This document shows, piece by piece, positions 1 to 35,800 of a stretch of 35,800 bases of DNA; position 1 is the stretch's first letter; each line of letters starts with the position of its first letter. Below the pieces are notes generated by a model that did not search any database, was not told the DNA's origin, and saw only the letters and a program-made list of their open reading frames with translations. The position numbers and the translations under genes are program-made. This DNA is from Gemmatimonadota bacterium. GTDB lineage: Bacteria > Gemmatimonadota > Gemmatimonadetes > Gemmatimonadales > Gemmatimonadaceae. The stretch is taken from contig JAQBYI010000032.1 in the NCBI GenBank assembly GCA_027622655.1, positions 1 through 35,800 of the forward strand, written 5' to 3'.

Positions 1-1
1 C

Positions 2-325
2 CTCGAGAAATGCATCAACGCTGGCGAGCGGCTCGTCGCCGACACCGAAGTGCTGCAGGAAATTCTCCATCGCTACGTCGCCATCAACCGACGCGACGCC
101 ATCCAGCCGGCGTTCGACGCGCTGCTCGGCGTTGTGGACCACGTGTATCCGATTGAACAGGCCGACGTCGAGCGCGCGAAAACGTTGCTGTTTGGGCTTT
201 CGGCCCTCTCAGCGCGCGATGCGGTGCATGCCGCGATCATGCAACGCCACGAGATCGACCGCATCCTGAGTTTCGATGCCGGCTTCGATGCCGTAGAATG
301 GATCGAGCGGATCGGGGGCGAGTAG
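2..325 (+). CDS. PIN-domain protein, VapC-like toxin (5' end missing)
   Basis: The reading frame is open from base 2 to the stop at 323-325, so the gene begins outside the window; the GTG at 50 lies inside the domain and is not a credible start. The visible roughly 107 residues match the C-terminal two thirds of a PIN domain. The segment [12 protein letters not shown] carries a conserved acidic residue and is followed by a second conserved motif, [10 protein letters not shown], and then SFDAGFD near the end, which supplies acidic metal-binding positions of the Mg-dependent RNase fold. Proteins of this family are usually VapC toxins that cleave RNA and are paired with a small antitoxin gene just upstream, which would be off the left edge. 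Family assignment is good; the toxin role is inferred. Confidence 0.8.
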
Positions 326-391
326 GCCAGCCCGGCCCGAAGATGGTACTCCGTTTCGTTTGGCCAGACTCCCCAAATCGGTGCCTTTCAT

Positions 392-2125
392 ATGAACCGT
401 TCGGTCTTCGCACTGTTCTTGTTCGTCGGCGCCGCCCTCCCCGCACAGCAACGACCGGCTCAACAAGGTCGCCCGGCCGCGACTGCAGCCCAGCGCCCGA
501 TCTTCGACGTCGTCGAAGCGACGATCCCGCAGATGCAGGCGGCGCTCACTGAAGGCCGCGTGACGTCGCGCGAACTCGTGCTGCTTCACATGGCGCGCAT
601 CGCGCAGTACGAAGAGCAGATCAACGCGGTGATTACCGTGAGCAAGACCGCTCTCGCCGAAGCCGACGCGCTCGACGCCGAACGCGCGGCCGGACGGGTT
701 CGCGGACCGCTGCATGGCATTCCCGTCGCGCTCAAAGACAACGTCCACACGACGAACATGCCCACCACCGGTGGCGCGCTCGCGTTCAAGGATCTGGTTC
801 CGCCGTACGAGGCAACGCTCACAAAGAACCTGAAGGACGCCGGCGCGATCATCATCGCGAAGACTGTGATGACCGAGCTCGCGAACTGGGTGGCCGGCGC
901 GCCCGACCCGATGCCGGGCAACTACAGCGCCGTCGGCGGCCAGGGGCTGAACCCGTACGATCCGCGGACTGACCCGCGCCCGGGATCCAACGACGGCCGC
1001 GCGGTGATGGGAACGGGCGGTTCGAGTTCGGGAATCGGAACGGCCGCGAGCTTCTGGGCCGCCAACGTCGGCACGGAAACGTCGGGCTCCATTCTGAGCC
1101 CGTCGAATGCAAACATGCTCGCGGGAATCAAGCCCACCGTCGGGCGCGTCAGCCGATGGGGAGTCATCCCGATCACGGCCGACCAGGACACGCCGGGCCC
1201 GATGGCCCGCACGGTCGAAGACGCCGCGATCATGCTCGGCGCGCTCGAAGGCCGCGCACCCGATCCGAATGATCCCGACACGCGGAAGTGCACGCCGCCG
1301 GCCAACAACGACTATCGCGCGTTTCTCAAGCTCGATGGGCTGAAAGGCGCGCGCATCGGTATTCCACGCGCGAACTACTTCGAATCGTTCACCGTTCCGG
1401 GAACCACGCAGCGTCGTGGTGGCCTGAACGCCGCACAGACCGCGGTGATGAACGAAGCGATCGCCGCGCTCAAGGCCGCGGGTGCGGTGATCGTCGACCC
1501 GGCGAACATTCCGAGCGTCGTCACGCCCGACACGTTGAAGAACTTTCTCTATTGGGGCGTCTGCGCTGGGAGCGATAATCGGAAGGGCCAGAATGCGAAT
1601 TGTTCGATCGACTTCGCCTACGGAATGAAGCGCGACTTCAACGCGTGGCTCACGTCCCTGGGCTCGGCGGCGCCGTTCCAGACGCTCACTGACCTGCGCT
1701 GGTTCAACATCACCAACGCCGACAAGGGCGCGATGAAGTACGGCCAGTCGCGACTCGACATCTCCGACGAGATCGACCTCGTTGCCGACAAGGCACGCTA
1801 CGATGCAGATCGCGCCAAGGACATCGAACTCGGTGGCCCAAGCGGCATCGATGCCGTAATGAAGTCAGAGCGACTCGACGCCCTGCTCTTCCCGGGCGCC
1901 GGCGGCGCTGGAATTGCGGCCAAGCCCGGCTACCCGACGGCGATCGTTCCGTTCGGCATGGTTCCGAACGCGCCTACGCCCGGCTTCCCAAGCGGGTTCG
2001 ATGCGAAGCCCACACCGTTCGGCGTAAGCTTTACCGGCGGCGAATGCAGCGAGCCGCGGCTGATCGAACTGGCGTACGCGTTCGAGCAGGCGACTAAGAA
2101 ACGGGTGGCTCCGAAACTGCCGTGA
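392..2125 (+). CDS. Exported amidase, amidase-signature family
   Basis: 577 residues, a usual length for an exported amidase-signature (GatA/peptide amidase-like) enzyme. A signal peptide with hydrophobic core FALFLFVGAALPA precedes a Q/P/A-rich stretch. The Ser-cisSer-Lys triad is recognisable: Lys115 in GIPVALKDN, the cis-serine in GGSSSG (209-214), and the nucleophile Ser233 in GTETSGSI. The spacing between the two serine motifs is about two residues shorter than usual. These enzymes hydrolyse carboxamides; the GTETxGSI form is common in exported peptide amidases and related proteins, but the substrate cannot be read from sequence. The ATG at 392 has no clear ribosome-binding site but gives the signal peptide directly. 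It is followed by other exported C-N hydrolases. Confidence 0.88.
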   Translation: MNRSVFALFLFVGAALPAQQRPAQQGRPAATAAQRPIFDVVEATIPQMQAALTEGRVTSRELVLLHMARIAQYEEQINAVITVSKTALAEADALDAERAAGRVRGPLHGIPVALKDNVHTTNMPTTGGALAFKDLVPPYEATLTKNLKDAGAIIIAKTVMTELANWVAGAPDPMPGNYSAVGGQGLNPYDPRTDPRPGSNDGRAVMGTGGSSSGIGTAASFWAANVGTETSGSILSPSNANMLAGIKPTVGRVSRWGVIPITADQDTPGPMARTVEDAAIMLGALEGRAPDPNDPDTRKCTPPANNDYRAFLKLDGLKGARIGIPRANYFESFTVPGTTQRRGGLNAAQTAVMNEAIAALKAAGAVIVDPANIPSVVTPDTLKNFLYWGVCAGSDNRKGQNANCSIDFAYGMKRDFNAWLTSLGSAAPFQTLTDLRWFNITNADKGAMKYGQSRLDISDEIDLVADKARYDADRAKDIELGGPSGIDAVMKSERLDALLFPGAGGAGIAAKPGYPTAIVPFGMVPNAPTPGFPSGFDAKPTPFGVSFTGGECSEPRLIELAYAFEQATKKRVAPKLP

Positions 2126-2291
2126 GTTTGGTTGACGCGCGGGGAGTCGCTCGTGGAACAAAGCCAGTCCATCCGGCAGCGGCTACAGCAAGATCGGCTC
2201 AATGTGCGCCGAGTCACGGTCGCCAGGCACCGGGAACGCCATGGTTTGGAGAGACAGTGAGCCAAGCACCACCTTCGCTGAGGTCACCCGC

Positions 2292-2424
2292 ATGAAGAAG
2301 TCAGTCGTGTCCACGATCATCGCCGGCGCCGTCATGGTCGGCTGCGGCGCGCCACCCACCGCCCCCGCCCGAGGTGTACATCACTAAGAAGGACGGGACG
2401 ACGATCCGGGTGGGTCGGCCCTAG
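2292..2424 (+). pseudogene. Small lipoprotein gene, probably interrupted by a one-base frameshift
   Basis: ATG at 2292 follows GAGG at about 8 nt and encodes a lipoprotein-like start, MKKSVVSTIIAGAVMVGCG, with a plausible lipobox cysteine (VGC). This frame stops at 2385-2387 after about 31 residues. In the neighbouring frame the sequence continues from about 2371 as EVYITKKDGTTIRVGRP and stops at 2422-2424, a very protein-like ending. A single extra base in the C-rich run around 2361-2370 would explain both parts, giving an intact lipoprotein of about 43 residues. This may be a real frameshift or a homopolymer sequencing error. No function is recognised. Confidence 0.5.
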
Positions 2425-2460
2425 TCCTTTCAGAGCGGCGAGCGAGGCTCGCGAAAAGAA

Positions 2461-3048
2461 CTACGGCTTGTGCGCGTGCATCATCCCACCGCCGCGCGCC
2501 AGCTCCATGTGATGCATCGCATGGTGGTCGCCTTCGGTCAGGATGCCCGCGAAGCCGAGCCCGCGCAGCATCGCCACAGCCTTGGCGTCGTTCGCGTCCT
2601 TGGCCGTGACAACGAGCCGCACGCCGTTCGCGATCTCGGATGACTTCGCGTTCCAGGCGCCGTCCTCGGTCAGCGCCATCGCGTGCATGGCTTCCATCCG
2701 CTTGATCGCGTCTGCGACCTTGCCGGTTCCCGTGATGTCGAGCTGCACACCGCCGGCGACGTTCGACTGCTTCACGCTCGAGCGCATCACCACGTCGTCC
2801 ATGTCGATCAGGTGCTGGCGCAGCGCCTCGATGTTGACCTTCGACCAATCGGTAGACGGGTCGGCCTTGAGCTTCTTGACGATCTCGGAGATCGTCGCGA
2901 AGGCGGCCTGGCTCGGAGGCGTCGCAGCGGCCTGCTCGGCGGCCATCATCTTGGCATGGTCCATGCCCTGTGCGGCGGCAGAGGTCGGGACTTGAAGCAG
3001 GCCGCAGATCACACAGAACACGCAGAAGAGGCGAAGGGTTGGCATCAT
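2461..3048 (-). CDS. Exported His/Met-rich protein of unknown function
   Basis: 195 residues starting at the ATG whose complement is 3046-3048. The signal peptide has an unusual cysteine-rich core, LFCVFCVICGLL, ending near SAAAQ. The mature protein begins GMDHAKMM and ends with a His/Met-rich tail (GDHHAMHHMELARGGG, then MMHAHKP), which suggests binding of a soft metal such as copper; this is inference from composition only. The middle has two alternating helix/strand units containing the phrases LRQHLIDMDDVVM and GLGFAGILTEGD. I do not recognise a family. It is transcribed divergently from the gamma-glutamyltransferase gene. The DNA encoding the signal peptide is part of a dispersed repeat (see findings). 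Confidence 0.75.
   Translation of the reverse strand: MMPTLRLFCVFCVICGLLQVPTSAAAQGMDHAKMMAAEQAAATPPSQAAFATISEIVKKLKADPSTDWSKVNIEALRQHLIDMDDVVMRSSVKQSNVAGGVQLDITGTGKVADAIKRMEAMHAMALTEDGAWNAKSSEIANGVRLVVTAKDANDAKAVAMLRGLGFAGILTEGDHHAMHHMELARGGGMMHAHKP
2983..3027 (-). repeat. Dispersed repeat copy A, encoding a signal-peptide core
   Basis: Read on the minus strand, this stretch is a run of TTCTGYGTG units followed by CTGCGGCC and then CAAGTCCCGA. It matches copy B at 9693-9738 on the + strand at 36 of 43 aligned positions up to the CCCGA. Copy A lies inside the coding sequence of the 2461-3048 gene and specifies the hydrophobic core of its signal peptide. Confidence 0.5.
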
Positions 3049-3167
3049 TTGGTCCGAATAAGGGTCGAGTAAGAGCAGCGAACGGGTGGGCTTGCTGCGT
3101 ACTGTAAGTTACCTGGGCGGCCAGAATGGTTGCTGCCGTCTTTGAACATTTACGCCGAGTCCCCCAC

Positions 3168-4856
3168 ATGCGTATTTCGACCTCTCGCGCGACGCGCGCT
3201 GTTGCCCTCACGATCACCGCACTAGCGCTTGTCGCGTCGCAAAAAGCGACCGCCCAGAGTGCGCTCCAGACCACGCGTTCACAGAGTGGAGCCGTGGCCT
3301 CGGCTCATCCGCTCGCCACCGAAGCCGGCGTTCGAATGCTCGAACTCGGCGGAAACGCGGCCGATGCCGCTGTGGCCACGGGCTTCGCGATAGCCGTCGT
3401 CGAGCCGACGATGAACAGCATCGGCGGCCGAAACCAGATCCTCATCCGGCTTCCGAACGGCATGGTTCGCGGCATCGACGGAACGACTCAGGCCCCGGCG
3501 ACCTACAATCCCGAAACCGCTCCTCAGGCGTCGTACGGATATCCCGTCATCGCCGTGCCGGGTGTCGTGGCCGGCCTGCTCCGGCTGCACAACGAACACG
3601 GATCGCTGCCGCTCGCCACAGTGATGGCGCCGGCCATCGACTACGCCGAGAACGGATATCGCCTCCTCCCCGGCGAGGCCGGGCGACAAGCAGCCAACGC
3701 GCGGCAGAGCGCAGAGTTCCCCGCCACCGCCGCGATCTACCTGAACGCGGATGGCACGCCGCGACGCGCGGGCGAAATGCTCATCCAGAAGGATTACGCG
3801 AATACGCTTCGCGCCATCGCAAAGGGCGGCGCCGATGAGTTCTACCACGGCACGATCGCGAAGGCGATGGCCGCAGATCTCACAGCGAACAAGACCGCTG
3901 TGGACATGGCGGCGATCGAGAACTACAAGGCAGTTGACGCACGTATTGTGCGCAGTACGTATCGCGGCTACGAAATCGTAGGTATGGACGTCCCGACGGC
4001 TGGGAGCGTCGTCATTCAGGCGCTGAACGTGATGGAACGATTCGACCCGAAGTCCATGTCGGCGGCACAGTGGGCGGCCGTTGAAGGACAGGCGCTCGGA
4101 ATCGCCAGCCGTGAAATGCGCGTTCTTGGCTCCGACACAGCGGCCGCGCGCGCCACGTCGAAGGAGTGGGCTGGCCAGATCGCCCCGAAAATTCGCACGC
4201 CGACGCAAATTCCGAAGGAGGGCGGGCCCTCGCTTCCGGCGCTCGATCCCGTCTTCGACCACGAAGGCCACACCACGCACCTCACGGCCGCCGACACGAG
4301 CGGAATGTTCGTCGCGCTCACGCAGACACTCGGCCCCAACATGGGATCTTCGGTCGTGACGCCGGGCCTCGGCTTCCTCTACGCCGCCACGCTTGGCGGC
4401 TACCTCGGCAAGATGGAGCCCGGCGAGCGAGCGCGGTCGTTCATCTCGCCGATGATGGTGCTGAAGGATGGCGTCCCCGTGCTCGCACTTGGCGCGGCAG
4501 GTGGCGCACGCATCGTGTCGGGTGTGCTCGAGGTGATCTCGAGAATGATCGACGGCGGGATGTCTCTCTCGGACGCACTCGCCGCGCCCCGCGTTCATAT
4601 GAACACGAACGGAACGCTCGATCTCGAGACTACACCGGGAATCGGGTGGACGCCGGCCGATGTGGAGCAGATCAAGGCGCTCGGAATCAAGGTGACCGAG
4701 ACGCCGCGCGCGGGCTCGTTCAGCCGCGTGCACGCGGTTCAGTTCGACGCGGCCACGAAGACGTGGATCGGCGGCGCCGACCCGGATTGGGAAGGAAGCG
4801 CACAGTCACCCGCGTCACGGCGCGGCCGTGGTGGCGAGCCGCCGCCGAGGCAGTAG
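3168..4856 (+). CDS. Gamma-glutamyltransferase (glutathione hydrolase) precursor
   Basis: 562 residues from the ATG at 3168, which gives a clean signal peptide; an ATG at 3126 would add 14 residues ahead of it. The Ntn-hydrolase hallmark is TTHL, with the second Thr (Thr370) as the expected autocleavage site and nucleophile of the small subunit, followed by TQTLG. Other family motifs are LELGGNAADAAVATGF near the N-terminus, VPGVVAGL, and GAAGGARIVSGVLEVI near the C-terminus. The enzyme would transfer or hydrolyse gamma-glutamyl groups in the periplasm. The usual GIGGGGFM-like segment is here NSIGGRNQILI, a variant. It is followed by a hairpin and two exported amidohydrolases on the same strand. 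Confidence 0.92.
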   Translation: MRISTSRATRAVALTITALALVASQKATAQSALQTTRSQSGAVASAHPLATEAGVRMLELGGNAADAAVATGFAIAVVEPTMNSIGGRNQILIRLPNGMVRGIDGTTQAPATYNPETAPQASYGYPVIAVPGVVAGLLRLHNEHGSLPLATVMAPAIDYAENGYRLLPGEAGRQAANARQSAEFPATAAIYLNADGTPRRAGEMLIQKDYANTLRAIAKGGADEFYHGTIAKAMAADLTANKTAVDMAAIENYKAVDARIVRSTYRGYEIVGMDVPTAGSVVIQALNVMERFDPKSMSAAQWAAVEGQALGIASREMRVLGSDTAAARATSKEWAGQIAPKIRTPTQIPKEGGPSLPALDPVFDHEGHTTHLTAADTSGMFVALTQTLGPNMGSSVVTPGLGFLYAATLGGYLGKMEPGERARSFISPMMVLKDGVPVLALGAAGGARIVSGVLEVISRMIDGGMSLSDALAAPRVHMNTNGTLDLETTPGIGWTPADVEQIKALGIKVTETPRAGSFSRVHAVQFDAATKTWIGGADPDWEGSAQSPASRRGRGGEPPPRQ

Positions 4857-4908
4857 TCGAGACACAGCTAGCTACCGACCAAGCCGCCACCACGGCACCA
4901 GTTGGCGC

Positions 4909-4939
4909 CCGGCGGGTCTGATTGATCGAGGCCCGCCGG
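4909..4939 (+). terminator. Hairpin after the gamma-glutamyltransferase gene
   Basis: CCGGCGGG at 4909-4916 pairs perfectly with CCCGCCGG at 4932-4939 across a 15-nt loop. The arm is followed by only a short T run (TTT). It lies 50 bases after the gene's stop and 54 bases before the next start. It may act as a weak terminator or processing structure. Confidence 0.4.
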
Positions 4940-4993
4940 TTTCGCCCCGGCCTGCCAAGTGGCAGATTCAAGACCTGTCCCAGAGGAGATTCG

Positions 4994-6214
4994 ATGCGTC
5001 GCGTGTCAATTATTGCTGTTGCAGGAGCGATAGTCCTTGTTGCCAGTTCGGTCTCGGCCCAGGGTCGTGGCGGCGGACGAGGCGGTCGGGGAACGCCCAT
5101 TCAGGCCGGCGAGCAATGCCCCGCCGGAATGACCGAGATTCGGCCGCGCAGTTGCATGGCGCCCGAGTTCGACCCGCCGAGCATCGTGGACTATCGCCCG
5201 CGCTCGACGCTCAAAGTGGACGAGCATATGGTGCCGAAGGCGAAGTTCCCGGCCATCGACTATCACGCCCACGTCGGGTCGTTCCTCAGCTCGGCGGAGC
5301 GCCTTGCCGAACTGAGCGCACACATGGACTCGCTCAACCTCGGCATGATGGTCGTCACTGACAACATGACCGGCGACCGGCTCAAGAACTCGATGGCGGT
5401 CGTCAACGCCTCGCCGACAATGAAGGACAAGGTGCGCATCTTCACCGGTGTCAGTTTCCGGGGTGTCGGTGAACCGGGTTGGGCCGCCGCTACGGTGAAG
5501 CAGCTTGAAGATGACGTCGCCGCGGGCGCCGTCGGCATCGGCGAGGTCGGCAAAGGCTTCGGCCTCAGCACTCGCAAGGCGGACGGCACGTTGCTCCGGA
5601 TAGATGACCCCGAACTCGATCCCGTGTTTGAGGCGGCCGGGCGACTCGGCCTACCGGTGTTCATCCACACCGCCGAACCGGAAGAGTTCTTTGCACCGAT
5701 CGATTTCAACAACGAGCGATGGCTCGAACTCGCGCTCTTCGGCGACCGGCGCAACGGTCCGGAAAGCGGGCGACCGAGTTTCGTTGATCTCATGGCGCAG
5801 CGCGACAACCTCTTCAGAAAGCATCCGAAGACGACCTTCGTTGCGGCGCACATGGGATGGCACGCGCAGGACCTCGGCCGGCTCGGCAAGATGTTCGACG
5901 AGATGCCGAACCTGTACGCGGAACTCGGCGCGGTGCTCTACGATATTGGCCGCCAGCCTCGCGCCGCGCATGATTTTTTCGTGAAGTACCAGGACCGTAT
6001 TCTCTTCGGCAAGGATTCATTCCAGCCCGAGGAGTATCCGTACTACTGGCGCGTGTTCGAGACGAACGATGACTACTTCGACTACTATCGCAACTACCAC
6101 GCGTTCTGGAAGATGTACGGCATCGGTCTCCCCGACGACGTGCTGAAAAAAGTGTACTACCAGAACGCGATGAAGATGACGCCGAAGCTTCCGACGGCTG
6201 GTTGGCCGCGGTAG
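4994..6214 (+). CDS. Exported metal-dependent amidohydrolase (Amidohydro_2 type)
   Basis: 406 residues. The ATG at 4994 is chosen because AGAGGAG at 4982-4988 is a strong ribosome-binding site and the protein then opens with a clean signal peptide (SIIAVAGAIVLVASSVSAQ) followed by a Gly/Arg-rich linker. A TIM-barrel amidohydrolase follows: HAH (His91, His93) after FPAID provides the first metal ligands, FIHTAEPEEFF and FVAAHMGWH carry the later histidines, and ILFGKDSF holds the catalytic aspartate. This arrangement is that of the amidohydrolase-related/decarboxylase group. Two cysteines (42 and 54) lie before the barrel. The substrate is unknown. It is probably read with the following D-aminoacylase-like gene, although a hairpin lies between them. 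Confidence 0.85.
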   Translation: MRRVSIIAVAGAIVLVASSVSAQGRGGGRGGRGTPIQAGEQCPAGMTEIRPRSCMAPEFDPPSIVDYRPRSTLKVDEHMVPKAKFPAIDYHAHVGSFLSSAERLAELSAHMDSLNLGMMVVTDNMTGDRLKNSMAVVNASPTMKDKVRIFTGVSFRGVGEPGWAAATVKQLEDDVAAGAVGIGEVGKGFGLSTRKADGTLLRIDDPELDPVFEAAGRLGLPVFIHTAEPEEFFAPIDFNNERWLELALFGDRRNGPESGRPSFVDLMAQRDNLFRKHPKTTFVAAHMGWHAQDLGRLGKMFDEMPNLYAELGAVLYDIGRQPRAAHDFFVKYQDRILFGKDSFQPEEYPYYWRVFETNDDYFDYYRNYHAFWKMYGIGLPDDVLKKVYYQNAMKMTPKLPTAGWPR

Positions 6215-6227
6215 CAGCAGGACAAGG

Positions 6228-6257
6228 CCGGCGCGCAACCGAAAGGGTGCGCGCCGG
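6228..6257 (+). terminator. Strong intergenic hairpin
   Basis: CCGGCGCGCA at 6228-6237 pairs perfectly with TGCGCGCCGG at 6248-6257 around a 10-nt loop (ACCGAAAGGG). It sits 14 bases after the stop of the amidohydrolase and 33 bases before the next start. There is no continuous T tract, so it may attenuate or stabilise the upstream message and need not be a full terminator. Confidence 0.5.
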
Positions 6258-6289
6258 TCGCAATTTCCGCCCTCGTCAGAGGCCCCACT

Positions 6290-7846
6290 ATGCGAATCAT
6301 CGTTTTCGTTGCCGGTCTGTGCGCCGCTTTGTCAGTTGCTGCCCCCACGGCTGAGGCACAAGCACGCTTCGACGTCCTGATTCGCGGCGGCAGCGTCATT
6401 GACGGAACGGGCACGCCGGCGCAAACCGCCGACGTCGGGATTCGCGGCGACCGCATCGTCGCGATCGGCGATTTGTCGGACACGACGATCATCGCCACCA
6501 AAGTTGTAGACGCGCGAGGACGCATTGTTGCCCCCGGATTCATCGATCCACACACGCACACCGCGGGCGATCTCTCCGACACGACGCGAAACTCCAACCT
6601 CGCTTACCTGATGCAGGGCGTCACGACTGTCGTGACGAACAACGACGGCGGCGGCACGATTGAGATTGGGCGCACGCTCGACACGTGGACACGTCAGGGA
6701 ATTGGCACGAACGCCGCGCTCTACGTCGGACAGGGATCGGTTCGCGGCAGCGTGATGGGAATGACCGGCGGAGCGGCGACGCCAGCTCAGCTCGCGCAAA
6801 TGCGTGCGGTCGTGGCGAAGGCGATGGACGAGGGCGCGATCGGAATGTCCACCGGGCTCTACTACGCCCCTGGAAGCTTTGCGCCGACCGAAGAAGTGAT
6901 CGAACTCGCGAAGGTCGCCGCACAGAAGGGCGGCATCTACGACTCGCACATGCGCGACGAGAGTTCGTACACCATCGGCCTTGTTGGCTCGATCAACGAG
7001 ACCATTCGCATTGCCCGCGAAGCCAGCATTCCCGTCCACATCGCGCATATCAAAGCGCTTGGCGTGGACGTCTGGGGCCAGTCCGACTCCGTCATTTCGC
7101 TCATCGTGGCAGCACGCGCGAGCGGACTGGAGGTGACGGCGGATCAGTATCCGTACACCGCGTCGGGCACGGGTGTTGGTGCGGCATTGCTCCCACGCTG
7201 GGCTGAGGAAGGCGGGAACGATTCACTTCGCGCTCGATTTGCGAATCCTGAAACTCGTGCGCGCATCGTGACCGAGATGACCGACAACATGCGTAGGCGT
7301 GGTGGAGCTGCGTCGCTCCTGATGACGTCCACGCGCGTGCCAGGAATCCTCGGCAAAAACCTCGAAGAGATCGCCCGCGAGCGGGGCAAGCCATCGGTCG
7401 AGGCCGCGATTGATATCATTCTCGCCGGCGGGTCGTCAGTGGCATCATTCAACATGAACGACGATGACATCCGGAACTTCATGGTGCAGGACTGGGTCGT
7501 GACCGGTTCTGACGGCAGCGGCGGCCACCCGCGCAAGTTCGGCACCTTTCCGAAGCTGATCAGCGAGTACGTGCAGAAAGAGCACGCCCTGACGCTGTCG
7601 CAGGCGGTGCGCCGGAGCAGCGCGCGAACGGCTGAGATGCTGCGCATCAAGGATCGCGGAACGCTGGCGGTGGGGAAGTTCGCCGACGTCGTGGTCTTTG
7701 ACGTCTCCACAATGAAAGACCGCGCGACCTACCCCGAGCCGACGCTGCTCGCGGAAGGCGTGAAGTTCGTGGTGGTGAACGGCGTGGTAGCGATCGACAA
7801 CGGCGTGTACACTGGCGAAACGGCAGGGCGCGCGCTCAAGCGGTAG
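6290..7846 (+). CDS. Exported D-aminoacylase-like amidohydrolase
   Basis: 518 residues with a signal peptide ending near AEAQ; ATG at 6290 preceded by AGAGG at a 7-nt distance. The fold is the N-acyl-D-amino-acid deacylase branch of the amidohydrolases: an N-terminal small domain (FDVLIRGGSVIDGTG), HTH metal ligands His88 and His90 in GFIDPHTH, IGMSTGLYYAPG, the ligand histidines in SHMRDES and HIAHIKA, and the catalytic aspartate in TGSDGSGGHPR followed by KFGTFP. Such enzymes release the acid from N-acyl-D-amino acids or act on related dipeptides. The cysteine of the usual GNCG motif, a metal ligand in studied D-aminoacylases, is replaced: here the segment reads TNNDG (Asp119). The exact substrate is therefore open. 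Confidence 0.85.
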   Translation: MRIIVFVAGLCAALSVAAPTAEAQARFDVLIRGGSVIDGTGTPAQTADVGIRGDRIVAIGDLSDTTIIATKVVDARGRIVAPGFIDPHTHTAGDLSDTTRNSNLAYLMQGVTTVVTNNDGGGTIEIGRTLDTWTRQGIGTNAALYVGQGSVRGSVMGMTGGAATPAQLAQMRAVVAKAMDEGAIGMSTGLYYAPGSFAPTEEVIELAKVAAQKGGIYDSHMRDESSYTIGLVGSINETIRIAREASIPVHIAHIKALGVDVWGQSDSVISLIVAARASGLEVTADQYPYTASGTGVGAALLPRWAEEGGNDSLRARFANPETRARIVTEMTDNMRRRGGAASLLMTSTRVPGILGKNLEEIARERGKPSVEAAIDIILAGGSSVASFNMNDDDIRNFMVQDWVVTGSDGSGGHPRKFGTFPKLISEYVQKEHALTLSQAVRRSSARTAEMLRIKDRGTLAVGKFADVVVFDVSTMKDRATYPEPTLLAEGVKFVVVNGVVAIDNGVYTGETAGRALKR

Positions 7847-7850
7847 CGCC

Positions 7851-8810
7851 TCAATTCCATTTCAGTCCGCGCAGCTGGTCGAGATTGATGTTCCCGCCGC
7901 TCATCACCGCGGCGACTTTCGATCCTTTCGGCAGCTTGATCAGTCCGCCCAGCAGCGCGCCGACCGGCGCCGCCGCCGCGCCTTCGAGCACGAGCTTGCA
8001 ACGCTCCATCGTCCAGAACATCGCCTCGAAGATCTCCTTGTCCGGCAGCGTGACGATGTCGTCCACGTACCGCTGCACAACGGAGAAGTTGATCTTGCCG
8101 CAGGTGCGGACGCGCAGGCCATCAATAATCGTGTTGCACTCGATGGTCTGCAGCGCGCCAGCCTTCACGCTCGCCTGCATCGCCGGACCGTCGCTCGACT
8201 CAACGCCAATCACTTTGCACTTGGGGTTGTGACTCTTCACCGCCATCGAGACGCCGGCAATGAGCCCGCCGCCGCCAATCGGTACAACGATCGCGTCGAG
8301 TTTGGGCCAGTCCTTGATCACTTCGAGACCGAGCGTGCCCTGCCCTGCGATGAGCTGCTCGTCGTCGAACGGGTGGACGTAGGTGAGTCCTTCCTTCGCA
8401 ACGAGTTCTTTCGCCTTCTCGTTCGCCTCGTCCCAGATGGTCCCGTGCAGCACGACCTCGGCGCCGTACGCCCTGGTTGCCGCAATCTTGGCCGGAGTGG
8501 CGTTGGTGGCCATGCAAACCACGGCGCGAATGCCGTGAATACGCGCCGCGAGCGCGACGCCCTGCGCGTGATTCCCGGCCGACGAGCAGACAACGCCCTT
8601 CGCCTTATCGGCCTCGCTCATCTGCGCGAACTTGTTCAGCGGTCCGCGGATCTTGTAGCTCCCAACCTTCTGGAAACACTCGGCCTTGAGCCGTACTTCG
8701 TAGCCGGTGCGCTCGCTCAACTGTTGAGAGGAGAGCAGCGGCGTCCAGTGGATGTGCGGCGCGATGCGCGCGCGGACGGTTTCGTAGTCCTGCAGGGTCA
8801 GGGAGAACAT
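7851..8810 (-). CDS. Threonine/serine ammonia-lyase, PLP-dependent, short form
   Basis: 319 residues, type II PLP fold. The Schiff-base lysine is Lys53 in GSYKIRG. SSAGNHAQG binds the carboxylate, GGGGLIAG is the phosphate-binding glycine loop, and a late MSGGN segment fits the cofactor ring site. The protein ends about there, without the ACT regulatory domain of biosynthetic IlvA, so it resembles the catabolic TdcB or serine racemase/dehydratase group of about 320 residues. The expected reaction is deamination of threonine to 2-oxobutanoate or serine to pyruvate in the cytoplasm. There is no ribosome-binding site; a TAGTTT box lies 6 nt upstream of the ATG, suggesting a leaderless message. 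It is convergent with the D-aminoacylase-like gene, only 4 bases away. Confidence 0.9.
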   Translation of the reverse strand: MFSLTLQDYETVRARIAPHIHWTPLLSSQQLSERTGYEVRLKAECFQKVGSYKIRGPLNKFAQMSEADKAKGVVCSSAGNHAQGVALAARIHGIRAVVCMATNATPAKIAATRAYGAEVVLHGTIWDEANEKAKELVAKEGLTYVHPFDDEQLIAGQGTLGLEVIKDWPKLDAIVVPIGGGGLIAGVSMAVKSHNPKCKVIGVESSDGPAMQASVKAGALQTIECNTIIDGLRVRTCGKINFSVVQRYVDDIVTLPDKEIFEAMFWTMERCKLVLEGAAAAPVGALLGGLIKLPKGSKVAAVMSGGNINLDQLRGLKWN

Positions 8811-8816
8811 CGTGCA

Positions 8817-8822
8817 AAACTA
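8817..8822 (-). promoter_or_regulatory. Putative -10 box for a leaderless message
   Basis: On the minus strand TAGTTT is followed by exactly 6 nt (TGCACG) and then the ATG of the ammonia-lyase gene. The same geometry, TAGCTT with 6 nt to ATG, occurs at 24337-24342. No convincing -35 element or ribosome-binding site is visible. This is a guess from pattern and spacing. Confidence 0.35.
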
Positions 8823-8892
8823 CGGCGCCGGTGCCTTGGATGCATCTACTGCGTGGCCGCGGGGAATCACTGCGGGGCCGCGGAGATTTTGC

Positions 8893-9663
8893 CTACCGTT
8901 TGGGAACGATTGCGACGACCCTTACCGGGCCGCCCGACCCCCCGACCGTCTTGATCGGAAGCGCGAAAACGGTAGCGCCGGTTGGTGGGAGGGCGGAGAG
9001 GTCTGCGAGGTTCTCGAGCCCCGAAACCTGTGCCGGTCCGAGCAGGGCGTGCACCGGGAAGCCCCTCGCGGCGCCGATGTCGGTGGAGGGCGAATCCACG
9101 CCCATCGCGACCACTCGGCGCTGTTCGACGAGAACGCGTGCCGCCTCGAGTCCGTAGCTCGGAAAATGGAGGGTCCCATCGGCGTCGCGTCCGAAGTAGC
9201 GCGTCGAGTCAGTCCAATACCGCGCCCATCCCGTGCGGAGCAGAACGATCGCGCCGGCGGGTATCCGGCCGTGCCGCGTCTCGTGCGCCTCGATGTCAGC
9301 TACGGTGAGCGCGTAGTCGCGATTCGCCGCCGCTTTCGCCACCACGTCGATGACAACGGCCGGGGCGATGAGCCGCACGAGCGGAATTGCTTCGTTTGTC
9401 CAGCCGGCGCCTGCTGCGTGCCGCGGCGCGTCGAGGTGTGTACCGAAGTGCTCCGGCGTGAACAGGTTGAACATCGCGCCCGTCGCCGTCGCCCGAACGG
9501 TATCGAGCCGGAACCGCGTTGTCGAACCGGGCCACGCCAGCGTGCTCACACCAAGTTCGTGCGTGAGATCGACCATGATGTAGCGACTCAGGTCGATGGG
9601 CTGTGCGTGCGCGGTGCCCGCAATCGTGATCGCGAAGGCAACCATCAAAGAAGCCGTTCTCAT
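8893..9663 (-). CDS. Exported cyclase-family (kynurenine formamidase-like) hydrolase
   Basis: 256 residues with a signal peptide ending at AHAQ. The family signature HxGTHxDxPxH is present as HFGTHLDAPRH (72-82), giving the metal-binding His and Asp residues, preceded by the usual opening VDLTHEL. Later segments such as VLLRTGWARYW and MGVDSPSTD also fit this family (PF04199-like). Members hydrolyse amide or cyclic substrates such as N-formylkynurenine or isatin. An exported form with unknown substrate is all that can be said here. No ribosome-binding site is seen before ATG (9661-9663); the upstream 60 bases contain a repeat copy. It is downstream of the copper monooxygenase-like gene on the same strand. 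Confidence 0.85.
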   Translation of the reverse strand: MRTASLMVAFAITIAGTAHAQPIDLSRYIMVDLTHELGVSTLAWPGSTTRFRLDTVRATATGAMFNLFTPEHFGTHLDAPRHAAGAGWTNEAIPLVRLIAPAVVIDVVAKAAANRDYALTVADIEAHETRHGRIPAGAIVLLRTGWARYWTDSTRYFGRDADGTLHFPSYGLEAARVLVEQRRVVAMGVDSPSTDIGAARGFPVHALLGPAQVSGLENLADLSALPPTGATVFALPIKTVGGSGGPVRVVAIVPKR

Positions 9664-9692
9664 GTAGTCGTAGTTGCAGTTTCTGTTGCTGT

Positions 9693-9738
9693 TTCTGTGT
9701 GCTCTGCGTGTTCTGCGGCCCCCATCAAGTCCCGAACC
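9693..9738 (+). repeat. Dispersed repeat copy B, intergenic
   Basis: The intergenic stretch has short TTTCTGTTGC-like units followed by TTCTGTGTG, CTCTGCGTG and TTCTGCGG, then CAAGTCCCGA. It matches copy A (2983-3027, minus strand) at 36 of 43 aligned positions. It ends directly at the stop codon of the 9739-11100 gene. The pattern resembles short CTCTGTGTTCTCTG-type repeats that I recall from the intergenic DNA of other bacteria. Confidence 0.5.
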
Positions 9739-11100
9739 TTACGGAACAGGCTTCTTTTTCGCGGCTCTCGCCGCAACGAGCTTGTCGAAGTCTTCCTGCT
9801 CGAGATACGTCACGTCCACCCACGCGTGCGCCATCTCGTCAACGGTCCGATCGCCCCACCCCACCCACTGCTCCGGGTCCGGGTTGTTCGTGTTCTCCTT
9901 CGTATTGTCGTGCCACGCGGTGAACACGAGCGTCGTTCCCTTCGGGAGCAGCGGCGCCGCGTCATCGGCAAAGATGTAGTTGTTGTGCCACTTCCACTGA
10001 AAGTTGTCCACATTGCTCAGCACTTCGCGCCTGCCGTTCGGATAGACGGCTTCCATCATCATGGCCTGACCGCGCATGTGCATGTGCGGCTGGAAATTCT
10101 CGATGCGCGCCGGTGCCCGTAGTGCGTAGAAGTTCTGCGTGACCGTCTTCTCGCCCGGCGGAATGTCGAGCTGCGACCCCGCGGCGGCGTTGTACATCGT
10201 GAGGATGGTGCGATTCTTTGGCTTGTAACCCTTGGGGTAGAACCAGACTCCAAGCTCGACCTGATCATCCTTCACTTCGCGGCCAATCGCGTAGTAGTGC
10301 AGTTCCCAGCCGATCTTGGCGCCGGGGAGCATGAGCTTGCCGGCGTCCTCATTGAAGATTTCGCCTGACTTGCCGAGCGCCCACTCCATGAAGAGACCGG
10401 CCGACATGGGGCCCATCTCGGTCGCCGAGCTCGCGAGCCCGGTCACACCGTGTTCTTCCTGTGCGAGCATCGTGAGCACGTGGTGAACTACTCGGCGTCC
10501 GTCCGGCAACGACGGCTTGATCTCAATCGCCTTGACCCATCGCTCCTCGGTCAGTCCGGTTTCCGTCATCGGCCGGAACCACTTGTCCTCGCCCTTTGCG
10601 GTGCGCGTGAACGGCGCCGACTTCACCACAAGGTCGGGCGCCCCGAATCGCTCTTCGAACTGCCACACTGATGGGTCGGGCCACTTCACCGGCGGCGGCG
10701 CCAGCTTCGGATCGCCTTCCGGCGCGCCGGCCTCTACCCACGCCACGATCGTGTTGATCTCCTCATCGCTGAGCGAGCGGTCGTTCTTGTAGTCCTGGAT
10801 GCCGACAGTCTTGTCGAGGTGCCATGGCGGCATCCGCCGCGTGGCGACGCGCGACTTGATTCTGGTGGCGGCCTTTTTTGCATCGGCGTACGTCAGCAGC
10901 GACATCGGTGCGATCGCGTCAGGCTGATGGCACACCTGGCACTTGGCCTGCATGATGGGCGCGACCTCCTTGGACCACGTCGGAGGATCGCCGGCGTGCG
11001 TGTTGGCGACGTTGGCGGCGAGAGTTGCGGCAGGCTGCGTGCCCTGCGCGCCGAGGGAAAGCGCGGCGATGGCAAGCGCGAGAGCGGTGCGTCGAATCAT
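9739..11100 (-). CDS. Exported cytochrome c / copper type II monooxygenase-like protein
   Basis: 453 residues from the ATG at 11098-11100, which has GGAG upstream and gives a clean signal peptide; a start at 11145 would add 15 residues. Residues 41-130 form a haem c domain with CQVCH (54-58) and distal-ligand candidates in RRMPPWH. The rest resembles the two copper domains of the PHM/dopamine beta-hydroxylase family: His206-His207 (VVHHVL) and His268 (WELHYY) as candidates for one copper, and His339, His341 (PHMHMRG) with Met423 (DEMAHAW) for the other. Such enzymes hydroxylate C-H bonds with electrons from ascorbate; a built-in cytochrome c could replace that donor. The catalytic role is inferred. 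The 11149-12006 gene precedes it closely on the same strand. Confidence 0.8.
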   Translation of the reverse strand: MIRRTALALAIAALSLGAQGTQPAATLAANVANTHAGDPPTWSKEVAPIMQAKCQVCHQPDAIAPMSLLTYADAKKAATRIKSRVATRRMPPWHLDKTVGIQDYKNDRSLSDEEINTIVAWVEAGAPEGDPKLAPPPVKWPDPSVWQFEERFGAPDLVVKSAPFTRTAKGEDKWFRPMTETGLTEERWVKAIEIKPSLPDGRRVVHHVLTMLAQEEHGVTGLASSATEMGPMSAGLFMEWALGKSGEIFNEDAGKLMLPGAKIGWELHYYAIGREVKDDQVELGVWFYPKGYKPKNRTILTMYNAAAGSQLDIPPGEKTVTQNFYALRAPARIENFQPHMHMRGQAMMMEAVYPNGRREVLSNVDNFQWKWHNNYIFADDAAPLLPKGTTLVFTAWHDNTKENTNNPDPEQWVGWGDRTVDEMAHAWVDVTYLEQEDFDKLVAARAAKKKPVP

Positions 11101-11148
11101 TGGAGCACTCCGGTTGGGTGCGTTCTGCCTTCTGTCTTGTGGCATCTG

Positions 11149-12006
11149 TTACGGCGTGACGGTGACTTTCGCGAAGCCGTTCGACCAGCAGCACTGCGAG
11201 TGCCCCGCGCCGGCTACTCCCGACGCATCGTTCGCGCGAACGCGAACGACGTATTCGCCCGGAGCGCTGAATGTTGCCGCGGTTGTTGCGAGGCCGGTTT
11301 CCGCTGCGGCGCGCGGTACGGCGTTTGCAAACGTGACTTCGCCGGGCCCTGAGTGCTTGAACCAGCGCAGCGAAACCGTCGTATTCCCGCGTCCGCGACC
11401 GGTAACGCTCGTGCGTTCGTTCCCGTCGTCAGTGGCCCAGAGTCTCAACTCCACCGGTGCTCCGACCTTCGCCATAATCGGGCCATACTTGATTCCAGCC
11501 GGCCCGGCTCCGCTCGGTCCATCAGCGACGAACCTGAGCACTGGCGGCGTATTGTTGCTCCCGGCCTCGCCCTCGAGTGCGTCAATCTGCCAGCTGGAGC
11601 GCACATGCCCGGGAATGCGCAGCGTGTCGCCTCGCACGACCAGCGTCCACGTCACTTTCTGTGCCTCCGGAAAGTCGGCGGGTACCTTCACCGCGAAGAC
11701 GCCCCAGTGGCGGCGTGGATAGAACACTGCAGGCTGGCCACGATCGGCCGGGCCCGGTGAGAAGAAATTGTTCGGCCCGACGGGAACTTCGATGACCTCG
11801 GACTCGTTACGGTTGAAGTAGCCGAACGAGAGCGAGATCGAGCCGTCCGCATTCATGTACCAGCCTTCGTAGGCCGGGGTCACATTCTGGCCCCGGTCGC
11901 GAATGGGGGCGAGCGGAACGGATTGTGCGTCAGCGGGACCGGCCAAAAGCACGGCCGCCAATGCCACGGATCCGGCAAAGGCGGCGACGATGGGGGAGTG
12001 TTGCAT
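11149..12006 (-). CDS. Exported protein with C-terminal Ig/PKD-like domain, unknown function
   Basis: 285 residues from the ATG at 12004-12006, which places a signal peptide (AAFAGSVALAAVLLAGPADAQ) at the N-terminus; the longer frame from 12090 adds 28 residues with no signal character. The N-terminal half contains aromatic, beta-rich phrases such as YEGWYMNADGSISLSFGYF and FYPRRHWGVFAVKVP. The C-terminal half resembles an Ig/PKD-like sandwich, from GAPVELRLWATDDGNE to GEYVVRVRANDASG, ending in a Cys-Cys pair (SQCCWSNGFAKVTVTP). I know no function. It lies 48 bases upstream of the cytochrome/copper protein gene and is probably co-transcribed, so it may be a partner of that protein. Confidence 0.75.
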   Translation of the reverse strand: MQHSPIVAAFAGSVALAAVLLAGPADAQSVPLAPIRDRGQNVTPAYEGWYMNADGSISLSFGYFNRNESEVIEVPVGPNNFFSPGPADRGQPAVFYPRRHWGVFAVKVPADFPEAQKVTWTLVVRGDTLRIPGHVRSSWQIDALEGEAGSNNTPPVLRFVADGPSGAGPAGIKYGPIMAKVGAPVELRLWATDDGNERTSVTGRGRGNTTVSLRWFKHSGPGEVTFANAVPRAAAETGLATTAATFSAPGEYVVRVRANDASGVAGAGHSQCCWSNGFAKVTVTP

Positions 12007-12036
12007 GGGGATTAGCTTGCCGTTTTTAATGCCCTG

Positions 12037-12042
12037 TGTCAA
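12037..12042 (-). promoter_or_regulatory. Possible -35 element (TTGACA)
   Basis: TTGACA on the minus strand lies 30 bases upstream of the ATG at 12006, followed by an A-rich spacer. The best -10 candidates (CAAGCT at 17 nt, TAATCC at 22 nt) are imperfect. It would serve the 11149-12006 and 9739-11100 pair. Confidence 0.3.
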
Positions 12043-12053
12043 CGCCGAGCGAA

Positions 12054-12087
12054 GGGGCCCAGAGGACAGTGTCGTCCCCTGGGCCCC
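12054..12087 (-). terminator. Long hairpin after the TonB-dependent receptor gene
   Basis: The 14-nt arms 12054-12067 and 12074-12087 pair with a single mismatch around a 6-nt loop (AGTGTC on the + strand). It begins 20 bases past the stop of the receptor gene. No T tract follows on the minus strand. It most likely ends or protects the receptor transcript and separates it from the next gene pair. Confidence 0.55.
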
Positions 12088-12107
12088 CAACCTGCTGCAG
12101 CGGTCGT

Positions 12108-15100
12108 CTAGAACGTGTACCGCATTCCAAGCTGCATCTGGCGCGGATCGCCCAAACCACTGCGGACCGTGCCGTCAAAGTTGAACAGCAGCGACCCGAA
12201 CGCCGGGTCCTTGAAGTTGTTGCGGCCGAGCACGTTGAAGACTTCGAACATCGCCTCTACGGAGTTGCCCGAGCCGACCTTGAACACGCGCGCGAAACGC
12301 AGGTCCCAGCTGGCATACTCGTTCTGCCGACGGAGCGTGTTGCGCTCTATCGTGACGCCGTTCGCGCAGATGCGGTCTGCCGCGCTGCCGGCACGTTCAG
12401 TCGTCGCCACATTACCCGCACCGCACTTCGCCGACGCCGGCGATGCCGACGTGTAGGTGAAGCGGTTGTTCATCGTGATTCCCTGTCCAACCTTGGTCAG
12501 CACGAAGGCGTTGAAGCGGTGCCGCTGGTCGCGGTCGCTGTAGCCCCATTCGTCATCGAGGCGGTCGGCGCGAGCATAGCGGAACGTGAACGGATCGCGT
12601 TCGTTGTCGTCGTTCGACTTGTCCCACGACAACGTGTAGTTGGCGTCGAACACCCAGTTCTCAGCCTGGCGGCGGGCAAGGCCGAGCGTGATACCGTTGT
12701 ACTTGCTCTCGGCGGTGCTCTCGACCGTGGTCAGGTCGCCGATTCCGTTGCCACCGGCGAGCCCGGACGACCACGGCCTGCCGAACGCCGCATCGTTGCG
12801 ATTGACGAAGCGCGTCAGGCGGTCGGACTGCGCATACGTGTAGCTGGCCGATCCCGTGAGCCCGCTCGTCCCGAGCGTGCGCTCGTACGCCAGCGACGTG
12901 CTGATCGTGCGCGGGTTCCTGAAGTCCTTGTCGACAACGAAGATGCCGGGCTGGAACGGAACAGCGCCTGCGCCAGGTGCGGCGAGCAGGTTTTCGAGTG
13001 ACGGCGGAGCGCCCAGAATGCCGGTGAGTGCCGAGTTGCGGAACATCGTCTGGCCGATCGACCCGTTGTTGTTGCGCACCGACGCAAAGTTCAGTGCCGC
13101 AACGCGCGCGTGGTACACGCCGGCCGACGCGCGGACCACCTCAGTTCCGTTGCCCTGGCGATCCCACGCCAAGCCGAGCCGTGGCTGGAACATCTTGTAG
13201 TCCGACGGAATCTCGCCGTTGGAGGGGAACGTGTACGTCCCTGTTGAGTTCGTCACCGTCTTGCCGATGAACGGCGCAAAGAAGACGCTCGACGGATCGG
13301 TCAGCACGTCCGGCTGCTTTTCGCCTTCCCAACGCAGACCGTAATTCACGGTCAGGCGGTCCGTCGGCTTCCACGAGTCCTGGATGAAGACCGACATGTC
13401 CGTCTGCGGAATGTCCTGTGTACCCGACTCTTCCACCGAACGGCCACCAACACCGGCCTGCTGCAGATAGAGCAGCACCGGGCCGGTGATGTTCGCGCCC
13501 CCCGGGCATGCACCCGAGTTGGAGGTCGAGCCGTTCGAGCACTCGACATACCCGTTGCCCTGCGTGGCGTAGTTGATGAAGCCGTCAACGCTGCTGAAGA
13601 TGTAGCGGCCGTTGGCGAACCCGATGAAGGTCTGGTTCGAGCTGACGCGGTTGATCTCGGCGCCGACCTTGAACAGGTGGTCGCCGCGCGCCCATGTGAT
13701 GTTGTTCAGGAGCTGAACGCGCGTGTCGTAGTACTCGACCGGAATGAAGAACGGCCGGCCGATGCGGAACGCATTACCGAAGTCCATCGCGATGTCAGGA
13801 AAGTCACGTCCGCCCGGGAGCGTCGGCGCATCGTAGTCGCGCGGCCGGTCTTCGCGTGCCACCTGGAACCTGAACTCGTTCGAAACGTTGTTCGAGAACT
13901 GCGTGGAGAGCTGCCCGCTCAGTGCGTTGGAGTACGCCTTTTCGATTGCATTGGCGCTGGCGCCCCACGTATCCACGTCGAACGTGCCGTTCACCTGCTT
14001 CGAGTTGGTGAAGTTGTATTTCGCCAAGAAGACGTTGTTCGGATTGACGAGCCAGTCCACCTTGGCAAGGAACACCTGCGCGTCATTCGTTCGGTCGATC
14101 GCGGCGAAATCATTCTTGAGCGCGCCGCCCCACTGCGTTCCGAGGAAGTTGGTCAGCTTGGTGAACTCGGCGCTGGCAGGGCGGCTCTTCTGCTTGGTGT
14201 CGCTGAAGCTCTGCTGGTCGTACGCTGTAAAGAAGAAGAGCTTGTCCCTGATGAGCGGACCGCCGTACGTGAAGCCGAACTGATGCTGACCAAAGTCGGG
14301 GTCGAGCGTGACGCCGTTGCCCTTGAGCTGCCCGGAGAGCGCCGAGCTCTTGCCGAAGTAGTGAGCGGTTCCGCCGAACGTGTTCGTGCCGCTCTTGGTG
14401 ATCACGTTGACGAACCCACCCGCCGATCGTCCGAACTCGGCGTTTGCGCCCTGACTCGTCACCACCATTTCCTGCACGGCGTCGAGGTTGAACGTGAACG
14501 CGGGACGCTGGCCACCACGCTGCTCGCCGAAGAAAGGATTGTTGTAATCGGCGCCGTCAACCGAAACGTTGTTCGAGATTCCCTTCTGACCCGCCACGGA
14601 CAGCACGTCGCCATCGGGGCCCTGCGCGATCGCTACGCCCGGCGTGAGGAGCGTGAGCGCCAGGAAGTTGCGGCCGTTGTTCGGCAGGCCGGCGACAATG
14701 GTCTCGCTCAGCCGCGACGCGGATTCCGTTTTCTCGACGTCAACCGCCGTGGCAGTGGCGCCAATGACTACCGGCGCGATTTCCACCGCCTGACTGGCGA
14801 GTGAGAACGACTCGTCGGCCACCTGACCCAGGCGCACCGAGACGTCGCGTCGTCCGAGCGGCGCGTACCCGATGGCCCGAACGTTCACGTCGTAAGTGCC
14901 GAGCGGAAGCAGCGTGCCGACGAAAATTCCGCGGTCCGATGTCACGACGCTGCGAACGAAGTTGGTGGCCTGATTGCGCATCGTCACTATCGCGCCGTCG
15001 ACCGGCGCACCGTTGGCGGTGGTCACTGTGCCGCGGATGATGCCGGTTGTGGCCTGGGCCTGCGCGTTCGCGTTCGAAGAGAACAATCCGATCGTGAACA

Positions 15101-15122
15101 GCACGGCAATCGAGAGCCGCAA
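12108..15122 (-). CDS. TonB-dependent receptor with N-terminal carboxypeptidase-regulatory domain (Oar-like)
   Basis: 1004 residues. A signal peptide (LSIAVLFTIGLFSSNANAQ) is followed by a carboxypeptidase-regulatory-like domain at about 27-110 (GIIRGTVTTANGAPVDGAIV), a plug domain at about 130-250 (LPNNGRNFLALTLLTPGV, VSVDGADYNNP, GRSAGGFVNVITKSGTN), and a long barrel ending in the aromatic-terminated strand MQLGMRYTF. The family imports large or scarce nutrients across the outer membrane using TonB energy, or secretes proteins in the case of Oar. The ligand is unknown. The start is TTG (15120-15122): an in-frame TAG lies 7 codons upstream with no ATG or GTG between, and no ribosome-binding site is evident. 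Confidence 0.92.
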   Translation of the reverse strand: MRLSIAVLFTIGLFSSNANAQAQATTGIIRGTVTTANGAPVDGAIVTMRNQATNFVRSVVTSDRGIFVGTLLPLGTYDVNVRAIGYAPLGRRDVSVRLGQVADESFSLASQAVEIAPVVIGATATAVDVEKTESASRLSETIVAGLPNNGRNFLALTLLTPGVAIAQGPDGDVLSVAGQKGISNNVSVDGADYNNPFFGEQRGGQRPAFTFNLDAVQEMVVTSQGANAEFGRSAGGFVNVITKSGTNTFGGTAHYFGKSSALSGQLKGNGVTLDPDFGQHQFGFTYGGPLIRDKLFFFTAYDQQSFSDTKQKSRPASAEFTKLTNFLGTQWGGALKNDFAAIDRTNDAQVFLAKVDWLVNPNNVFLAKYNFTNSKQVNGTFDVDTWGASANAIEKAYSNALSGQLSTQFSNNVSNEFRFQVAREDRPRDYDAPTLPGGRDFPDIAMDFGNAFRIGRPFFIPVEYYDTRVQLLNNITWARGDHLFKVGAEINRVSSNQTFIGFANGRYIFSSVDGFINYATQGNGYVECSNGSTSNSGACPGGANITGPVLLYLQQAGVGGRSVEESGTQDIPQTDMSVFIQDSWKPTDRLTVNYGLRWEGEKQPDVLTDPSSVFFAPFIGKTVTNSTGTYTFPSNGEIPSDYKMFQPRLGLAWDRQGNGTEVVRASAGVYHARVAALNFASVRNNNGSIGQTMFRNSALTGILGAPPSLENLLAAPGAGAVPFQPGIFVVDKDFRNPRTISTSLAYERTLGTSGLTGSASYTYAQSDRLTRFVNRNDAAFGRPWSSGLAGGNGIGDLTTVESTAESKYNGITLGLARRQAENWVFDANYTLSWDKSNDDNERDPFTFRYARADRLDDEWGYSDRDQRHRFNAFVLTKVGQGITMNNRFTYTSASPASAKCGAGNVATTERAGSAADRICANGVTIERNTLRRQNEYASWDLRFARVFKVGSGNSVEAMFEVFNVLGRNNFKDPAFGSLLFNFDGTVRSGLGDPRQMQLGMRYTF

Positions 15123-15280
15123 CGCGCGCCAACAAGAGTTCTACATCGAGGATACCTCGGGATTGGAGGGGGTCCGACAGCTGGAAAAGCGCCATATCCG
15201 CCGTGCATTTCACGGAACCGGCGACGCCTGAAGCTTACGTGCTCCAGCGTGAGCAGAACAGCCCCACCAGCCCGCGTGGG

Positions 15281-16189
15281 TTACTTCCCGTTCTTGATGA
15301 AGGTCCCGCCGCGGAGATCGCTCAAGGCGACGGCAAGCCCCTCCTTCGTATTCATCACGATCGGACCGTACCACGCGACGGGTTCTTCAATCGGGCGGCC
15401 GGAAACGAGCAGAAAACGAATCCCCTGTTCGCCCGCTTGCACCACGACCTCGTCGCCGCTACCGAACATCACGAGCGAACGGTTGCCGGTCATCGATCGC
15501 ACGGGGTTGTCGTCCTCGACATGCCGCTCCGTGAGCACGCCGGTCGGCTCCGACGCATCGCGGAACGAACCTTCACCCTCGAACACGTACGCGAATGCGT
15601 TGGCGCGCGTGTCGACTTTGAGGTGCTTCTTCTTGCCGGGTGGAACGAAGACGTCGAGGTAGCGCGGATCGGCGGCAATGCCGTCCACCGGTCCTTTCTT
15701 CCCCCAGAACTCGCCGATGATAACGCGCACTTTGGTGCCGTCGTCGTCAATCACCTCGGCGATGTCCTTCGACTTCACGTCCTGGTAGCGCGGGTCGGTC
15801 ATCTTCTGCGACGACGGAAGATTTGCCCAAAGCTGAAACCCGTGCATGCGGCCCTGCGCATCGCCGTGCGGCATTTCCTGATGCATGATGCCGCTTCCGG
15901 CGGTCATCCATTGCACGTCGCCGGCGCCGAGCCTGCCTTCGTTGCCAAGCGAATCGGCATGCGAGACGTCGCCTGTCAGGACGTAGGTGATCGTCTCGAT
16001 TCCGCGATGCGGATGCCACGGAAAGCCCGCAAGGTAATCACTCGGCTGGTCGCCGCGAAAATCGTCGAAGAGAAGGAAGGGATCGTATTCGTTCTTTTCG
16101 CCGAAACCGAACGCACGCCGGAGACGCACGCCAGCGCCCTCCATGGTGGGAACGGCTTCGACGACTTTCGTGACGGGGCGGATGGACAT
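15281..16189 (-). CDS. Pirin-family protein
   Basis: 302 residues from the ATG at 16187-16189, which has AGGAG at a 6-7 nt distance; the longer frame from 16324 has no support. The bicupin pirin signature is clear: metal ligands His59 and His61 in FPWHPHRG, then His103 and Glu105 in GSGIMHQEMPH, the same four-ligand set as in other pirins. Bacterial pirins bind iron or another metal, and some have quercetin 2,3-dioxygenase activity or act as regulators; which applies here cannot be told. There is a short AT-rich patch (about 16252-16262) upstream that could hold the promoter. It is followed by the receptor gene on the same strand after 158 bases. Confidence 0.93.
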   Translation of the reverse strand: MSIRPVTKVVEAVPTMEGAGVRLRRAFGFGEKNEYDPFLLFDDFRGDQPSDYLAGFPWHPHRGIETITYVLTGDVSHADSLGNEGRLGAGDVQWMTAGSGIMHQEMPHGDAQGRMHGFQLWANLPSSQKMTDPRYQDVKSKDIAEVIDDDGTKVRVIIGEFWGKKGPVDGIAADPRYLDVFVPPGKKKHLKVDTRANAFAYVFEGEGSFRDASEPTGVLTERHVEDDNPVRSMTGNRSLVMFGSGDEVVVQAGEQGIRFLLVSGRPIEEPVAWYGPIVMNTKEGLAVALSDLRGGTFIKNGK

Positions 16190-16423
16190 TGGGGCTCCTG
16201 CTGTTCGCTGCTGAGAGACTGGCGGGCGTCCGACGTCCGGGCGCCCACATCTATATAGTATCAACCGTGGCAACTGGTTCGCATCCAGCCAAGTAACGCT
16301 CCCCGCGCTGCCAGCAGCCCGCATCCGTAGATTGGAGGTTCAGCCTGCGGATCCGAATCCCACGGCAATGTGTGCCCGTAGGGAATGCACCGATCCGCCC
16401 CCATCTGTGTTCGAAGGGTTCAT

Positions 16424-17086
16424 ATGCCGGTATTGACGCAAGGCACGACCGCTCCGATCGCCCCAACGCTTCCCACGGCGCCCATCGTACTGGACGGCGC
16501 GACGCCGGGGTCCATTTATCGCGCGCTCGTCTCACAGCGCGATATTCTCGACAACCAGCTCCGAGACGTAACGCGGCTGCGATCGAATCTCGTGGACGAT
16601 CTCAACAGCAGCAACCTGAGTCCGGCCGGCAGGGCGTCCGTCGAAGCCCGAATCGCCAACGCCGACGCCCGCATCGCCGACCTCGACCAACAGATCGCGC
16701 AAACCGATGCGAATGTGGCTCAGGCGGCAGCGGTTCCCGGAGCGACCGTCCGCCCGCCAAGCCCGCCGCGCGACGGGCCGCCCGAAGAAGTCTTCGTGCT
16801 CAGCGCGCTATTCATGTTCATTGTGATTCTTCCGATGAGCCTTGCGTTCGCGCGTCGCATCTGGCGAAGGTCGGCGCGCGTCGAAGTACGAATGCCGGCC
16901 GAAATGGGCGAGCGCATGGAGTCACTTGAACGCGGTGTGGAAGCGGTCGCGCTGGAAGTGGAGCGTATCGGCGAAGGACAGAGATTCGTCACGCAGGCGC
17001 TTACGCAGCGCGGCGAGATCCGCGGTGCCGGCGCGGCTGAGCCCGTCCCCGTGCCACTGCGGGATCGCGTCGAAGAGCGCCTCTAA
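16424..17086 (+). CDS. Coiled-coil protein with one membrane segment, unknown function
   Basis: 220 residues from the ATG at 16424, preceded by GAAGGG at a good distance; an in-frame ATG at 16385 is possible but lacks this site. Residues about 25-105 are predicted coiled coil by eye (IYRALVSQRDILDNQLRDV, VEARIANADARIADLDQQI), followed by a Pro-rich linker and one hydrophobic segment, VFVLSALFMFIVILPMSLAF, at about 124-144. A basic stretch and a second amphipathic helix (MESLERGVEAVALEVERI) follow, so the C-terminus is probably cytoplasmic. I do not recognise a family; the design fits a membrane-anchored scaffold or a signalling accessory. It is convergent with the OsmC gene, 18 bases apart. 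Confidence 0.75.
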   Translation: MPVLTQGTTAPIAPTLPTAPIVLDGATPGSIYRALVSQRDILDNQLRDVTRLRSNLVDDLNSSNLSPAGRASVEARIANADARIADLDQQIAQTDANVAQAAAVPGATVRPPSPPRDGPPEEVFVLSALFMFIVILPMSLAFARRIWRRSARVEVRMPAEMGERMESLERGVEAVALEVERIGEGQRFVTQALTQRGEIRGAGAAEPVPVPLRDRVEERL

Positions 17087-17104
17087 CAGAGCGCGAGCGC
17101 GACA

Positions 17105-17578
17105 CTACAACAGAGCGTCCTCTATGTGACGAACGGTGGGCGCGTGCGCCTGGCCATTCAGCACGAGCATCGAAGTGAGCGCGATATCGGACGCGAGCGA
17201 TGATCCAACAGAGCAGTACTTCTCGATCGCGAGTTCGATCGCCCGTTCGGCGTGTGGTGCCTCGATACCGGCGCCGTTGATGCGGTACTCGAGTTGTGCG
17301 CTCACCACGCGACGGGCCGTCTTGGCCCGCCGTTCCGCCGTGACGACGATTTCGAACTGCTCGGCCGGCGTACGGCGCTTTTCCAGATACTCGAGAACGT
17401 CAACGGCTGAACAGGCAGCAAGCGCGCCGAGCAGTGTATCGACCGGTCCTGTGCCGGCCTTCTTGTCTGCGTCAATGATGATCGGCGCGCCAGTGGTGCC
17501 GCGAACTTCGAAACGCTGATCTGCTTGCCACGTCGCGGTGACGGTCGTGGTGGGACCGGGAAGCGTTGGCTCAGTCAT
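17105..17578 (-). CDS. OsmC/Ohr-family protein
   Basis: 157 residues, the normal length of the family. The two redox cysteines are present: Cys56 in LLGALAACSAVDVL and Cys122 in EKYCSVGSS, with the surrounding GTGPVDTLLGALAAC and AIEKYCSV segments typical of the OsmC (YhfA-like) branch. These dimeric proteins reduce organic hydroperoxides using thiols; some YhfA-like members have unclear substrates. A TAGATT box 10 nt ahead of the ATG (17576-17578), with no ribosome-binding site, suggests a very short leader. It is divergent from tldD across a 155-base gap. Confidence 0.9.
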   Translation of the reverse strand: MTEPTLPGPTTTVTATWQADQRFEVRGTTGAPIIIDADKKAGTGPVDTLLGALAACSAVDVLEYLEKRRTPAEQFEIVVTAERRAKTARRVVSAQLEYRINGAGIEAPHAERAIELAIEKYCSVGSSLASDIALTSMLVLNGQAHAPTVRHIEDALL

Positions 17579-17588
17579 TGGATCGGGA

Positions 17589-17594
17589 AATCTA
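17589..17594 (-). promoter_or_regulatory. Putative -10 box for the OsmC gene
   Basis: TAGATT on the minus strand lies 10 nt before the ATG. It is one of three TAGxTT boxes immediately ahead of genes that lack a ribosome-binding site in this window. No -35 element is obvious. Confidence 0.3.
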
Positions 17595-17733
17595 TCGCCT
17601 GTCCGGCCGATCCCGGACTGGCCGCGGGAGGACGACCCGGATTCGCCGATGTCGGCGCACAGCCATCAGACCGAAGCGTTGGTGCGTACTTTATCCGGAC
17701 ACGTTCTCTCCTCCCAAGACGCAGGGAATGCCG

Positions 17734-19335
17734 ATGTCACCGAACCGACGCGACTTCGTTAAGGCTGGCGCGATTGCCACCGCCGCAACGATTGCCGGCC
17801 CGCGAATCCTTACCGCCGCGCCACCGCGGATCATCACGAGCGCACACGCCGCGCCGGGTGAGCCCTACTCCGAGGAACTCGCGCTCGAGGCAATCAATGC
17901 CGCGCGGGACGCGGGCGCGCAGTACGCCGACGCGCGCGTCGGCCGCTACCGCCGCCAGCGACTCAGCACCCGCGAGCGACAGATCACCGGCGTCTCCGAC
18001 GCTGAGACTTACGGCGTGGGCGTGCGAACGCTGGTGGACGGCGCGTGGGGCTTCGCCGCCACGGCGATCGTCACCAAGGAAGGCGTCGCCCGATGCGCGC
18101 GCGAAGCCGTGCGGCTCTCGCGCGCCGCCAAGCGCTCACTGCGCAAGCCGGTCGAACTCGCGCCGGTCGCGCCGGTGACGGGCACCTGGATCACGCCGTT
18201 CGTGCGCGATCCGATCGACGTGCCGATCGAGGAAAAGGTGGCTCTGCTCTTCGCCACCAACGAAGCAGCGCTCAAGGTGCCGAAGATTCGATTCTGCACG
18301 TCGGGGCTGCAGCTCCTGCGCGAAGTGAAAACGTTCGCCTCCACCGAAGGGACGCTCATCACGCAGACGTTCATTCGGTCAGAGGCGTCGTTCAGCGCCA
18401 CGGCCGCGGGCGACGGAATCACCGAAAGCTTCTCCGAGGAACTCCCACCGCGCTCGCAGGGATGGGAGTACATCGAAGAACTCGACCTCCCCGGGCACGC
18501 CGCCGAGTGGGCACAACTGGCGGTGGAGAAGCTGACGGCGAAGAGCGTGGACGCCGGCGCGTACAATCTCATCCTCCAGCCCAACAATCTCTGGCTCACC
18601 ATTCACGAGTCGATCGGACATCCGACAGAACTCGACCGGGCACTCGGCTACGAGGCCAACTTCGCGGGCACGAGCTTCATCAATCCGCCGGAAGAGATGA
18701 TCGGCAAGCTCAAGTACGGCCCCGAGTTCATGAACGTGCGCGGCGACCGCGTGCAGGAACACTCGGTGGGACTCTGCGCGTGGGACGACGAAGGCGTGCC
18801 GGCGGACGACTGGCTTATCGTCGAGAAGGGGATCTTCAAGGAGTACCAGACGACGCGCGAACAGGCAGCGTGGGTTGAACCGCTCACGGGCGTGAAGCGG
18901 TCGCACGGCTGCTCGTACGCTGACTCATGGAGCTCGGTGCAGTTCCAGCGGATGCCCAACATCTCGCTCAATCCCGCCGCCGCCGATGTCACGCTCGACG
19001 ACATCGTCTCGTCGACGGATCGCGGCATCATGATTCGCAACGCAGGCTCGTGGTCCATCGATCACCAGCGCTACAACTTCTCGTTTTCCGGCCAAGTGTT
19101 TTACGACATCAAGGGCGGCAAGATCACCGGAATGCTCAAGGACGTGGCGTACCAGGCGTCTACTCCGGTGTTCTGGAACTCGATGGACATGATCGGCGGC
19201 AAGTCGTCGTACTGGGTGGGCGGCACGTTCTCGGACGGCAAAGGTGAACCGTCACAGTCCAACTCCGTCAGTCACGGCTGTCCACCGGCACGATTCCAGA
19301 AAGTGGACATCATCAACACCGCGAGGAACGTCTGA
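17734..19335 (+). CDS. tldD: TldD-family metalloprotease with twin-arginine signal
   Basis: 533 residues from the ATG at 17734, chosen because AGGGA lies 6 nt upstream; the ATG at 17728 is too close to that site. The protein opens with a twin-arginine (Tat) signal, NRRDFVKAGAIATAATIAG, so it should be folded in the cytoplasm and exported. The zinc site HExxxH is present as His291-Glu292-SIG-His296 followed by PTELDRALGYEANF, the TldD hallmark. TldD and TldE form a heterodimer that degrades unfolded peptides and, in enterobacteria, matures microcin B17 and clears the CcdA antitoxin. Here the stop overlaps the start of tldE (TGATG), indicating translational coupling. Most studied TldD proteins are cytoplasmic, so the signal is notable. 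Confidence 0.9.
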   Translation: MSPNRRDFVKAGAIATAATIAGPRILTAAPPRIITSAHAAPGEPYSEELALEAINAARDAGAQYADARVGRYRRQRLSTRERQITGVSDAETYGVGVRTLVDGAWGFAATAIVTKEGVARCAREAVRLSRAAKRSLRKPVELAPVAPVTGTWITPFVRDPIDVPIEEKVALLFATNEAALKVPKIRFCTSGLQLLREVKTFASTEGTLITQTFIRSEASFSATAAGDGITESFSEELPPRSQGWEYIEELDLPGHAAEWAQLAVEKLTAKSVDAGAYNLILQPNNLWLTIHESIGHPTELDRALGYEANFAGTSFINPPEEMIGKLKYGPEFMNVRGDRVQEHSVGLCAWDDEGVPADDWLIVEKGIFKEYQTTREQAAWVEPLTGVKRSHGCSYADSWSSVQFQRMPNISLNPAAADVTLDDIVSSTDRGIMIRNAGSWSIDHQRYNFSFSGQVFYDIKGGKITGMLKDVAYQASTPVFWNSMDMIGGKSSYWVGGTFSDGKGEPSQSNSVSHGCPPARFQKVDIINTARNV

Positions 19336-20756
19336 TGCCCGCGCCGAAATCGCTCTTTCAGCAGCAGGACGCGGCTCCCTCGCTTTCGCGCGACGATGCC
19401 AAGAAACTCACCGACCGGATTCTCTCGTTTGCCAAGGCCGACGAGACTCGCGTCAATGTGAATAGCGGAACGGCCGGCAACACGCGTTTCGCAGGCGGCC
19501 AGGTAACCACGTCAGGGAGCGTCTCGAATACGACGGTCACCGTGGTCAGCACGATCGGGCGGAAGCGCGCGTCGGCGACGACCAACGTGCTCGACGACGA
19601 AAGCCTGCGGCGCACGGTTGATCTCGCCGAACGTCTGGCCCGGCTTTCGCCTGACGATCCGGAGCTGATGCCTGAGCTCGGGCCACAGCAGTACCTCACG
19701 ATTCAGAACCGGTTCGAGAGCACCGCCGGCCTCACGGCCGAACAACGCGTCACAGCTGCCAATGCGGTGATCGCGGCGGGCGAGGACACGTGGAAGGGTG
19801 CGAACGCGGTTGGCTCGCTCTTCACCGCGGGATTTCTCAATATCAATGCCTCGGCGAACGTGGTGGCCACGAGTCGCGGACTCTTTGCGTATCAGCCGTC
19901 GTCGAACGCGTCGCTCAGCAACACGGCGCGCACACCGGAGGGAACCGGCTCGGGTTGGGCGAGCGCGAACTCACGCGACTGGCGTAAGATCGATCCGGGC
20001 GTTCTCGGTCGTCGCGCGGCGCAGAAGGCAGTGCAGTCGCGCGCGCCTTTGGGGTTGGAGCCCGGCTTCTACACGGTTGTGCTCGAGCCGGCGGCCGCCT
20101 CGCAACTCGTCGGTCAGGTGGCAGGCGCGTTGAACGCTCGCAGCGCCGAAGAAGGGCGAAATGCCTTTTCACTTCCGAACGGTGCCACCCGACTCGGGCA
20201 GAAGATTTTCGACGATCGCGTATCGTTCTATTCAGACCCGGCCGATCCGAACGTGCTCGCCGATCCGTTCGACAGCTCCGGATTTCCCGCAGCGCGAAAC
20301 GTGTGGATCGAAAATGGTGTACTGAAGCAGTTGCAGTACGATCGGTATTGGGCGCAACGCAAGAACGTTCGCCCGACGACCGGGGGCGGTGGTGGCGGAG
20401 GCGGTGGTGGCGGCTTTGGCGGCGGCGGCGCGGTGCGGATGGCGCACGGCACCAAGACGCTCGACGAACTCATTGCCGGCTGCCGACGCGGCGTGCTCTG
20501 CACGCACTTCTTTTACACCAACGTGCTCGACCCGAAGAGCATGCTCCTCACGGGACTCACGCGCGACGGCACGTTCCTGATCGAGAACGGGCGAATCGTG
20601 CGGCCGGTGAAGAACTTCCGGTTCAACCAGAGCGTGATGCAGATGCTCAACAGCATCGAGGAAATCGGAAAGCCCGATGCGGGTGACGCGGGCAACTCGG
20701 CGCCCCCGATGCGCGTCACAGACTTCAACTTCGCGAGCATTACCGAAGCGATCTGA
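19335..20756 (+). CDS. tldE: TldE/PmbA-family protein, partner of TldD
   Basis: 473 residues, starting at ATG 19335 which shares one base with the tldD stop. It lacks an HExxxH motif, as expected for the non-catalytic TldE/PmbA subunit of the heterodimer; recognisable segments include SGFPAARNVWIENGVLKQL, CTHFFYTN and the closing ENGRIVRPVKNFRFNQSV. There is no signal peptide or Tat motif of its own. If TldD is exported by Tat, this subunit could travel with it as a passenger; otherwise the two would be separated. A run of glycines with a single Phe interruption (DNA about 20384-20431) forms an insert just before RMAHGTKTLDEL that is unlike the usual family sequence. Confidence 0.88.
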   Translation: MPAPKSLFQQQDAAPSLSRDDAKKLTDRILSFAKADETRVNVNSGTAGNTRFAGGQVTTSGSVSNTTVTVVSTIGRKRASATTNVLDDESLRRTVDLAERLARLSPDDPELMPELGPQQYLTIQNRFESTAGLTAEQRVTAANAVIAAGEDTWKGANAVGSLFTAGFLNINASANVVATSRGLFAYQPSSNASLSNTARTPEGTGSGWASANSRDWRKIDPGVLGRRAAQKAVQSRAPLGLEPGFYTVVLEPAAASQLVGQVAGALNARSAEEGRNAFSLPNGATRLGQKIFDDRVSFYSDPADPNVLADPFDSSGFPAARNVWIENGVLKQLQYDRYWAQRKNVRPTTGGGGGGGGGGGFGGGGAVRMAHGTKTLDELIAGCRRGVLCTHFFYTNVLDPKSMLLTGLTRDGTFLIENGRIVRPVKNFRFNQSVMQMLNSIEEIGKPDAGDAGNSAPPMRVTDFNFASITEAI

Positions 20757-20856
20757 CCATGTGAGGTTCTGCTTCGACGCCGATTTCGCGCTCGATAGCG
20801 TAACGGTCCGCGCGCGCCGGCTCGGTGATGAATCTGCCGACGACCTGGTCAGTGCA

Positions 20857-20894
20857 AACGGGGCGCATGCGATCACTCTCGCATGCGCCCCGTT
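20857..20894. terminator. Perfect 16-bp hairpin between convergent genes
   Basis: AACGGGGCGCATGCGA at 20857-20872 pairs perfectly with TCGCATGCGCCCCGTT at 20879-20894 around a 6-nt loop. It lies 100 bases after the tldE stop and 67 bases from the stop of the convergent collagen-like gene. The symmetrical A/T ends provide short T runs on both strands, so it is a good candidate for a bidirectional terminator. The remaining bases of this 205-base gap show nothing I can name. Confidence 0.65.
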
Positions 20895-20961
20895 CGTATT
20901 GCCGTGTCACTGCCCGGCAAGCGTAAGTGCGTGTGCACTGAGTTGCTGCCGTACTGGTTCG

Positions 20962-21540
20962 TTACGGAGCCACGCAAATCATCCAGGCGACGAAAGGCAC
21001 GTTGATCAGATTTGGATTGCCGACACGTATCTTCCACATCGACAAATCTGGGCTAGGAAAGTCTGGGGTTGGACCGGCGATCACTGTCAGATCATCCAGA
21101 GCCCCGGGGATGATAAAGGGGACGAATGCACCGGCTGCGACGCCCAGCTTGCCCTCGCCGCAGACGAGCGGGACTTCGGCGGTGCTAAGTGGGCCGACAG
21201 AAGCGGGAAGGAGGTTGCTGACCGTCTCCAGCCCCGTACCTGTCGTGCCGCCCCCGCCGCCGCCCGTCGGGCCGGCTGGTCCCGCTGCGCCCGGCGGTCC
21301 CTGTTCGCCCGGCAGTCCCGGTGCGCCAGGCGGACCTGCGATGTTCCAAACGAGAAGAGTTTCATTCTTCTTGTCGCAGCCGTCGTCCCCGGCGAGCCGA
21401 AGCTCTCCCGCCTTGTTCTTCACGCAAACTTTGATCTCGCTGCTCTGAGCTGCCAGCGGCGCGGGTGCCACGGCGAGCGCGCCTACCACGAGGCCGCCGA
21501 ACAGCGCGAATGTGAACCTGTTGCATTTCGGATTCTGCAC
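20962..21540 (-). CDS. Exported collagen-like repeat protein
   Basis: 192 residues starting at GTG (21538-21540), chosen because GGAGG lies 6 nt upstream and because the protein then opens with a signal peptide (FGGLVVGALAVAPAPLAAQ). A small domain with cysteines at 39 and 55 (IKVCVKNKAGELRLAGDDG, then CDKKNETLLVWN) is followed by eight uninterrupted Gly-X-Y triplets (69-92) and a Gly-rich linker. The same cysteine domain leads into collagen-like repeats in many bacterial proteins, as I recall them. The C-terminal half (about 105-192) is an unassigned, probably beta-rich domain with two cysteines. It is probably a trimeric surface or secreted protein. It diverges from the kinase gene with only 56 bases between starts. 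Confidence 0.8.
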   Translation of the reverse strand: MQNPKCNRFTFALFGGLVVGALAVAPAPLAAQSSEIKVCVKNKAGELRLAGDDGCDKKNETLLVWNIAGPPGAPGLPGEQGPPGAAGPAGPTGGGGGGTTGTGLETVSNLLPASVGPLSTAEVPLVCGEGKLGVAAGAFVPFIIPGALDDLTVIAGPTPDFPSPDLSMWKIRVGNPNLINVPFVAWMICVAP

Positions 21541-21596
21541 TTCGATCCTCCGCGGCCACCGCCAAGCTGGACACACCCCCGCCCTCGGAGCCAACT

Positions 21597-22235
21597 TTGT
21601 CCGAGCCCCCACCCGAAATCGTGCACACAACCGAACAACTCAACACCGCCCTCGCGGGCCGGTACGTCATTGATCGCCTTGTGGGCGAAGGCGGCATGGC
21701 GACCGTCTACCTCGCGCGCGACATCAAGCACGACCGCCAGGTAGCGCTCAAAGTCCTGAAGCCGGAACTCGGCGCGGTGCTCGGCGTCGAACGGTTCCTC
21801 GCAGAGATCAAAGTTACGGCGAACCTGCAGCACCCCAACCTGCTGCCGCTGTTCGATTCCGGTGAAGCGGGCGGACTCCTCTTCTATGTGATGCCGTTCG
21901 TCGAGGGCGAGTCGCTCCGCGCCAAACTCGACCGCGAGAAGCAACTCCCGATCGATGAAGCCGTGCGGCTCGCGCTCGCCATCGCGAGTGCACTCGACTA
22001 CGCCCATCGCCAAGGCGTGATCCACCGCGACCTGAAGCCAGAGAACATTCTTCTGCACGACGGCCAGCCGGTGATCGCGGACTTCGGCATCGCACTCGCC
22101 GTATCAAACGCGGGTGGCGCACGTGTGACTCAGACAGGCCTCTCGCTCGGCACGCCGCAGTACATGAGCCCCGAACAGGCTGCCGGCGACCGCGCGATCG
22201 ATGCACGCAGCGACATCTATTCGCTGGACCTATGA
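21597..22235 (+). CDS. Ser/Thr protein kinase, N-terminal part (frame broken)
   Basis: 212 residues from the TTG at 21597, which has GGAG at a 6-nt spacing; GTG at 21621 is a weaker choice. The kinase core is intact as far as it goes: Gly loop GEGGMATV (30-37), Lys52 in VALKVLK, a Glu70 candidate in helix C, HRDLKPEN (143-150), DFG (162-164), GTPQYMSPEQ, then RSDIYSL, after which the frame stops at 22233-22235. The rest of the domain continues in another frame in the next entry. Comparison with the family's usual SDIYSLGxxTYEM suggests a loss of 8 bases around 22227. As sequenced, this piece lacks the last third of the C-lobe and the membrane anchor and is probably inactive. Confidence 0.85.
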   Translation: MSEPPPEIVHTTEQLNTALAGRYVIDRLVGEGGMATVYLARDIKHDRQVALKVLKPELGAVLGVERFLAEIKVTANLQHPNLLPLFDSGEAGGLLFYVMPFVEGESLRAKLDREKQLPIDEAVRLALAIASALDYAHRQGVIHRDLKPENILLHDGQPVIADFGIALAVSNAGGARVTQTGLSLGTPQYMSPEQAAGDRAIDARSDIYSLDL

Positions 22236-24276
22236 AATGATTGCAGGCGAGGCGCCGCACTCGGGCACCACGGCGCAGGCAATCATTGCCAAGCTGATGA
22301 CCGCCGAGCCGTTGCCGCTCTCGACATTGCGCAGCAGTTCGCCCGTGCACGTCGAGATCGCGGTGCAGAAGGCGCTCGCCAAACTCCCGGCCGATCGGTA
22401 CTCGTCGGCACGCGAGTTTGCCGACGCGCTTGAAGGAAAAGGTTTCACGCTCGCGGCGCACACGACTGCCGCGCACGCCGGGCCAGCAGCGGCAGGTTCC
22501 GTCGCGCGGCATCCGCTCGTGATCGGGCTCGCCGCCATTGCGGTAATCGCGACAGGGGTTGCCGCGTATCAATGGTCGATCGCGTACGGCGCGCCGGAGC
22601 GAACATCGGTCCGATTCTACGTCCCGCTCGCCACGTCGATGGTCACCGGCGGGGTGTTGGCCGCGGGCACGAACATAGCGGTATCGCCGGACGGCAACAC
22701 GATAGCGTTCGTCGCACCCGATGGCGCCGGTTCCTCCAGCGTGTTCATCCGCACGCTGGCCGACGCCGAATCACGCCCGCTTGCGGGAACCGATGGTGCA
22801 CAGGAACCGTTCTTCTCCTATGATGGCCAGTGGATCGGGTTCTTCGTGGGTGGTTCACTCTCGAAGATTCCGATTGGAGGCGGAACCCCCATCCCGGTTG
22901 CCGAAGTCGGCTCATTCCCGGTCGGTGTCAGCTGGAGCGCCACCGGTGTCATCGTTACGTCCGTCGCCAACAACCTGATCGCGGTGCCTGACAACGGTGG
23001 GCCGGTACGGGTATTGGCGATGCCGGATTCGGCCGAGGGCGATCAGTATTTCCAGTCGCCGATAGCGCTACCTGACGGCGAGACCGTGGTATTCGCCGCC
23101 CAGCCCACCGGTGGCGTTCCCCGCACGCGACTCGCTGTCCTCTCGCTCAAGACCGGAAAGATCACCCGGTTGGACGTTCTCGGGGTTGCTCCGCTCGGGA
23201 TTGCCGGCGGTTATCTCATCTACGCGACCCTCACCGGCGCGTTGTTCGCCGTGCCGTTCGACGTAGCGAAACAGCGGACCACCGGCGAACCGGTCGCGCT
23301 CGGAGTGAATGTCGTGATGCGCTCGGGGGTTATTGCCGAGGCGGCGCTCTCACCGAGCGGTACGATGGTATTGCAGTCGGGGTCGGTCACCGGGCAGGTC
23401 GGAACGGTCGACATGTCGGGCGCATTCAAGCCACTGCTCGCGGACGCAAAGCCATACGGGTATCCGAGGTATTCACCCGACGGTATGCGCATCGCGATCT
23501 CGATTGGCGCCGGCTCGCGCAGCGACGCCTGGGTGTACGACATCGCGGCTGGCACGAGCACGCGACTCACGACGGAAGGAACGACGAACGAACGCATCGA
23601 GTGGCACCCCGACGGCACGCGCGTGCTCTACCGAACCGATCGCGGCGCGCGATCGGCATTCTGGTGGCAGCCCGCCGATCTCAGCACTCCGGCCGCTCCG
23701 CTGTTGGCGAGCCTAAGCGACGACTTCTTCGAGGGCGTGCTCACGCCGGACGGAAAGTCGATCGTGTATCAATTGGACAACGCGGGAACAAATCAGGCCG
23801 ACGTCATGTACCGCGCGCTGGAGGGCGACACAACGTCCAAGCCGATCGCCGCAAGCAACTTCGTTGAGGGACAGCCGCGGGTTTCGCCCGACGGCAAGTG
23901 GGTGGCGTTCGTGACTGACGCATCGGGCATCGGGCAGGTGGTCGTGCAGCCGTTCCCCGGTCCAGGGCCACGCGTGCAGGTGTCGGCCTCCGGTGGATCT
24001 GAGCCGGTCTGGTCACGCGACGGGCGGAAGATCTTCTACCGCGATGGCCGGCGGTTCATCGCGGCGACGATCACCACCTCGCCGTCGTTCACAGTCACCG
24101 GGCGCACGCTGCTCTTCGCCGATGAGTACGTCTTCGCCCTGTCACCTCACGCCAACTACGACGTCTCGCGCGACGGCACCCACTTCCTCGTGGTCAAGAA
24201 CACTGACGCGGCGAAACTCACGGTCATCTACGACTGGCTGCCCGAACTCCGCGCCCGAATGACGGGACGTCAGTAA
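22201..24276 (+). CDS. Ser/Thr kinase C-terminal part with membrane segment and TolB/WD40-like propeller
   Basis: The open frame runs 691 residues from ATG 22201, but the first residues overlap the upstream frame; genuine kinase sequence resumes at TYEMIAGEAPHSG (about 22228). It completes the C-lobe (KALAKLPADRYSSAREFADAL), then a single membrane helix HPLVIGLAAIAVIATGVAAY (about 22507-22566) and an extracytoplasmic beta-propeller with repeated SPDGxxIAF-type blades (IAVSPDGNTIAFVAPDG, RYSPDGMRIAI, RVSPDGKWVAFVTD). With the upstream piece this would be a typical receptor-like kinase of about 890 residues. ATG 22237 is another possible internal start. Whether this part is translated is unknown; as written the gene is split. 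Confidence 0.8.
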   Translation: MHAATSIRWTYEMIAGEAPHSGTTAQAIIAKLMTAEPLPLSTLRSSSPVHVEIAVQKALAKLPADRYSSAREFADALEGKGFTLAAHTTAAHAGPAAAGSVARHPLVIGLAAIAVIATGVAAYQWSIAYGAPERTSVRFYVPLATSMVTGGVLAAGTNIAVSPDGNTIAFVAPDGAGSSSVFIRTLADAESRPLAGTDGAQEPFFSYDGQWIGFFVGGSLSKIPIGGGTPIPVAEVGSFPVGVSWSATGVIVTSVANNLIAVPDNGGPVRVLAMPDSAEGDQYFQSPIALPDGETVVFAAQPTGGVPRTRLAVLSLKTGKITRLDVLGVAPLGIAGGYLIYATLTGALFAVPFDVAKQRTTGEPVALGVNVVMRSGVIAEAALSPSGTMVLQSGSVTGQVGTVDMSGAFKPLLADAKPYGYPRYSPDGMRIAISIGAGSRSDAWVYDIAAGTSTRLTTEGTTNERIEWHPDGTRVLYRTDRGARSAFWWQPADLSTPAAPLLASLSDDFFEGVLTPDGKSIVYQLDNAGTNQADVMYRALEGDTTSKPIAASNFVEGQPRVSPDGKWVAFVTDASGIGQVVVQPFPGPGPRVQVSASGGSEPVWSRDGRKIFYRDGRRFIAATITTSPSFTVTGRTLLFADEYVFALSPHANYDVSRDGTHFLVVKNTDAAKLTVIYDWLPELRARMTGRQ

Positions 24277-24336
24277 ACGTTCGCCTGCGCGCCGGGCAAT
24301 CCGGGTGCGCCAACCGCGAGCGTAGCGGGCGGTAGC

Positions 24337-24342
24337 TAGCTT
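24337..24342 (+). promoter_or_regulatory. Putative -10 box for the cyanophycin operon
   Basis: TAGCTT is followed by exactly 6 nt (CCCCTG) and then the ATG of iadA, with no ribosome-binding site, the same geometry as at 8817-8822. If used, transcription would start at or next to the ATG and the operon's first gene would be leaderless. A 12-bp string AGCTAGCTACCG overlapping it on the other strand also occurs at 4867-4878, which may be chance. Confidence 0.35.
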
Positions 24343-24348
24343 CCCCTG

Positions 24349-25527
24349 ATGCTCGAGCTGCTCACCAACGCGCAGGTCCATGCCCCGGAGCCACTTGGCG
24401 TCCGGCACCTGCTCATTGCCGGCGGCCGGATCGCCTGGATCGGCGAAGAGATTCCCGACCTTCCCGCATCACTCGGCGCCCGCACCCGCGACATCGAAGG
24501 CCGGCGGCTGATTCCCGGACTCATTGACGCGCACGTGCACCTCACCGGCGGCGGCGGCGAAGCGGGCGCGCACACCAAGGTCCCGCCGCTCGCGCTTTCG
24601 CGATTCACGCGCGGCGGCGTCACCAGCGTAGTCGCGCTCCTCGGCACCGACGACGCGACGCGCCACCCGCGCGAACTCGTCGCCGCCGTGCATGCGCTTC
24701 GAAACGAAGGACTCTCCGCCTGGTGCTACACGGCAGGCTACCACGTGCCACCCGTCACCATCACAGGATCTGTACGCGGCGATATCGCCGCTATCGAATG
24801 CATCATCGGCGTGAAGTCCGCGATCAGCGACCACCGATCGAGCCAGCCGACGCTCGACGAGTTGCTGCGAATCGCGAGCGAAGCGCACGTGGGCGGCGTG
24901 ATGACGGGAAAGGCAGGCGTACTTCACCTGCACGTCGGCGACGGAGCACGTGGGCTCGCACTCATTAGAGAGGCACTCGAACACGCCGAGCTCCCCGCGA
25001 GCGTGTTCAATCCCACGCACGTCAATCGCCGCAAGGCGCTCTTCGACGAAGCAATCGCGCTGGCCAAGCTCGGCTGCAACGTCGACATCACCGCGTTCCC
25101 GGTCGCCGACGGCGAAGACGCGTGGCCCGCTGAGACGGCACTCGTGCGCTACCTCGAGTCCGGCGCTCCGCCAGAACGCGTCACGATCAGCTCAGACGGC
25201 GGCGGTTGTCTCCCGGTGTTCGACGACGACGGACGCGTGGCCAGCATGGACGTCGGCGATCCGGGCGCACTCGCGCGAACACTCAGGGCGCTGCTCAGCG
25301 CGGGCCAGCCGCTCGAACGCGTGCTTCCAGCATTCACCTCAAACGTCGCGTGGCTGCTGCGCCTCCCACGAAAGGGGAGCATCGCCGCCGGCAATGACGC
25401 CGACCTCGTGGTACTCGACAACGATGGAGGAATCCGGGACGTGATGGCCAATGGAGTGTGGCACGCAATGAACGGCAACGTGACGGTGGCCGGCTCGTTC
25501 GAGACGATGCACTCGAGTACCGTTTGA
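24349..25527 (+). CDS. iadA: Isoaspartyl dipeptidase (beta-aspartyl peptidase)
   Basis: 392 residues, the normal length of IadA. The binuclear zinc amidohydrolase site is complete by eye: HVH in LIDAHVHLTGGGGEAG, the lysine that is carboxylated in studied IadA within GVKSAISDHRSS, His in KAGVLHLHVGDG, His and the substrate-binding Arg in NPTHVNRR, and the catalytic Asp in ISSDGGG. The enzyme cleaves beta-aspartyl dipeptides in the cytoplasm; there is no signal peptide. Because it is followed directly by cyanophycinase and cyanophycin synthetase genes, its natural substrate here is very likely beta-Asp-Arg, the cyanophycin dipeptide, releasing Asp and Arg. It begins the operon. Confidence 0.93.
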   Translation: MLELLTNAQVHAPEPLGVRHLLIAGGRIAWIGEEIPDLPASLGARTRDIEGRRLIPGLIDAHVHLTGGGGEAGAHTKVPPLALSRFTRGGVTSVVALLGTDDATRHPRELVAAVHALRNEGLSAWCYTAGYHVPPVTITGSVRGDIAAIECIIGVKSAISDHRSSQPTLDELLRIASEAHVGGVMTGKAGVLHLHVGDGARGLALIREALEHAELPASVFNPTHVNRRKALFDEAIALAKLGCNVDITAFPVADGEDAWPAETALVRYLESGAPPERVTISSDGGGCLPVFDDDGRVASMDVGDPGALARTLRALLSAGQPLERVLPAFTSNVAWLLRLPRKGSIAAGNDADLVVLDNDGGIRDVMANGVWHAMNGNVTVAGSFETMHSSTV

Positions 25528-26378
25528 GCCCGGCTCAAGTGCCCGACGGCGGGGAGCGCGGCTGGATCATTCCGATCGGCGGCGGCGAACCCAAGGATCA
25601 AGAACCGGTAATCCTGGAACGATTCGTCCAGCTATGCGGCGGACGCGACTCGAAGATCGCGATCATCCCCACCGCGTCGAAGCTCGAAGACACGGGCGAC
25701 CGCTACGAAAAGCTCTTCCGCGAGATCGGCGCCGGCGAAGCGGTCGTTCTTGATTTCGACACGCGGCGTGACGCGTACGAGAAGGGACGCCTTTCCGAAC
25801 TCACCGATTGTGATGGCGTCTTTCTCACCGGCGGCAATCAGCTCCGCCTCTCGACCACGATCGGCGGGACGGACGTGGCGCGTACGCTTCGCGAAATGAA
25901 CGCGCGCGGCGTGCACGTTTGCGGCACCAGCGCGGGCGCGAGCTTCCTCTCCGAACACATGATCGCGTTCGGCTCCGACAACGCCACCACGCACGCAGGC
26001 TCGGTCACGCTCGCGCCGGGGCTCGGCCTCACAAACCGCGTCGTCATCGACCAGCACTTCACGCAGCGCAATCGGCTCGGCCGCCTCATCACGGCGCTCG
26101 CGTTCAACCCCTTCCTGATCGGCCTCGGGCTCGACGAGGATACCGCGGCCTTCATCGGCCCCGACCAGACTGTCGAGGTGGAAGGAAGCGGCACGCTCAC
26201 GGTGGTGGACGCCGAGCACCTCAAATTTTCGTCCATGGCGCAGGCGGGGCCAAACGACCCCGTATCGGTGCTCGGGCTCAAGATGCACGTACTGATTCGC
26301 GGCGCGACGTTCAACCTGCATACGCGCCACGCGTCGGCCGGCATACTCGCGGCTGACCGCGCCGGGGGTGCAGCTTAG
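25524..26378 (+). CDS. cphB: Cyanophycinase, serine peptidase family S51
   Basis: About 284 residues if started at TTG 25524, which overlaps the iadA stop by 4 bases (TTGA); GTG 25539 is nearly as likely, and a GTG at 25458 would overlap iadA too far. The S51 nucleophile is in CGTSAGAS (the Ser codon is 25929-25931), the equivalent of the Ser in GTSAGA of known CphB; FLTGGNQLRL and the conserved GLGL and DQHFTQRNR segments also fit. No signal peptide, so it is the intracellular type. It hydrolyses cyanophycin to beta-Asp-Arg dipeptides by an exo mechanism. The cphA start follows its stop after 3 bases. Confidence 0.94.
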   Translation: MSPAQVPDGGERGWIIPIGGGEPKDQEPVILERFVQLCGGRDSKIAIIPTASKLEDTGDRYEKLFREIGAGEAVVLDFDTRRDAYEKGRLSELTDCDGVFLTGGNQLRLSTTIGGTDVARTLREMNARGVHVCGTSAGASFLSEHMIAFGSDNATTHAGSVTLAPGLGLTNRVVIDQHFTQRNRLGRLITALAFNPFLIGLGLDEDTAAFIGPDQTVEVEGSGTLTVVDAEHLKFSSMAQAGPNDPVSVLGLKMHVLIRGATFNLHTRHASAGILAADRAGGAA

Positions 26379-26381
26379 CGA

Positions 26382-29198
26382 ATGCGCATTGTCGATCGCT
26401 CGGTCTACGTCGGACCTTCGCTCTACGCCCACTTCCCGGTCATCCGGCTCGAAGTGGACCTGGGCGAACTCGAGGCGTGGCCAACAGCGCGACTCGGCGC
26501 CCCGTTCATTGATGCGCTGCTGACGACGCTCCCCGGACTCGCTGAGCATGGTTGCTCGTTCGGCGAACCGGGCGGATTCGTTCGCCGGCTCAAGGAAGAC
26601 GAAGGCACGTGGCTCGGTCATGTGCTCGAGCACATCGCGATCGAGTTGCAGAACGTCGCGGGCATCAAGGTGACGTTCGGCAAGACACGCGGCACCGGAA
26701 CGCCGGGCCACTACCACGTCGTCTACGAGTACGAGCAGCGCGACGAAGGACTCGCGGCGGGCACACTCGCGCTCGACCTGCTCGATTCGCTCCTCCCCGC
26801 CGCGCTCCGCTCCCCCCGCCCTGCGGTTGACGCCGCTGAGCCGTTCGACTTCGACACCGAACGCGATGCGTTCATTCGGTTCGCGCAGCGCAGGGCGCTC
26901 GGGCCGAGTACCGCGTCAATCATTCACGCCGCCGAGGCGCGGGGAATCCCGTGGCTGCGACTGAACAGCCATTCGCTCGTGCAGCTCGGGTACGGCAAGT
27001 ACCAGCAGCGCATCCAGGCAACGGTCACGAGTCGCACGTCGCACATCGCCGTTGAACTCGCCAGCGACAAGGAGGAGACGAACCATCTCCTCTCGACGCT
27101 CGGGCTTCCGGTGCCGAAGCAGGCGCTCGTTCAGAACGCAACTGACGCCTCGCGCGCAGCAAAGAAGATCGGTTATCCCGTGGTAGTGAAGCCGTACAAC
27201 GGCAATCACGGTCGCGCTGTGGCGATTCACCTCTCCTCGGACGAAGCGGTGCGCACGGCGTTTGCGGCAGCGCAGGAAGTCTCGCGCTCGGTGCTGGTGG
27301 AAAGCTTCGTCACGGGCGATGACCATCGTCTCCTCGTGGTGAACGGTACGCTCGTCGCCGCCACGCGGCGCACGCCGGGCCACGTCGTGGGCGATGGAAA
27401 ACACACCGTCGCCGAGTTGATCGCGATCGTGAACAGCGACCCGCGTCGCGGCATCGGCCACGAGAAGGTGCTTACGCGCCTCCAACTCGACGCGCAGGCC
27501 AAGCGGCTGCTCGACAAGCACGGGTACACGGAGGAAACCGTTCCCCCGGCCGGCGAGATCGTCTACCTGCGCTCGACCGCCAATCTTTCGACCGGCGGTA
27601 CGGCCACCGACGTCACGGACATCATCCATCCCGACAACGTCGATATGGCGGTGCGCGCGATCGAGGCGGTTGGGCTCGACGTCGGAGGCGTGGATTTTCT
27701 CACGACCGACATCACCCAGTCGTACAAGAAGCACGGCGGCGCGATCTGCGAAGTGAACGCCGCGCCCGGCTTCCGGATGCACAGCGCACCGAGCGAAGGA
27801 AAGGCGCGCGACGTCGCGACTCCCGTGATTGACATGCTGTTTCCGCCCGGCCAGCCAACTGTCGTCCCGATCGCGGCGGTGACCGGCACGAACGGCAAAA
27901 CGACCACCGCGCGTATGCTCGCCCACATCTGCAAGATGGGTGGCATGACGCCGGGCCTCACCACGACCGACGGTGTTTACATAGATGGGCAGAGCACGGT
28001 TGAAGGCGACATGACCGGTCCCGTCGCCACGCGCACCGTGCTCAGCGACCCCGCCATCGACGTGGCGGTCCTCGAGATCGCGCGCGGCGGACTGCTGCGC
28101 GCCGGAATGGGCACGCGCTATGTGGACGTCGGCGCGGTGCTCAACGTGCGCTCGGACCACCTTGGCATGCGCGGCGTTGACACACTCGAAGCACTGGCCG
28201 AGGTGAAGCGCGTGGTTGTCGAGGTGGCGCGCGACACAGCCGTGCTCAACGCCGACGATCCGCTCTGCCTCAAGATGGCGTCGTACACGGAGGCGAAGCA
28301 TCTCTGCTACGTGACCACTGATCCGGAGCACGCGCTCGTGCGCGAGCACATCCGCGCCGGCGGCCGCGCCGTCTCGCTCGAGAGCGGCGTCAACGGTGAG
28401 ATGATCACCATCTACGACAAGGGAGCGCACATTCCGCTCCTCTGGACGCACCTGATTCCCGCGACGATTGAAGGACGTGCACAGCACAACGTGGTGAACG
28501 CGATGTTCGCCGCGGCGATGGGTTTCTCGATGGGGCTCAAGCTCGAGGTCATCCGGCAGGGATTGAGCACGTTCGACACGACGTTCTTCCAGGCGCCGGG
28601 GAGGATGAACGTGTACACCAAACTGCCATTCAAGGTCATCCTCGACTACGGACACAACGCGCACGCCGTGGAGATGATGACCGAACTCTGCTCGCGGCTC
28701 GACGTCGCCGGACGGAGGATCGTGGTGCTTGCCGGGCCGGGCGATCGCCGCGACGAGGATCTGCGCGAGATTGCACACGCGACTGCGGGGCGATTCGACC
28801 ATTACATCTGCCGGCGCGACGACGGACTGCGCGGCCGCGACGGCGACGAAGTCCCCGCGATCATGTCGGCGGCGTTGCGGGCGTGCGGCGTGCCTGACTC
28901 GAGTATCTCGATCATTCCGAGCGAGGAAGCCGCGGTCGACGCCGCGTTGCACATGGCCGCCGCTGGTGACCTCGTGCTGGTCTTTGGCGACGCGATCACG
29001 CGCTGCTGGGAGCAGATCACAACGTTCCACCCGGACGGAATGGCGCGTACGGTAACGGCGGAGCACGCGATTCCAAACGGAGCTGCCCGCACGACCGCGA
29101 AGCCGCCCACTGCGGCGCGCGTGCCCCGTTCTCCGAAACTCGGCGCCCTCGTGCGCGACGACCGCGGCGTGCGCCTCGCCCGCGAGAGCGAAGACTGA
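26382..29198 (+). CDS. cphA: Cyanophycin synthetase
   Basis: 938 residues, slightly longer than typical CphA1. It has three parts: an N-terminal domain (about 1-160; VYVGPSLYAHFPVIRLEVDL, CSFGEPGGFVRRL, GHVLEHIAIELQ), an ATP-grasp domain (about 218-490; VVKPYNGNHGRAV, CEVNAAPGFRMH) and a Mur-ligase-like domain from about 495 with P-loop GTNGKTTT (502-509) and DYGHNAHAVEMM. The ATP-grasp site adds Asp to the polymer backbone and the Mur-like site adds Arg to the side chain. The N-domain keeps HxxEH (His80, Glu83, His84), which matches the primer-forming hydrolytic site reported in some CphA proteins. It starts with ATG 3 bases after cphB. Its C-terminal 40 or so residues are Pro/Arg-rich and not conserved in the family. 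Confidence 0.96.
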   Translation: MRIVDRSVYVGPSLYAHFPVIRLEVDLGELEAWPTARLGAPFIDALLTTLPGLAEHGCSFGEPGGFVRRLKEDEGTWLGHVLEHIAIELQNVAGIKVTFGKTRGTGTPGHYHVVYEYEQRDEGLAAGTLALDLLDSLLPAALRSPRPAVDAAEPFDFDTERDAFIRFAQRRALGPSTASIIHAAEARGIPWLRLNSHSLVQLGYGKYQQRIQATVTSRTSHIAVELASDKEETNHLLSTLGLPVPKQALVQNATDASRAAKKIGYPVVVKPYNGNHGRAVAIHLSSDEAVRTAFAAAQEVSRSVLVESFVTGDDHRLLVVNGTLVAATRRTPGHVVGDGKHTVAELIAIVNSDPRRGIGHEKVLTRLQLDAQAKRLLDKHGYTEETVPPAGEIVYLRSTANLSTGGTATDVTDIIHPDNVDMAVRAIEAVGLDVGGVDFLTTDITQSYKKHGGAICEVNAAPGFRMHSAPSEGKARDVATPVIDMLFPPGQPTVVPIAAVTGTNGKTTTARMLAHICKMGGMTPGLTTTDGVYIDGQSTVEGDMTGPVATRTVLSDPAIDVAVLEIARGGLLRAGMGTRYVDVGAVLNVRSDHLGMRGVDTLEALAEVKRVVVEVARDTAVLNADDPLCLKMASYTEAKHLCYVTTDPEHALVREHIRAGGRAVSLESGVNGEMITIYDKGAHIPLLWTHLIPATIEGRAQHNVVNAMFAAAMGFSMGLKLEVIRQGLSTFDTTFFQAPGRMNVYTKLPFKVILDYGHNAHAVEMMTELCSRLDVAGRRIVVLAGPGDRRDEDLREIAHATAGRFDHYICRRDDGLRGRDGDEVPAIMSAALRACGVPDSSISIIPSEEAAVDAALHMAAAGDLVLVFGDAITRCWEQITTFHPDGMARTVTAEHAIPNGAARTTAKPPTAARVPRSPKLGALVRDDRGVRLARESED

Positions 29199-29206
29199 CG
29201 GGTTTT

Positions 29207-30955
29207 GTGCCCCACGACGTAACGGCTCTGCTCTTCGAGGATTCGCGGCGCCTCACCGGACCGAACTTCTGGCTCGGCGAACGCGGCGTGATTCTCGATG
29301 CGGCGCTGCATAGCGAACGCGCCACCGCGGAGATCGCGGCGTGGCGTGATCGCGTCGCTGAACTCACTGGCCCGTTCGGCTGGCGCACTGAGATCGCCGT
29401 GCGTCGCGACGGATCGCGCGCGGTGCTCGCCTTCACCGCGCCACTCGATGCGCTCTACACCGCGACACTCATCAATGAGTGGGCCTGGACACTAGCCGCG
29501 ACTGATGGAATAGCGCGAGCGGCGGCGATGCCACCGCCCGATGACGAGCCGCTGCCCGTGGAGTTGCCGCAGGCACTCGAGCGCCTGCATCTGCTGCTCG
29601 CCGCCGAAGCGAATCCCGCGCTCGTTGCGATGGCGGAGCGCGCGGCGCGCGAGAACGTGCCGTTTCTCTCCGACGACGAACTCGTCACAGTCGGTTACGG
29701 TGCGCGAAGCGAGACGTGGCCGGCACGCGCAGTGCCCTCTCCGGACGCCGTAGAGTGGAAAGCACGCGAAACCATACCTGTGGCGTTGGTCACCGGATCG
29801 AACGGCAAGACGACGACCACGCGGCTTGTGGCTGCGATGCTGGCGAAGGCCGGTCACACCGTGGGCTTCTGCTGCAGCGATGGAGTGTTCGTCGCCGGCG
29901 AGCAGATCGAAAGCGGCGACTGGAGCGGCCCCGGCGGAGCGCGTCTCGTGCTGCGCAACACTCGCGTGACCGCCGCCGTGCTCGAGACCGCACGCGGCGG
30001 CCTGCTGCGTCGTGGACTCGCCGTGCCGTACGCCAGCGCGGCGATTGTCACGAACATCGCCGAAGATCACTTCGGCGGGTACGGCATTCGATCGCTCGCC
30101 GATCTGGCAGCGGTGAAACTCTGCGCTGCGAACGCGCTCGCGAGCAGCGGCACACTCGTCCTGAACAGCGACGACGAAACGCTGCGGATGGTGGCCCGGA
30201 ACGACGATGAAGCGGGTGGCGGTGTTATCGACAGCGCGACCTCGCGGCGCGAAGCGCGCACAGTCCGCGATCACGCCGGTCACGTGAACAACATCGAGTG
30301 GTTCAGCGCCGGCAAGCTCCCGGACTGGATGCCGCTTGTGAGCGAGATGCCCATCACCCGCGGCGGGGCCGCGGCGTACAACGTGGCGAACGCCATCGGC
30401 GCAGCGCACGTGGCCCGCGCGCTTGGAGTCGCCTCCACGGCAATCGAGATGACGCTGCGAGAGTTCGGCACAGACAACGCCGATAATCCCGGCCGTCTCG
30501 AACGATTCGACGTGAAAGGCGTTCAGGTGTGGATCGACTACGCGCACAACCCACACGGACTAGCCGCGCTGCTCACGGCCGCACGCGCCGAAAAGGGTGC
30601 AGCCCGCATGGGATTGCTGCTCGGCCAGGCCGGCGACCGCGATGATGACGCAATTCGCGCGCTGGCCCGCACTGCGTGGGACGCGCGGCCGGAGCGGATT
30701 GTGCTCAAAGACCTCGACGGCTACTCCCGCGGCCGCGCCCCTGGTGAAGTTCCCGCACTTCTTCGCAATGAACTGCTCATCGCCGGCGCGCCCGCTGACA
30801 CGCTGGAAATAGTTCCGGACGAGGTCGCTGGTGTGCGCGCGCTCATTGACTGGTCACGGGCCGGCGACCTGCTGGTGCTCCCAGTACACGCACTCGAAGC
30901 GCGCGCAGCCACCATCGCGTTGATCGACAGGCTCGGCGGCGCAGTGCAATCTTAG
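29207..30955 (+). CDS. CphA-related Mur-ligase protein lacking the ATP-grasp domain
   Basis: 582 residues from GTG 29207, 8 bases after cphA. The C-terminal two thirds are a Mur ligase related to the cphA product: P-loop GSNGKTTTT (197-205), the CSDGVFVAGEQIESGDWSGP region, ARGGLLRRGL, TNIAEDHFG and DYAHNPHGLAAL, each with a close counterpart in CphA. Before it are a weak copy of the CphA N-domain (LTGPNFWLGERGVILDAAL; LINEWAWTL where CphA has VLEHIAIEL) and the linker phrase VPFLSDDELVTVGYG, matching IPWLRLNSHSLVQLGYG. The whole ATP-grasp domain, about 280 residues, is absent, as is HxxEH. It probably forms isopeptide or amide bonds on a cyanophycin-related substrate; the precise reaction is unknown. 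Confidence 0.85.
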   Translation: MPHDVTALLFEDSRRLTGPNFWLGERGVILDAALHSERATAEIAAWRDRVAELTGPFGWRTEIAVRRDGSRAVLAFTAPLDALYTATLINEWAWTLAATDGIARAAAMPPPDDEPLPVELPQALERLHLLLAAEANPALVAMAERAARENVPFLSDDELVTVGYGARSETWPARAVPSPDAVEWKARETIPVALVTGSNGKTTTTRLVAAMLAKAGHTVGFCCSDGVFVAGEQIESGDWSGPGGARLVLRNTRVTAAVLETARGGLLRRGLAVPYASAAIVTNIAEDHFGGYGIRSLADLAAVKLCAANALASSGTLVLNSDDETLRMVARNDDEAGGGVIDSATSRREARTVRDHAGHVNNIEWFSAGKLPDWMPLVSEMPITRGGAAAYNVANAIGAAHVARALGVASTAIEMTLREFGTDNADNPGRLERFDVKGVQVWIDYAHNPHGLAALLTAARAEKGAARMGLLLGQAGDRDDDAIRALARTAWDARPERIVLKDLDGYSRGRAPGEVPALLRNELLIAGAPADTLEIVPDEVAGVRALIDWSRAGDLLVLPVHALEARAATIALIDRLGGAVQS

Positions 30956-30995
30956 ACTTCTGATCGCAGACCCAAACCGAAAACGCGACGCAACT

Positions 30996-32579
30996 ATGCA
31001 ACTCTCAATCGTCCATTCATTGTGCACCGCCCTCGCCGGCGCCACGCTCTCAGTCGCATCGCTTTCTGCGCAGCAAGTCCGGTCCGGCTTCGCCGACCCT
31101 GCCCGCGCCGCAAAACTCCAGGCCGCCGCGCCCGCCATCGACCGCATCATGCGCGACTTCGCCACGAGCCAGCACATTCCGGGCGCCGCGTGGGGAATCA
31201 TTGTCGACGGAAAACTCGCTCACATCGGCGTCACGGGCCTGCGCGACATCGCGGCCAGGTCGCCAGTCGATTCCAACACGGTGTTCCGCATCGCGTCCAT
31301 GACCAAGAGCTTCACGGCGATGGCGATTCTCAAGTTGCGAGACGACGGCAAGCTCTCACTCGATGACCCGGCGGAGCGCTACGTACCAGAGCTCGCCGGT
31401 CTCGAGTATCCGACGAGCGACTCGCCGCGGCTCACGATTCGCCATCTCATGTCGCACTCGACCGGATTTCCGGAAGACAATCCGTGGGGCGATCAGCAGC
31501 TCGCGCGAAGCGACGCCGAACTCTCAAAGATGATCACGGACGGCATTCCGTTCTCGAACCCGCCCGGCGTCGCGTACGAATACTCCAACTACGGTTTCGC
31601 AATACTCGGCCGCATCGTCACGCGCGCTTCCGGCATGCCATACAAGGACTACGTGGCGGCCAATATTTTCCGTCCGCTCGGCATGCGTTCCACAACGCTC
31701 TCGCCCGGCGCCGTGCCCGCGAACCAACTCGCGCACGGCTACCGCTGGGAAGACGAACAGTGGAAGGAAGAAGAACAACTTCCCGACGGCGCTTTCGGTT
31801 CAATGGGCGGCATGCTCACGTCGCTCAGCGACCTCGGCACGTACGTCTCGACATTCCTGGCCGCGTGGCCACCACGCGACGGAACAGAGACCGGACCTGT
31901 GAAGCGCTCATCGTTGCGTGAAATGCAACAGGTATCCCGCCCCGGAGCATCGTCCGCGCGACGCACCGCGAACGGCATGCTCGCGCTCATCAGTGGCGGC
32001 TACGGTTACGGACTCCGCATTTCCACCAACTGTCTGTTCGAACACGTCGTTGCGCACAGCGGCGGGCTTCCGGGATTCGGATCGCAGATGCGCTGGCTCC
32101 CCGAGTACGGAGTAGGCATCATCACGTTCGGTAATCGCACGTACACGGGATGGGGTGCGCCGATTGATGCGGCGTTCGCCGCGCTCGCTGCCACCGGTGC
32201 GCTTCAGCCGCGGATGCCTGAGCCATCGGCCGCGCTCGTCGAGGCGCGCGCGCAAGTCACACGGCTCGTGCTGAACTGGGACGACCAGCTCGCGAAGTCC
32301 ATCGCGGCGGACAATCTCTTTCTCGACCGGTCCATTGACCGTCGCAGCGCCGAGTTTGCTGCGCAGCGTGCGCGCGTCGGAGCATGTTCAGCCGGCAGCG
32401 GATTCGCCTACGTGGAGAACGCGCTGCGTGGACAATGGATCGTGCCGTGCGAACGTGGCAATCTGCTTCTGTCCATAACGCTTGCACCGACCGCAACACC
32501 GACGGTGCAATACATGGAAGTCAGGGCCGCGCCGGCGTCGGGCGTAGTCACGCGACCGCCGCTCTGCTCGGGTACGTAA
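30996..32579 (+). CDS. Exported serine hydrolase, beta-lactamase/D-alanyl-D-alanine peptidase family
   Basis: 527 residues with a signal peptide ending at ASLSAQ. The class C/penicillin-recognising fold is shown by SxxK (Ser101-MT-Lys104), YSN (196-198) and a late HSGG motif in VVAHSGGLPGFGSQM, with LTIRHLMSHSTGFPEDNPW in between. A C-terminal region of about 130 residues (from RMPEPSAALVEARAQVTRL) is an extra domain seen in many of these multi-domain esterase/peptidase-like proteins. Substrates in this family range from peptidoglycan stem peptides to esters, so the role is open. It follows the cyanophycin operon after 40 bases on the same strand and could be co-transcribed, although its product is exported and the others are not. 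Confidence 0.88.
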   Translation: MQLSIVHSLCTALAGATLSVASLSAQQVRSGFADPARAAKLQAAAPAIDRIMRDFATSQHIPGAAWGIIVDGKLAHIGVTGLRDIAARSPVDSNTVFRIASMTKSFTAMAILKLRDDGKLSLDDPAERYVPELAGLEYPTSDSPRLTIRHLMSHSTGFPEDNPWGDQQLARSDAELSKMITDGIPFSNPPGVAYEYSNYGFAILGRIVTRASGMPYKDYVAANIFRPLGMRSTTLSPGAVPANQLAHGYRWEDEQWKEEEQLPDGAFGSMGGMLTSLSDLGTYVSTFLAAWPPRDGTETGPVKRSSLREMQQVSRPGASSARRTANGMLALISGGYGYGLRISTNCLFEHVVAHSGGLPGFGSQMRWLPEYGVGIITFGNRTYTGWGAPIDAAFAALAATGALQPRMPEPSAALVEARAQVTRLVLNWDDQLAKSIAADNLFLDRSIDRRSAEFAAQRARVGACSAGSGFAYVENALRGQWIVPCERGNLLLSITLAPTATPTVQYMEVRAAPASGVVTRPPLCSGT

Positions 32580-32588
32580 GCGGCGGGG

Positions 32589-35500
32589 TCAGAAGAACGG
32601 CTGGTACCGCGGCTTCCACAGCCGATCGTACGTGAGCCCCACGCGAAGCAGCATGCTCGCCCCGGGTGTCCGGTTGGTGCTCACCTTGCCTTGGAAGAAG
32701 AAAAAATCGGCCGCGATCGAGAGTGAAAGCTCGTCCACCAGCGGCACCGAGAGCTCGTGCACCATGTTGTATCGCAGCGCGAGGTGGCGCGGAGTGTCGC
32801 CGGGCGAAGGCAGGAAGTAGGTGAAGTCGTTGTGCATTCGGTAGGTCAGGTCGCCGGCCGAACCCGCGCGCGTCGCTCCGCCGAAGCGTCGCTCCAGGTC
32901 GGCAATCGCCTGGGCGCCGTACTGCAGGTTCGGTTGGCCGAGGTCGTTCTCAATGGCCGCCCCAAGCTCCAGGCGCCGCCACACGTCGCTGCCAACCCGC
33001 AGGTATCCCGCCGTCGCACGCACGGCCATCTGCCTCGGATTCCTGACGTGAGTGGCGGCGTCCTCGGTAGGAGTGAACTCCGTGTCGAATAGCCCGCGCA
33101 CGAATGGCCGCCACTGGACACGCGAGTTGGGAAATGCCGACGGGCGAAAGGTGACGTCGAGTTTGAGATCGTCGGCGGTCTCCGTGGCCGGCGGACTATC
33201 GGGACCGGGCACACCCTGCCGTGCGTAGGCAATGCTGAGGCCCACGTCCGTGGCCGTGGCGCGGCGCTCGTGAGTCGCGATGAAACGGCCGCTCGTGCCC
33301 ACGACCCAGCTGTTCCGCGTGTTCACCCGGCTCTCGGGTACGCTGCTGTAGCCCGATGACTTCGAGATCTCGTTCAGCGACACCCAGAGCGTGGGCCTCA
33401 CGAAGGTGAAGCTCAGCAGGTTGATGTGCGGTTGGCCGGGCGCGACGAGCGCGGCAATCCGGTCGATCTGCTCGCGACCCCTGCTCTCCCGGCGAATCAG
33501 TCGCAGTTCTTCGAACACGAAGTCCTTGAGTGCGAGCGCTGCACCGTCGTTCGACGGCACGAGATCGCCGTCCGCGCCGATCGTGAAGAGCCGCCGGACC
33601 CGCCGCCCACGTGAGAACGTCCGCGCGCGCGCGCCCTCGTAGAGCACATCGCTCGTCGCCACGCGGTAGTACGTCTGGTTATCGAGCCGGTGACCAAGGA
33701 CGAGGCCGTTCGCCATGTCGATGCCGCTCGTCGCCAGCTCACCGCGCGTATCGGCGCTCAGCATCGCGCGCAGGTCTGAGCCGAGCACGTCGAGCACCAC
33801 CACCTGATCCTCGGTCCAGAGCCACGCTCCGATTTCGTTCTCGTGCAACTTCCCAATGAGCGGCGGAAACTGATCGAGCCGGCGGATCACTGCCACTTCA
33901 GCGCTGGCGCGGAGACGCAGCAGCCGCGCCATGAACGCCTCCCACATCGCCTGCGACATCCGGCCCTGTCGCGTTACGTCGTCGAACTCGCGCAACTCGG
34001 GATACTGGTCGGCAATATCCACGAAAGCCGGGACCATCAGTTCACCACGCGGCTGACGCGCCAGTGTGGCCATCGCGTTGATCTCGCGCACCATCGCCGA
34101 ATCGAGCGGTGTGCGGTCCGTCACCGGCTCCACCTGGTTGGCCAACGCCACCAGATACGGTCTGGGCATCTCCGGCCGCGTGGCGAAACTGAGGTCGAGA
34201 CGACCCACGACCACGCCATTCGCGGCGCTTCGCGCCACGAGCGCTGGGGCGCCGGGTCGCGCAAACGGGCGCTCGGGCAAGTACACGCGCGTGAGCGTGC
34301 GCTCCGGCGCCCACCGCACGGGCATGTCTGCCACGATCGCGTCGACGCCCATCACCTCCTGCGCGATCACGGCGTTGTCGGCCGCATCGAGGTTCGAGAG
34401 CACCACGATCGAGGTCGCGCCGGCGGCGCGAAGCCGGTCCACCTCGCGGCGAGCCGCCGCCTGAGGCGCCTCGAAGGTGAAGTCGCGCGCGGCTGCGCGC
34501 GGCAGCCGTTCGCGAGCCCGGGCGTTCACGAGTCCCACGAGTCCCACCCGCAACCGACCGGCGTACACCATCCGGCTCGGCGTGAACAGCGACGAGTCCT
34601 TCGCCGTGACGTTCGCGGCGAGCAGCGTCAGGTCGGGAAACGCACGGCGCAGCGAATCGAGCGCTGCGGCGCCCAGCGCAAGCTCGAACTCGAATGGGAC
34701 GACGGCTGTGTAGCCGAGCCGTTGCAGAGCGGTGAAGTCGAGGTGCGCGCGGTCAGCCGGCAGGAGGTCGAGGTCGCCCTGCTGGTGGCCGAGGTCCACC
34801 GTGATCGCAATCGCCCCGGCAGCCTGCGCCTCGGCGCGGATGCGCCGCACGATCGTGGCGCGCGGACCCATCTGGCCGAGGTTCAGCGGAAGTTCGAAGA
34901 GCCGGGAGTCGAGCACGTCCACGCGGTTCATCTCACCCACCGTCCATGCTGCCGGATCCGCCGGCCACACGGCACCCGGCTGTTCCACGATCACCACGCG
35001 CTGTTCGGCGGGCGTGCGGAGCCGCGACACCGTAACGCGGGCTTCGACGAGGTCGGGAAAGTCGAGCGTCCGCCGCGGATTGCGCTCCAACATCGCAACA
35101 AGGTCTGGCTCGGGGCGCCACGGATCCTGCACGAGCATCACGTCGGCCGAAACCAGCGCGCGCACGCCGTCGAGCCGCTCAGCGTTCGCATGCTCAGCAA
35201 GAACGAACGGCAGCTCCGTACCTTCCGGTTCCTGGCCCGGAAAAAGGATCACGATGCCGGGCGCACGCCACGCCATATGGCTCACGAGCTTGAACGGCGC
35301 GCCCTCAGCGTTGGCCTGCTCGGTGAGCAGCTCATGTTCGGCCTGCGCGCGGCGTACGCCGAGCGCGCCGAGGCTCCGGCCCGTGTAGATGATGGACGCG
35401 CGGAGTGTGTCGGCGGGTGCCTGCGCTGGTGCCTGCGCTGGTGCCTGCGCTGGTGCCTGCGCTGGTGCCTGCGCCGGCGCTTGGGCCCGCACGGTCGATG

Positions 35501-35630
35501 GAGCGAGCGCGAGCATCGCCGCGAACGCGCATGCGCTCGTGCAGACGGTGCGGCGCCACTGAAAGATTTCGTCTCTGTGTTGCAAAGCCGTGCGAGTGGG
35601 GGAGATGCCTGCCCTAAGGTCAGACGACAC
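32589..35630 (-). CDS. Exported 5'-nucleotidase-like pseudoenzyme joined to a C-terminal barrel
   Basis: 1013 residues from GTG (35628-35630); TTG at 35583-35585 (residue 16) is a plausible alternative that places the signal peptide (TSACAFAAMLALAPSTVRAQ) closer to the start. Then come AQAP repeats (about 50-72) and, from about 255 to 440, a region laid out like UshA/5'-nucleotidase: TVDLGHQQGD, ALQRLGYTAVVPFEFELALG, LLAANVTAKD, GRLRVGLVGLVNA, IVVLSNLDAADNAV and MGVDAIVADMP. The metal-binding residues of those motifs (GNHE, GGHSH and others) are not there. A nucleotidase C-terminal-like region follows, then from about 700 to the end a beta-rich sequence finishing in RYQPFF, as in outer-membrane barrels. 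It is convergent with the serine hydrolase, 9 bases apart. Confidence 0.75.
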   Translation of the reverse strand: MSSDLRAGISPTRTALQHRDEIFQWRRTVCTSACAFAAMLALAPSTVRAQAPAQAPAQAPAQAPAQAPAQAPADTLRASIIYTGRSLGALGVRRAQAEHELLTEQANAEGAPFKLVSHMAWRAPGIVILFPGQEPEGTELPFVLAEHANAERLDGVRALVSADVMLVQDPWRPEPDLVAMLERNPRRTLDFPDLVEARVTVSRLRTPAEQRVVIVEQPGAVWPADPAAWTVGEMNRVDVLDSRLFELPLNLGQMGPRATIVRRIRAEAQAAGAIAITVDLGHQQGDLDLLPADRAHLDFTALQRLGYTAVVPFEFELALGAAALDSLRRAFPDLTLLAANVTAKDSSLFTPSRMVYAGRLRVGLVGLVNARARERLPRAAARDFTFEAPQAAARREVDRLRAAGATSIVVLSNLDAADNAVIAQEVMGVDAIVADMPVRWAPERTLTRVYLPERPFARPGAPALVARSAANGVVVGRLDLSFATRPEMPRPYLVALANQVEPVTDRTPLDSAMVREINAMATLARQPRGELMVPAFVDIADQYPELREFDDVTRQGRMSQAMWEAFMARLLRLRASAEVAVIRRLDQFPPLIGKLHENEIGAWLWTEDQVVVLDVLGSDLRAMLSADTRGELATSGIDMANGLVLGHRLDNQTYYRVATSDVLYEGARARTFSRGRRVRRLFTIGADGDLVPSNDGAALALKDFVFEELRLIRRESRGREQIDRIAALVAPGQPHINLLSFTFVRPTLWVSLNEISKSSGYSSVPESRVNTRNSWVVGTSGRFIATHERRATATDVGLSIAYARQGVPGPDSPPATETADDLKLDVTFRPSAFPNSRVQWRPFVRGLFDTEFTPTEDAATHVRNPRQMAVRATAGYLRVGSDVWRRLELGAAIENDLGQPNLQYGAQAIADLERRFGGATRAGSAGDLTYRMHNDFTYFLPSPGDTPRHLALRYNMVHELSVPLVDELSLSIAADFFFFQGKVSTNRTPGASMLLRVGLTYDRLWKPRYQPFF
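35416..35487 (-). repeat. 12-bp tandem repeats encoding AQAP units
   Basis: The unit GGTGCCTGCGCT (+ strand) repeats as five nearly exact copies at 35416-35475, with a degenerate sixth at 35476-35487. On the coding strand they specify Ala-Gln-Ala-Pro repeats right after the signal peptide of the 32589-35630 gene, a flexible linker that can change length by slippage without breaking the frame. Confidence 0.85.
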
Positions 35631-35678
35631 TCACGCCCAGTCAACCAACGGCCGGCCGGCGGGGGGCCCGGGCGCACA

Positions 35679-35722
35679 ACGCTGGACTAACGCTGGACTA
35701 TCGCTGGACTAACGCTGGACTG
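35679..35722. repeat. Four 11-bp direct repeats upstream of the pseudoenzyme gene
   Basis: Units ACGCTGGACTA (35679-35689), ACGCTGGACTA (35690-35700), TCGCTGGACTA (35701-35711) and ACGCTGGACTG (35712-35722) are head to tail with no spacer. They start 49 bases upstream of the GTG at 35630. A period of 11 bp places every unit on nearly the same face of the helix. The rest of the right edge (35723-35800) contains nothing I can identify. Confidence 0.85.
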
Positions 35723-35800
35723 AACGACGCGAGGGTATGTCCCGTTTCTAGTTGAAAGTCAGGTGATGACTCGGGGGTCAACGGTCACGCAGCAACCTTC

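Follow-up and report, generated by a model that had tools for sequence, protein, structure and literature searches.

An operon for synthesis and degradation of cyanophycin in a Gemmatimonadota bacterium, with a G-domain-less CphA paralogue and an Asp-ended CphA1 tail that may help to start the polymer

What could be the role of a second, shortened relative of cyanophycin synthetase in a locus which already encodes enzymes for both production and breakdown of the polymer? We addressed this question in a Gemmatimonadota bacterium, where genes for an isoaspartyl dipeptidase (iadA), a cyanophycinase (cphB), a cyanophycin synthetase (cphA) and a cphA-like protein (here called gene 4) follow one another in the window, i.e., the whole stretch of 35,800 nucleotides that was analysed (Table 1). 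A preliminary description of this DNA had assigned the four genes to one strand, the junctions between them being -4, +3 and +8 bases; this was confirmed, and the strand is the plus strand. It had also stated that synthesis, depolymerisation and dipeptide cleavage are encoded together; cphA, cphB and iadA indeed score above the NCBIfam curated cut-offs. The gene roles given at that time can thus be retained, but the loss of the G domain from the fourth gene and the correlated tail of CphA1 had been overlooked.

Table 1. Positions of the genes and protein features of the locus in the window.
Feature	Positions	Strand	Remarks
iadA, isoaspartyl dipeptidase, second degradation step	24349..25527	+	392 aa
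cphB, cyanophycinase	25524..26378	+	TTG start; same-frame GTG at 25458 possible
cphA, complete cyanophycin synthetase 1 (N, G and M domains)	26382..29198	+	938 aa
N-domain peptidase motif of CphA1, C-x21-HxxEH, C58 to H84	26553..26633	+	from translation; motif in PMC9262961
CphA1 linker, residues 888-917, variable, predicted disordered	29043..29132	+	AF2 pLDDT <50
CphA1 conserved C-terminal tail, residues 921-938, GALVRDDRGVRLARESED, then stop	29142..29198	+	predicted beta-hairpin, terminal Asp
Gene 4, CphA paralogue without G domain (N-like part and Mur-ligase M part)	29207..30955	+	GTG start, 582 aa
Gene 4 N-domain-like part and G-core remnant, residues 8-186	29228..29764	+	structural alignment, model residue 8 to CphA1 residue 1
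P-loop GSNGKTT of gene 4 (K201)	29795..29815	+	kept in 88/89 gene-4 proteins

The four genes look like a single transcription unit. A search for sigma-70-like sites between positions 23800 and 31300 gave none, against 0.6 expected from shuffled sequence, and terminator-like sites were at chance level (4 found, 4.3 expected). The preliminary description had gone further and proposed that translational linkage of synthesis with both degradation steps leads to continuous turnover, the polymer being a dynamic buffer. The short junctions and the lack of internal terminators above chance would agree with such an idea; however, the place of iadA and the gene spacing differ among relatives, clusters with the opposite order exist, and the sequence holds no sign of simultaneous activity. 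iadA is absent from 18 of 62 named loci with room for it. The median gap is about 40 bases between iadA and cphB and about 46 between cphB and cphA, and some of these gaps exceed 1 kb (distances between match ends, hence approximate). Another common type of cluster, seen in ten plasmid loci with full tables, has synthesis first (cphA-iaaA-cphB). Gene order is uninformative about continuous turnover, which finds no support in the arrangement and which we regard as very improbable.

The host had been called a heterotroph. The photosynthetic reaction-centre family PF00124 was not found in its own genome, and the nearest named matches of the locus are from Gemmatimonadota, which is consistent with that label but is no proof of it. 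We also considered whether the contig could have been mis-binned. A flanking gene of 1013 aa is absent from all 17 same-genus genomes; nevertheless, mis-binning is unlikely, since the flanking tldD gene has matches of 71-77% in five of these 17 genomes and the tldD-tldD-kinase order of the flank is common to one other genome (G008). Clustering of reading frames, a coarse approach that gave one very large merged cluster, did not make any conserved fifth gene stand out.

The two degradation enzymes are assigned with ease. IadA reaches 388 bits with TIGR01975 (NCBIfam cut-off 331.25), its best solved relative is the isoaspartyl dipeptidase 8dqn (E 5e-133), and in the alignment to this structure K156 coincides with the metal-bridging residue discussed in the available text of PMC10206079. 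CphB reaches 244.8 bits with TIGR02069 (NCBIfam cut-off 126.6); its structure matches are cyanophycinases only (7uqv, 3en0 and 7uqw), with the GTSAGAS motif aligned. The product of the third gene is a full CphA1: it scores 1115.9 bits with TIGR02068 against an NCBIfam cut-off of 850, carries the Pfam domains Cyanophycin_syn (PF18921), RimK ATP-grasp and Mur_ligase M and C, and is matched by the CphA structures 7lgn and 7lgm over almost its full length. Residues C58, H80, E83 and H84 of its N-domain peptidase motif are invariant in an alignment of 47 sequences; the counterpart of this motif in SuCphA1 is C-x19-HxxEH (PMC9262961).

Towards its C-terminus, this CphA1 has a linker and a tail. In the 83 relatives that were measured the linker is between 35 and 79 residues long, whereas the C-terminal peptide of tailed CphA1 proteins is conserved as RDERGVxxARExDD. 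AF2 predicts hairpin strands at 923-926 and 929-932, with a pLDDT of 88 for the block and then 75. In 85 measured tails, the end is 9 to 12 residues away from the RG turn, and the last residue is Asp throughout. An origin of this Asp in a forced overlap with gene 4 was rejected, because the cphA-gene 4 gap is positive (+8 here; median 33 bases in 79 loci, measured between match ends and therefore approximate) and the Asp is encoded by GAC in 78 cases and by GAT in 25. In a search of the own genome for another copy of the tail, the sole other match had an E value of 0.45.

Is gene 4, described before as a cphA-like gene, a second synthetase? Its relationship to CphA is borne out by an AF2 model which aligns with the CphA1 chains 7txv, 7lgq, 7lgj and 7lg5 over 521-526 residues (Z 27-31), but since the G domain is absent, it is not a second synthetase. 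With TIGR02068, gene 4 gives 309 bits, where 850 would be required, and the match is confined to positions 475-857 of the 862 in the profile. Its Pfam domains are Mur_ligase_M and Mur_ligase_C alone; both occur in all nine aligned gene-4 members, in which Pfam searches returned neither PF18921 nor, at E up to 1, any ATP-grasp family. As the ATP-grasp G domain is missing, extension of the polymer backbone is not expected from this protein. The HxxEH motif is absent as well. The first 186 residues are probably N-domain-like according to the structural alignment of the whole model; the direct similarity of this part to the CphA1 N region is weak (hhalign E about 0.001 over 40-53 columns). Since the model superimposes on CphA1 residues 1 to about 872 with an rmsd of 3.3-3.4 over about 520 residues, the N and M parts of gene 4 appear to be placed as in CphA1.

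The catalytic residues of the CphA1 M domain, for which evidence comes from PMC9427784 and PMC9262961, are conserved in gene 4: the Mg-binding Glu, the Asp-His pair and the lid Arg and His in 89/89 proteins, and the P-loop Lys in all but one. Gene-4 proteins are monophyletic (support 100/100) and thus of common origin. Gene 4 is not an ordinary Mur ligase by score, being below all NCBIfam Mur cut-offs (best Mur score 101.6 vs 476), and MurE chains align with its model at Z 21-22. In the M-domain alignment, the columns which we take to be equivalent to the DNPR motif of MurE read RRDD in CphA1 and K-[DE]-[LMI] in gene 4. Because this specificity region is unlike that of CphA1, the nucleophile used by gene 4 may not be Arg. 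With an intact Mur M part, no G domain and a position downstream of an Asp-tailed CphA1, the gene in the window shows all the features of its group. The likeliest role of gene 4 is that of an active ligase which cooperates with CphA1 by way of the tail and acts on a C-terminal Asp.

The same data allow for another arrangement, in which the tail serves for docking or self-inhibition only, and gene 4, brought to the polymer as it grows, adds a different amino acid, e.g., Lys or ornithine, to Asp side chains of the polymer, thereby tuning its solubility or composition. The differing specificity region, the conserved catalytic residues of gene 4 and the predicted hairpin, which is typical of a docking element, all speak for it, and the conserved terminal acids of the tail could serve docking alone. 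However, by itself it gives no reason for an Asp at the last position of tails that differ in length behind the RG turn, and we consider it somewhat unlikely.

If gene 4 cooperates with the tail, how faithfully do the two occur together? We surveyed 80 loci among the matches listed, of 392 found in a scan of genome contigs. The gene-4 clade is present in Gemmatimonadota, Acidobacteriota and Pseudomonadota, also on plasmids. Among these listed matches, all four genes share a strand and follow this order in 48/80 loci, and gene 4 is directly preceded by cphA in 79, the contig of the 80th beginning at gene 4; the arrangement is therefore beyond chance. Cultured relatives that have the complete set of four include Arenimonas (L060), Rhodanobacter (L050) and Dokdonella (L048). 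We then counted tails in 137 CphA proteins, of which L131 and L168 have no downstream sequence, leaving 135 whose C-terminus could be read. Both tail and gene 4 are present in 102 and neither is present in 29, i.e., no tail was found in the 29 proteins without gene 4 in the stretch examined. Three proteins have gene 4 and no match to the tail motif: two are broken reading frames (L055 and L087) and one is a tail variant outside the pattern (L026). A single protein (L156) has the tail without gene 4 in the stretch examined, and its genome carries gene 4 on a different contig (L157). The last CphA1 residue is Asp in 103 of the 105 proteins with gene 4, the remaining two being the broken frames, so that every intact-ended CphA1 beside gene 4 (103/103) ends in Asp. 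The pairing of tail and gene 4 is well supported.

Tail and gene 4 coincide with one clade, whose sister, L155, has neither, and judged from the sequences, both seem to arise on one branch. The association therefore would represent one shared gain kept without loss, and not many independent events. This coincidence with a single clade would also be expected if tail and gene 4 were only old marks of one CphA1 lineage, functionally unlinked, with gene 4 acting elsewhere in amino-acid metabolism. Against this stands the fact that gene 4 stays beside cphA in three phyla and on plasmids, and that the linker is free to change, but not the catalytic residues of the M domain or the terminal Asp, which are kept; we thus find this explanation quite unlikely.

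An independent origin in Deinococcus was considered and rejected. Three Deinococcus CphA proteins (L176, L178 and L193) end in Asp and have no gene 4; in these loci the cphA end overlaps iaaA by 8 bases, which can explain their common -HD end. A further CphA of D. deserti (L194) ends in LH. The second CphA-like protein of D. deserti (L151) has no G domain, and in that of D. taeanensis a decayed G domain is still there.

We propose the following course of events for the operon. By family membership, CphA1 would build the polymer, CphB would convert it to beta-Asp-Arg and IadA would split this dipeptide. Gene 4, which appears to be an ATP-dependent amino-acid ligase derived from CphA, with the M active site and the N-like part kept and the G domain lost, would be recruited to CphA1 by the tail on its flexible linker. 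There, it could couple a basic amino acid, Arg or another, to the side chain of an Asp at a C-terminus, at the expense of ATP. This Asp would be either that of the tail itself or that of a very short chain, and its charging may help chains to start. We see about even chances that the locus is such a variant form of a cyanophycin synthesis and degradation operon, in which gene 4 and the CphA1 tail cooperate in chain start.

The invariant terminal Asp of the tail fits the finding that a substrate of the CphA1 M domain must have, as its C-terminal residue, an Asp that carries no Arg (PMC9427784). On the other hand, the N-domain peptidase already produces primers in SuCphA1 (PMC9262961), and since its motif is kept in this CphA1 group, an extra starting aid is not obviously needed. 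First steps such as the ligation of Asp and Arg were proposed to be slow (PMC9262961). Gene 4 might then use free Asp and Arg to make soluble starters, either beta-Asp-Arg or short pieces capped with Asp, the first ligations by CphA1 being very slow, and an M-type ligase without a G domain would suit this reaction. Nevertheless, the CphA1 tail would be left unexplained and beta-Asp-Arg alone failed to prime TmCphA1, which makes this route quite improbable. Cooperation of gene 4 with the tail may also take a stricter form, self-priming, in which the chain begins with the Asp at the tail end: gene 4 would charge this Asp with Arg or another amino acid, CphA1 would extend the polymer from its own C-terminus, and the N-domain peptidase would later free the chains. 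We consider this form unlikely. If true, a storage polypeptide would here be started in a manner similar to glycogenin, with the help of a dedicated charging enzyme.

What is new here is a cut-down CphA relative that co-occurs with a special CphA1 tail, a pair which may help to start the polymer. The known answer to the problem of chain start is that the N-domain peptidase makes primers from chains begun at a very low rate (PMC9262961). The G-less paralogue and the Asp-ended synthetase tail would provide a second, testable route for starting or modifying chains in the three phyla named above. If true, this could be of use for polymer production in foreign hosts, in which the yield can be limited by the supply of primer (PMC9262961). 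Even if the tail is a docking element only, gene 4 defines an overlooked accessory ligase, which escaped notice because databases label it 'Mur ligase family protein'.

The make-and-break part of the operon is of a known kind, since clusters of cphA1, cyanophycinase and iadA or iaaA have been published (Sharon and Schmeing 2023, PMC10206079). In the available text of that paper, such a cluster has these genes at most 5 kb from each other, iadA clusters occur in 37 of the 231 genomes with all three enzymes, and IadA of Leucothrix mucor, from one such cluster, was characterised. The same three enzymes adjoin here, contiguously at 24349-29198 and hence within that distance; the fourth CphA-like gene and the CphA1 tail, both present here, are not mentioned in that text. 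The third gene is a member of the CphA1 group (SuCphA1, TeCphA1 and TmCphA1; PMC9262961, PMC9427784), with the linker and the Asp-ended tail added, while gene 4 has in common with CphA1 the M part with its catalytic residues and the N-like part, but lacks the ATP-grasp G domain and HxxEH. Tandem cphA copies in Betaproteobacteria (CphA1/CphA2 of Sideroxydans, PMC5178258; Accumulibacter and Tetrasphaera, PMC10687191) can be likened to ours by their description, in the available text, as two adjoining cphA-type genes; as described there, the Sideroxydans and Accumulibacter clusters are without cphB, which is present here. MurE-type ligases have the same fold and ATP site as the M part of gene 4, but its N-terminal part is unlike theirs and gene 4 is always in a cyanophycin operon. 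In glycogenin-type self-priming, a storage polymer has a protein-borne start point; the putative self-priming of CphA1 would share this logic and no homology. Cyanobacterial CphA2 resembles gene 4 in being a reduced CphA paralogue that exists besides CphA1. In CphA2 the G domain does the work and the M domain is not used. It joins beta-Asp-Arg through a single active site, according to the available text of PMC10206079. The working G domain that marks CphA2 is missing from gene 4, which, with the M domain kept and the G domain lost, is the mirror image of CphA2.

Only two Mur-ligase domains were assigned by Pfam to the product of gene 4, the fourth, cphA-like gene of the window operon; the same result was obtained for 9/9 aligned members, in which no ATP-grasp family was detected at E up to 1. 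On the NCBIfam cyanophycin synthetase model its match was confined to the last half, below the cut-off, and the products of iadA, cphB and cphA all passed theirs. The four genes lie on the same strand, and their junctions of -4, +3 and +8 bases agree with the preliminary description, the first depending on the TTG start of cphB.

Coordinates of the operon, its upstream neighbour and related proteins (L numbers, loci of relatives; G numbers, their genomes; bits with NCBIfam cut-off in brackets)
Feature	Location	Strand	Remarks
iadA	window 24349-25527	+	388 bits (331.25)
cphB	window 25524-26378	+	244.8 bits (126.6); start TTG 25524 or, possibly, GTG 25458
cphA (CphA1)	window 26382-29198	+	1115.9 bits (850)
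gene 4	window 29207-30955	+	582 aa; 309 bits (850)
Ser/Thr kinase	window 21597-24276		two frames, break near 22200-22235
same kinase pieces, G008	L187, 10785-13424		single frame
gene 4 relative	L024:6722-8335		
CphA-like, Deinococcus deserti	L151:8104-10278		PF18921 E 5.8e-35
CphA-like, D. taeanensis	L195:3939-6455		
M domain match, G026	L033:10004-11299		

The AF2 model of the gene 4 protein (9 sequences, mean pLDDT 82.8) superposes on solved CphA1 structures along 521-526 residues, spanning CphA1 residues 1 to ~872, with Z ~27 and rmsd 3.3-3.4 for 7lgq, 7lgj and 7lg5, and Z 30.8 and rmsd 5.5 for 7txv. In the N part, strongly diverged in sequence, PF18921 was undetected by Pfam, hhalign gave a weak match to the CphA N region (E about 0.001), and the HxxEH peptidase motif was absent on inspection. 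The alignment revealed one consistent difference in the M part, RRDD in CphA1 versus K-[DE]-[LMI] in gene 4, at the site of the MurE specificity motif, which suggests that the amino acid ligated by gene 4 may differ from that of CphA1. Gene 4 keeps the P-loop Lys, Mg-binding Glu and Asp-His pair as well as the lid Arg and His, whose CphA1 counterparts are backed by experiments or structures (PMC9262961, PMC9427784). The piece absent relative to CphA1 is the G domain, described in the same sources as adding Asp to the backbone. One aligned relative (L024) is also without the G-core-like stretch between the N and M parts, as if this remnant were dispensable.

Every CphA1 encoded beside gene 4 extends past the M domain, first with a linker that varies (35-79 residues among the 83 CphA1 measured) and then with a conserved end, the tail, whose consensus is VRDERGVRLARESDD. 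Synonymous codons vary within the tail, therefore the conservation is of protein; the C-terminal residues of the gene 4 protein are unremarkable. Of the first set, 85/87 gene-4-associated CphA1 end in Asp, and both exceptions have broken reading frames (a frameshift in L087, a run into N in L055). A wider set comprised 135 distinct CphA with readable ends, two further proteins having been dropped for want of downstream sequence. Tail and gene 4 occurred together in 102/135 and were both absent in 29/135. The three proteins (3/135) with gene 4 and no match to the tail pattern were the two broken ones and L026, which ends in VRSDRGVIVARQEND, a tail overlooked by the pattern. The single tail without gene 4 in its stretch (1/135, L156) belongs to genome G086, which encodes gene 4 on another contig (L157). 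The last residue was Asp in 103/105 CphA with gene 4 and in 3/30 without it, namely L156 and two Deinococcus ends overlapping the next gene. In the AF2 model of CphA1 (47 sequences) linker residues 888-917 are predicted to be disordered (pLDDT under 50), and the tail to form a hairpin (923-926 and 929-932, block means 88 and 75). In L088, L096, L102, L110, L111, L139, L148 and L156, members of different groups, the tail motif reads AP or LP instead of AR, with Pro in place of Arg and the terminal Asp retained.

According to the accessible portion of PMC9427784, the CphA1 M domain binds the chain only when the C-terminal Asp is without Arg. Gene 4 retains the M domain and the adjoining part, nothing further, and the C-terminus of its partner synthetase is an Asp carried by a flexible tether. 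Because of this need for an Arg-free Asp and the partner's tethered Asp end, we infer, for all steps of the mechanism, that gene 4 would act on a C-terminal Asp near CphA1. The boldest version would have gene 4 target the Asp of the tail itself as a built-in primer; however, the primer-making peptidase motif of SuCphA1 is intact in CphA1 here (no variation at C58, H80, E83 or H84 among 47 sequences), and initiation is explained without such a tail in the available text of PMC9262961. In a milder form the tail would merely hold gene 4 at the chain.

In a scan of 84,980 species genomes 450 stretches matched, 392 of which encode a relative. The best 80 of these 392, those examined here, came from Gemmatimonadota, Acidobacteriota (Holophagaceae, Thermoanaerobaculia), Lysobacteraceae, Rhodanobacteraceae and Burkholderiales. 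The cphB-cphA-gene 4 set is also found on plasmids of Shinella, two Ruegeria and one Roseateles record, where gene 4 is labelled 'Mur ligase family protein'. A tree built from 63 M domains, rooted for drawing only, placed gene 4 in a single group separate from all CphA (support 100/100) and the accompanying CphA1 in another (93/98), whose sister (100/99) is L155, where gene 4 and the tail are both missing. Within the window's genus a match was present in 1/17 relatives, thus the operon is patchy there; across the phylum sample, 71/298 genomes gave a CphA match (E up to 1e-30).

A second Gemmatimonadota CphA lineage (L034, L035, L036, L037, L038; 41-45% identical), without gene 4 or tail, has a separate CphA N region match of 107-250 residues adjoining cphA, near cphB. 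The further D. deserti protein has a clear N domain and an M domain with no ATP-grasp, and its D. taeanensis counterpart still contains a G domain in decayed form; loss of G domains seems to have happened at least twice. A stand-alone stretch in G026, apart from that genome's cphA, matches the CphA M domain only.

No promoter-like sites were found between 23800 and 31300, and terminator-like sites there were no more frequent than chance. Directly upstream of iadA lies the kinase, with a WD40-like C-terminal part; its pieces share a single frame in the same-genus G008, and the split is either a true frameshift or an assembly error.

Among the best 80 of 392 relatives, counted by named loci, iadA-cphB-cphA-gene 4 occurred in this order on one strand in 48, cphB, cphA and gene 4 in 24, cphA and gene 4 alone in 7, and gene 4 at a contig end in 1; iadA was present in 44/62 of these loci with upstream room for it. 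The iadA gene is divergent in three Gemmatimonadota relatives (L026, L027, L028). Ten plasmid loci (Deinococcus, Rhizobium, Sphingobium, Mesorhizobium, Pelagibacterium) use the order cphA-iaaA-cphB; in L176, L178, L179, L180, L182, L183 and L193 the genes of this order overlap by a few bases, a second make-and-break arrangement that is tighter. Since order and spacing vary in this way, they lend the idea that linked synthesis and degradation genes imply continuous cyanophycin turnover no support.

The three-gene cluster is not new, because Sharon and Schmeing (PMC10206079, in the part available) reported cphA1, cyanophycinase and iadA clustered in 37/231 genomes having all three, and an IadA from such a cluster that was not specialised. 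No recognisable description of a G-less CphA paralogue or of the CphA1 tail was found in the open-access literature, to which the search was confined; therefore gene 4 with the tail is provisionally new within reach of our searches, and it offers a testable mechanism. For Lysobacter capsici, the accessible text of PMC4742617 mentions cphA and cphB alone. The cphA-gene 4 pair shares with the tandem cphA copies of other taxa, noted in PMC10687191 and PMC5178258, the side-by-side position of two cphA-type genes.

Follow-up and report, generated by a model that had tools for sequence, protein, structure and literature searches.

A CphA-type Mur ligase without an ATP-grasp domain as the putative partner of cyanophycin synthetases ending in an invariant aspartate

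The window, a contig of 35,800 nucleotides, carries four plus-strand genes that form a cassette for cyanophycin, a polymer in which bacteria store nitrogen: iadA, cphB, cphA and a gene whose product we call MurS. The isoaspartyl dipeptidase IadA (24349..25527; TIGR01975) is followed by the cyanophycinase CphB (TIGR02069), whose longest open reading frame spans 25458..26378 and whose true start probably lies near 25524, since its relatives align from about residue 23. The next gene encodes an intact CphA with N, G and M domains and a C-terminal extension (26382..29198; TIGR02068 and Pfam), which matches TIGR02068 in full and scores 1116 bits (cut-off 850). The MurS reading frame (29207..30955) opens with GTG 8 nt past the CphA stop and encodes 582 amino acids; profile searches, an AF2 model, structural superposition and a tree identify the product as a CphA-type N-M ligase without the ATP-grasp domain. 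Immediately 3' of it, at 30996-32579, lies a gene for a serine hydrolase of the beta-lactamase fold (PF00144), which is not kept in related cassettes.

In profile searches, residues 186-569 of MurS align to positions 475-857 of TIGR02068 (E 6e-92), a match far above that to every Mur ligase model, and Pfam recognizes Mur_ligase_M and Mur_ligase_C; a TIGRFAM/Pfam-type search of all 582 residues gave no match to an ATP-grasp domain. By BLASTP, MurS is 33% identical to the neighbouring CphA over 381 residues, in the Mur part only, and its N-terminal 190 residues have no Pfam match. The faint likeness of this N-terminal part to the N domain of CphA, suspected in a sequence-only reading of the locus, is nonetheless real: when profiles built from 46 N-termini of MurS and 119 of CphA were compared, the probability was 94% (E 1e-7), with the match spanning the N domain and the 'GYG' segment and with the GPN motif and GYG collinear. 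Predicted alone, as that reading had recommended, MurS adopts a CphA-like fold (pLDDT 90, pTM 0.91), and the model superposes on TeCphA1 (7wae_A) from residue 8 to residue 577, with 517 residues aligned at an rmsd of 2.7 A and a Z of 33.4, whereas the top non-CphA chain scores only Z 24.4.

Residues 8-107 (29228..29527) form a CphA-type N domain in which the GPN motif is present and the HxxEH peptidase helix is absent, as judged by profile comparison, the TeCphA1 superposition and alignment. The segment that follows had been described as a linker shared with CphA; the profile alignment bears out the sharing, but because GshAB-type ATP-grasp models begin at about residue 170 of CphA, the 'linker' is in fact the first piece of the G domain. 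Consequently, MurS has lost about 280 G-domain residues, in agreement with the extent of the loss first proposed, and a stub of about 50 residues is left (residues 120-168, 29564..29710, with GYG at its end). The Mur ligase domain (residues 189-577, 29771..30937) is intact by residue check and alignment, with P-loop K201, E260, D287-H288, K304, R430, H447-N448, R478 and R508 all present; the intact P-loop had been noticed at the outset, and K201, E260, D287, H288, K304, R430, H447, R478 and R508 proved to be conserved in 48 of 48 MurS M domains. Residues important in CphA, namely K499, T500, T522 and E558 of TeCphA1 and D585 and H586 of SuCphA1 (PMC9427784, PMC9262961), correspond to K201, T202, S224, E260, D287 and H288 of MurS and are maintained. 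In the predicted model, the groove-forming N and M parts are arranged as in CphA. Judged by its sequence and model, MurS is a CphA relative that retains only the side-chain-attaching half.

When 76 Mur domains were placed in a tree (IQ-TREE, C20 mixture), the CphA-type ones, including that of MurS, separated from MurE at 100/100. MurS is monophyletic (99/96), and its sister is an actinobacterial Mur-only group (99/93). The original proposal that a duplicated cphA lost its polymerase half holds as regards descent from a CphA-type enzyme and retention of the side-chain ligase, but not as regards the neighbouring gene: the tree does not pair MurS with the neighbouring CphA, and constraining MurS together with the neighbours' CphA was rejected (AU p 0.0023), so that a recent duplication of the adjacent cphA is excluded. 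A G domain ancestrally absent from MurS is disfavoured by the G stub. As far as can be read from the sequences, MurS is an ancient, deep clade derived from a CphA-type enzyme by ATP-grasp loss.

A single origin of all Mur-only CphA relatives was also rejected (AU p 1e-92). Mur-only proteins from L116 (Duganella), L237 (an alphaproteobacterium) and L157 (Legionella adelaidensis) each branch together with a full CphA, the support being at least 100/98, and ATP-grasp has therefore been lost at least four times. The Duganella gene (L116:7310-9376, minus strand) adjoins its full CphA, has a longer G remnant and looks intermediate; the alphaproteobacterial gene (L237:1426-3372, minus strand), another independent loss, has a full CphA in the same genome. 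The plasmid-borne gene of L. adelaidensis (L157:4518-6386) encodes an N-M CphA relative that has a G stub and whose N domain retains an intact HxxEH, and it adjoins a cyanophycinase and an isoaspartyl peptidase; no cphA was found near it in the stretch examined, nor a second match on the plasmid. Among the actinobacterial Mur-only relatives (L092, L093, L107 and L238-L260), some are fused to TPR repeats, and wherever the examined piece includes cphA as well, the two genes are arranged tail to tail.

MurS occurs in Gemmatimonadota, Acidobacteriota, Pseudomonadota and Myxococcota. It was detected in 55 of 395 genomes of the window's phylum (E 1e-120), in 8 of 369 gammaproteobacterial, about 8 of 247 Acidobacteriota and 3 of 289 alphaproteobacterial genomes, as well as on Shinella and Ruegeria plasmids and in Plesiocystis; the plasmid-borne relatives are annotated by NCBI merely as 'Mur ligase family protein'. 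None of the other genomes listed for the window's own genus (at least 13) has MurS, and the cassette is thus patchy. In all loci where the contig reaches far enough, the gene directly upstream of MurS on the same strand encodes a CphA of one clade, mostly at a spacing of less than 100 nt. The exceptions are contig ends (G051, G194, G668, G1387 and G1391) and one broken, cphA-less copy in G186 (L070, 6389-7712), which suggests that MurS decays after cphA loss. Juxtaposition with cphA, seen at first in a single locus, is therefore constant wherever the survey could assess it. The trees of MurS and its partner CphA correlate (r 0.76, 0/2000 permutations). No conserved neighbours beyond IadA, CphB and CphA that might give a clue to the substrate were found in related cassettes. 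Other members of the phylum (L062, L065-L069 and L071) have no MurS, and their CphA is a different one with about 43% identity to that of the window; in most of them cphA is adjoined by a gene for a protein of 290-380 aa whose only CphA part is the N domain (for example, L067:9372-10472 and L065:6847-7722). Of these proteins, the three tested match PF18921 with E values from 1e-33 to 1e-36; HxxEH is intact in that of L065, and the C-terminal part belongs to no Pfam family. They are possibly stand-alone primer-making peptidases.

The CphA proteins adjacent to MurS share a conserved C-terminal tail, VRDERGVRLARE..., whose final residue is always Asp (75/75); in the window, this tail (VRDDRGVRLARESED, 29151..29195, plus strand, from sequence comparison) has Asp last before the stop. 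The count comprises 47 of 47 distinct proteins sampled first and then 28 of 28 from previously unused genomes, excluding a CphA-like reading frame on the other strand of L309 that is not MurS-adjacent. A variable linker is followed by [LIVF][VI]RDERGVRLAR, a few residues and the terminal Asp, which lies 8-12 residues from the motif glycine. The residue preceding this Asp is not fixed (A, D, E, N, G or S), and in the seven residues before the terminal Asp, D accounts for 10% and E for 21%. The Asp codon is GAC or GAT, and all three stops follow it; together with the variable spacing to MurS, this contradicts a DNA-level cause of the terminal Asp.

The VRDDRGVRLARESED type of tail is confined to the CphA clade bearing MurS, and the motif is absent from the CphAs of genomes without MurS. 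Only 4 of 142 CphA-type reading frames without a Mur-only neighbour end in Asp, and the sole true motif carrier among them, L072, comes from a genome that has MurS at a contig edge. The motif was not found in L101, the nearest CphA outside the clade, nor on proteins other than CphA in the 8 genomes searched. Because the tailed CphAs form one clade, the association of tail and MurS represents one event rather than many independent co-gains, and more weight attaches to the fact that the last residue never changes. In Actinobacteria, the CphAs with a Mur-only neighbour bear a different tail, ..DPD[LYF].. (18/18), which is missing from 7 actinobacterial CphAs without such a neighbour; this motif is not C-terminal and fits docking better than a role as acceptor. 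A fold of the read-through fusion, for which the alignment left out one plasmid-derived locus, showed no docking of the tail on MurS, with a tail pLDDT of 35-45 under a shallow alignment and a forced covalent link.

In CphA, the chain lies between the N domain and Mcore, and the Mur domain joins Arg to its C-terminal Asp at the beta-carboxylate (PMC9427784). Because a C-terminal Asp is what CphA-type Mur domains use and MurS has kept both the N and the Mur parts, the invariant Asp is plausibly a substrate or a mimic of one. On the strength of its predicted structure and conserved residues, MurS is probably a working Mur-type amino-acid ligase, an ancient derivative of CphA without ATP-grasp that serves as the dedicated partner of one CphA clade. 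The tailed CphAs possess all of their own sites, so that no loss explains their need for MurS. We favour the idea that MurS, using ATP, would activate the beta-carboxylate of a C-terminal Asp, on the tail or on the polymer, and then couple an amino acid to it. If the acceptor is the Asp end of growing cyanophycin, the tail would keep MurS close. If it is the invariant Asp of the CphA tail, the polymer would be anchored and primed on the synthetase itself, the G and M sites of CphA would extend it, and the HxxEH site of the CphA N domain could cut anchored chains free. HxxEH is present in 47 of 47 tailed CphAs versus 83 of 114 others (about 80% of CphA1s, not universal), and its retention in all tailed CphAs fits a need for chain release. 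In protein-primed polymerase systems, which are glycogenin-like in function, the polymer is covalently begun on the enzyme; here, the feature observed is the invariant C-terminal Asp of the partner CphA. We advance only tentatively, as an attractive if rather unlikely proposal drawn from sequence patterns, that cyanophycin synthesis in these bacteria is protein-primed, with MurS coupling an initial amino acid to the side chain of the tail's C-terminal Asp and HxxEH later releasing the polymer.

An alternative is that MurS adds a second, non-Arg amino acid to finished or growing cyanophycin, giving mixed side chains, and that the CphA tail serves for docking only. The lid of the Mur domain is relevant here. 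A D or E occupies the lid-acid position in 128 of 141 CphAs (91%) and never in 73 MurS and actinobacterial Mur-only proteins (H 59, L 8, Q 6); in the window's MurS, the residue is H561. The catalytic residues are kept in MurS, as is the lid R508, which we take by homology to be the MurE Arg that grips the incoming carboxylate. By analogy with MurE, the lid difference indicates that the amino acid added by MurS may differ from Arg. An acidic lid segment before RGR was discarded as a simple marker of Arg specificity, some CphAs lacking the segment, and only the D/E-to-H site is used, weakly, as a clue. Docking-type tails in two partner clades would also suit decoration of the polymer. Docking alone, however, does not explain a constant terminal Asp when the spacing between it and the motif shifts over a range of 4 residues and E outnumbers D two to one in its vicinity, and no amino-acid-metabolism gene is conserved next to the cassette. 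We consider polymer decoration possible, if on balance unlikely.

MurS might instead be a non-catalytic or regulatory subunit that enters the CphA tetramer via the tail and tunes assembly or processivity. The obligate pairing and the conserved tail would be expected of such a subunit, as would the evolution of MurS at about 2.6 times the rate of CphA; the invariant Mur catalytic residues, in contrast, would be needless in a structural subunit, and the tetramer of CphA has Mcore packed against three Gcore modules (PMC9427784), whereas MurS has no G domain. This renders a purely structural role improbable. The idea of an ordinary Mur ligase of peptidoglycan or folate synthesis that sits here by chance, as the Mur_ligase_M and Mur_ligase_C domains of MurS might suggest, is refuted, to the point of a negligible probability, by the 100/100 split from MurE, the general linkage to cphA and the five further Mur-family genes elsewhere in the source genome, which also make it unlikely that MurS replaces a missing peptidoglycan ligase.

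Comparison with known systems places MurS, a predicted ligase acting on a C-terminal Asp, as a variant within the CphA family and not as a new kind of enzyme. With CphA1 (TIGR02068; SuCphA1 and TeCphA1) it shares the N domain (a PF18921-type fold), the start of the G domain, a CphA-type Mur domain with intact catalytic residues and a cluster with cphB and iadA; unlike CphA1, it has no ATP-grasp polymerase domain, no HxxEH endo-cyanophycinase site (the segment is absent from the alignment) and an altered lid pocket, and it cannot extend the backbone. The cyanobacterial CphA2 is likewise a reduced CphA1 relative with one working ligase site, with which it repolymerises beta-Asp-Arg. CphA2 retains the ATP-grasp half, its second site being lost, and MurS, in which the G domain is absent and the Mur site intact, retains the opposite half. 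In Burkholderiales, a partial CphA paralogue of about 730 aa, cphA', adjoins cphA on its upstream side (L079:2401-4593 and similar loci); it has the N domain, the G domain and the Mur core and lacks the Mur lid, and is thus the mirror image of MurS. MurE resembles MurS in its Mur ligase core and lid, the carbamylated-Lys position and the ATP site, and differs in its N-terminal domain as well as in the tree; MurS scores lower against the MurC-F and FolC models and does not group with these families, the tree itself covering MurE only.

The literature searched, with most subscription journals outside its scope, held no description of a Mur-only CphA relative or of a primed start; the conserved pairing suggests that MurS and the tailed CphA constitute an unrecognised two-enzyme system. 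To our knowledge, the primers that CphA1 makes for itself are the sole answer to the old question of how the first cyanophycin chain is started. A few chains arise slowly from CphA1 itself, which then cleaves them into primers (PMC9262961). A conserved partner ligase together with an invariant terminal Asp on CphA would offer a second, directly testable route of initiation, and protein priming, if shown, would be new. More broadly, CphA has been split into half-enzymes more than once, and many genes annotated merely as 'Mur ligase family protein' belong to cyanophycin metabolism. Such enzymes may also provide a tool for producing polymers that have new side chains or are anchored to protein.

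Follow-up and report, generated by a model that had tools for sequence, protein, structure and literature searches.

A conserved 5'-nucleotidase-like protein of Gemmatimonadaceae with replaced metal ligands and a predicted C-terminal outer-membrane barrel

The locus and its gene

The window, i.e., the whole 35,800-nucleotide stretch of Gemmatimonadota DNA analysed here, corresponds to one complete contig. Close to the contig end, an open reading frame with a GTG start encodes a protein of 1013 aa, hereafter the pseudo-nucleotidase, whose segments are listed in Table 1 together with other features of the window. The APAQ linker behind the probable signal peptide is encoded by an exact 12-bp tandem repeat (4.9 copies) that is absent in the orthologues, and the signal peptides of the orthologues are short and of the ordinary type. 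A tandem repeat with an 11-bp unit (AACGCTGGACT, 4.4 copies) is located just upstream of the gene, near the contig end.

Table 1 Features of the pseudo-nucleotidase gene and of its surroundings in the window
Feature	Positions	Strand	Basis
Pseudo-nucleotidase open reading frame	32589..35630	-	
Residues 1-73, probable Sec signal peptide (RR...AFAAMLALAPSTVRA-Q) with the APAQ-repeat linker behind it	35412..35630	-	Sequence
Residues 83-89, TGRSLGA, NDxHG position (D to R85, H to L87)	35364..35384	-	AF2 model aligned to UshA
Residues 90-250, alpha/beta insert specific to the family, after strand 1 and before helix 1 of the metallophosphoesterase fold	34881..35363	-	AF2 elements
Residues 251-520, core resembling metallophosphoesterases, with the linker to the following domain	34071..34880	-	PDB, NCBIfam, hhalign, fold match
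Residues 279-283, DLGHQ, GD site (metal Asp to His282; Gln in two orthologues)	34782..34796	-	Alignments
Residues 312-317, PFEFEL, GNHE site (metal Asn to Glu314, catalytic His to Phe315)	34680..34697	-	Alignments
Residues 411-414, LSNL, LSHL site (metal His to Asn413, invariant)	34389..34400	-	Alignments
Residues 434-438, ADMPV, probable GHxH site (both His lost)	34317..34331	-	Alignments
Residues 521-735, region like the 5'-nucleotidase C-terminal domain, altered base-binding motifs	33426..34070	-	Weak PF02872 match, hhalign to residue 667
Residues 739-1001, predicted 12-stranded outer-membrane beta-barrel	32628..33416	-	AF2 strands, PDB matches, hydrophobic alternation
Residues 1002-1013, conserved tail WKPRYQPFF, and stop codon	32589..32627	-	Alignments
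12-bp tandem repeat encoding the APAQ linker	35416-35474		
11-bp tandem repeat upstream of the gene	35678-35726		
Cyanophycin-type cluster	24349-30955		
PmbA/TldD metallopeptidase pair	17566-20756		

The gene adjoining the pseudo-nucleotidase encodes a beta-lactamase-type serine hydrolase. An association between the two was rejected, since the closest relatives of the hydrolase in other genomes sit without a pseudo-nucleotidase gene. Beyond closely related pairs, no neighbour is common to different lineages, and the context indicates neither a substrate nor a partner. Elsewhere in the window, the cyanophycin-type cluster comprises, in consecutive genes, an amidohydrolase, an S51 (cyanophycinase-like) peptidase, a cyanophycin synthetase of 938 aa, and another Mur-ligase protein, of 582 aa, and the PmbA/TldD pair lies upstream of these genes. 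Of 40 related genomes, only three (G017, G039, and G020) have near relatives of the cyanophycin synthetase (69-72%); a homologue with 45% identity on contig C327 of G019 contains two in-frame TAG codons.

An intact 5'-nucleotidase of the tandem (double) type, 1084 aa long (G000:C29; L093, 1956-5210), is encoded in the window genome as well, so the housekeeping nucleotidase role is covered elsewhere; similar double enzymes are common in Gemmatimonadaceae. The intact proteins identified reach only ~25-30% identity to the pseudo-nucleotidase, belong to other subfamilies, and have no barrel. Long paralogues of 1100-1400 aa, considered as candidate barrel-bearing 5'-nucleotidases, turned out to be double nucleotidases without a barrel, some with spurious 5' extensions. 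A second, milder motif loss was observed in two partly degenerate UshA-like proteins of ~360 aa (L100, 3836-4942, and L099, 2824-3888; HTADGYGYFDDCGC, GNHE changed to GEWDF, SGHGG), which represent another family of the class and whose genes adjoin an agmatinase-like gene.

A 5'-nucleotidase-like module without the canonical active-site residues

In a phmmer search of the PDB sequences, the window protein matched the 5'-nucleotidase 2z1a (E 1.4e-8) and SoxB (5e-5), and the best PDB match of the family profile was SoxB (E 1.7e-9). Among the NCBIfam models, the window protein matched UshA_like_PCGU (NF041198) at 1.6e-12 and SoxB at 2.9e-11, and UshA and NadN were matched with E-values up to 2e-5. 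All of these matches are significant while scoring far below the curated cut-offs (30 against 600 bits for UshA, 42 against 550 for SoxB (TIGR04486), and 47 against 275 for NF041198), and thus indicate a resemblance beyond chance in a protein that lies outside every named family. The Pfam model PF02872 (5_nucleotid_C) was matched below threshold (15.1 against 23.6 bits; E 0.026 for the window protein and 4e-4 for the best orthologue), and no PF00149 match was reported for the window protein at E up to 1. Alignment of the family with canonical Gemmatimonadota 5'-nucleotidases by hhalign gave a probability of 99.7 over residues 251-667, spanning both domains. The metallophosphoesterase fold and the 5'-nucleotidase C-terminal domain are thereby both recognisable, the latter weakly.

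The first AF2 run, based on an 8-row alignment, gave a usable model for residues 71-435 (pLDDT mostly 60-93) and a poor one past residue ~520. In VIA-align comparisons, the model superposes on SoxB (Z 26.0), CD73 (25), and UshA (24-25) over ~270 residues with an rmsd of 3-4 Å. According to this prediction, the window protein has the metallophosphoesterase fold of the UshA/SoxB/CD73 type, as the sequence-only reading had proposed. The sole strong structural match in BFVD, a pandoravirus 5'-nucleotidase, is uninformative. Since the C-terminal nucleotidase-like domain has a pLDDT below 50, the pocket and its contact with the barrel are not visible in the model. Between strand 1 and helix 1, the model contains an alpha/beta insert of ~160 residues. 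Residues 71-250 have the highest share of invariant columns (40% in the eight sequences), and no relatives of the insert were found outside the family in Pfam, the PDB sequences, or 198 class genomes.

Ligand positions were assigned by structure and profile alignments in UshA numbering, with model residue 1 placed on UshA 27; for UshA, we take the established assignments of the metal-ligand and catalytic residues to hold. In the window protein, Asp41 is replaced by Arg85, His43 by Leu87, Asp84 by His282, Asn116 by Glu314, the catalytic His117 by Phe315, and His217 by Asn413. In the family, His252 corresponds to Met or Leu at 436 and the His/Gln254 position to Val, Gly, Ala, or Leu at 438; the register of both is uncertain, and residues 409-465 are free of His in all eight sequences. 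Hence every position of the canonical metal ligands and of the catalytic His is substituted in 8/8 proteins, in agreement with the loss claimed from the sequence, and all eight lack the di-metal ligand set and the Asp/Asn-His catalytic dyad of the 5'-nucleotidase/UshA enzymes. The family is likewise set apart from SoxB by its lost ligands and its score below the cut-off, and in the alignment no member has the CxU/CxC-type motif after strand 1 that is a feature of UshA_like_PCGU. Judging by sequence, the replacement of the whole canonical ligand set and of the catalytic His means that the module cannot carry out the two-metal phosphoester hydrolysis of the family. A single metal could in principle be held by the invariant Glu314, Asn413, and Asp435.

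The motif assignments of the sequence-only reading were corrected in part. The replacement of NDxHG by GRSLG and of LSHL by LSNL was correct, and the GNHE site indeed lies in VVPFEFE, with the equivalents now refined to Phe-Glu314-Phe315-Glu316. The GD site, read as GHQQGD, is altered, and its equivalent is Gly-His282 rather than the later 'GD' of that string. The replacement of GGHSH by ADMPV(RW) is borne out by the lack of His described above, with the exact register uncertain.

The replacing residues are themselves conserved. Arg85 and Leu87 are, like Asn413, invariant in the eight sequences. In this alignment of eight related sequences, on which the conservation counts rest, invariant positions are more frequent within two residues of the replaced sites than elsewhere in the domain (18 of 30 against 9.9 expected, P 0.0016). 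In the C-terminal nucleotidase domain, RRLDQF, LWTED, and EGAR take the place of the base-binding motifs NGGGIR, PFxN, and GGDG of the intact paralogues. Since the base-binding motifs are replaced too, a nucleotide ligand, which the sequence-only reading had considered, is disfavoured.

Relatives, selection, and the predicted barrel

A search of 395 phylum genomes identified seven true relatives with 52-60% identity, six complete and one split over two contigs, all from one other genus of Gemmatimonadaceae; a profile search of 394 class genomes gave no further relatives. A single-sequence scan of genome contigs yielded no match. An alignment-based scan of 84,980 species genomes with conserved peptide patterns, a type of scan that can overlook divergent members, gave the same seven loci; all are in Gemmatimonadota MAGs, one of them labelled Gemmatimonas phototrophica. 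The family had no match in plasmids. It is known from a few lake-type Gemmatimonadota and was found only in Gemmatimonadaceae, namely in 7 of the 17 genomes of the orthologue genus and 1 of the 18 of the window genus. Contamination of the contig as a cause of this rarity is unsupported, since two neighbouring genes of the window are closest to genes within the same genus (79% in G003 and 72% in G017). The family signature consists of YTxRSLGALG...DEHELL, VDLG[HQ]Q, VP[FY]EFEL, and KPRYQP.

All seven close homologues share the motif loss, and none has intact metal motifs. For two close pairs, the dN/dS values (Nei-Gojobori) of the whole gene are 0.082 (L044/L048) and 0.088 (L047/L049), those for the barrel are 0.055-0.063, and the overall span is 0.06-0.12, indicating purifying selection. 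The low dN/dS and the seven further orthologues rule out the decay of a single copy, and a gene kept intact under selection has probably been put to new use.

In a second AF2 run, on residues 522-1013, the C-terminal region is predicted to form 12 long antiparallel strands with a pLDDT of 50-86, mostly 60-86; the listing of the first run has 11. The matching PDB structures are PcoB (Z 15.3), Tsx (14.5), NanC (14.3), OMPLA (14.2), AaaA and NalP (13.6), and EstA (12.3), and the Foldseek matches also include porins, FapF, and autotransporters. The in/out alternation of hydrophobicity along the strands lies above that of 4997 of 5000 shuffles (3/5000). The predicted 12-strand model is amphipathic with an even strand number, as is typical of outer-membrane beta-barrels, and we consider the C-terminal ~260 residues a predicted outer-membrane barrel. 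The modelled loops after the odd strands (20, 7, 19, 6, 12, and 8 residues) are longer than those after the even strands (4, 9, 4, 11, and 2). This pattern is expected when strand 1 begins on the periplasmic side and would fit an ordinary barrel and an autotransporter alike. Between the last nucleotidase-like helix and strand 1, the model has a linker of ~22 residues, an 11-residue helix included, at low pLDDT.

No Pfam family, Autotransporter included, matched the barrel at E up to 5, and barrel relatives outside the family were absent from the PDB sequences, Pfam, and 198 class genomes, bar one marginal match broken by a stop. The protein end is nearly invariant (LRVG[LI]TYDR[LVI]WKPRYQP), and we infer a resemblance to the BAM signal pattern. 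A barrel ending in Phe had been expected from the sequence; the barrel is supported by the prediction, and the terminal Phe is not universal, as L046 ends in Leu and L048 in Arg.

Interpretation and comparison with known systems

We interpret the protein, with moderate confidence, as a pseudo-nucleotidase of the outer membrane that has been reused for binding or gating. The signal peptide would export the protein, the C-terminus would form the predicted 12-stranded barrel in the outer membrane, and the nucleotidase-derived module would lie ahead of the barrel, with the periplasmic mouth as its most likely position. A domain that precedes a C-terminal barrel is normally periplasmic unless it is an autotransporter passenger, and the surface exposure proposed earlier is unsupported on this ground. 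Periplasmic placement is preferred because the linker is short and the barrel has no autotransporter family match. Binding is the most likely mode of action of the module, given that the substitutions are fixed and under selection and that the strand of the former active site bears a large new insert. The module may capture or pass on some ligand that is not a simple nucleotide, or it may gate the barrel or hold a partner there; the receptor or sensor role suggested earlier is a guess. More speculatively, the emptied site could have been rebuilt with the lineage-specific insert into another ligand-binding or catalytic site on its own outer-membrane channel, resulting in a single-chain capture-and-import (or gating) device, which we regard as doubtful. 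A link to nucleoside uptake through the likeness to Tsx was rejected, as Tsx ties with unrelated 12-stranded barrels.

In the manner of an autotransporter, the barrel might instead export the dead module to the cell surface or anchor it there, and the module would then act as an adhesin or receptor. The order of passenger and C-terminal 12-stranded barrel would be as expected, and NalP, AaaA, and EstA score within 1-3 Z units of the best matches; in the autotransporters AaaA and EstA, the passengers are globular enzymes. However, the barrel matches neither the Autotransporter family nor any other barrel family in Pfam, non-autotransporter barrels score slightly higher, and the residues before strand 1 would be barely enough to cross the pore, so that we rate such display as possible but rather unlikely. 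A periplasmic protein with a soluble beta domain at its C-terminus would agree with the modest pLDDT and the missing Pfam match, but we consider it very improbable in view of the 12 long antiparallel strands, the significant in/out alternation, and the best matches, which are all outer-membrane barrels.

As for the module, a new active or metal site involving the insert could be formed by His99, Glu98, Glu100, His118, Glu314, Glu316, Asn413, and Asp435. All eight residues are invariant in the eight sequences, and strand 1 and the insert are the most conserved part of the protein, yet many residues are invariant anyway among eight related sequences, and residue 282 varies between His and Gln. 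Such a re-invented enzyme seems unlikely to us. That the gene is an ordinary 5'-nucleotidase whose active site was lost by drift would account for the loss of all catalytic motifs and for the patchy occurrence among related genomes. However, all seven complete copies are open over ~1000 codons (contig ends interrupt the eighth), the dN/dS is low throughout, and identical substitutions occur in lineages whose sequences differ at roughly half of all positions, which leaves drift scarcely credible.

Few bacterial phosphoesterases have been studied as well as the secreted 5'-nucleotidases, and to our knowledge the cell surface of Gemmatimonadota is little studied. With non-ligand residues fixed at every metal position and a predicted barrel of its own, the family is a clean natural case of an extracytoplasmic pseudoenzyme, and it suggests that the 5'-nucleotidase fold can serve as an outer-membrane binding module. 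This question is testable, since the family is compact and easily recognised by its signature.

Among the known systems, the UshA/CD73-type 5'-nucleotidases (PF00149 and PF02872) share the two-domain order, the metallophosphoesterase fold, and secretion with the pseudo-nucleotidase, which differs in its replaced metal ligands, catalytic His, and base-binding motifs, in the insert of ~160 residues, and in the C-terminal barrel. The SoxB thiosulfohydrolase is the best structural match to the family and likewise carries additional residues between strand 1 and helix 1, whereas it keeps its di-metal centre and has no barrel. The UshA-like (seleno)protein model NF041198 is the best NCBIfam match of the window protein by E-value. 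The best profile matches outside the family are L018 and L100 from the same class (E 1e-16 and 1.5e-15), which have also lost some metal motifs but retain GD and LSHL, are ~360 aa long, and lack the insert and the barrel.

PcoB, Tsx, NanC, OMPLA, and the autotransporter domains have the same strand number and topology as predicted for the family barrel, but these named 12-stranded barrels are only 6-12% identical to it, have no detected sequence relation, and carry no nucleotidase fusion. Fusions of the PlpD type likewise place an N-terminal soluble enzyme-like domain before a barrel (PMC11116518); in PlpD, this domain is patatin-like and is combined with a POTRA domain and an Omp85 barrel of 16 strands. 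We found no description of a barrel-linked or dead 5'-nucleotidase in the open-licence literature. The conserved, lineage-restricted pseudo-nucleotidase joined to a predicted outer-membrane barrel is a new combination of known parts.
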